Of a stretch of 35,788 bases of DNA, positions 1-35,788 are shown piece by piece (the stretch's first letter is position 1; each line of letters begins with the position of its first letter). The stretch spans positions 1 to 35,788 of the forward strand of contig JAUIGQ010000012.1 in the NCBI GenBank assembly GCA_030429925.1. The letters run 5' to 3'. The translations under genes were made by a program, and so were the position numbers. Source of the stretch: Bacteroidia bacterium. Lineage in GTDB: Bacteria > Bacteroidota > Bacteroidia > Flavobacteriales_E > Vicingaceae. The notes beneath the pieces were generated by a model, which was not told where the DNA came from, made no database searches, and saw only the letters and a list, made by a program, of their open reading frames with translations.

Positions 1-302
1 GCAATGACTGAATAAGACAGTTGATCGTTGTTATCATAGATAAATAAGGTTGAATCATGAACAGAAGTTCCAGCCGGAGCAGAAGGGTAGTTAGCTTTTG
101 TCAATATGCCAGCTTGATAAGTGTATTCAACGAAAACTGTTTTTGAGGAATCTATATTGGTACGTCGAAATTCTTCTGCAACTACACATTGTGTTGGAGC
201 TTGATCCGCAGTAGTGCTAGAAGAGGCAAGTGGGACGGTATTATCTTCCTTTTTGCATGCAAATATTGACAGAAGGAGAATGAGTAGCAGCTGTTTTTTC
301 AT
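1..302 (-). CDS. Putative lipoprotein, C-terminus beyond the window
   Basis: The reading frame stays open from an ATG at 302 down to the window edge, giving about 100 residues with no stop. The N-terminus is a lipoprotein signal: MKKQ, a leucine-rich core and a lipobox ending SIFAC, with Cys16 as the acylation site, followed by KKED. The mature part is rich in Ser, Thr, Asp and Tyr and looks like a surface or periplasmic protein. No family is recognised. It lies 74 bases downstream of folA on the same strand and could be cotranscribed with it. Membrane anchoring is inferred from the lipobox only. The frame is certain; the function is unknown. Confidence 0.75.
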   Translation of the reverse strand, partial: MKKQLLLILLLSIFACKKEDNTVPLASSSTTADQAPTQCVVAEEFRRTNIDSSKTVFVEYTYQAGILTKANYPSAPAGTSVHDSTLFIYDNNDQLSYSVI

Positions 303-376
303 GGCTATAAGTTGAGTAGTATAAACCATAACTGCTTGCAATTATTGCTTTTAGCAATTCTTATATATTCAGATAT

Positions 377-871
377 CTATTTTTGACTGCGATCGAACAT
401 CATAAAGGTGAAATCGAAAGCATGTCTCTCATCCTTTGGATGATATTCCTCTGAAATTAATTTCCAATCTTCATTTAGTTCCGGGAAGTAGGTATCACCC
501 TCAATTTCTGTATGCACTCTTGTTAAATAGATCCGGTCTGCTTTATCCATGAATTGTCTGTAGATCTCTCCTCCACCTATCACCATTAACTCTTCTTCTC
601 CTCTTGAGCGGGCAAACTCAACAGCTTCTTCGAGCTCATGGAAAATTGCAGCACCTTCAAATTCGTAATCTCTCTTCTTGGTGAGAACGATATTGGTTCT
701 ATTGGGCAATAGTTTGCCAAAGGACTCTAAGTTCTTTCTTCCGGTGAGGATATGGTGGCCTTTGGTAGTCCTTACAAAGAACTTCATATCATCCGGAAGC
801 TTCCATGGAAGGTCGTTGTCTCTACCGATTACATTGTTTTCGCTTGCCGCGACGATTAGGGAAATCTTCAT
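377..871 (-). CDS. folA: Dihydrofolate reductase
   Basis: This 164-residue protein has the usual length for bacterial DHFR, which reduces dihydrofolate to tetrahydrofolate with NADPH in the cytoplasm. The N-terminal block NNVIGRDNDLPWKLPDDMKF matches the substrate-binding loop, with Asp28 in the place of E. coli Asp27. The cofactor segment reads TGRKNLESFGKLLPNR, where Asn replaces the common Thr of GRxTxES; I believe GRKN occurs in other Bacteroidota. The VIGGGEIYRQFM block and the C-terminal FTFMMFDR strand are also present. thyA, which makes the dihydrofolate this enzyme recycles, lies upstream on the same strand, separated by a 210-base repeat-bearing spacer. Confidence 0.96.
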   Translation of the reverse strand: MKISLIVAASENNVIGRDNDLPWKLPDDMKFFVRTTKGHHILTGRKNLESFGKLLPNRTNIVLTKKRDYEFEGAAIFHELEEAVEFARSRGEEELMVIGGGEIYRQFMDKADRIYLTRVHTEIEGDTYFPELNEDWKLISEEYHPKDERHAFDFTFMMFDRSQK

Positions 872-896
872 TTTGTAAAAATACTTTTTCTGCTTG

Positions 897-1071
897 CCTC
901 TGTGAAACTTTGGGCTTCTCTGTGCGCCTCTGTGGAATAGCTAGAAATTCTTTTTGTTACACCGCGCCTGCCTTAGTGCCTAAGTACGGCCTTGCTTCGC
1001 CGAAGCTACGCGAAGGCAAGCGGGTACGGCAGAGTTTCACAAAGGATGTCACCGAGTTACACAGAGAATAG
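897..1071. repeat. Hairpin-rich intergenic repeat element between folA and thyA
   Basis: Three CTCTGTG words (about 898-904, 918-924 and 928-934) occur at the left end and their inverse CACAGAG at 1060-1066. GTGAAAC at 902-908 is mirrored by GTTTCAC at 1034-1040. In the middle CTTGCTTCG (991-999) pairs with CGAAGGCAAG (1011-1020), leaving one bulged base. There is no transposase. The short frames across it have no protein-like features. It resembles the small non-coding repeats scattered between genes in Bacteroidota; whether this one is repeated elsewhere in the genome cannot be seen here. Confidence 0.55.
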
Positions 1072-1081
1072 CTTATCTGAT

Positions 1082-1876
1082 TTAAACCGCTACCGCTGCT
1101 TTAATATGCGGATGCGGATCGTAATTCACCAATTCAAAATCCTCATATTTAAAATCAAAGATATTCTTCACCTCCGGATTGATCTTCATCTGTGGCAGCG
1201 GCCTTGGCTCTCTGCTCAATTGCAATTCAGTTTGTTCCAGATGATTGGAGTAAAGATGAGCATCACCCAAAGTATGAACAAAATCACCCGGTTCAAGATC
1301 ACAAACCTGAGCGATCATCATGGTAAGAAGGGCGTAAGAGGCAATGTTGAAAGGAACTCCCAGAAAGGTATCGGCACTTCTTTGGTAGAGTTGACAGCTT
1401 AATTTTCCATTGGCTACATAGAATTGGAAGAAAGCATGACAAGGCGGTAAGGCCATATTCTCGATCTCTCCAACATTCCAGGCGCTCACGATCAGTCTTC
1501 TTGAATTAGGATTGTTTTTAATCTGATTGATTACATTGGTGATCTGATCGATGGTGCCGCCATCTGCTGAAGGCCAGGACCTCCATTGAGAGCCATACAC
1601 CGGACCTAGATTCCCTTCTTCATCAGCCCACTCATCCCAAATGCTCACCCCATTTTCCTTCAGATAGCTGATATTGGTGTCACCGCTTAAAAACCAAAGT
1701 AACTCGTGAATGATGGATCTTAAATGCAATTTTTTCGTAGTAACCAAGGGGAATCCTTGGGAAAGATCAAAGCGCATTTGATAACCAAAAACACTAATGG
1801 TTCCCGTTCCTGTCCTGTCTCCCTTTTCAACTCCGTTCTTTCGGATATGATCTAATAGCTCATGGTACTGCTTCAT
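1082..1876 (-). CDS. thyA: Thymidylate synthase
   Basis: The protein is 264 residues, the same length as E. coli ThyA, and makes dTMP from dUMP with methylene-tetrahydrofolate, releasing dihydrofolate. The catalytic cysteine is Cys146 in [13 protein letters not shown]. The N-terminal RTGTGT loop (21-26), the [20 protein letters not shown] phosphate and dUMP-binding block and the [10 protein letters not shown] segment are intact, and the C-terminus ends in AVAV. folA follows downstream on the same strand, so substrate recycling may be co-expressed. No clear promoter motif was found in the 90 bases between this start and the divergent patatin gene. Confidence 0.98.
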
Positions 1877-1966
1877 TTCTTACTCAATTTATAGTAAAAG
1901 TAAAAAGGCATTTTCAACTAAATGAGGATACAATGGTTAAGTTAGCAACAGGATATTCACATCGGT

Positions 1967-4264
1967 ATGAAACCTTCATTTGTATTTGATAAAATGTACC
2001 CTTCTACAAGGGTTTTACTATTGATCCTTGCTATTTATTTAGGCAGTGAGGTGAGCTCTCAAGAGAGACCAAAAATAGGACTGGTTCTAAGTGGCGGCGG
2101 TGCCAAAGGAGTTGCTCATATCGGGGTGCTCAAGGCTATGGAAAAGGCCGGCTTGCGACCGGACTATATTACGGGTACCAGTATGGGAAGTATTATCGGT
2201 GGCTTATACGCTGCCGGATACTCAGCAGATGAACTGGAAGAATTGGTGCTGAATATAAAATGGGATGAAATTCTTACCGATAAAATCCCTTTCAATCAGA
2301 TCTCTTTTCCTGAAAAAGAATTCAGTTCTAGATATCTTTTGGAGTTCTATATGGAAAATGGTGAGATACAGCTTCCCAAAGGGTTGATAGAAGGCCAACC
2401 ATTAATGGAATATTTTACTTCCTTAACCTTGAATGTCCAACATATAGAAGAGTTCAAAGACCTTCCCATTCCTTTCGCCTGCGTGGGAGCAGATATTGTT
2501 AAAGGAGAACCAGTCCTGCTAAACTCTGGATCATTGGCTCAATCGATGAGAGCAAGTATGGCCTTGCCTTCCATCTTTGCACCGGTGAAGATAGATGGTA
2601 AATTGCTGGTTGATGGAGGGCTACTTCGAAATATGCCGGTAAATGAAGTTTTGGATATGGGAGCAGATATCATTATCGGAGTTACCGTTGCAGATGATCT
2701 GGATCCGGAAGAGAAATTAAAGTCGGCCTTTGATATTTTGGTCCAGGCTACCTTTATAAAAAGTGCATACGATACAAGAGAACAGCTTAAGAAGTGTGAC
2801 TATCTGATCAGGCCAAATCTTGAAGGATACTCAACCGGCAGTTTTTCTGAAGCAGAGGGGATCTTTCAAAGGGGCATGGATGCTGGAGAGAAATATTATC
2901 CAACTTTTAAGCAATTAGCTGATTCATTGAACAAGTTAGGAATGCAAGAAGAGGTTGTTAAACCTCTTAATATCGAAACTATTCAGCTAAAGCATATTCA
3001 TTATAATGGTTTGGACCATGTTGATTCATCTTTTGTTAGTTCATTCTTAGGCCTGGAAGAATCATCAACTATTGGCTTAGAAGACATTGAGGAAGGAATA
3101 GATCGAGTGGTTGGAAGCTTGCTCTTTGAATCTGTTTATTTTGAGATTGAATCAACCGAAACAGATAGCATCTATAATTTGATAATATCTGTAAAGGAAA
3201 GGCCACTGAACGAATTGCGATTTTCCTTTCACTATGATACTGATAACAAAGGCGGAGTCCTCTTAAATGGAACTTTTAGGAATCTATTCTTTCATAACAA
3301 TAGAACTATTCTTGAAGCAGATTTGGCTGTTTTTCCAAGAGTGACCATCGACTTTTTACAATACTTGAACAAGAGAAGAAGGTGGGCCTTGCAATCTAAC
3401 TCGTATTACTATTACAGTGAGGTTCCGGGAATCGATGGAGAAGGAGCCACCAATTCCATTCTTTCTTCTAATACTTATAGCACTGAGCTAAGAGTGCAGA
3501 ATTTCATGATCCGAAATTCTGCTATTGGAGCCTATGGTAATTGGAACTTGCATTCGCTCAACCCAAAAGTGGCTGATGAATTCCTAAGAGTAATTAGTAA
3601 CATCAGCTATTCTCAATATGAAGTTGGATTGTTCTTTTCACATAATAGTTATAATAGAAGGTATTTTCCAACTAGAGGGTGGGAGATTGATCTCAGGGTT
3701 ATACATCAGGAAGCTGAAAATGCCAGTATTGAACTAAATGACTCAATTAAAGTTGATGCAGTTGAGTTAGGTGACCTTTACTATAATAATCCGGTTTCCA
3801 TTGGAGTGGTCGATCTAAAGCCAATTCTGCCAATTGGTAGATCTCTGAGTATAGTGAATCAATTTAAGCTAAGGGTAGCGGATATCCCCAAAGATGTCAT
3901 TAACTTTAGTAGTCAAGAGTATATCGGAGGTGGACAAGCAGTTTATGACAATACCAACTATTATGGGGCAGTAGCCTACGAATATTCTGCTTATAATTAT
4001 TTTTATGCCTATTCCGGGCTGCAGGTGGAACTGAAACATAATCTTTATACTACTCTTTTCTACAATTATTTAGAGTCGGCAGATCTTATCTCTAATATCA
4101 ACCCGGATGGCAATGTTGATAATTTGGGCGATAGGACTGCAAGATATGCTTACGGATTTGAAATGGGTTACTTATCTCCTATAGGACCATTGAAATTGGG
4201 AGTTGCCAAGGATCATTTTAGAGATAATCTAAAAGGATATTTATCAGTGGGATTTTATTATTAA
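1967..4264 (+). CDS. Patatin-like phospholipase fused to a BamA-type barrel (PlpD-like)
   Basis: This 765-residue protein has a signal peptide, a patatin domain (about 35-300), one POTRA-like segment (about 335-420) and a C-terminal beta-barrel region (about 420-765). The oxyanion motif GGGAKG lies at 43-48, the nucleophile is Ser72 in GTSMG and the catalytic Asp is 216 in DGG, so the Ser-Asp dyad is complete. This is the layout of type Vd autotransporters such as PlpD, in which a lipase is carried by its own outer-membrane barrel; in Bacteroidota such proteins usually stay cell-associated. Met10 (position 1994), just before the hydrophobic signal core, is an alternative start. It heads a three-gene plus-strand group with the two envelope genes that follow. 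Confidence 0.92.
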   Translation: MKPSFVFDKMYPSTRVLLLILAIYLGSEVSSQERPKIGLVLSGGGAKGVAHIGVLKAMEKAGLRPDYITGTSMGSIIGGLYAAGYSADELEELVLNIKWDEILTDKIPFNQISFPEKEFSSRYLLEFYMENGEIQLPKGLIEGQPLMEYFTSLTLNVQHIEEFKDLPIPFACVGADIVKGEPVLLNSGSLAQSMRASMALPSIFAPVKIDGKLLVDGGLLRNMPVNEVLDMGADIIIGVTVADDLDPEEKLKSAFDILVQATFIKSAYDTREQLKKCDYLIRPNLEGYSTGSFSEAEGIFQRGMDAGEKYYPTFKQLADSLNKLGMQEEVVKPLNIETIQLKHIHYNGLDHVDSSFVSSFLGLEESSTIGLEDIEEGIDRVVGSLLFESVYFEIESTETDSIYNLIISVKERPLNELRFSFHYDTDNKGGVLLNGTFRNLFFHNNRTILEADLAVFPRVTIDFLQYLNKRRRWALQSNSYYYYSEVPGIDGEGATNSILSSNTYSTELRVQNFMIRNSAIGAYGNWNLHSLNPKVADEFLRVISNISYSQYEVGLFFSHNSYNRRYFPTRGWEIDLRVIHQEAENASIELNDSIKVDAVELGDLYYNNPVSIGVVDLKPILPIGRSLSIVNQFKLRVADIPKDVINFSSQEYIGGGQAVYDNTNYYGAVAYEYSAYNYFYAYSGLQVELKHNLYTTLFYNYLESADLISNINPDGNVDNLGDRTARYAYGFEMGYLSPIGPLKLGVAKDHFRDNLKGYLSVGFYY

Positions 4265-4305
4265 TAAGGAATCATTTTACCAATTTAGGGCATAAAGCAT
4301 CTTCC

Positions 4306-5163
4306 ATGAAAAGATTATTACTAGTGCTAACCCTCCTTTTTCTCGGCATCTTGAATGCTTTTGCCCAAGAAAGCAAAGAGTTGAGAAGAAAAGAAAATAA
4401 GGAACGGCCAAAATTCCTAGAGATCGGATCGGGACTGAATTATTCTTACTTCAGAGATTTTGCTACCGGACCCATATTTTATGAGGGCTTGGTCAATAGC
4501 TTTAATGGCCATTATCACAGATTTGATTCCACAAAAGAAACCCGCTATGGATTCCTCTTCTCTGCAGGTTCTTATGGATTCACTGTCAACAATGAATCCT
4601 CCAACACTTTCGTGAATTCAATAACCCTTGATTTTGGCAAGCTTTACCATATTCAAAATTTCATCAGGGAGAAGTACAAGTTAAAAGTTGGTGGTGCTTT
4701 GCTACTTACCGGAAATATACGCTCTGACCCTGCCCTTCAAAATGCGAGCTTAGGGTATGAGCTGATTTACAACCTAATGGCTTCAGCCAAGATTGAAAGG
4801 GATGTGAGCAGGAAAAAGGAGAAAGATGTGAAGATCTGGTTTATAAGATATCATTTGTCGCCTAGACGAAGGCATCTTTCATATCAACTGAATGTAGGTT
4901 TGATGAATTCTCATGTTCGAAATGGATACGCCTATGTAAACCAGGAACAACTGCTGAATGGCTCACCAATATTTGCCGACTATGAGAATAAGTTCTTTCA
5001 GGGATTCCGAATGAACTCTGCTTTGAGATATACGATCTATATGAACAGTGGAAATGCACTTAGATTCACTTATCTATGGGATGCATATACCACCGGACAA
5101 GAGAATGAAGCATTGGAATTTGCCAATCATATGTTAAGTGTGGCCTTATTATTCAAATTATAA
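4306..5163 (+). CDS. Putative outer-membrane protein of unknown role
   Basis: The 285-residue product starts with a clear signal peptide, MKRLLLVLTLLFLGILNAFA, cleaved before QESKE. The mature part alternates polar and aromatic residues in short strands (for example YSYFRDFATGPIFYEG and LRYTIYMNSGNALRFTYLW) and ends in HMLSVALLFKL, which suggests a small beta-barrel, although the last residue is Leu rather than the usual Phe or Trp. No named family is recognised. It starts 41 bases after the patatin-BamA gene and is followed 10 bases later by the S41 lipoprotein, so the three probably form an operon. Outer-membrane location is inferred, not shown. Confidence 0.75.
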   Translation: MKRLLLVLTLLFLGILNAFAQESKELRRKENKERPKFLEIGSGLNYSYFRDFATGPIFYEGLVNSFNGHYHRFDSTKETRYGFLFSAGSYGFTVNNESSNTFVNSITLDFGKLYHIQNFIREKYKLKVGGALLLTGNIRSDPALQNASLGYELIYNLMASAKIERDVSRKKEKDVKIWFIRYHLSPRRRHLSYQLNVGLMNSHVRNGYAYVNQEQLLNGSPIFADYENKFFQGFRMNSALRYTIYMNSGNALRFTYLWDAYTTGQENEALEFANHMLSVALLFKL

Positions 5164-5173
5164 AGCTCGCCAG

Positions 5174-6220
5174 ATGAAAAGACTATATCTACTATTATTG
5201 ATCTTTCCTTTTTTAAGTTCTTGTGAAAGAGCCTTTTTTGAAGAAGAGATAGAGGAGGATGATCCATTTGAAGCTTTTGACTATTTATGGCAGCAAGCTG
5301 ATCTTAGGTACTCCTATTTTGAGGTAAAGAATATAGATTGGAACTCTGTTAGATCCACCTATAGATCTCAATTATATGGTGGGATGTCTCAAGACTCTTT
5401 GTTCAACGTTATGGGAAGTCTTTTGCGTTCATTAAAGGATGATCACACTAATTTGAAGTCAAGCTTCAATGTTGCTTATTATGGTGTCAGATACAATGGT
5501 CCTGATAATTATGATGCTCGAATTGTAGAAGATAACTATATAGGCAGACAATATTTTATAAGTGGTCCTTTTGTTCACAATTGGATAGCCAATGGTCAGA
5601 TTGGATATGTGAGGCTGCCTGCTTTTACAGGAACTATTGACAAGATCAACCTCGATTATGTTTTTGGAAAGTATCAAAGTGCCAAAGGACTCATTTTGGA
5701 TCTTCGTGAAAATGGAGGAGGGGTTGTAAATGATATGTATGAGCTCTTGGGAAGGCTAATTGATCAGAGAACTGTTGTTTTCTATTCTAGAATTAGGAAT
5801 GGTAAAGATCACAACGACTTCTCAGATCTGGAAAGGGGCATTGCAGAGCCAGCTGATGGACCACGTTTTACTAATAAACCCGTCATGGTATTGGTAGATA
5901 GAGGAACTTATAGTGCGGGATCCTTCTTTTCGCTATCAACAAAGTCTTTGATCAATGTGAAACTAGTTGGCGATACAACTGGGGGCGGTTTAGGTTTGCC
6001 CAATGGAGGGCATCTCCCTAACGGATGGTTTTACAGGTTTTCTGTGACTCAAGCTTATACCAATGAGCAAGCTTCAAGAATTAAAGCAGGCCTGATCTCC
6101 GAAGTGAACAAAGAGAATTACGAGAAGGGAGTTCCTCCGGATTATAGAGTGCTGCTTGATAGAACTGACCTGACCAAAGATGAGGTCATTGATTTTGCCA
6201 TTGATCAGATCTTGAACTAG
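5174..6220 (+). CDS. S41-family serine protease, lipoprotein
   Basis: A longer frame opens at 5138, but the ATG at 5174 is preferred. It lies 10 bases after the previous stop and begins a lipoprotein signal (MKRLYLLLLIFPFLSSC), which an upstream start would bury. The product is 348 residues. The C-terminal half has the S41 (tail-specific protease) core: GYVRLPAF, then LDLRENGGG (about 175-183), and the nucleophile region VDRGTYSAGSFF with Ser247 the likely catalytic serine. The N-terminal helical part (LLRSLKDDHTNLKS) fits the usual S41 cap. No PDZ domain is visible, making it shorter than CtpA-type proteases. It probably acts in the periplasm, anchored by its lipid. Confidence 0.85.
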   Translation: MKRLYLLLLIFPFLSSCERAFFEEEIEEDDPFEAFDYLWQQADLRYSYFEVKNIDWNSVRSTYRSQLYGGMSQDSLFNVMGSLLRSLKDDHTNLKSSFNVAYYGVRYNGPDNYDARIVEDNYIGRQYFISGPFVHNWIANGQIGYVRLPAFTGTIDKINLDYVFGKYQSAKGLILDLRENGGGVVNDMYELLGRLIDQRTVVFYSRIRNGKDHNDFSDLERGIAEPADGPRFTNKPVMVLVDRGTYSAGSFFSLSTKSLINVKLVGDTTGGGLGLPNGGHLPNGWFYRFSVTQAYTNEQASRIKAGLISEVNKENYEKGVPPDYRVLLDRTDLTKDEVIDFAIDQILN

Positions 6221-6273
6221 AGTCAAGATACAAGAGTCAAGAAGCAAGATTTTTGTGAGAATCTTGAGTCTAG
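6219..6273. repeat. AGAGTCAAGA repeat after the S41 gene
   Basis: AGAGTCAAGA occurs at 6219-6228 and again at 6233-6242, 14 bases apart, followed by AAGCAAGAT; the inverse ATCTTGAGTCT appears at about 6261-6271. The first copy overlaps the S41 stop codon. The same 10-mer occurs inverted at 10251-10260, between etfB and etfA. No T-run follows, so a terminator is unlikely. Confidence 0.6.
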
Positions 6274-6356
6274 AGAAGAAGATGTATTTGTAAATAGTAA
6301 TGAAAAGAGAACAATTAATAATTACAGTTCAAGCCCCATCTATTAATTCTTATTTA

Positions 6357-7142
6357 CTAACTATTAATTAGTTTCAATCTCAGATCTAGCAGTCTGATTC
6401 CAAAAGCCGCAAAGGCTAATGATACAACAATTGCGATAGCGGCATTTACCGTTCCTCCAAACACTTCATCCATTTCCATTAACATGAGGTCTTCAGCCGA
6501 ATAGAAGAACATGGCAATAAAAGGGATCAGATTATTGATGAAGTGGATGAAAATGCTATAGTTGAGGTTTCTGCTCCTATAGTAGACCCATCCCGAGAAA
6601 CTGCCAATCATCATAGCACTAATGAGCTGCCAAGGATTTAGGTGAACCAGCCCAAATAGAAAGCTGGAGAATAGAATGGATTTGAGCGGGCTGTATCTTT
6701 TCAATAGGCCCTCCAGTATGATGCCCCTAAAGATCAATTCTTCCAAAACCGGTGCTGCGATCACTATGGTCAGAAATCCAAATAATCCATTGTAACTGCT
6801 CAACTGTAAGAACATTTCTTGAACGAATTCCGGCATAGGGATCAAGCTGCCTAGCGGCATTGTGATGCCCAATTGAAGTCCTAGAATGGAAATGATCAGA
6901 AGTAAAAAAGTAGTCATTGGTCCACCTTTAAGGGGATAAGAGACCTCTCCCGTTTTCTTCTTTCTAAGGAGGTGAGCAAGAATGGCCGTTGTGCTCATGC
7001 TCAGTCCATAATAAACGAACATTCCGATCTCAGCACCCAAGAGTTTGGTGATCTCCATATTGACAGGAATGAAGATCAGCATGCTGAAAATGGCTATTCC
7101 AAATATGCCCCAGCTTTGTGCTATGGAAAGATAAGGTTTCAT
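6357..7142 (-). CDS. CPBP-family intramembrane metalloprotease (CAAX protease-like)
   Basis: This 261-residue polytopic membrane protein carries the three motifs of the Abi/CPBP family (type II CAAX prenyl protease-like): EELIFRG with Glu134, Glu135 and Arg139; FGLVHLNP with His167; and HFINN with His200 and Asn204. About six to eight hydrophobic segments surround them. In eukaryotes the family trims prenylated proteins; in bacteria some members process signal peptides or bacteriocin-related substrates, and this substrate is unknown. It is the last gene of the minus-strand block, 97 bases after the nucleoside transporter. The catalytic residues look complete, so activity is plausible. Confidence 0.9.
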   Translation of the reverse strand: MKPYLSIAQSWGIFGIAIFSMLIFIPVNMEITKLLGAEIGMFVYYGLSMSTTAILAHLLRKKKTGEVSYPLKGGPMTTFLLLIISILGLQLGITMPLGSLIPMPEFVQEMFLQLSSYNGLFGFLTIVIAAPVLEELIFRGIILEGLLKRYSPLKSILFSSFLFGLVHLNPWQLISAMMIGSFSGWVYYRSRNLNYSIFIHFINNLIPFIAMFFYSAEDLMLMEMDEVFGGTVNAAIAIVVSLAFAAFGIRLLDLRLKLINS

Positions 7143-7182
7143 TGTAAATAGGAAAGTTGAAATATAAGAGAAGAACTGTAAA

Positions 7183-7222
7183 GAATTACGAATTACGAAT
7201 TACGAATTACGAATTACGAATT
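7183..7222. repeat. Tandem array of the 7-mer GAATTAC
   Basis: Five perfect head-to-tail copies of GAATTAC occupy 7183-7217, followed by a broken copy GAATT at 7218-7222. The array lies in the spacer between the transporter gene and the CPBP protease gene. Seven-base units can change copy number by slippage. The unit is too short, and spacers are absent, for a CRISPR. Confidence 0.9.
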
Positions 7223-7239
7223 TTGCATCTAATAGATCC

Positions 7240-8703
7240 CTATCCTAAGATCATACCTGCAATGGTTGCTGACATCAAAGAGGCGATGGATCCGCCTAAT
7301 AAGGCCATTAATCCAAATTTTGACAAAGTCTTTCTTTGTCCGGGAGCTAGTGATCCGATTCCGCCAATTTGAATTCCAATGGAAGCAAAATTGGCAAAGC
7401 CACAGAGCATATAAGTTGCCATGATGATGGATTTTTCGTACTGAAGATGAATACCATTGCTTACATCCTTTAAGCCAGCAAGTTGAATATAACCTACAAA
7501 CTCGCTAGCTGCAAGCTTTATTCCCAATAGCTGTCCCATTAGAAGCATATCTTCCCTTGCTACTCCTATTATCCACATAAGAGGGGAGAATATAGTTCCA
7601 AGTATGAATTCAAGTGATAAACCTTCATAGGATGTATTATTGGCAATTACATTATTAAGGGAGGTAAACTGCCAATTGATATTCAGAGCTTCTATTCTAA
7701 TTCCATCAAAAGCTGCTAAATATCCTAAGCCACCATTGATCAAGGCTATAAATGCAACAAATACGAGAAGCATAGCACCAACATTCACTGCCAATTTTAA
7801 TCCCTCTGTTGTTCCATTTGCAATTGCATCTAAGATATTCGATCCGATCTTATCAGAAGAAACATGGACTTCTGTATTGATCGATTCAGTTTGAGGGTAA
7901 AGAATTTTTGAGATGACAATAGCCCCCGGTGCTGCCATGACTGAAGCTGCTAATAAGTGTTTCGCAAAAACCAGCCTCATAACAGGATCATCTCCTCCAA
8001 GAAATCCAATATATGCTGCGAGAACCGCACCTGCAACTGTAGCCATCCCGCCGATCATCACCAACAGGATCTCACTCTTGTTCATTTTTTCAAGGTATGC
8101 TTTGATGAGCAAGGGGGCTTCAGTCTGACCTAAGAATATGTTACCGGCAACGCTAAGGCTTTCAGCACCTGATATCTTCAGTAGCTTAGTCAAAAGCCAG
8201 CCAAATGCCATCACTAGTTTTTGAATGATCCCCAGGTAAAATAAGACCGAGGTCAATGCCGAAAAGAAAATGATGGTGGGAAGAACTTGGAATGCAAAGA
8301 TGAATCCGAAGGTATCCATATCCACTACCAGTCCTTCAAACAGAAATTTGCTTCCGGCTTGTGTGTATTCTAGGATCTTGACAAAGATCTGTCCTACGAA
8401 TTCAAAGATTCCCTGAACAAGTGGAATTTTGAGAACTCCAATTGCAATAATTATTTGAAAGGCTATACCTATCCCAACTGTTTTCCAGTTGATCGCTCTT
8501 CTATTGGAACTAAAGAGGAAGGCTATCACCAATAATGAGATCATTCCGATGATTCCTCTCAATAGAGAAGTAAATGAAAAACCTTCTGATGGAATGGGAA
8601 CTTGGGTGACAGACTCTTGAGCCTGACCAGTGAAGGGTAGGATGAATAAGAGAAGAAAGGGTAGGAGTCTAGTTATTCTTTTCGTTGCGCTTGTTGATCT
8701 CAT
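7240..8703 (-). CDS. Concentrative nucleoside transporter (CNT/NupC family)
   Basis: The family couples nucleoside uptake to a H+ or Na+ gradient across the inner membrane. Hallmarks are SVAGNIFLGQTEAPLLIKAYL and ANGTTEGLKLAVNVGAMLLVF in the core, and LCGFANFASIGIQIGGIG near the C-terminus, spread over about ten membrane segments. The open frame extends to 8748, but the ATG at 8703 is chosen because it is followed by a signal peptide (RITRLLPFLLLFILPFTGQAQ). Even so, the first 35 bases overlap the 3' end of the preceding gene, suggesting translational coupling. The product is 487 residues. The N-terminal signal and short linker are additional to the NupC core. It may work with the deoxynucleoside kinase encoded at 15056-15688 in salvage. 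Confidence 0.9.
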   Translation of the reverse strand: MRSTSATKRITRLLPFLLLFILPFTGQAQESVTQVPIPSEGFSFTSLLRGIIGMISLLVIAFLFSSNRRAINWKTVGIGIAFQIIIAIGVLKIPLVQGIFEFVGQIFVKILEYTQAGSKFLFEGLVVDMDTFGFIFAFQVLPTIIFFSALTSVLFYLGIIQKLVMAFGWLLTKLLKISGAESLSVAGNIFLGQTEAPLLIKAYLEKMNKSEILLVMIGGMATVAGAVLAAYIGFLGGDDPVMRLVFAKHLLAASVMAAPGAIVISKILYPQTESINTEVHVSSDKIGSNILDAIANGTTEGLKLAVNVGAMLLVFVAFIALINGGLGYLAAFDGIRIEALNINWQFTSLNNVIANNTSYEGLSLEFILGTIFSPLMWIIGVAREDMLLMGQLLGIKLAASEFVGYIQLAGLKDVSNGIHLQYEKSIIMATYMLCGFANFASIGIQIGGIGSLAPGQRKTLSKFGLMALLGGSIASLMSATIAGMILG

Positions 8704-9268
8704 CACGCAAACGGGAAGCCTCTTCATAATCTTCTCTGTCAATAGCATTCTCGAGTTTGTCCTTTAACTCATTAAGGTTGAGCGAAGCTATGCCTTTTTT
8801 TTCTTTTTTGCTCTCAACCTTGGATTTAGATGGGGTTTTTGAAGAGGCATCTTCATCGTCATCAAGGATGATCCCTGCGCCGGCAAGAATGTTTTCATAA
8901 GTATAAATAGGACATTTAAAACGAACTGCAATTGCCACTGCATCTGATGTTCTCGTGTCAATCTCTACCTCCTTACCCTCTTTGTCGCAGATCAATTTTG
9001 CATAGAAGATACCTTCTAACAGATTATAGATCACTACTTCTTTGATCTTGATCTCAAAGGATTCAGCAAAGCTTTTGAAAAGATCGTGGGTTAGAGGTCT
9101 GCTAGGGGTCATATCCTCTAGCTCAATGGCGATTGCCTGTGCCTCAAACCCACCGATGATGATCGGCAGTCTTCTTTTCCCTTCTTGCTCAGCTAGAACC
9201 AAAGCATAGGCCCCCGACTGTGTTTGACTGTATGAAAGTCCGACAATATCTAACCCGATCTTATCCAT
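8669..9268 (-). CDS. Bifunctional nuclease family protein (DUF151) with a C-terminal UVR motif
   Basis: Residues 1-135 form the DUF151/BFN domain, with typical segments LPIIIGGFEAQAIAIELE, RPLTHDLF and TRTSDAVAIAVRFKCPIYT. A charged linker follows (DDDEDASS and a Lys/Ser stretch), then a UvrB/UvrC-type motif at about 166-196 (LKDKLENAIDREDYEEASRLRDEI). The combination is common in Bacteroidota. The plant founder has nuclease activity; the bacterial role is not settled. The gene starts 30 bases after etfA, and its last 35 bases overlap the chosen transporter start. It is likely part of the etfB-etfA operon. Confidence 0.92.
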   Translation of the reverse strand: MDKIGLDIVGLSYSQTQSGAYALVLAEQEGKRRLPIIIGGFEAQAIAIELEDMTPSRPLTHDLFKSFAESFEIKIKEVVIYNLLEGIFYAKLICDKEGKEVEIDTRTSDAVAIAVRFKCPIYTYENILAGAGIILDDDEDASSKTPSKSKVESKKEKKGIASLNLNELKDKLENAIDREDYEEASRLRDEINKRNEKNN

Positions 9269-9298
9269 TTATCTTTTCTTATTCCTTTTTGGAAGGGA

Positions 9299-10231
9299 TT
9301 AATCGTTAAAGCTCATCTCCTTGGCTTTCTCCAATAGCTTGGGAACCACTTCAAAAGCATCTCCCACGATCCCGTAATCGGCAGACTTGAAGAAAGGAGC
9401 CTCAGGATCATTATTGATCACTACGATCACTTTACTTTGGTTCACTCCGGCCAAATGCTGGATGGCTCCTGAGATACCAACTGCTATATATAGGTTCGGA
9501 CGAATAGCAACACCTGTTTGTCCTACGTGCTCATGGTGAGGTCTCCAATCCATGTCGGAAACAGGTCTTGAACAAGCGGTGGCTGCTCCTAATTCTTTCG
9601 CAAGCTCTTCGATCATTCCCCAGTTTTCCGGTCCTTTCAACCCTCTACCTGCACTCACCACCTTTTCACCTTCAGTCAATGGAAGGTCGGTTGATTCCAT
9701 TTTTTGTTCTTTCACAGTAAGGCTAGCAGAAGCTGCAACAGCGTCCATTGAAGATTCTGCTGCAGATTTTCCAACTTCCTTCTTTTCAATGGAATTGGGA
9801 AGAACAGAGATAACTCTTTTGGGAGTATTGATCTTCATATGGGCAAATGCCTTTCCTGAGAAAACTGCTTTTTTGATGGTGCCATCTCCGGAAGGAAGAG
9901 CAACTGCTCCACTTACCAGCCCGGCATCAGCTTGAGCACTTAAAATGGGTGCTATAGCTTTTCCAGAGAAATCATGAGAAAGCACAAAAGTGTCTGCACC
10001 GTTCTCATCGGCAGCTTTTTGCAAGGTTTTGCTGATCTGATCAGGTTGAAATTCGTTCAATGCCACTTTTACCACTTTGTCGGCACCGTAATTACCCAGT
10101 TCAGATGAATCGGCATCACCAAATTGAACAGCGATTACCTCACCACCCATTTGAGCAGCATAGGATACCGCCTCTAATGAAGCCTTATTTACATTTCCCT
10201 TATTTGTATTAACGTATACTATCGTTGACAT
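9299..10231 (-). CDS. etfA: Electron transfer flavoprotein, alpha subunit
   Basis: At 310 residues this is a full-length ETF alpha subunit, which with EtfB carries electrons from acyl-CoA dehydrogenases to the quinone pool. The C-terminal FAD domain is clear: GRGLKGPENWGMIEELAKEL, then VGQTGVAIRPNLYIAVGISG, AIQHLAGVNQSKVIVVINND, PEAPFFKSADYGIVGDAFEVVP. The N-terminal half is the Rossmann-like domain that contacts EtfB. It is separated from etfB by 44 bases that hold a simple repeat. The flavin site appears intact and the start at 10231 gives the normal N-terminus (MSTIVYVNTNKGNV). Confidence 0.97.
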   Translation of the reverse strand: MSTIVYVNTNKGNVNKASLEAVSYAAQMGGEVIAVQFGDADSSELGNYGADKVVKVALNEFQPDQISKTLQKAADENGADTFVLSHDFSGKAIAPILSAQADAGLVSGAVALPSGDGTIKKAVFSGKAFAHMKINTPKRVISVLPNSIEKKEVGKSAAESSMDAVAASASLTVKEQKMESTDLPLTEGEKVVSAGRGLKGPENWGMIEELAKELGAATACSRPVSDMDWRPHHEHVGQTGVAIRPNLYIAVGISGAIQHLAGVNQSKVIVVINNDPEAPFFKSADYGIVGDAFEVVPKLLEKAKEMSFND

Positions 10232-10242
10232 AATTCTTACTT

Positions 10243-10273
10243 TTCTTGATTCTTGACTCTTATCTCTTGCTTC
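10243..10273. repeat. AGAGTCAAGA-type repeat inside the ETF operon
   Basis: TCTTGATTCTTGACTCT followed by TATCTCTTGCTTCT fills most of the 44-base gap between etfB and etfA. Its reverse complement contains AGAAGCAAGA and AGAGTCAAGA, the same units that appear at 6219-6250. The repeat therefore sits within a transcribed operon spacer. Confidence 0.6.
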
Positions 10274-10275
10274 TC

Positions 10276-11016
10276 CTAAAGAACTTTCGCTTCGCTTCTC
10301 AATAGTTCGAGAAGTTCTCCCGGATTCTCTGCATCAATATATTTACAGTCGCCTTTTGCCGGAGGTAATTCAAAGCTCACGATCTCTGTAGCATTGGATG
10401 CTTCAATCGGCTCGATCACATTTAGAGGTTTGGTTCTGGCTGCCATGATACCTCTCATATTTGGGATCCTTGCTTCAGCCATTCCTTTGGCAGCACTTAG
10501 AACAAATGGGGTAGCAACTTCTATCACTTCTTTTCCACCTTGAATATCTCTTTCGATGGTAGCGGTGTTTCCGTTCATATCCAGTTTGGAAGCATAGGAA
10601 ATATAGGGCTGATCCATTAAGGCAGCGATCATTCCACCCAATTGGGATCCGTTATAATCTATGGTTTCCTTTCCGCACAAGATCATATCATATCCGCCTT
10701 CTTTAGCATGAGCCGCGATCTGCTTAGCAGTGCTTAAAGCATCTTGAGGATCAACATTCACTCTTACTGCATCATCAGCTCCTATGGCTAATGCCTTTCT
10801 GATGGTTGGGTCATTATCAGCCAATCCAACATTGATCACTGTTACTTTTCCACCTTGAGCCTCTTTGATCTCCAATGCTCTTACCAAAGCATACCATTCA
10901 TCGTATGGATTTACAATGAATTGAACTCCATTCGTATCGAATTTAGTATTGTTATCGCTAAAAGCGATCTTAGAAGTAGTATCAGGAACTTTGGATATAC
11001 AAACCAGTATGTTCAT
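10276..11016 (-). CDS. etfB: Electron transfer flavoprotein, beta subunit
   Basis: The 246-residue product matches EtfB: N-terminal MNILVCISKVPDTTSKIAF, AMP-binding core with GADDAVRV and DMILCGKETIDYNGSQLGGM, and the family signature EARIPNMRGIMAARTKPL near residue 200. It pairs with EtfA, encoded next. It is the first gene of the minus-strand group etfB-etfA-BFN-transporter. A TAnnTTTG element lies upstream at 11088-11095, and between that and the start there is a small hairpin with a T-run (see separate entry). Confidence 0.97.
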   Translation of the reverse strand: MNILVCISKVPDTTSKIAFSDNNTKFDTNGVQFIVNPYDEWYALVRALEIKEAQGGKVTVINVGLADNDPTIRKALAIGADDAVRVNVDPQDALSTAKQIAAHAKEGGYDMILCGKETIDYNGSQLGGMIAALMDQPYISYASKLDMNGNTATIERDIQGGKEVIEVATPFVLSAAKGMAEARIPNMRGIMAARTKPLNVIEPIEASNATEIVSFELPPAKGDCKYIDAENPGELLELLRSEAKVL

Positions 11017-11058
11017 CTGTAATTCTTTATAAATAGTTAAAAATCAATTCGCTATATT

Positions 11059-11079
11059 AAAAAAGACGCCAATAGCGTC
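11059..11079 (-). promoter_or_regulatory. Hairpin plus T6 in the etfB leader
   Basis: Read on the minus strand, GACGC-TATTG-GCGTC (11079-11065) forms a perfect 5-bp stem with a 5-base loop, followed directly by six T (11064-11059). It lies between a candidate -7 element (11095-11088) and the etfB start (11016), so it would be at the very 5' end of the transcript. It could be a weak terminator or attenuator, a 5' stabilising hairpin, or the end of an unseen transcript. Confidence 0.4.
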
Positions 11080-11087
11080 AAGGCCTA

Positions 11088-11095
11088 CAAAATTA
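11088..11095 (-). promoter_or_regulatory. Candidate -7 element for the etfB operon
   Basis: TAATTTTG on the minus strand fits the Bacteroidota consensus TAnnTTTG. No convincing TTTG lies 17-23 bases upstream, so support is partial. It would place the start of transcription near 11081. Confidence 0.35.
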
Positions 11096-11161
11096 ACCAA
11101 AAATTAGAGGAATAAAGAATCCTGTGATCTTATTGAGAAGATCATTTGAAGCTTGTTTCTA

Positions 11162-11192
11162 TTTGTTCTCATTTGAATTATTGATATTTTTG
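11162..11192 (+). promoter_or_regulatory. Promoter of the pyruvate dehydrogenase beta gene
   Basis: TTTG at 11162-11165 and TATTTTTG at 11185-11192, 19 bases apart, match the Bacteroidota -33/-7 promoter (TTTG, TAnnTTTG). Transcription would start near 11198, leaving a leader of about 25 bases before the ATG at 11224. Confidence 0.6.
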
Positions 11193-11223
11193 AGCCCCTT
11201 TTAACAAGCATATTGTTTGCCTT

Positions 11224-12204
11224 ATGAAAACCTTACAATTCCGCGAAGCTTTAAGAGAAGCGATGAGCGAAGAGATGAGACGAGATGAGAGAGTATTTCT
11301 CATGGGAGAGGAAGTAGCTCAGTACAACGGTGCCTACAAAGTGAGTCAGGGAATGCTGGACGAGTTCGGTGAGAAGAGAGTTATCGATACTCCTATTGCA
11401 GAACTTGGCTTTGCAGGAATTGGCGTTGGAGCGGCAATGAACGGACTTCGACCTATTATTGAGTTCATGACCTTCAATTTTTCTTTGGTAGCTATTGACC
11501 AAGTGATCAACTCAGCTGCGAAGATGTTGAGCATGTCAGGCGGACAATACGGCGCTCCAATGGTGTTTAGAGGCCCTACTGCTTCGGCAGGACAATTAGG
11601 AGCTCAGCATTCTCAAGCATTTGAGAATTGGTATGCCAATACTCCCGGTTTAAAAGTGGTGGTTCCTTCAGATCCTGCAGATGCGAAAGGTTTGCTGAAA
11701 TCGGCAATACGCGATGATGATCCGGTGATCTTTATGGAGTCTGAGCAGATGTATGGAGATAAAGGAGAAGTTCCAGAAGATGAATATACCATTCCAATAG
11801 GTTCTGCTAAGGTTGTTTCTGAAGGAACTGATGTAACCATTGTTTCATTTGGTAAGATCATGAAGGTAGCCCATGCTGCCGTTGATGAGCTAGCCAAAGA
11901 AGGTATCAATGCAGAATTGATCGATCTTCGAACAGTTAGGCCAATCGATTATGCTACTTTGATTGAATCTGTAAAGAAGACCAATAGAATGGTCGTTGTA
12001 GAAGAAGCATGGCCTCTGGCAAGTATTTCTTCTGAGCTAGCCTATATGGTTCAGCGCAATGCATTCGATTATATGGATGCGCCGGTTAGAAGAATAACAA
12101 CTCAAGATACTCCTCTTTCATATGCTCCAACTTTGGTGGAAGCATGGTACCCGAACGTCGATCAAGTTGTTCGTGCGGTGAAAGATGTAATGTACGTTAG
12201 CTAA
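11224..12204 (+). CDS. pdhB: Pyruvate dehydrogenase E1 component, beta subunit
   Basis: This 326-residue transketolase-type subunit has the length and motifs of E1 beta: MGEEVAQYNGAYKVSQGML, DTPIAELGFAGIGVGAAMNG with Glu60 at the position that contacts the thiamine diphosphate, MVFRGPTASAGQLGAQHSQ, and the C-terminal domain VSFGKIMKVAHAA / LIDLRTVRPID. With an E1 alpha subunit (not in this window) it would decarboxylate pyruvate; a branched-chain 2-oxoacid dehydrogenase is less likely given the YGAPMVFRGP region. It stands alone with its own promoter. No terminator is visible before the pyrophosphatase gene, so some read-through is possible. Confidence 0.93.
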   Translation: MKTLQFREALREAMSEEMRRDERVFLMGEEVAQYNGAYKVSQGMLDEFGEKRVIDTPIAELGFAGIGVGAAMNGLRPIIEFMTFNFSLVAIDQVINSAAKMLSMSGGQYGAPMVFRGPTASAGQLGAQHSQAFENWYANTPGLKVVVPSDPADAKGLLKSAIRDDDPVIFMESEQMYGDKGEVPEDEYTIPIGSAKVVSEGTDVTIVSFGKIMKVAHAAVDELAKEGINAELIDLRTVRPIDYATLIESVKKTNRMVVVEEAWPLASISSELAYMVQRNAFDYMDAPVRRITTQDTPLSYAPTLVEAWYPNVDQVVRAVKDVMYVS

Positions 12205-12228
12205 GACACTTTCAAGGCGATATTTTAC

Positions 12229-12259
12229 TTGCATTTGATATCATTTAGATATACTTTTG
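12229..12259 (+). promoter_or_regulatory. Promoter of the membrane pyrophosphatase gene
   Basis: TTG at 12229-12231 and TACTTTTG at 12252-12259, 20 bases apart, match the Bacteroidota promoter pattern. The predicted start near 12266 gives a leader of about 40 bases, AT-rich and without a Shine-Dalgarno sequence. Confidence 0.6.
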
Positions 12260-12305
12260 CGCCCTTCAAATTAAGACCCTAAAATCTTTATTAAACATAA
12301 ATTAT

Positions 12306-15008
12306 ATGGATACTAATACAATGCTACTTTATTTAGTGCCAGTCCTAGGTCTAGTAGGAATTTTGGTGATGGCTATTAAATCTGCCTGGGTTAGCAAGCA
12401 GGATGTTGGAGACGCCAATATGGCTGAACTTGCAAAGCACATTGCAGATGGAGCAATGGCATTCTTGAAAGCTGAGTGGAAAGTCTTGGCTTATTTCGTT
12501 GTAATTGCTGCAATCCTTTTGGGATGGTCAGGAACCATGGTTGAGAATTCTCACCCCGTGATCGCTATCACATTTGTGATCGGTGCATTCTTGTCGGCCT
12601 TTGCCGGATATATCGGAATGAACATCGCAACCAAAGCAAATGTAAGAACCACTCAAGCAGCCAGAACTTCTTTGGCAAAAGCATTGAAAGTTTCTTTTAA
12701 CGGTGGTACAGTGATGGGATTGGGAGTTGCCGGATTGGCAGTTCTAGGATTGGGAAGTTTGTTCATCGTGCTTCTTGGACTTTTCGGTCCTGAAGGTACA
12801 ATGACAGACAGAGGTAGCTACATTTTTGCTATTGAGGTGCTTGCCGGTTTCTCTTTGGGAGCGGAATCAATTGCCCTTTTTGCGAGAGTTGGTGGTGGTA
12901 TTTATACCAAAGCTGCAGATGTTGGTGCCGACCTAGTAGGAAAAGTAGAAGCAGGAATTCCTGAGGATGACCCAAGAAACCCTGCTACCATTGCAGATAA
13001 CGTTGGTGATAATGTAGGTGATGTTGCCGGTATGGGTGCCGATCTTTTCGGTTCCTATGTAGCAACTATTCTCGCTACCATGGTGCTTGGAGCTGAGATC
13101 ATTGCAGAAGATAGCTTTGGTGGATTGTCGCCAATCCTTCTTCCAATGGTTATTGCAGGTCTAGGGTTGATCTTTTCTATCATTGGAACCGTATTCGTTA
13201 AAGTTAAAGGAGAGGACGGAAGTGTTCAGGGTGCTTTGAACCTAGGAAACTGGTCATCAGTGGTATTAACTGCTGTTGCATCCTTCTTTGTTGTTGACGC
13301 TCTGATGCCAGAGACGATGAGTATCAGAGGGGAGGCTTTCACTTCTATGCAAGTTTTCTACGCTATCATTACTGGTTTGGTGGTTGGTGCCATCATGAGT
13401 ATTGTTACTGAGTACTATACTGCTATGGGCAAGAGACCTGTAAACTCTATTGTAAATCAATCTTCTACCGGTCATGCTACGAACATTATTGCCGGATTGG
13501 CAATTGGAATGGAATCTACGGTGATCCCGGTTATAGTATTGGCATCAGGAATCTATGTTTCTTTCGAATTTGCCGGACTATACGGTGTGGCAATAGCCGC
13601 TGCAGGTATGATGGCAACTACTGCTATGCAATTGGCTATCGATGCTTTCGGACCAATTGCTGATAACGCTGGTGGTATTGCTGAGATGAGCGGGCTTCCT
13701 GAAGAAGTTAGAGGTAGAACAGATAATTTAGATGCTGTTGGTAATACTACTGCTGCTGCAGGAAAAGGATTTGCAATTGCTTCAGCTGCTTTGACTGCTT
13801 TGGCTCTTTTTGCTGCCTTTGTTGGATTGGCTGGAATTGATTCTATTGATATCTACAAAGCGGATGTTCTTGCAGGGTTATTCATTGGTGGTATGATCCC
13901 ATTTATCTTCTCTGCCTTGGCTATTGCAGCCGTTGGTAGAGCTGCCATGGATATGGTGCAAGAGGTGAGAAGACAATTCAAGGAGATCCCGGGTATCATG
14001 GAGCATAAAGCTACTCCTGAATATGAGAAGTGTGTAGATATTTCTACTAAAGCATCTATTCGTGAAATGATCGCTCCAGGAGCTATTGCCTTGATCGTTC
14101 CAATAGTTGTTGGATTTGCATTTGGCCCTGAAGTATTGGGTGGTTTACTAGCCGGAGTTACTGTATCAGGTGTATTGATGGGAATCTTTCAAAACAATGC
14201 AGGTGGTGCATGGGATAATGCCAAGAAATCTTTTGAAAAAGGAGTAATGGTTGCCGGAAAGATGGAGTACAAAGGTTCAGAGCCTCACAAAGCTTCTGTA
14301 ACCGGAGATACTGTTGGTGATCCATTTAAAGATACCTCCGGTCCTTCAATGAATATCTTGATCAAACTGATGTCGATTGTTTCATTGGTGATCGCTCCAC
14401 ATATTTCTGAAGGAGGACATCATTCAACATCTGCTGATCATAATACTACCACTGAGGCAGTTGTGGAATATGACGGTACACTTCAAGATGGTGTTTATTT
14501 CTTTGAACCTTCTTCTGCCCTTAGATGGAGTGCTAAAAAAGTAGGTGGTTCACATTATGGAAATATCTTCATTGAGAATGGTAGTATTGAGATCGTTGAT
14601 GGAAGGATCCAAGGTGGTGAAATGATCATCAATATGCAAACTATTCAGGTAGCAGATATTGAAGATCAGGATAATAAAGTAAAGCTTGAAAAACATTTGG
14701 CAAGTGATGACTTTTTCTCAGTTGAGAATCATCCTACTGCAAATGTTAGAATTCAGCCTTCAGCAGTTTCTGGATTAGAGCAGTCGGTTCAAGGTGAATT
14801 GACCATCAAGGGCATTACTAAAGAGATCCCTATTTTGATCGACTTGAGTCCAACCGATAAAGGATTAATGGTAGGTGCAGCTGCAACTATTGACAGAACA
14901 GAATATGGAATGACTTTCAAGTCGCAGAAGTTCGATGCACTTCTAGATAACTTCATCTATGATGATTTTGAAGTGAAAGCAAGGATCCTTGCAAAGAGAA
15001 ATTCTTAA
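12306..15008 (+). CDS. hppA: Ion-pumping membrane pyrophosphatase fused to a periplasmic YceI domain
   Basis: Residues 1-700 are a membrane pyrophosphatase that couples PPi hydrolysis to ion export. The substrate motifs are complete: [20 protein letters not shown] (197-216), DNVGDNVGD (231-239) and [15 protein letters not shown] (667-681). Ala483 and Gly486 in GNTTAAAG mark the K+-dependent class. Glu187, seven residues before Arg194, sits where Flavobacterium-type H+ pumps keep their gate glutamate, while the helix-6 sites hold Gly249 and Ala253. A linker with HH, Ser and Thr (701-726) leads to a YceI domain (about 727-897: [45 protein letters not shown]), a lipocalin-like fold known to bind polyisoprenoids. 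The pump C-terminus faces the periplasm, so the domain should lie there. A bidirectional terminator follows. Confidence 0.95.
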
Positions 15009-15027
15009 GATATAATTTACTGAATAT

Positions 15028-15057
15028 AAAAAAGCCTCGCACTGCGAGGCTTTTTTT
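15028..15057. terminator. Bidirectional terminator between hppA and the deoxynucleoside kinase
   Basis: GCCTCGC (15034-15040) and GCGAGGC (15044-15050) form a 7-bp GC-rich stem with the loop ACT, flanked by six A on the left and seven T on the right. It can end transcripts from both strands and lies between convergent genes. Confidence 0.92.
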
Positions 15058-15688
15058 ATTTCTTAGCGGAGGTTTGAAATAGTCCGTGGATCTCTGCGTC
15101 GATCTTTGAGATCACGGTGCCAAGGTCTTCGTCATTGGCGATGAAGTTGGTATTGTCAACATCTACCACTAGCAGTTTGCCTTCTTCATAAGTGCTGATC
15201 CAAGCCTCATAACGCTCATTCAGCCTTTTTAGATAATCCAATCGAATACTTTCTTCATACTCTCTTCCTCTGCTACTGATCTGGTCAACAAGTCTTGGAA
15301 TAGAGGCTCTTAAGTAGATCAATAGATCAGGGGGTTGGATAAAGCTTTCCATTAGCTTGAAAAGGGAGAAGTAAGATTCAAAATCCCTAGAGGTCATCAA
15401 GCCCATTGCATGCAGGTTGGGTGCAAAAATATATGCATCCTCATAGATAGTTCTATCCTGGATCACATTCTTTCCGGAATTTCTGAACTCTTGTATCTGA
15501 CTGAACCTATTGTTCAGGAAATAGACCTGCAAATTGAAGGACCATCTTTGCATATCTGTATAGAAATCGTTCAGATAAGGATTGTCATCTGCATCTTCAT
15601 AATGGGCTTGCCACTTATAGTGTTTAGCTAATAATGATGTTAGAGTAGTCTTTCCTGAACCGATATTTCCTGCTATTGCAATATGCAT
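15056..15688 (-). CDS. Deoxynucleoside kinase (dGK/dAK family)
   Basis: The 210-residue enzyme phosphorylates deoxynucleosides with ATP in salvage. It shows the P-loop GNIGSGKT (7-14), the substrate region EDADDNPYLNDFY (31-43), the DRTIYED motif (78-84) and the lid RGREYEESI. Substrate preference (dA, dG, dC or dT) cannot be read from sequence alone. It is the last gene of a minus-strand group with the GH3 and secreted protein genes, 53 bases after the latter. The stop codon overlaps the T-run of the bidirectional terminator. Confidence 0.92.
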   Translation of the reverse strand: MHIAIAGNIGSGKTTLTSLLAKHYKWQAHYEDADDNPYLNDFYTDMQRWSFNLQVYFLNNRFSQIQEFRNSGKNVIQDRTIYEDAYIFAPNLHAMGLMTSRDFESYFSLFKLMESFIQPPDLLIYLRASIPRLVDQISSRGREYEESIRLDYLKRLNERYEAWISTYEEGKLLVVDVDNTNFIANDEDLGTVISKIDAEIHGLFQTSAKK

Positions 15689-15741
15689 CTTTGGCTAAAT
15701 TTGGAGCACTAAAATAATAAATAAATAGGGGTCAGAAGATT

Positions 15742-16545
15742 CTAATTTGCCTTGAAGATTTTCACCCCTTTATCTGTCAAGATATAAAACCTCCCTTTCT
15801 CTTTTCTACCCACTTTCACATTTGGGATGTTCAAGCTATCGCACTTCTTATCCAGGGCTGCTAAATGAAAGTTACAATATTTTCCATCCTCAACATAAGA
15901 AAGTATATTTTCTAATACTTGAAGATTTTCTATGCCCTTGATGGGTATTGTTCTCAAATAGGTCCCAAAGTGATCGAACACATAAACCCCGCTTTCTGCT
16001 TCATTTAGGTACAATCGATTATTATACTGTATCATGAAGTTAGGGTTCAGCCTTCTGCCAAACCACTGAATAAAATTCACCGTTTCATGGGTAACCCTAA
16101 AATTTTGATCCAAGCGGAGAACCTTTTGTTTCAGTTGATCGAATACCCAAAATCCTTTCTCTTGAGAAAGGCAGACCAAAGTTGCTTGATCAAAGCCTAG
16201 TTCTTGCATATCCATAGAAGGGCCATTTTCACTAAGGTAATTGTCAAGGATCAGGGTTACATTGTAGTCTGCGAAAAAGGCTAGGATCTTATAGGGGTCT
16301 GTGCAATCCAAGAAGCTGACGTTTCCATATCTTCTGCTATTGAAGGCTCTCAAGGAGTCTCCATCTCTATTGTACATCCAAATATTATTTTCCTTCACCA
16401 GATATACATTCCCCAACCTATCAGTACTAATAAAGTCTGCTTTTTTGGAGATAGATCTGATGGGTTTTTGGATTGCTGCTTCAGCAATATCTTGAGAGCT
16501 AGCAGGAATGCTAGTCAAAAGGAGTATGAAAAGGATGATTCTCAA
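15742..16545 (-). CDS. Secreted protein of unknown role, possible beta-propeller
   Basis: The 267-residue product begins with a signal peptide (MRIILFILLLTSIPASS, then QDIAEA). The rest shows repeated short strands of the kind ISTDRLGNVYLVKENNIWMYNRDG, NRLYLNEAESGVYVFDHFG and KGRFYILTDKGVKIF, a pattern seen in NHL or six-bladed propeller proteins, at about 30-45 residue spacing. I do not recognise a named family. It starts 2 bases after the GH3 stop codon, so the two are almost certainly translated from one mRNA. Export to the periplasm or surface is inferred from the signal peptide. Confidence 0.75.
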   Translation of the reverse strand: MRIILFILLLTSIPASSQDIAEAAIQKPIRSISKKADFISTDRLGNVYLVKENNIWMYNRDGDSLRAFNSRRYGNVSFLDCTDPYKILAFFADYNVTLILDNYLSENGPSMDMQELGFDQATLVCLSQEKGFWVFDQLKQKVLRLDQNFRVTHETVNFIQWFGRRLNPNFMIQYNNRLYLNEAESGVYVFDHFGTYLRTIPIKGIENLQVLENILSYVEDGKYCNFHLAALDKKCDSLNIPNVKVGRKEKGRFYILTDKGVKIFKAN

Positions 16546-16547
16546 GA

Positions 16548-18071
16548 TTAACTATTTACAGGAACTTCAATCAAACGCAAGATCTCTTCCAAATATTCTC
16601 TTGAGTTGCTTAGACGAGGTACTTTATTCTGCCCTCCCAGCTTATTTCTACTTTTCATCCATTTGAAGAAGGTGCCGGAAGGCATTTCTTGGACCAGAGG
16701 AAACTCCAGAGCCATATTCCCTTCTCTTTTAGCATCATAATCAGAATTGATTTTTCTCAAATAGGAGTCTAATTCTTTGCTAAACTCTTCCATATTATCG
16801 GGCTTTCTCCTGAACTCTATTAACCATTGATGCTTTCCCGCTTTTTGATTTGTCAAGTAGATAGGAGCAGCAGTGTATTCTTCGATGATGGCTCCTGTTT
16901 TATTGCAAGCATGTTCCAATGCATGTTCAGCATTGTCAATGATCACCTCTTCGCCAAATGCATTCATAAAATGTTTTGTCCTGCCGCTAATTTTGAATCT
17001 GAATGGATTCAAAGAGGTAAATTGAATGGTGTCACCAACCTTATACCTCCATAAACCTGCATTGGTAGAAATAATGATCGCGTAATTCGTATCTAATTCT
17101 ACATCCTCCAGACCCAGGGTTTTCGGTTGTTCTTCGTTCCAATCACTCATGGGAACAAATTCGTAGTAGATACCATAGTCCAGCATGAGGATCATTTCAG
17201 TTGGGTGATTTGGGTCTTCTATCCCAAAGAAACCTTCAGAGGCATTATAGGTCTCCAAATAGTTCATCTTTCCTGAAATGATATCTTCAAATTGAGGTTT
17301 ATAAGGAGTAAAGGCAACACCTCCGTGGAAGAAGACTTCCAGGTTGGGCCAGATCTCTTTGATGTCCTTTTTCCCTGTACGTTCTAGAATTTTGTTGAGC
17401 AGCACTAGGTTCCAACTAGGGACACCTGAAATACTTGTTACATTTTCTTTGGAGCAAATTTCAGCCATCCTTTCCAGCTTGGCTTCAAAATCCTTCATCA
17501 AGGCAGTTTCCCGGTCCGGTGTTCTCATAATCTCTGCCCAGATAGGCAGGTTTTTCATAATAATGGAAGAAAGGTCGCCGTGATAGGTGTTGTTGTCTGG
17601 GTCGATGGTTTGACTGCTGCCTCCCATCATTAAGGTTTTTCCTGAAAAAACCCCAGCGTCTTCGTTGTAGTTACAGTAGATAGAAAGCATATCCTTTCCT
17701 CCTTTGTAATGACACTCTTCTAATGCTTCCTTACTAACCGGAATGAATTTACTTCTGTTACTTGTTGTTCCCGATGATTTTGCAAACCATTTGATATCAG
17801 AAGGCCACAGCAGATTCTGCTCCCCATTCATGATCCTATCTACATAGGGCTTAAGGTCATCGTAATCTTGAATAGGAACAGCTTCTTTGAAGTCATTCTG
17901 ATTCCCGATCTTCTTGTAGCCATACCTTTCTCCCCATTCAGTATCAACGGCTCTTTGAACCAAGCCATTGAACCATTCATTTTGAACTTCTATAGGATAT
18001 TTTAAAAAAAGTTCAATCTGGTGGATCCTCTTCTTCATCCACCATGAAAAGAGCTTGTTGAAAATTGGCAT
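16548..18071 (-). CDS. GH3-family acyl-adenylating protein
   Basis: At 507 residues this matches bacterial homologues of plant GH3 (auxin-responsive) acyl acid amido synthetases, members of the ANL adenylating superfamily. Visible motifs are the ATP loop SSGTTSNRSKFIPVS (99-113), EVFFHGGVAFTPYKP, YNASEGFFGIED (the acyl/adenylate-binding region), GLWRYKVGDTIQFTS and the hinge FKISGRTKHFMNAFGEEV. Bacterial members are common in Bacteroidota, but their acid and amine substrates are unknown. The C-terminus GTFFKWMKSRNKLGGQNKVPRLSN is typical. It is first in the group with the secreted protein and deoxynucleoside kinase genes. Confidence 0.92.
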   Translation of the reverse strand: MPIFNKLFSWWMKKRIHQIELFLKYPIEVQNEWFNGLVQRAVDTEWGERYGYKKIGNQNDFKEAVPIQDYDDLKPYVDRIMNGEQNLLWPSDIKWFAKSSGTTSNRSKFIPVSKEALEECHYKGGKDMLSIYCNYNEDAGVFSGKTLMMGGSSQTIDPDNNTYHGDLSSIIMKNLPIWAEIMRTPDRETALMKDFEAKLERMAEICSKENVTSISGVPSWNLVLLNKILERTGKKDIKEIWPNLEVFFHGGVAFTPYKPQFEDIISGKMNYLETYNASEGFFGIEDPNHPTEMILMLDYGIYYEFVPMSDWNEEQPKTLGLEDVELDTNYAIIISTNAGLWRYKVGDTIQFTSLNPFRFKISGRTKHFMNAFGEEVIIDNAEHALEHACNKTGAIIEEYTAAPIYLTNQKAGKHQWLIEFRRKPDNMEEFSKELDSYLRKINSDYDAKREGNMALEFPLVQEMPSGTFFKWMKSRNKLGGQNKVPRLSNSREYLEEILRLIEVPVNS

Positions 18072-18118
18072 GTCTATCTTTCTGAAGCTTTAAAGATAAA
18101 TGAAATATCAATTAGAAA

Positions 18119-18150
18119 TAAAAAAAGCCACCTGATAAAAAGGTGGCTTT
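18119..18150 (-). terminator. Terminator of sppA
   Basis: AAAGCCACCT (18124-18133) and AGGTGGCTTT (18141-18150) form a 10-bp stem with a 7-base loop. Read on the minus strand, the stem ends in a run of T (complement of 18119-18126), which fits termination of sppA, whose stop is at 18168. Confidence 0.9.
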
Positions 18151-18167
18151 CTGATATTTTGGTCCTA

Positions 18168-19973
18168 TCATTCAATTATAATACTGACAGGCAAGCGGGT
18201 ATAGATCCCTTCTGTTTCGAATACCTGTTGGAAGCTGTGATAATACTTTTCGGCCTTCCCCAATATAGGCTGTCCAAAGATCATTGCATAGGTTTGAGAA
18301 GAGAACTCATCCATCAGCTTTTTCATTGGATCTTCTTGCTTTGGCAATTCTTTCATTTTGTAATTATCCAATTCAGCCATTTCCGCTGCTGCTTTTATAG
18401 CTGCATCCATTCCGCCTAATTCATCTACCAATCCAATTTCTTTTGCATCCAATCCGCTCCAAACTCTTCCCTGTCCAAGACTGTCAACCATAGCTTGACT
18501 CATCTTTCTTCCATCTGCCACCTTTTGGGTGAATTTATCATAGATGTCTTCAACCATTTCCGTAATGGCGGCAACTTCAGTATCACCCATAGGTCTGAAG
18601 AAGGTTAGTCCATCAGAATAATCATTGGTTCCTACCTGGTCGATATGAATACCTAACTTATTGTTCAAGGTGCCTTGCATATTGGGGATCACCCCAAATA
18701 CCCCAATCGAGCCTGTAATCGTCGTTTTCTCTGCAAAGATCTTGTCGGCAGCACATGAAATATAATAACCGCCCGATGCCGCCACATCTCCCATGGAAAC
18801 AATAAATGGCTTTTCCGCTTTGGCTAGAATGGTTTCTCTCCAGATCACATCAGAGGCAAGTGCTGAACCTCCGGGAGAATTCACTCTCAAAACAATGGCT
18901 TTCACTCTGCTATCTTTTCTTGCATCTCTAATGGCTTCTGCAATAGTCTCAGACCCCATTGAGTTATCCTTGCTCTTTCCACTGACGATATCTCCTTCTG
19001 CATATACAATGGCAATCTTGTTCTTTGATCTCCTTTTGTCTCTATCTTCATCTGTAAGGTCGGAATTCTTAACCTTATGCAGGTCTTTAAGTGCCAATAG
19101 ATTCAGCTCGTCAAGGTCTTTGTCTTCATTTTCTTCATAGACTTTGCTCAGCAGGATCTGCTTCACTTCATCTTCATAAAGAGCTTTATCTGCTAGTCCC
19201 AGCTCAACAGCATCTTCAGCTGTTCTAACCATTAATCCATCTGCATATCTATTTAGATCAGATACAGAAATGCCTCTTGATGAATTGATCTTTGAAAGCT
19301 GGTGCTCCCAGATCCCATCGATCAATCTTTTCAATTGCTCTTCATTTTCAGGACTCATATCATTCCTGATAAAAGGCTCAATGGCACTTTTAAATTTCCC
19401 ATGTCGAATGATCTGCATATCGAGGTCAATTCTTTCAAAGGCATCTTTGAAGAACATCAACTGAGCAGCTAGTCCTTTGAAGGATAATTCTCCTGAAGGA
19501 TGAATGTACAGCTCATCCGCTACAGAAGTCAGATAATATTCGTTCTGACTGTAGTTCTCTTTATAAGCTACGATGAACTTACCGGATGCTTTGAAGTCTT
19601 CTAAGGCTCTTCGAATGGCATCTGTACTTGAAAGGTTAGCTCTTAAAGATTTGATGTCCAAGTAAATTCCTTTGATCCTATCATCCTTTGCAGCTTTCTC
19701 AATATTCTCTATAATGCTTCCCAGGCTGGTGGGTGATCTGTCTTCAAGATTGAAGAAATCAAAATTTTCGAATGGATCGTTGGAAGGTCGGTCTTTGATC
19801 TCTTTCTTCAATTCCAAGTGTAGAATGGAATTTTCGCTGATACTTGGTGCTTTCTTGCTATCTCCTGCTGAAGCAATTCCAACTAAAATGCCTCCTCCTA
19901 TAAAGAACAACAAGATCAAGGTGACCAAGAATCCTAGGATAGAAGCAAACATGAATTTAAAAAACTGTCTCAT
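18168..19973 (-). CDS. sppA: Signal peptide peptidase SppA, 67-kDa type
   Basis: This 601-residue serine protease degrades cleaved signal peptides in the inner membrane, with its catalytic domain outside the cytoplasm. One N-terminal membrane segment (about 11-33) is followed by two peptidase S49 repeats. Lys195 in HGKFKSAIEPF is the general base and Ser400 in GDVAASGGYYISCAADKI the nucleophile, so the Ser-Lys dyad is split between the repeats as in E. coli SppA. The conserved VNSPGGSALASD and TTITGSIGVFG blocks are present. It is transcribed alone, divergently from folK, and ends at a strong hairpin terminator. Confidence 0.97.
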   Translation of the reverse strand: MRQFFKFMFASILGFLVTLILLFFIGGGILVGIASAGDSKKAPSISENSILHLELKKEIKDRPSNDPFENFDFFNLEDRSPTSLGSIIENIEKAAKDDRIKGIYLDIKSLRANLSSTDAIRRALEDFKASGKFIVAYKENYSQNEYYLTSVADELYIHPSGELSFKGLAAQLMFFKDAFERIDLDMQIIRHGKFKSAIEPFIRNDMSPENEEQLKRLIDGIWEHQLSKINSSRGISVSDLNRYADGLMVRTAEDAVELGLADKALYEDEVKQILLSKVYEENEDKDLDELNLLALKDLHKVKNSDLTDEDRDKRRSKNKIAIVYAEGDIVSGKSKDNSMGSETIAEAIRDARKDSRVKAIVLRVNSPGGSALASDVIWRETILAKAEKPFIVSMGDVAASGGYYISCAADKIFAEKTTITGSIGVFGVIPNMQGTLNNKLGIHIDQVGTNDYSDGLTFFRPMGDTEVAAITEMVEDIYDKFTQKVADGRKMSQAMVDSLGQGRVWSGLDAKEIGLVDELGGMDAAIKAAAEMAELDNYKMKELPKQEDPMKKLMDEFSSQTYAMIFGQPILGKAEKYYHSFQQVFETEGIYTRLPVSIIIE

Positions 19974-20023
19974 ATTATTATGGTGTATTTAAGTTCCAAA
20001 GATTAGCCAATGGAACAGATTAA

Positions 20024-20031
20024 CAAAATTA
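20024..20031 (-). promoter_or_regulatory. Candidate -7 element for sppA
   Basis: TAATTTTG on the minus strand fits TAnnTTTG and would start transcription about 44 bases before the sppA ATG. No good -33 TTTG was seen at normal spacing. Confidence 0.35.
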
Positions 20032-20096
20032 AACTTAGATATTCATTGATTCCTTAGATTTACAGCAAAGGCTGAGGTTCTTGATAATCGGAATGG

Positions 20097-20591
20097 ATGA
20101 AGGATATTTATTTGTCATTGGGCTCTAATTTGGGCAACAGAGAAGAGAATCTGAACAATGCTATTCAGCAACTTCAAGAAAAGGGAGCAATCCTCAGATC
20201 CAGATCTTCTTTCTATAAAACTGAAGGATGGGGAAATGTTCATTTGAAGGAGTTTTTGAATATGGCAATTCTGATCAGTTGGGATCTTCAGCCAATGGAA
20301 CTGCTGCTGAAGGTTCAAGAGATAGAGAAAGATTTGGGAAGAAAGGGGGAGACAAAAGGACAAAAATTCTATCAAGATCGACAGATCGATATAGATATTC
20401 TCTACATTGATGATATGATCATTAATTCTGAAGAGCTAACTGTACCTCATCCTCGATTAAGAGAAAGATTATTTGTCTTGGAGCCTATGAATGAGATAGC
20501 AGCTGATTTTCAAGACCCTAGAGATAATAGAACGATCAAATTTTCAGTTGAAAATTGTTCGGATGCGAACAAAGTTGAAAAGCTGACGTAA
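20097..20591 (+). CDS. folK: 2-amino-4-hydroxy-6-hydroxymethyldihydropteridine pyrophosphokinase
   Basis: HPPK transfers pyrophosphate from ATP to the pterin alcohol in folate synthesis. The 164-residue product has the N-terminal YLSLGSNLGNREENL loop, the pterin-binding FYKTEGWG and FLNMAI segments and the signature FYQDRQIDIDILYID, with Asp98 and Asp100 at the places of the two magnesium ligands in E. coli HPPK. The PHPRLRERLFVLEPM block follows. The start at 20097 is preferred because the overlapping ATG at 20093 is in another frame. It is transcribed away from sppA; no other folate gene is next to it. Confidence 0.96.
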   Translation: MKDIYLSLGSNLGNREENLNNAIQQLQEKGAILRSRSSFYKTEGWGNVHLKEFLNMAILISWDLQPMELLLKVQEIEKDLGRKGETKGQKFYQDRQIDIDILYIDDMIINSEELTVPHPRLRERLFVLEPMNEIAADFQDPRDNRTIKFSVENCSDANKVEKLT

Positions 20592-20635
20592 GCATTGCCA
20601 TGGTTCGCATAAATACGGGCTTTGAGACCGCATTT

Positions 20636-20667
20636 TTTGTGATAATTAACATTATTACCTAATATTG
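20636..20667 (+). promoter_or_regulatory. Promoter of the TPR lipoprotein gene
   Basis: TTTG at 20636-20639 and TAATATTG at 20660-20667, 20 bases apart, fit the Bacteroidota promoter with one mismatch in the -7 box. Transcription would begin near 20674, about 30 bases before the chosen ATG at 20704. This also argues against the in-frame codons upstream of 20704 being translated. Confidence 0.5.
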
Positions 20668-20703
20668 CAGGAATTAACTAAACCTGTTAGATTTAAAACT
20701 AAG

Positions 20704-22425
20704 ATGAAAAAACAGAATTTAAGATCATACGCTTTGATCGCGGTTGCAGCAGCTACCACAATTGCTTGTAACCCATTAAACAATATGACTAAGAGGGCCA
20801 ATGAAGTAACCTATTCGGTTGTTCCAAATCCTCTTGAGATGCACGCAGATAGCATTGAAGTAAGTATTTCCGGTGCTATACCTCCACGTTTCTTCAATAA
20901 GAAGGTCTCTGTAGAGGTTACCCCTGTTTTAAACTATCAGGGACAAGAAACTTCATTTGAAAAGATCATACTCGTTGGGGAAGAGTCTGAAGTAGAAGGA
21001 CAAAAGATCGCCTATGAAAAAGGTGGAAACTTTAGTTACAACTCAAAAATTCCTTACGCTGAAGGGATGAATGTTGCTACTTTGAATGCAGTTGCAGTTG
21101 GAAAATATGGTTCAAAAGAGAAAGCTTTCCCTGCAAAAGAGATCGCTACAGGAACTATCACTACTCCAATGTGGGTAGAGGAAGATTATATGTTCGCTCT
21201 TGGTGCGGATAAGTTCCAGAAGACTTACCCAATGTCTAAAGAAGGAACAATCAACTACGAAGTAAACAGATCTACTGTTCGTTCTTCTGAATTGAAAGAC
21301 GAAGATATGTCGATGATGAAAGATTGGATCAAGGAAATGTCCGGAAATCCAATGTTCGTTTTCAAAGGAGGAAATGTTGTAGCTTATGCTTCTCCTGAAG
21401 GTGAGCTTAGCTTGAATGAGAACCTTGCTCAAGATAGAGCCGAATCAGGTGCTAATGCTGTGAAAGGCATGTTGAGAAGTAATAAAGTAAAAGCTGCTTC
21501 TGAGAATGAGTTCTTTACTCTATCTCCTAAAGGAGAAGACTGGGATGGATTCAAGAAAGCTATGCAAGCTTCAGACATTGAAGACAAAGATTTGATCTTG
21601 AGAGTTCTTGAGATGTATGAAGACAAGGCGAAGAGAGAAGAGGAAATCAGAAACTTGGCTGCTACTTTCGAAGTGCTTCAAGAAGAGATCCTTCCTGGTT
21701 TGAGAAGATCTATCATAAAACTTGATGGTGAAATGACTTCTTTCTCTGATGAGAAGATCATGGAATTCTCTGCTAGCAATCCTGATACATTATCAGCTGA
21801 GGAGTTGTTGTATGCAGCTACCATGACAGATGATATGGATAAGAAATTGGCGATCTATAAGTCATTCTCTGAATTGCATCCAAATGATTGGAGAGGTCCT
21901 AACAATGTTGGGTACGTAATGGCAATGACAGGAGATATGGAAGGAGCTAAGGCAGAGTTTGATAAAGCTGCTAGCCTTGATCCTGAGAACGGTGTGATCG
22001 TAAATAACCTTGGTGTTTATGCTCAGAAGAATGGAGATGTTGATAAAGCTATGGAGCACTACAACAAATCTAACACTCCTGAGTCAGGAGCTAATGCAGG
22101 TTACATTTACATCAAGAGAGCTGACTATTCTGAAGCTGTAAATAGCTTTGGTGCAGTGAACTCTTTCAACGCTGCTCTTGCTCAAACATTGAACAAGGAT
22201 TACCAAGAGGCTCTTCAAAGTTTAGATGAGTCTGAAGCTGCTGATGAAGCTAAAGGTTACTACCTTAAAGCTGTTATCGGTGCTAGAATGAAAGACAAGA
22301 ATATGGTGGTTACCAATTTGAAAAGTGCAGTTGGTAAAGATTCATCATTGAAAGATAAAGCTAAGATGGATGCTGAATTCAACGAGTACAAAGACGACTC
22401 TGAATTCCAAGCAGCTGTCAACTAA
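20704..22425 (+). CDS. TPR lipoprotein with an OmpA-like segment
   Basis: The ATG at 20704 starts a lipoprotein signal (MKKQNLRSYALIAVAAATTIAC) and is chosen over an in-frame extension to 20665. The product is 573 residues. The first 150 or so form a strand-rich region (VVPNPLEMHADSIEVSISG, then a GGNFSYNSKIPY segment). At about 222-255, AYASPEGELSLNENLAQDRAES resembles the OmpA-type motif (G/A-Y-A-S-x-x-G, N, L, RA) but is degenerate. Residues 365-550 contain tetratricopeptide repeats (FSELHPNDWRGPNNVGYVMA, AASLDPENGVIVNNLGVYAQ). This arrangement recurs in Bacteroidota envelope proteins of unsettled role, perhaps scaffolds. Codons are strongly biased (AAA, GAA, GCT, TCT), suggesting high expression. 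It has its own promoter and strong terminator. Confidence 0.85.
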   Translation: MKKQNLRSYALIAVAAATTIACNPLNNMTKRANEVTYSVVPNPLEMHADSIEVSISGAIPPRFFNKKVSVEVTPVLNYQGQETSFEKIILVGEESEVEGQKIAYEKGGNFSYNSKIPYAEGMNVATLNAVAVGKYGSKEKAFPAKEIATGTITTPMWVEEDYMFALGADKFQKTYPMSKEGTINYEVNRSTVRSSELKDEDMSMMKDWIKEMSGNPMFVFKGGNVVAYASPEGELSLNENLAQDRAESGANAVKGMLRSNKVKAASENEFFTLSPKGEDWDGFKKAMQASDIEDKDLILRVLEMYEDKAKREEEIRNLAATFEVLQEEILPGLRRSIIKLDGEMTSFSDEKIMEFSASNPDTLSAEELLYAATMTDDMDKKLAIYKSFSELHPNDWRGPNNVGYVMAMTGDMEGAKAEFDKAASLDPENGVIVNNLGVYAQKNGDVDKAMEHYNKSNTPESGANAGYIYIKRADYSEAVNSFGAVNSFNAALAQTLNKDYQEALQSLDESEAADEAKGYYLKAVIGARMKDKNMVVTNLKSAVGKDSSLKDKAKMDAEFNEYKDDSEFQAAVN

Positions 22426-22445
22426 GAGATAAGTTTAGTTAATGG

Positions 22446-22486
22446 AAACCCTGAAGTAGATCCTTCGATCACTTCAGGGTTTTTTA
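22446..22486 (+). terminator. Terminator of the TPR lipoprotein gene
   Basis: AACCCTGAAGT (22447-22457) pairs perfectly with ACTTCAGGGTT (22471-22481) around a 13-base loop, followed by TTTTATTT. It lies 21 bases after the stop codon. Confidence 0.93.
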
Positions 22487-22513
22487 TTTCAACCCATTTA
22501 TAATTGTGAAGCA

Positions 22514-22855
22514 ATGAGAGTTTTAATTTTTGCCCTACTTCTGTCTGTAACACAGATACTAGTTGCCCAGACAACAGAATGTGCCACTCTAAGAGTAATT
22601 GAAAGTACCAAAGCACAGCTTTGCCATATGACCTTGACCTATGAAGATGGAAGGAGCGAGATCATTCCATTGAGATATTGGCAGCCTTTTGGCAATTCAG
22701 ATACAACAAAAAAGGTTCTTATTCAGAATCAATTGAAAATGACAAAGGTCATCAGTAGGATGAGGAATGAGGGCTATGAGGTGAAGCAGCTAAGCACTAC
22801 CGGTGAGAATATCATTCACACCTATGTGCTATTTGAGAGAATAAAAGAAGAATAG
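22514..22855 (+). CDS. Small secreted protein, unknown
   Basis: The 113-residue frame opens with a signal peptide (MRVLIFALLLSVTQILVAQ, then TTECATL). The mature part is about 94 residues, with two cysteines (ECA and LCHM) that might form a disulfide, and an alpha-beta pattern ending in YVLFERIKEE. No family is recognised. It follows a strong terminator by 28 bases, so it needs its own promoter, which was not identified. The signal peptide and clean frame make it a likely real gene. Confidence 0.65.
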   Translation: MRVLIFALLLSVTQILVAQTTECATLRVIESTKAQLCHMTLTYEDGRSEIIPLRYWQPFGNSDTTKKVLIQNQLKMTKVISRMRNEGYEVKQLSTTGENIIHTYVLFERIKEE

Positions 22856-22954
22856 GAATCAATATTCCAGATTCATAGTTCATCAGTTTCAATAAATCTC
22901 TATTTGAGTATGTTGGGTTGATAAAAGATCACTCTTTGATGACCTTCTCTGTTC

Positions 22955-22997
22955 ATTTTCTTTTACGTGAAAAGAAAACGAACCAAAAGAAAGCACG
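22955..22997. repeat. Hairpin repeat, copy 1
   Basis: TTTTCTTTT (22956-22964) pairs with AAAAGAAAA (22970-22978), and is followed by CGAACCAAAAGAAAGCACG. Copies at 23322-23370 and 26606-26650 share the layout: T-rich arm, short loop, A-rich arm, then ACAAAAGA or CCAAAAGA. Confidence 0.6.
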
Positions 22998-23321
22998 TCT
23001 TTTTACAAGGAATTTTCATTTGAAAACGATTTAAGAAGCATGTTAAATCGTTTGTCAAAAGAAACCGCAATCCAAAAAATGGCGCTTCGCTGGGGTTTCC
23101 ATTTTTTGTCTTACTATTCTGGTGTAAAAAGAGTATCCCGCAAAGCGGGATAAGCTGGGTGGGATGAGCCATCAGCGAGCCGGCGAGAGCAATGAATGGA
23201 CAAATGCTTGGAAATTCATTAAAGGCGTTAGTCGTTGTTCCGCTGAAAGCGGAATCTACTTTAATAGAATTTCTAGCATTTGGACAGAGAGGGTGGAAGC
23301 TTTGATGGCTCTAGATTTTTT

Positions 23322-23370
23322 CCTTCTTTTTTATCATGAAAAAAGAAGGAAGACAAAAGATAAAAGAAAA
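23322..23370. repeat. Hairpin repeat, copy 2
   Basis: CCTTCTTTTTT (23322-23332) pairs with AAAAAAGAAGG (23339-23349), an 11-bp stem with loop ATCATG, followed by AAGACAAAAGATAAAAG. It has the same orientation and layout as copy 1, about 370 bases away. Confidence 0.6.
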
Positions 23371-23413
23371 TGCCTACCCTTCAGCTGACGGCTACAGAGG
23401 TAATAGAAGGAAG

Positions 23414-23486
23414 AGTAGTTTTTAAACTAAAAGCTATAGATTCAAAGTCTAGATTCCAGGTTCTAGACTCTAGAATTTAAACTACT
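23414..23486. repeat. Nested inverted repeat across the leuS stop
   Basis: The outer arms are AGTAGTTT (23414-23421) and AAACTACT (23479-23486); the inner arms are GTCTAGA (23447-23453) and TCTAGAC (23462-23468). The outer right arm overlaps the leuS stop codon. No T-run follows, so it is not a standard terminator. Confidence 0.5.
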
Positions 23487-26035
23487 ATATTCACGATCTT
23501 ACCGGGAACTACAATAACCTTTCTAGGATCTTTTCCCTCCAGCCATTTTTGAGCTGATTCGTGTTCCAAGACAGCTTTTTCAATAGCATCTTTCTGAAGT
23601 CCTGCATCCAATTCAAGCATGAACCTGGTCTTGCCATTGAAAGAGATAGGGTACTTGATACTGTCTTCTTTCAAATGCTCTTCAGCATAGGTGGGGTAAT
23701 CCACTTTGGCAATGGATCCTTGATGTCCTAGCTTTGACCAGATCTCTTCTGTTATATGAGGTGCAAAGGGTGAAAGGAGAATGCACAACGGCTCCAAGAT
23801 CTCTCTCTTATTGCTTTGGAGGTCTTGCAATTCATTGGTGCAGATCATAAAGGCACTGACAGCTGTGTTGAATGAGAAACTTTCAATGTCTTCTGTTACC
23901 TTCTTAATGCATTTGTGCAAGCTCTTTAATTCCTCCTTTGAACCGCTCTCCTCGCTTATATTGAATTGGTTGTCCTGATTGTGGTAGAGCCTCCAGAATT
24001 TTCTTAAGAAGCGATGTACGCCTTCTATACTATCTGTGTCCCAAGGTTTGGATTGCTCCAGTGGCCCCAAGAACATTTCAAAGAGTCTTAAGGTGTCAGC
24101 TCCGTATTGTTTTACAATGTCATCCGGGTTGACTACATTCCCATATCTCTTGCTCATCTTCTGACCGTCTTCAGCAAGGATCATCCCCTGATTGATCAAC
24201 TTTTTGAAAGGTTCATCAACCTTCAAATAGCCTCGATCGAACAAGAACTTGGTCCAGAATCTGGCATACAAAAGATGACCAGTTGCATGCTCGGCCCCTC
24301 CGAAGTAGATGTCTACATTTTCCCAATACTTCAAAGCCTCTTTATGAGCAAAGCCATTGGTTCTATCGGCATCCATATAGCGGAACAAATACCAGCTGCT
24401 TCCCGCCCATCCAGGCATGGTTGAAGTTTCCAAAGGGTTTCCTTCAAAGCTCCATTCACTTGCTCTGGCTAAAGGCGGTTCTCCGCTTTCTGTGGGTTTG
24501 TATTCATCGATCTCAGGCAGTTCAAGCGGCAGTTTATCTTCTGGATAGGCTTTAGCGATGCCTTTCTCAAAGTAGATAGGAATGGGTTCGCCCCAATATC
24601 TTTGTCGTGAAAAGACCGCATCTCTCAATCTGTAGTTGACCTTCCCTTTTCCAATTCCCAGATCCTCTAATTTCTGAATGGAGGCTGAAATGGCTGCTTG
24701 CACTTTCAATCCATTGAGGAAATCAGAATTGCAAATAATGCCATCCTTTCTGTCGTCTGCTCCCTCCTCTACATTTTGTCCTTCAATTACCGGAGGAATT
24801 GGCAAGTTAAAATGCTTCGCAAAATCCCAGTCCCTTTGATCGCCCGATGGAACAGCCATAACTGCTCCTGTTCCATAACCGGCCAACACATAATCTGCTA
24901 TCCAGATCGGTAGTTTCTCCTTGCTAAACGGATGAATGGCATATGCTCCTGTGAACTCTCCGCTCACTTTCTTAACCTCCGACATGCGCTCTCTTTCAGA
25001 TCTGGAAGCAGCATACTTTTGATAGGCCTCTACCTTTTCTTTTTGATCAGCAGTAGTGATCTTTTCTACTAGTTCATGTTCAGGAGCCAATACCATAAAG
25101 GAAACACCGAAGATGGTATCAGGTCGAGTGGTGAATACTTCAATTTGATCTGTTGAGCTCTCAAGATCGAAGTTGATACTGGCACCCTTGCTCTTGCCAA
25201 TCCAGTTTCTTTGAATGTCTTTCAAAGCATCTGAGAAATCGATCTGCTCCAGTCCTTGAAGCAATTTTTCTGCATAGGCTGTGATACGCATGCTCCATTG
25301 CTTCATTTTCTTTCTTTCTACCGGATGTCCACCCCTTTCCGATCTGCCATCCTTGATCTCATCATTGGCCAAAACAGTTCCCAAAGCAGGACACCAGTTG
25401 ACAAAAGAGTCTGACTGGTAGGCCAGTCGGTGATCCATAAGGATCTCTGCCTTTTGATGTTCATCAAAGGAATGCCAGTCAGATGATTCAAATGAATATT
25501 CTTTTTCTGCATGCGCATTCAAACCCTTGCTGCCATTCTTTTCAAAATGGGAGATAAGGCTATCGATAGATTCTGCTTTGTCTGAGTCTTTGTTGTACCA
25601 GGAATTGAATAATTGGATAAAGATCCACTGCGTCCAACGGTAATATTCTGGGTCGGATGTTTTTACTTCCCTATTCCAATCGAAAGAGAAACCGATCAGA
25701 TCTAATTGCCTTCTATAGGTTTCAATATTCTTTTCAGTGGTGACCTTTGGATGTTGACCGGTTTGAATGGCGTATTGTTCTGCCGGAAGTCCGAATGAAT
25801 CGTATCCCATTGGATGCAATACATTAAATCCCTTTTGTCTTTTGTATCTGGATACGATGTCGGATGCGATATAACCTAAGGGGTGCCCAACATGTAATCC
25901 CGCTCCGGAGGGGTAGGGGAACATATCCAAAACATAGAATTTTGGTTTATCCTCATGGTCAACGGACTTAAAGGTTTGCTCTTTTTGCCAGTGCTCTTGC
26001 CAGCGTTTTTCTATCTCTGAAAAGTTATATTCCAT
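23477..26035 (-). CDS. leuS: Leucyl-tRNA synthetase
   Basis: This class I enzyme charges tRNA-Leu. The ATG at 26035 gives 852 residues starting [16 protein letters not shown], the usual N-terminus; the frame opens 12 codons earlier, but a TACTTTTG promoter element lies inside that extension. The HIGH motif is HVGH (48-51) in [15 protein letters not shown], and KMSKR is at 626-630 in [17 protein letters not shown]. The editing domain is present, with [20 protein letters not shown]. It ends KIVNIVV, as in many bacterial LeuRS. It is a single gene, convergent with the small secreted protein. Confidence 0.98.
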
Positions 26036-26053
26036 CCGCTCTGAATAAGAGTG

Positions 26054-26061
26054 CAAAAGTA
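26054..26061 (-). promoter_or_regulatory. Candidate -7 element for leuS
   Basis: TACTTTTG on the minus strand matches TAnnTTTG exactly. Transcription would begin near 26047, about 12 bases before the ATG at 26035. No clear -33 TTTG was found. It supports the shorter leuS start. Confidence 0.45.
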
Positions 26062-26207
26062 GGATTCTCATCTAATAAAAGCAGTTTCTAAGGGAGAATT
26101 GCTAGGAGTAAAATCACTGAAAACTAGTAGATAGAAATAGCAGAAATGATGAGATAAAGATCTGCACTGCTTCCCATCTTTGGTCTATCAATTAAATCCA
26201 ATGAAGC

Positions 26208-26690
26208 ATGAAGACCAATCGCATGATCATATTGATCAATAAGCTTGTTGAAACAAAAGAAGAAATAGATACCGGAGGAATAAGTGCCCAGAGTTTATTT
26301 AGATCATATCAGGAATCTCAAAATTATTCTCTTAGTAGGGATGATATTTTTATTGGAGCTGATGCTCATTATAACACAGTTATAGATAGATTAGAAGAGT
26401 TTGCCTTGCTTTCTCATTTGCGCCCTGGTTGTTTGGAAGTCATGTACTATTCAAGTTTTGCTAAAATAGAAGCGTTATTCAATTCTGATTATGAAGATCA
26501 TTTACAGTTTTATGATCAATCTGCCAGTTATACCAATTTGATGAAAGTGCTGGATAAATTCCACAATCAATTTGAGTTGAAGTTCGTTCGCCCCCACTCA
26601 ACCCATTCTTTTTTCCCAAAAAGAAATGATACAGAGAACAAAAGTCATGGAATAAGTTCAACAAGTCAGGCTCAATTGCGGTTGGCATAG
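26208..26690 (+). CDS. Hypothetical protein, C-terminus encoded by a repeat
   Basis: The frame gives 160 residues with no signal peptide or membrane segment and no recognised family. The N-terminal 130 residues look protein-like and mostly helical, with aromatic and acidic residues (RPGCLEVMYYSSFAKIEALF, DYEDHLQFYDQSASYTNLMK). The last 25 or so (from SFFPKRNDTENKS) are encoded by a copy of the hairpin repeat seen at 22955 and 23322, so the original C-terminus may have been replaced. Met6 (26223) is an alternative start; a 13-codon out-of-frame ATG at 26201 overlaps the start. It could be a decaying gene. It stands between divergent leuS and the next plus-strand operon. Confidence 0.5.
   Translation: MKTNRMIILINKLVETKEEIDTGGISAQSLFRSYQESQNYSLSRDDIFIGADAHYNTVIDRLEEFALLSHLRPGCLEVMYYSSFAKIEALFNSDYEDHLQFYDQSASYTNLMKVLDKFHNQFELKFVRPHSTHSFFPKRNDTENKSHGISSTSQAQLRLA
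26606..26650. repeat. Hairpin repeat, copy 3, inside an ORF
   Basis: TTCTTTTT (26606-26613) pairs with AAAAAGAA (26618-26625) around TCCC, followed after a short gap by GAACAAAAGTC. The layout matches the copies at 22955 and 23322. It lies in the 3' end of the hypothetical gene at 26208-26690. Confidence 0.5.
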
Positions 26691-26797
26691 AAATACTCAT
26701 AAACAATGAATGATAAGAAGGATATTCAACTGACATTTGACAAGAAAAGGAGAGGAAGATTTTAGAGGTTTATATCGTTCAACATCTGATCTAGACT

Positions 26798-26827
26798 TTT
26801 GAGAAGGGCTTTCTTTCTATATCTTTA
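26798..26827 (+). promoter_or_regulatory. Weak promoter candidate for the 133-residue protein and kinase operon
   Basis: TTTG at 26798-26801 and TATCTTTA at 26820-26827, 18 bases apart, resemble the Bacteroidota promoter with one mismatch in the -7 box. The leader would be about 28 bases. Confidence 0.35.
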
Positions 26828-26860
26828 GCGGAAATCAATTATTAACTAATACAAGCTAAA

Positions 26861-27262
26861 ATGAGCAGTTGGTCAATCACCCCAAATGAAGAAAATGAAG
26901 AACCCTTAACGGTAACGGTATCAGGTCCTTCATTTGTCAAAGTAAGTGTCATTGGAATTCTAGTTGATTATGGTGATCTGATTCCTTCCATGCAATCAGA
27001 TATAGAAGAAGAATTGCCAAGTAACAATCAGCCAACAAATTCCGATCAAGTTTTAATTCAATATGTCCAAGAGGATGCTACAGGTGGCAACACTTCTGCT
27101 ATCTATTCAGGAGCTGAGGTAGCTGATGTTGTATTTGAAGAAACTACAGATTATGATTATATCTGTGTCTTATATGATATAACTGATGTAGCCAATCCGG
27201 AAATAAAGCAAGCTAAAAGGTCGAAAGGAAAGCTGCATAAACCTTCAGGTACTGATCTGTAG
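26861..27262 (+). CDS. Small acidic protein of unknown role, in the kinase operon
   Basis: The 133-residue product has no signal peptide, begins MSSWSITPNEENEEPLTVTV and is rich in Asp, Glu, Val and Thr, with strand-like stretches (VKVSVIGILVDYGDLIPSM, YDYICVLYDITDV) and a basic tail (KQAKRSKGKLHK). No family is recognised. It ends 10 bases before the histidine kinase start, so it is probably cotranscribed with the kinase and response regulator. A role as an accessory or output of that system is a guess from position only. Confidence 0.65.
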   Translation: MSSWSITPNEENEEPLTVTVSGPSFVKVSVIGILVDYGDLIPSMQSDIEEELPSNNQPTNSDQVLIQYVQEDATGGNTSAIYSGAEVADVVFEETTDYDYICVLYDITDVANPEIKQAKRSKGKLHKPSGTDL

Positions 27263-27272
27263 TAAATTCCCT

Positions 27273-29117
27273 ATGGGTATTAGATCCAGAGTTAGGCGAC
27301 TTTTTGTCAAAAAGGTCTCTATTCGTCATTTATTGGGGATAGGTCTTTTTATCTATTCATTTTCAATTCTTGGTCAAGAGAAGGATGAAGCTCTATGGCA
27401 AAAGATCTCAGACATCTATTTGGAAGCCGATGAGTTGACCTATTCAAATATGGATAGCTCTATACTTTTGCTAGATAGTGCATTTTCAATGGTAGCTCTT
27501 CCTTATGATACTTCACGTTATGCAGATATGCTAGGGCTTAAAGGGTATAATTTTCAAGTTTTAGGGCATTATGATTCTTCCATGCACTATTACCTGAAAA
27601 CCCTTCAGTTCAAGAGGCTTGTAAGGGATAGTCTTGGAATTTCTCACTCCTACATCTATATGGCCAATCTTAGCTATTTTCTAAATGACTATGATAACTG
27701 TAGATCATTTAGCAGGAAGAGTATTGAAGTTTTAAAAAGTATCCGGGCCAATGGAAGGCACTTCGCTAATTGTTACAATGTATTTGCACTAACTTATTTT
27801 GATCAGGATCAACTGGATTCGGCTCTCAAGTACTTTTTGATTGGATTATCCTATTTGGAGAATGATAGTATAGAAAGGGAAAGTGCATACACCTCTTTTT
27901 ATGACAATATAGGTCAGATCTTGGAGGAGAAAGATTTGAAAGATGAAGCTATCGCATATTATAGAAAGTCTTTGAAAATCAGCTTATCCATGGGCTGGGT
28001 TGATGATCAATTGTGGACTTATAATCGTTTGATCCAGACATTTCTTAGTGAAAGAATGCTTGATAGTGCGAGAAAATATGTCAGCTTATCACGTTCTATA
28101 TTTTCAAAGTCTGCCGATCGAGATATAAAAAAGGATATTGTTCAATCTGAAGCCATCTTTTATGGGAGTGTTCATCAATTGGACAGCATGAAGATGAAGC
28201 TAATTGAGTATTCTACACTTGCAGAAGAGCTGATTGAAGCCAGAACAAAAGCAAATATTCAAGAAATGGCTGCTAAGTATGAGCTTGAGCGAAAAGAAAG
28301 TGCACTGGCTATTGCAAAGGAGCATGCAGCTAGATTGAGACAAGAAACTAAGAACCAGAGGATATTGCTATTCTTTGCAGTGGTCGGATTAGTTGTATTG
28401 CTGCTTATTCTATTCTTCTTGAGGAAGTTCTATCATCAGAGGAGAAGAATGTCATTGATGGAATTAGAGATCAAAGACAATAAATTAGATGAATTAATGG
28501 CCTCTCAAGAGTCGAAGACCTATGCAGCAATGCTGAAGGGACAGCAGCAAGAGCGAGAGAGAATAGCAAGAGACCTGCACGATAGGCTGGGAGGAACCTT
28601 GGCTGCCTTGAAACATTCTTTAAGGAGTCCTGAGAATAAGATCAAAGAGGAGGATCTGGAGATCGTTGATCAGGCGGTGAAAGAAGTGAGGGATGTATCT
28701 CACAACCTGGCTAGCACTCAATTTGCAGATTTTGGATTGAGCGAGGCACTTGGGCAGCTTAAGTCTACCATTGAGAATGTTGGGGAAGTAAAGTTTGAGG
28801 TTTATTTGCACCCTTCAACTTCCAAGCTGGAGCAAAAGGTAACCATTGAACTATATCGAATTGTTCAAGAGCTATTGAGCAATACTCTAAAGCATGCAGA
28901 TGCCAATGAGATCTCTGTGCAAACGAATTTCACTGAGAATATCTTTAATCTGATCTATGAAGATAATGGAAGAGGTTTTGACCCCTTCAAGGTTCAGAGA
29001 GGAATGGGCTTAGACAATATGAGAGCTAGAGTGAAAAAAATTGGTGGAGTTATGAATATAGATGCAGAAATAGGAAGAGGAACTATAGTGATAATTGAAA
29101 TAAACCAAAAGTCATGA
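27273..29117 (+). CDS. TPR-containing sensor histidine kinase (HisKA_3 type)
   Basis: The 614-residue kinase has a basic N-terminus and signal-like segment (LLGIGLFIYSFSILG, about 20-34), a periplasmic sensor of tetratricopeptide repeats (about 60-300), a coiled coil, one membrane helix (about 365-387) and a cytoplasmic kinase core. The phosphorylated His is His436 in ERIARDLHDRLGGTLAALKH, the HisKA_3 box of NarL-type systems. The ATPase part shows IVQELLSNTLKHADANEIS (N box) and EDNGRGFDP and GMGLDNMRARV (G boxes). The stop codon overlaps the response regulator start by 4 bases (ATGA), so they are a translationally coupled pair. The signal sensed is unknown. Confidence 0.93.
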   Translation: MGIRSRVRRLFVKKVSIRHLLGIGLFIYSFSILGQEKDEALWQKISDIYLEADELTYSNMDSSILLLDSAFSMVALPYDTSRYADMLGLKGYNFQVLGHYDSSMHYYLKTLQFKRLVRDSLGISHSYIYMANLSYFLNDYDNCRSFSRKSIEVLKSIRANGRHFANCYNVFALTYFDQDQLDSALKYFLIGLSYLENDSIERESAYTSFYDNIGQILEEKDLKDEAIAYYRKSLKISLSMGWVDDQLWTYNRLIQTFLSERMLDSARKYVSLSRSIFSKSADRDIKKDIVQSEAIFYGSVHQLDSMKMKLIEYSTLAEELIEARTKANIQEMAAKYELERKESALAIAKEHAARLRQETKNQRILLFFAVVGLVVLLLILFFLRKFYHQRRRMSLMELEIKDNKLDELMASQESKTYAAMLKGQQQERERIARDLHDRLGGTLAALKHSLRSPENKIKEEDLEIVDQAVKEVRDVSHNLASTQFADFGLSEALGQLKSTIENVGEVKFEVYLHPSTSKLEQKVTIELYRIVQELLSNTLKHADANEISVQTNFTENIFNLIYEDNGRGFDPFKVQRGMGLDNMRARVKKIGGVMNIDAEIGRGTIVIIEINQKS

Positions 29118-29740
29118 TCAAAGTGGTAATCGTTGATGATCACAAACTATTCCGACAGGGACTAGGAGTGATGCTAGCTGCTAAAGAAGATATTGATGTA
29201 GTAGATAAGTACGAAAGTGCAGTTCAGTTGCTCAAGTTCTTGCCTCACCTTGAAGTAGATCTTATTCTCATGGATATAGATATGCCTGAAATGGATGGGA
29301 TCTCAGCACTGGCTGAGGTATATAAGTTAAAGCCTGATGTGAAGACAGCTATATTGTCAATGCATCTAAACAGTAAAAAGATACAGGAGGCAGTGGCAGC
29401 AAAGACAAATGGGTATTTACTTAAAACTTCTAGTGATGAAGAAGTTGCTGAAGCAATAAGAGAGATCATAAAAGGGAACGATTACTTTGCTAAGGAAGCA
29501 CAAGCAGAACTCATAGAAAGCTATCGGAAGCAAGATGATCCCGGATATGTTGAGCTAACTCCCAGAGAAAAGGATATTTTGAAATTAGTATGTCAAGAAC
29601 TGAATTCTCAGGAAATAGCAAAGAAGCTATTTATCTCAGTTCACACTGCAGAAACGCATAGAAGAAACTTATTAAGCAAGACGGGTTGTAAGAACTCGGT
29701 GGGTTTGGTAAAGTTTGCTATGGAAAACAATTTGATCTAA
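29114..29740 (+). CDS. NarL/LuxR-type response regulator
   Basis: The 208-residue regulator has a receiver domain (1-125) with acidic pair Asp8/Asp9, the phospho-acceptor Asp54 in LILMDIDMPEMDG and the conserved Lys in GYLLKTS. The C-terminal LuxR helix-turn-helix domain (about 146-208) shows LTPREKDILKLVCQELNSQE and ISVHTAETHRRNLLSKTG. It is the partner of the overlapping histidine kinase. The gene-free stretch next to it, with two candidate small RNAs, could include targets, but no binding site has been tested. Confidence 0.95.
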   Translation: MIKVVIVDDHKLFRQGLGVMLAAKEDIDVVDKYESAVQLLKFLPHLEVDLILMDIDMPEMDGISALAEVYKLKPDVKTAILSMHLNSKKIQEAVAAKTNGYLLKTSSDEEVAEAIREIIKGNDYFAKEAQAELIESYRKQDDPGYVELTPREKDILKLVCQELNSQEIAKKLFISVHTAETHRRNLLSKTGCKNSVGLVKFAMENNLI

Positions 29741-29815
29741 GGTAAATAACGTAGGTATATACACTTATTTCGATGAAATTGGCAATTTGTGCAATTAATC
29801 AATGGATTTTATCGA

Positions 29816-29823
29816 TATATTTG
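29816..29823 (+). promoter_or_regulatory. -7 element of small-RNA candidate A
   Basis: TATATTTG is a perfect TAnnTTTG match. The nearest TTTG upstream (29786-29789) is 26 bases away, longer than usual. Transcription would start near 29830, giving an RNA of about 120 bases ending at the terminator at 29919-29953. Confidence 0.5.
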
Positions 29824-29829
29824 TATTGC

Positions 29830-29953
29830 GAACCTTAGTAAAAGTTGAACCTAGGAGTAACCAATTACGAAGCTTGTCATCTTTGCTTTTAGCGTTTGAC
29901 ACAATTTTTACTACACCTAGCCATCTCGTTATTCGAGATGGCTTTTTCTTTTT
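29830..29953 (+). ncRNA. Small-RNA candidate A
   Basis: This non-coding stretch follows a perfect TAnnTTTG element and ends in an intrinsic terminator. AGTAAAAGTTG (29837-29847) can pair over 11 positions with CAATTTTTACT (29902-29912), with one G-U pair, closing a large domain. Inside, GTAA-ccaa-TTAC forms a small hairpin and GAAGC/GCTTT presents UUGUCAUCUUU in a loop. It shares the ordered motifs ACCTAG, AACCAAT and AGCTTGTCATCT (29871-29882) with candidate B downstream. No ORF of useful length is present. It could alternatively be a 3' UTR of the response regulator mRNA. Confidence 0.55.
29919..29953 (+). terminator. Terminator of candidate A (and possibly of the kinase operon)
   Basis: AGCCATCTCG (29919-29928) and CGAGATGGCT (29934-29943) form a perfect 10-bp stem with a 5-base loop, followed by TTTTCTTTTT. 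Confidence 0.95.
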
Positions 29954-29966
29954 AGCTATTTCATAA

Positions 29967-29986
29967 AATACTCATTTATGAGTATT
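29967..29986. promoter_or_regulatory. Perfect palindrome upstream of candidate B
   Basis: AATACTCAT (29967-29975) and ATGAGTATT (29978-29986) are perfect inverted arms separated by two T. It lies between the terminator of A and candidate B, where no TAnnTTTG box was found, and could be an operator for a dimeric regulator or an RNA hairpin. Confidence 0.45.
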
Positions 29987-29989
29987 GAC

Positions 29990-30111
29990 TTCAACTTATT
30001 GGATGAGGACTTTTATCCTGTACCTAGTGAAATATAAACCAATAGCTTGTCATCTACTGTGTATACTGGGTGTGAAACGGTTGGGGTTGTCTTAGACAAC
30101 CCCTTCTTTTT
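29990..30111 (+). ncRNA. Small-RNA candidate B
   Basis: The stretch between the terminator of A and a second intrinsic terminator carries ACCTAG (30022-30027), AACCAAT (30037-30043) and AGCTTGTCATCT (30044-30055), in the same order as candidate A. ACCTAGT (30022-30028) can pair with ACTGGGT (30065-30071), leaving the shared 12-mer in the enclosed loop. The 5' end is not defined: no TAnnTTTG element is visible, so the start given is approximate. Because the terminator at 29919-29953 should stop upstream transcription, a separate promoter is inferred. Confidence 0.5.
30083..30111 (+). terminator. Terminator of candidate B
   Basis: GGGGTTGTC (30083-30091) and GACAACCCC (30095-30103) form a 9-bp stem with loop TTA, followed by TTCTTTTT. 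There is no T-run on the other side, so it serves plus-strand transcripts only, although the neighbouring gene is on the minus strand. Confidence 0.92.
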
Positions 30112-30112
30112 G

Positions 30113-30718
30113 TCAGGAGTTGAGGTAATCTTTATTGGTCTGTTCGATCAAGTTCCAGATCTCGTCTTTTCCGGTCTTGGTTTGAGAGGATGTGGTGACC
30201 CAGGGGGGCATTACCTCCCATTCTTTTAACATGGCCTTTTTATAAGCAGCTAAGTTCTTGTTCAATGCAGAACTGCTTAGCTTGTCTATCTTGGTGAAGA
30301 TGATCACAAAGGGGATCTGGTCTCTGCCTAATTGTGCCATGAATTCGAGGTCGATGCGCTGTGCCGGATGTCGACTGTCTATCAAGACAAAGGTGTATAG
30401 TAGGTTTCTCCTATTGATCAGATAGGATCTAATGAATTTATCCCATTTTGCCCTCTCTGATTTAGATGCTTTTGCATATCCATAGCCAGGTAGGTCTACT
30501 AAGTATATGTTTTCATTTACGATGAAGTGATTGATCAATTGGGTCTTTCCGGGTGTTGATGAGGTTTTAGCCAAAGCTTTCCTCTCACATAACATATTGA
30601 TCAATGAAGATTTGCCAACATTCGACCTGCCTATAAAAGCATACTCGGGAAATTCAGGCTCGGGACATTTTTTAGGATCCGTATTACTGATCAAGAATTC
30701 GGCAGAATGGATCTTCAT
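30113..30718 (-). CDS. engB: Ribosome biogenesis GTPase YsxC/EngB
   Basis: This 201-residue TRAFAC GTPase is needed for late assembly of the 50S subunit. G motifs are complete: G1 GRSNVGKSS (30-38), G2 in STPGKTQ, G3 DLPGYGYA (75-82), G4 TKID (142-145). The N-terminal KIHSAEFLISN and the C-terminal TSSQTKTGKDEIW (G5 region) are typical. It lies 3 bases after the alpha/beta hydrolase gene and is very likely cotranscribed with it. It ends one base after the terminator of the converging RNA candidate B. Confidence 0.97.
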   Translation of the reverse strand: MKIHSAEFLISNTDPKKCPEPEFPEYAFIGRSNVGKSSLINMLCERKALAKTSSTPGKTQLINHFIVNENIYLVDLPGYGYAKASKSERAKWDKFIRSYLINRRNLLYTFVLIDSRHPAQRIDLEFMAQLGRDQIPFVIIFTKIDKLSSSALNKNLAAYKKAMLKEWEVMPPWVTTSSQTKTGKDEIWNLIEQTNKDYLNS

Positions 30719-30721
30719 GCC

Positions 30722-31450
30722 TTAGATCTTCTTGCTTAGCCATTTGTCCAAGATCTCATTGAACTCCTTTGGATGTTCCATCATGGCTGCATGACCACAT
30801 TTGTCGATCCAGTATAGCTCCGAATCTTGAAGGTGTTCGTGAAATTCCTCAGCAACTTCAGGTGGGGTGATTGAATCATTCTTCCCCCAAATTAAACAGG
30901 CAGGCATCTTGAACTTGTCTAGGTCTTTGGCCATATTATGTCTTATGGCAGACTTCGCCATTGCAAGGATCCTAATAAGTTTGTTCTTGTCATTAACGAT
31001 CTTGAATACCTCATCTACCAGCTCGTCAGTTGCAACTGCCGGGTCATAAAAAGTAATGGCGATCTTTTTCCTCAAGTACTCCTTGTCATACAAACCTGAA
31101 CTTCCTGTTAGCACCATGGAATGTACCTTGTCCGGAATGTCCAATGCACATACAAGAGCTATGTGGCCTCCAAGGGAGTTTCCCAATAAGGTTACGTTGC
31201 TAAGACCCTTATGATCAATAAATTTCTTGATATACTTTGCCATACTTCCCACGCTGGTCTTGATCAATGGCAGACTGTATAGAGGCATGATCGGAACGAT
31301 CACTCTGTATTTATGAGAGAACTCATCAATTACCTCTTCGAAATTGCTAAGTGCTCCAAAGAGTCCGTGTAGAATAAGGATGGTGTGTCCTTCCCCTTTT
31401 TCAAGGTATTCGAACTTCCCTTCCTTCTTGATGTAATCTTGGTATTTCAT
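30722..31450 (-). CDS. Alpha/beta hydrolase
   Basis: The 242-residue enzyme has the alpha/beta-hydrolase fold with a full triad: Ser92 in GNSLGGH, Asp192 in WGKNDSITP and His220 in KCGHAAMMEHP. The oxyanion region is LHGLFGALSNF (28-38). It has no signal peptide, so it is probably cytoplasmic. It resembles the BioH/MhpC-like group, but its substrate cannot be read from the sequence. It sits first in a two-gene unit with engB, divergent from mraZ. Confidence 0.92.
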   Translation of the reverse strand: MKYQDYIKKEGKFEYLEKGEGHTILILHGLFGALSNFEEVIDEFSHKYRVIVPIMPLYSLPLIKTSVGSMAKYIKKFIDHKGLSNVTLLGNSLGGHIALVCALDIPDKVHSMVLTGSSGLYDKEYLRKKIAITFYDPAVATDELVDEVFKIVNDKNKLIRILAMAKSAIRHNMAKDLDKFKMPACLIWGKNDSITPPEVAEEFHEHLQDSELYWIDKCGHAAMMEHPKEFNEILDKWLSKKI

Positions 31451-31466
31451 AAGCGCGACTGAGCTC

Positions 31467-31474
31467 CAAAAATA
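31467..31474 (-). promoter_or_regulatory. Candidate -7 element for the hydrolase-engB unit
   Basis: TATTTTTG on the minus strand fits TAnnTTTG and would begin transcription about 10 bases before the hydrolase ATG. A -33 TTTG at normal distance was not found. Confidence 0.4.
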
Positions 31475-31637
31475 GCAAATAAATCCAGCTTACTATATCA
31501 GCAATATTGTGAGCAATTCCACCATCTTTTTTGCTTTTCCCACCTTTCTATAAAATTCTGTATCTACTGTCATTGCTGTAAAATTCAAATAGGACAATCT
31601 CAAACCACTAGCTAACCCGTTGAAAGTTATCAACAAA

Positions 31638-31664
31638 GTGGTAAAAAGTGGTAAATTGTGGTAA
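31638..31664 (+). promoter_or_regulatory. Three MraZ boxes upstream of mraZ
   Basis: GTGGTAAA occurs three times at an exact 10-base spacing (GTGGT at 31638, 31648 and 31658). MraZ proteins bind direct GTGG-type repeats one helical turn apart before their own gene, so this is the likely autoregulatory operator of the division cluster. A weak -7-like TATTTTTA lies at 31674-31681. Confidence 0.85.
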
Positions 31665-31717
31665 AATTATCAATATTTTTACATCCAATTAGCTGAAACC
31701 TGCGCCAATTCAAGCAT

Positions 31718-32179
31718 ATGTCGAGCTTCATAGGAGAATTTGATTGTAAACTAGATGCCAAGGGTCGCCTGATGGTGCCCTCGGGTCTGCGCAAGCAATT
31801 GGATCCTGCGGCAAACGAAAGTTTCGTTCTGAACCGTGGCTTTGAGCAGTGCTTGGTGTTGTATCCAAAGAACGATTGGGAAAGGATCTCGGCCGAAGTG
31901 AATCAGTTGAATCAGTATGTCAAGAAGAACAGGGATTTCATTCGCTATTTCTACAGAGGGGCAACTGAATTGGGTTTGGATGGAACAGGAAGATTGCTTC
32001 TTCCAAAGCGGTTACAGCAGTATGCGGGAATAGAGAAAGAGGTTGTGCTCTTTGCTTATTCAGATAGAATTGAAGTGTGGGATAAGGATAGATATGAAGG
32101 CTTGTTGACTGATGAGCCGGAAGATTTTGCCAATCTGGCGGAAGAGGTTATGGGGGATAAGAGTAATGAGCAAGAGTAG
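31718..32179 (+). CDS. mraZ: Transcriptional regulator MraZ
   Basis: The 153-residue protein has two SpoVT/AbrB-like halves, each with the DxxGR(L)xxP signature: DAKGRLMVP (13-21) and DGTGRLLLP (88-96). MraZ forms rings that bind GTGG repeats and represses its own division and cell-wall gene cluster. Three such repeats lie 54-80 bases upstream. The stop codon lies within a 13-base tandem duplication (GAGTAATGAGCAA then GAGTAGTGAGCAA, 32161-32186). It heads mraZ-rsmH-ftsL-ftsI-murE. Confidence 0.97.
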   Translation: MSSFIGEFDCKLDAKGRLMVPSGLRKQLDPAANESFVLNRGFEQCLVLYPKNDWERISAEVNQLNQYVKKNRDFIRYFYRGATELGLDGTGRLLLPKRLQQYAGIEKEVVLFAYSDRIEVWDKDRYEGLLTDEPEDFANLAEEVMGDKSNEQE

Positions 32180-32233
32180 TGAGCAAGAGGGTTAAGGTGA
32201 AAAATAAAATGAAAATAGGAGAGCAAATAGTAT

Positions 32234-33148
32234 ATGAGTGATAGGGAGTATCATGATCCTGCCTTATTAGAAGAGAGTCTTGATGGGCTCTCGATCAAAG
32301 CCGACGGTTGCTACGTAGATGTGACATTTGGCGGTGGCGGACACTCTCGCGCAATACTCGAACGGCTTTCTGATAACGGAAAGCTGTTTGCTTTTGATCA
32401 AGATCCTGATGCTAGAAGGAATGCAATTGAAGACCCTAGATTCCAGCTGATAGATCAAAACTTTTCTTTTCTCACCAACTATCTCAAGATGTATAAAATG
32501 ATCCCTGTTGATGGGGTCCTCGCAGACCTGGGAGTTTCTTTTCATCAATTCGATGAAGCTGAAAGGGGCTTTTCCTTCAGATTCGATGGCCCGCTTGATA
32601 TGCGAATGGATCGGAAAAGGGAGAAGACGGCTGCCCAGATCCTCAATGTGTATGCTGAGGAAGATCTGGCACTCTTGCTTAAGAACTATGGAGAGCTAAG
32701 ACAGGCCAAGGCCATAGCAGCCAAGATCGTTCAGAGAAGGGCTGGTGCTGAGTTCAAAGAGATTGCCGACTTCAAAGAGATACTGAAAGGGTTCGTCCCT
32801 GAAAAGCATCTTCACTCTTTCATGGCTCAGGCTTTCCAGGCTTTGAGGATTGAAGTGAATCAAGAAATGGAAGTGCTTGAAAGTCTCTTGGAGCAGAGCA
32901 AAGAGGTTTTAGCTGAGGGTGGTCGAATGGTGGTGATCACCTATCATTCCTTAGAAGATAGAATGGTGAAGAATTACTTCAGAAGTGGAAATATTCATGG
33001 AAAGCAAGAAAAGGATCTCTACGGGAATCTTCTTCGACCATTTGAGCCAGTAAATAGAAAGCCCATTGTGCCTTCTCAGAATGAGATAAAAAGAAATAAT
33101 AGGTCGCGCAGCGCCAAATTGAGAATTGCTGAAAGAGCAAAGAGTTAA
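32234..33148 (+). CDS. rsmH: 16S rRNA (cytosine-1402 N4) methyltransferase RsmH
   Basis: The 304-residue enzyme (also MraW) methylates C1402 in the ribosomal decoding centre. The N-terminal YHDPALLEESLDGL, the SAM loop YVDVTFGGGGHS (27-38), DGVLADLGVSFHQFD, and ITYHSLEDRMVKNYF blocks are all characteristic. The C-terminal RSAKLRIAER matches the family. It starts 54 bases after mraZ; ftsL begins directly after its stop, with no spacer. Confidence 0.97.
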   Translation: MSDREYHDPALLEESLDGLSIKADGCYVDVTFGGGGHSRAILERLSDNGKLFAFDQDPDARRNAIEDPRFQLIDQNFSFLTNYLKMYKMIPVDGVLADLGVSFHQFDEAERGFSFRFDGPLDMRMDRKREKTAAQILNVYAEEDLALLLKNYGELRQAKAIAAKIVQRRAGAEFKEIADFKEILKGFVPEKHLHSFMAQAFQALRIEVNQEMEVLESLLEQSKEVLAEGGRMVVITYHSLEDRMVKNYFRSGNIHGKQEKDLYGNLLRPFEPVNRKPIVPSQNEIKRNNRSRSAKLRIAERAKS

Positions 33149-33529
33149 ATGAATAAGTTCAAAGAAACGGATGATGCTCCTTCAAAGGAGAAAAGAGCAG
33201 GAGTAAAAAGCTTGCTCACCGGTAGTTTCTTGTCGAAAGATAAGGTGGTAGAAAGTCTGCCCTTTATATTCTTTCTAAGCTTTCTTGCAATTGTCTATAT
33301 CGCGAATGGCTACCAAGCGGAAAAACTGATCAGGAAGATCTACAAGACAAACAATGAGTTGAAGGAGATGCGCTCTGAATACATTACTACCAAGTCTGAC
33401 CTGATGTACATTTCCAAGCAGTCGCAACTGGCTAGGTCTACCTATGAGTTAGGAATAAAAGAGCTGACCTCTCCTCCTAAAAAAATTGTACTCACCGAAG
33501 AAGAAATGGAGGCCTACCGAGATGAATGA
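33149..33529 (+). CDS. ftsL: FtsL-like division protein
   Basis: This 126-residue bitopic protein has a cytoplasmic basic N-terminus, one membrane helix (about 37-53: LPFIFFLSFLAIVYIAN) and a periplasmic heptad-rich stretch (about 55-100) that can form a coiled coil, the layout of FtsL, which links FtsQ/B and the septal synthase. Sequence identity to distant FtsL is low, so the assignment rests on topology and position between rsmH and ftsI, as in other Bacteroidota. The start follows the rsmH stop with no gap, and its end overlaps ftsI by 8 bases. Confidence 0.85.
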   Translation: MNKFKETDDAPSKEKRAGVKSLLTGSFLSKDKVVESLPFIFFLSFLAIVYIANGYQAEKLIRKIYKTNNELKEMRSEYITTKSDLMYISKQSQLARSTYELGIKELTSPPKKIVLTEEEMEAYRDE

Positions 33530-35645
33530 TCTGAAGAAGGACATAGCATGGAGGGTTTATCTGACTTACTTCTTAGTCTGCCTTTTCGCCTTGGCCATCT
33601 TTGTAAAAGCCGCCAGCATCCAACTCTTGGAGGGAGAAGAGCTCAAGAAGAAGGTGCAGAATCTAACTCTTCGTGAGATGAATATTGAGGCTGTTCGGGG
33701 GAATATCTACGCCACAGATGGCAGTTTACTAGCTACATCAGTGCCCATCTACGAAGTTCGCTTCGACCCGAATGCAGATGCGATCACTGAGGAGTTGTTC
33801 TATGAACATATCGATTCACTTGCCTGGCATTTGAGTAACCTATTTCAAGACAAGTCACTTTCCGCATATCGACAAATGCTGGTGAACGCCAGAAAGGAAG
33901 GGCAACGCTATAAGTTGATCCGAAGAAATGTGAAATATACTGAGCTGAAAGAGTTGAAGAATTTCCCAATATTCAGAAGAGGTAGGTACAAAGGTGGATT
34001 GATCTATATACAGCAAAACAAGAGACAGCGGCCATTTCAAGTCCTCGCAGCCAGAACCATTGGTTATGAAAGAGAGGGCGTTAGCCCGGTCGGACTGGAA
34101 GGTGCCTATAGTGAAGTTCTTAGCGGAGTAGATGGGAAAAGAATGATGCAGAAGATCTCAGGGGGCGTATGGATGCCTGTTGGAGATGAGAACGAGATCG
34201 AACCGGAAGATGGAAGAGATATCTATACATCCATTGATGTGAACTTACAGGATGTTGCAGAATCAGCTCTTTTAAAACAACTACAAAAGCACAAAGCAGA
34301 TCATGGATGTGTGGTGCTGATGGAAGTGAAAAGTGGTGCCATAAAAGCCATCGCCAATCTGAAAAGGACAAAGGAAGGTAGTTATTACGAAGGCTATAAT
34401 TATGCTATCGGAGAAAGTACTGAGCCAGGTTCAACCTTCAAGCTTCCTGCTTTGATCACTGCATTGGAAGATGGCTACATAGATATGGAAGATATCATTG
34501 ATTGTGGCGATGGGAGCAAACAGTACTACGATCGAACCATGTTCGACTCCAACCATGATGATGGAGGTTGGGGCAAGATCACAGTTAAAAGGGTTTTTGA
34601 AGTATCATCCAATATTGGAATGGCTGAGATCATTAGTAGGGCCTATGCTCAAACTCCTCAAAAGTTCATTGATGGCCTAGATAAAATGGGATTGAGAAAG
34701 CCGCTGGGTATCGAGATCGCCGGGGAAGGGAAGCCATTTATAAAGAATACCGATCACGAAACCTGGTCAGGAATCTCATTGGCGTGGATGGCTCACGGAT
34801 ATGAGGTTCAACAAACTCCTCTTCAGATCCTCACCTATTACAATGCAGTTGCCAATGATGGTAAAATGGTCAAGCCGAAATTCGTTGAGAAGATCACTCA
34901 GGGAAGAAAAGTCGTAGAGGAAATTCCTACTACCGTTCTTAATGAGAAGGTGTGTTCCCAAGAAACCATTGATAAGGTAAAGATGGCTCTTGAGGGCGTG
35001 GTTGAAAATGGAACTGCATCCAACCTTCGAAATGCCGATTATAAGATTGCCGGAAAAACAGGAACAGCCCAGATCGCCAATAAGAACTATGGGTATAGTT
35101 ATCAGTCAAGAGTGAGTCACCAGGCCTCATTTGTTGGCTACTTTCCAGCTGATAATCCACAGTATTCCTGCATTGTGGTGGTGAATGCTCCAAGTCAGAA
35201 TGTGTACTACGGAAACCTGGTTGCCGGACCAATATTTAAAGAAGTGGCCGATAAGGTCTACGCCAACAGTCTTGAAATGCACGACCCACTAAAGAAGGCA
35301 AAGTCATATCTGGCAGCTTCTCCTATTCCCTATTCCAAGCATGGCAAGAAGAGCGATATCGAAAAGATATTCAGCGACCTCAATATACCAATGAGCTCCA
35401 AGGCAAAAGATGCTGATTGGATCGTAACTCAAACCGGTGATTCATCGGTGACCATTGCTCCTAGAGTAGTGCATGAAAGGTTAGTTCCAAATGTGGTAGG
35501 TATGGGACTTAGAGATGCCATTTTCCTCTTGGAGAATCATGGTTTGCAGGTAAAGGTTGAAGGTAGAGGAATGGTAAAAGAACAATCGATACTTCCGGGA
35601 AGAACGGTGAAGGAAGGGATGCAAATAAAGATACAACTGTCCTGA
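33522..35645 (+). CDS. ftsI: Division transpeptidase (class B PBP, FtsI type) with a PASTA domain
   Basis: The ATG at 33522, overlapping the ftsL stop by 8 bases, is preferred over the frame opening at 33486; it gives 707 residues with a membrane anchor near 10-32. After the pedestal domain the transpeptidase has Ser304 in STFK (304-307), the SSN motif (362-364) and KTGT (512-515). A single PASTA repeat lies at the C-terminus (about 650-707: RLVPNVVGMGLRDAIFLLEN). FtsI cross-links septal peptidoglycan with FtsW. PASTA tails are typical of FtsI in Bacteroidota and of Gram-positive PBPs. murE follows with a one-base overlap. Confidence 0.96.
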   Translation: MNDLKKDIAWRVYLTYFLVCLFALAIFVKAASIQLLEGEELKKKVQNLTLREMNIEAVRGNIYATDGSLLATSVPIYEVRFDPNADAITEELFYEHIDSLAWHLSNLFQDKSLSAYRQMLVNARKEGQRYKLIRRNVKYTELKELKNFPIFRRGRYKGGLIYIQQNKRQRPFQVLAARTIGYEREGVSPVGLEGAYSEVLSGVDGKRMMQKISGGVWMPVGDENEIEPEDGRDIYTSIDVNLQDVAESALLKQLQKHKADHGCVVLMEVKSGAIKAIANLKRTKEGSYYEGYNYAIGESTEPGSTFKLPALITALEDGYIDMEDIIDCGDGSKQYYDRTMFDSNHDDGGWGKITVKRVFEVSSNIGMAEIISRAYAQTPQKFIDGLDKMGLRKPLGIEIAGEGKPFIKNTDHETWSGISLAWMAHGYEVQQTPLQILTYYNAVANDGKMVKPKFVEKITQGRKVVEEIPTTVLNEKVCSQETIDKVKMALEGVVENGTASNLRNADYKIAGKTGTAQIANKNYGYSYQSRVSHQASFVGYFPADNPQYSCIVVVNAPSQNVYYGNLVAGPIFKEVADKVYANSLEMHDPLKKAKSYLAASPIPYSKHGKKSDIEKIFSDLNIPMSSKAKDADWIVTQTGDSSVTIAPRVVHERLVPNVVGMGLRDAIFLLENHGLQVKVEGRGMVKEQSILPGRTVKEGMQIKIQLS

Positions 35646-35788
35646 TGAGAATATTGCAAAACATACTTTATGGTATTGCACTGCTTGATGTGAAAGGAGT
35701 GACAGATAGACCGGTGCGAGAGATCCAGTTTGACTCTAGAAAAGTTGAGTATGGCGATTGCTATATCGCTCAGAGGGGTACTCAGGTT
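35645..35788 (+). CDS. murE: UDP-MurNAc-tripeptide synthetase MurE, start only
   Basis: The frame begins at an ATG sharing its A with the ftsI TGA stop (TGATG) and runs to the window end for 48 codons. The N-terminal IQFDSRKVEYGDCYIAQRGT matches the first Mur-ligase domain of MurE (DSRxVxxGxxFxAxxG), and the position after ftsI is the usual one. The enzyme adds the third amino acid, meso-diaminopimelate in most Gram-negatives, to the stem peptide. The catalytic centre lies beyond the window. Confidence 0.88.
   Translation, partial: MRILQNILYGIALLDVKGVTDRPVREIQFDSRKVEYGDCYIAQRGTQV

Follow-up and report, generated by a model that had tools for sequence, protein, structure and literature searches.

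We analysed a stretch of DNA of 35,788 nucleotides (the window) from a marine Bacteroidota genome (G000), and compared it with the only other genome of the genus in the comparison (G001) and with a genome of a sister genus (G015). Two candidate small RNAs, A and B, lie in the gap between the gene for a NarL-type response regulator (RR) and engB (Table 1). In G000, engB is convergent to both, so that neither RNA leads a gene. The gene content between leuS and engB varies (window 26208–29740; L219:10804–12312): several genera carry the kinase–regulator pair, G001 has two small unrelated genes, and G002 has nothing in this interval. By synteny comparison, the kinase adjoins leuS in G015 and in three further genomes (G003, G006 and G008). 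A search for a kinase ortholog in G001 gave no match, and the leuS–engB region of this congener contains neither the kinase–regulator pair, nor the dyad described below, nor RNA B. Upstream of the kinase in the window are two open frames without a Pfam match (26208–26690, 160 aa, and 26861–27262, 133 aa). Downstream of leuS is another long gap (window 22856–23476, about 620 bases) that has no open frame of 80 aa.

Table 1. Coordinates of the kinase–regulator genes and of the RNA features in the window.
Feature	Position	Strand	Remarks
Histidine kinase with TPR sensor part, RR partner	27273..29117	+	Pfam HATPase_c, HisKA_3, TPR
NarL/LuxR-type response regulator, candidate controller of RNA B	29114..29740	+	Pfam Response_reg, GerE
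−7 element TATATTTG of RNA A	29816..29823	+	exact TAnnTTTG; block ATCGATATATTTGTATTGCGAACC identical in G001
RNA A	29828..29950	+	5′ end inferred from −7 element, 3′ end from terminator
Seed AGCUUGUCAUCU in RNA A loop	29871..29882	+	identical in G001 A and in B
Terminator of RNA A	29919..29952	+	10-pair stem, T-rich tail
Dyad AATACTCAT-TT-ATGAGTATT, candidate NarL-type 7-2-7 operator for B	29967..29986	.	sole such site in the window
RNA B	30020..30110	+	5′ end inferred from G015 dyad spacing, 3′ end from terminator; motifs common with A
Seed AGCUUGUCAUCU of RNA B	30044..30055	+	CAAUAGCUUGUCA (30040–30052) predicted to pair 13 bases with yfiR leader and start codon
Terminator of RNA B	30083..30112	+	9–10-pair stem, T-rich tail

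RNA A has the anatomy of a small RNA gene: its own predicted promoter, an intrinsic terminator, an intergenic position and no coding frame. The −7 element TATATTTG (29816–29823) is present as claimed in the first-pass annotation of this DNA, and A is predicted to use a consensus sigma-A promoter. Both terminators proposed in that annotation were also found, with stems at 29919–29943 and 30083–30103 and a T-rich tail after each; there are four terminator-like sites in 1 kb, where 0.5 would be expected. The homolog of A in G001 (contig PALM01000007.1, Flavobacteriales bacterium isolate SAT43) is 89% identical, with an unchanged loop 12-mer and the long stem kept. Its terminator is largely different in sequence and the same in place and form. 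In both genomes A folds far better than shuffled sequences (z −5.1). The predicted fold consists of two stacked helices, P1 (29836–29847 paired with 29902–29913) and P2 (29848–29860 paired with 29883–29896), with a bulge of five bases between them on the 3′ side; together they enclose a loop, over 20 bases long, that holds AACCAAU and AGCUUGUCAUCU. All 12 pairs of P1 are kept in G001 despite three two-sided compensatory changes, as judged from two sequences only. The GAAGC/GCUUU stem that had been drawn for A is absent from this fold, in which GAAGC sits in the terminal loop of the longer two-part stem. UUGUCAUC does lie in the loop region, partly within a weak four-pair mini-hairpin predicted there. 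The claim of an RNA gene gains support from the promoter, fold and separate terminator kept in the congener, from the compensatory stem changes and from a syntenic homolog in the sister genus.

An RNA of the same plan as A occupies the syntenic place in G015, between the regulator and engB. It has a P1 of nine pairs, a bulge, a P2 whose 3′ arm GCUUUUAG is conserved, and a loop of 21 bases that includes AAGCUUGUCA; it also has a terminator and keeps the seed core AGCUUGUCA. When the covariance model built from A only was run without filters, its top hit within 12 kb was this RNA (17.9 bits, E = 0.013). With strict filters, the same model (R1) was significant only in G000 and G001 among the 46 genomes of the family in the comparison, which also make up its whole sample of the order. 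A pattern scan of genome contigs gave 17 matches, of which, by inspection, only that in G001 has the context of promoter, stem and terminator. Among 20 inspected regions adjoining leuS we found no further RNA beyond that of G015, and in G003 and G006 the regulator is present with no such RNA beside it. Searches of Rfam release 15 returned nothing at gathering scores and nothing convincing below them at relaxed thresholds, in line with the earlier failure to match A or B to a known family.

RNA B shares with A the motifs ACCTAG (29849 and 30022), AACCAAT (29859 and 30037) and the 12-mer AGCTTGTCATCT (29871 and 30044), all of them where they had first been reported. Among 2000 dinucleotide shuffles, none produced a common 12-mer, and 4 attained the local alignment score observed between the two stretches. 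The ACCUAGU/ACUGGGU stem proposed for B is present in its predicted fold. B keeps the loop motifs and lacks the long stem P1; its fold is weaker than that of A (z −2.4), and it has no consensus −7 element, as had been noted before. A weak GACTTTTA occupies the −7 place if B starts near 30020, a position set by assuming the dyad-to-start spacing of G015. The covariance model of A gives B a weak score (9.9 bits, E 0.38). The case for descent of B from A is therefore made by its loop motifs and its position.

The first-pass annotation had missed a regulator-type dyad between A and B, and with it the link to the adjoining RR. This perfect dyad, AATACTCAT-TT-ATGAGTATT, lies between the terminator of A and RNA B, about 43 nt upstream of the inferred start of B. 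The NarL heptamer consensus is TACYYMT, and the inner 16 bases of the dyad, TACTCAT-TT-ATGAGTA, fit TACYYMT-NN-AKRRGTA with no mismatch and in a 7-2-7 arrangement. NarL and NarP bind inverted heptamers arranged in this way (PMC2718512). A dyad with the same outer sequence, AATACTTA-N4-TAAGTATT, precedes the G015 RNA, whose start, as judged from a near-consensus −7 element, lies about 43 bases further on; this copy of the dyad departs from the NarL consensus at the inner heptamer ends. The strict form does not recur in a further 800 kb of sequence from G000 and G001, and A has no NarL-type dyad, the site being beside B only. From the NarL-type dyad, the NarL/LuxR-type neighbour, the G015 counterpart and the joint absence of kinase, dyad and B in G001, we infer that B is probably switched by the adjoining RR through the candidate operator at 29967–29986.

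A search of coding start regions for the complement of the seed, as the first-pass annotation had suggested, gave sites at the starts of yfiR and of an adhesin gene in both species. The complementary 9-mer TGACAAGCT has 39 occurrences in G000 and 24 in G001, RNA genes included. It starts within 18 positions around the start codon of three genes per genome, against 0.23 and 0.30 expected, and two of the three, yfiR and the SprB-repeat adhesin gene, are orthologous between G000 and G001 and unlinked to the RNA locus. That both species have such sites beside the starts of the same orthologs strongly supports the earlier idea of the loop as a possible seed.

The periplasmic signalling gene yfiR encodes a YfiR/HmsC-like protein of the DUF4154 family. 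It is the first in a row of genes that also includes those for a TPR protein and a HAMP-SpoIIE phosphatase. Its TTG start was fixed by comparison across the family. Other genera share the promoter block AAAAGTTTATTACTTTTA, but the seed site was seen in G000 and G001 only; since the start is close behind this block, the leader is probably very short. Homologs of yfiR from several genera (L160–L170) have a conserved non-AUG start, TTG or GTG, close behind AAAAGTTTATTACTTTTA. The adhesin, a giant surface protein (1863 residues in G001), carries SprB repeats together with a type IX secretion signal of the CHU_C kind. Its site lies directly before the ATG in both species, within diverged surrounding sequence. 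The G015 counterparts of yfiR and the adhesin gene have no seed-complement sites, and the G015 proteins are at least as similar to those of G000 as are those of G001 (79% vs 71% and 78% vs 77%). In a third orthologous gene, DUF4175-like, the position of the sites differs between the two species. A LEA-like lipoprotein gene (G000) and a DUF3109 gene (G001) were rejected as targets because their orthologs lack the site, and the gene for an MKTLSTFLL protein (G001 C3:13502) was set aside with no clear ortholog in G000. In the 14% of the G015 genome that was searched, we found no convincing target. One intergenic TGACAAGCT lies just before a terminator-like GCGGACATGATGTCCGC hairpin in G001 (L154:1470–1560, C30); it might act as a sponge or decoy for RNA A, or be a chance match.

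Ranked by predicted pairing energy, yfiR comes out top for B in G000 (−22.9 kcal/mol; 402 start regions sampled) and top for A in G001 (−21.1 kcal/mol; 366 sampled). The stretches for this sample were selected so as to contain yfiR and the adhesin gene, both found by searching for the seed complement. B is predicted to form 13 contiguous Watson–Crick pairs with the yfiR leader through the UUG start codon. A of G001 forms 13 contiguous pairs with its own yfiR leader, or 14 counting one G–U pair. For A of G000, yfiR ranks only 11th, with nine bases paired. The yfiR leader of G001 would likewise form 13 pairs with B, so that these data leave species-specific matching unproven.

These observations suggest a mechanism in which A and B each present AGCUUGUCAUCU in a terminal loop that would base-pair with mRNAs carrying TGACAAGCT beside the start codon. 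Translation in Bacteroidota starts without a Shine–Dalgarno sequence and is tuned by mRNA structure and by bases near the start codon (PMC6847099), so that a duplex in this region should block initiation. A would be transcribed from its consensus sigma-A promoter, and B would be switched by the adjoining NarL-type RR via the dyad. The anatomy of the RNA genes, their conservation, their fold and their complementarity to start regions come directly from computation; from these we infer expression of both RNAs, pairing in the cell and repression as the outcome. As a whole, we consider it likely that A and B are sibling trans-acting sRNAs that block translation initiation at start codons, with B under control of the RR. 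They would probably switch off yfiR and the adhesin gene, of which yfiR appears to be the best-supported target and the SprB-repeat, type IX-secreted adhesin the next. More tentatively, and with somewhat less than even confidence, we propose that the two-component system steers the YfiR–SpoIIE operon and a gliding-type adhesin via a dedicated pair of sibling sRNAs at its own locus, one copy having a consensus promoter and the other, whose seed matches the yfiR leader through the UUG, being controlled by the regulator.

Alternatively, A and B could be real sRNAs whose matches at start codons are due to chance or shared ancestry, the loop binding a protein or other RNAs. The target sites are common to two sister species only, and in 5 of 57 sampled ortholog pairs the two members have a run of at least nine bases in common just upstream of the start, a background of about 9%. 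Shuffled seeds over the sampled start regions gave an enrichment that is suggestive only (p 0.06–0.15), and the lack of a convincing target in 14% of the G015 genome agrees with this explanation. We nevertheless regard it as unlikely: two orthologous genes are matched in both genomes where about 0.02–0.03 would be expected (0.23 × ~9%), the 13-base pairings top the sampled ranking in both species, and the sites are absent in genomes without A or B. That A or B should be a cis-acting leader, an attenuator or a short coding gene is far less probable still. A gene does follow on the same strand in G001, but the convergent engB of G000 led us to reject a leader role, and a one-base indel in the conserved loop between A of G000 and G001 shifts every frame and breaks any reading frame that they could share.

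The sibling arrangement itself could be doubted if only A were functional and B were a copy in decay, or belonged to the 3′ untranslated region or terminator of the RR transcript. The missing long stem, the missing consensus −7 element, the weaker fold, the low score with the A model and the absence of B from G001 all point in this direction. Against this, the loop 12-mer is fully kept in B while the remainder diverged, B has its own strong terminator, the dyad upstream of it is matched in G015, and B provides the best yfiR pairing in G000. We therefore think it rather improbable that A acts alone, and retain the reading of two trans-acting siblings.

Two related RNAs in tandem, with a common seed and separate terminators, recall OmrA/OmrB of E. 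coli, which likewise are tandem siblings with a common seed that differ elsewhere (PMC4211561). The Omr pair is under two-component control and acts on surface proteins, curli and motility regulators (PMC4211561), comparable to the adhesin target and the candidate RR link described here. Both Omr RNAs are regulator-controlled, whereas here only B appears linked to a regulator. Omr pairing is Hfq-dependent and resides in a conserved terminal sequence, unlike the seed of A/B in its stem-closed loop, and the Rfam searches indicate no sequence relation. GibS of Bacteroides thetaiotaomicron is a Bacteroidota sRNA that, like A/B, pairs over target start codons, with in vitro support, but its seed is an unstructured 5′ end and its targets are metabolic (PMC7366714). 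Rfp18 of Flavobacterium psychrophilum is a structured sRNA in which one stem–loop pairs with predicted targets including secreted proteases and an adhesin; the available part of its account, which places it in the genus Flavobacterium, mentions no sibling pair or linked regulator (PMC9723704). A/B would be a new sRNA family of an already known kind.

For the A/B family there are now a predicted fold, a homolog in syntenic position in another genus, a candidate regulator and predicted start-codon targets defined to the base, so that each step can be tested directly. To our knowledge, few Bacteroidota sRNAs with identified targets have been described. If true, the proposed mechanism would show how an environmental sensor could be coupled, at the level of translation, to surface adhesins and a YfiR-type pathway. 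It would form a circuit from regulator via sRNA to surface adhesion, in a phylum where few sRNA targets have been characterised.
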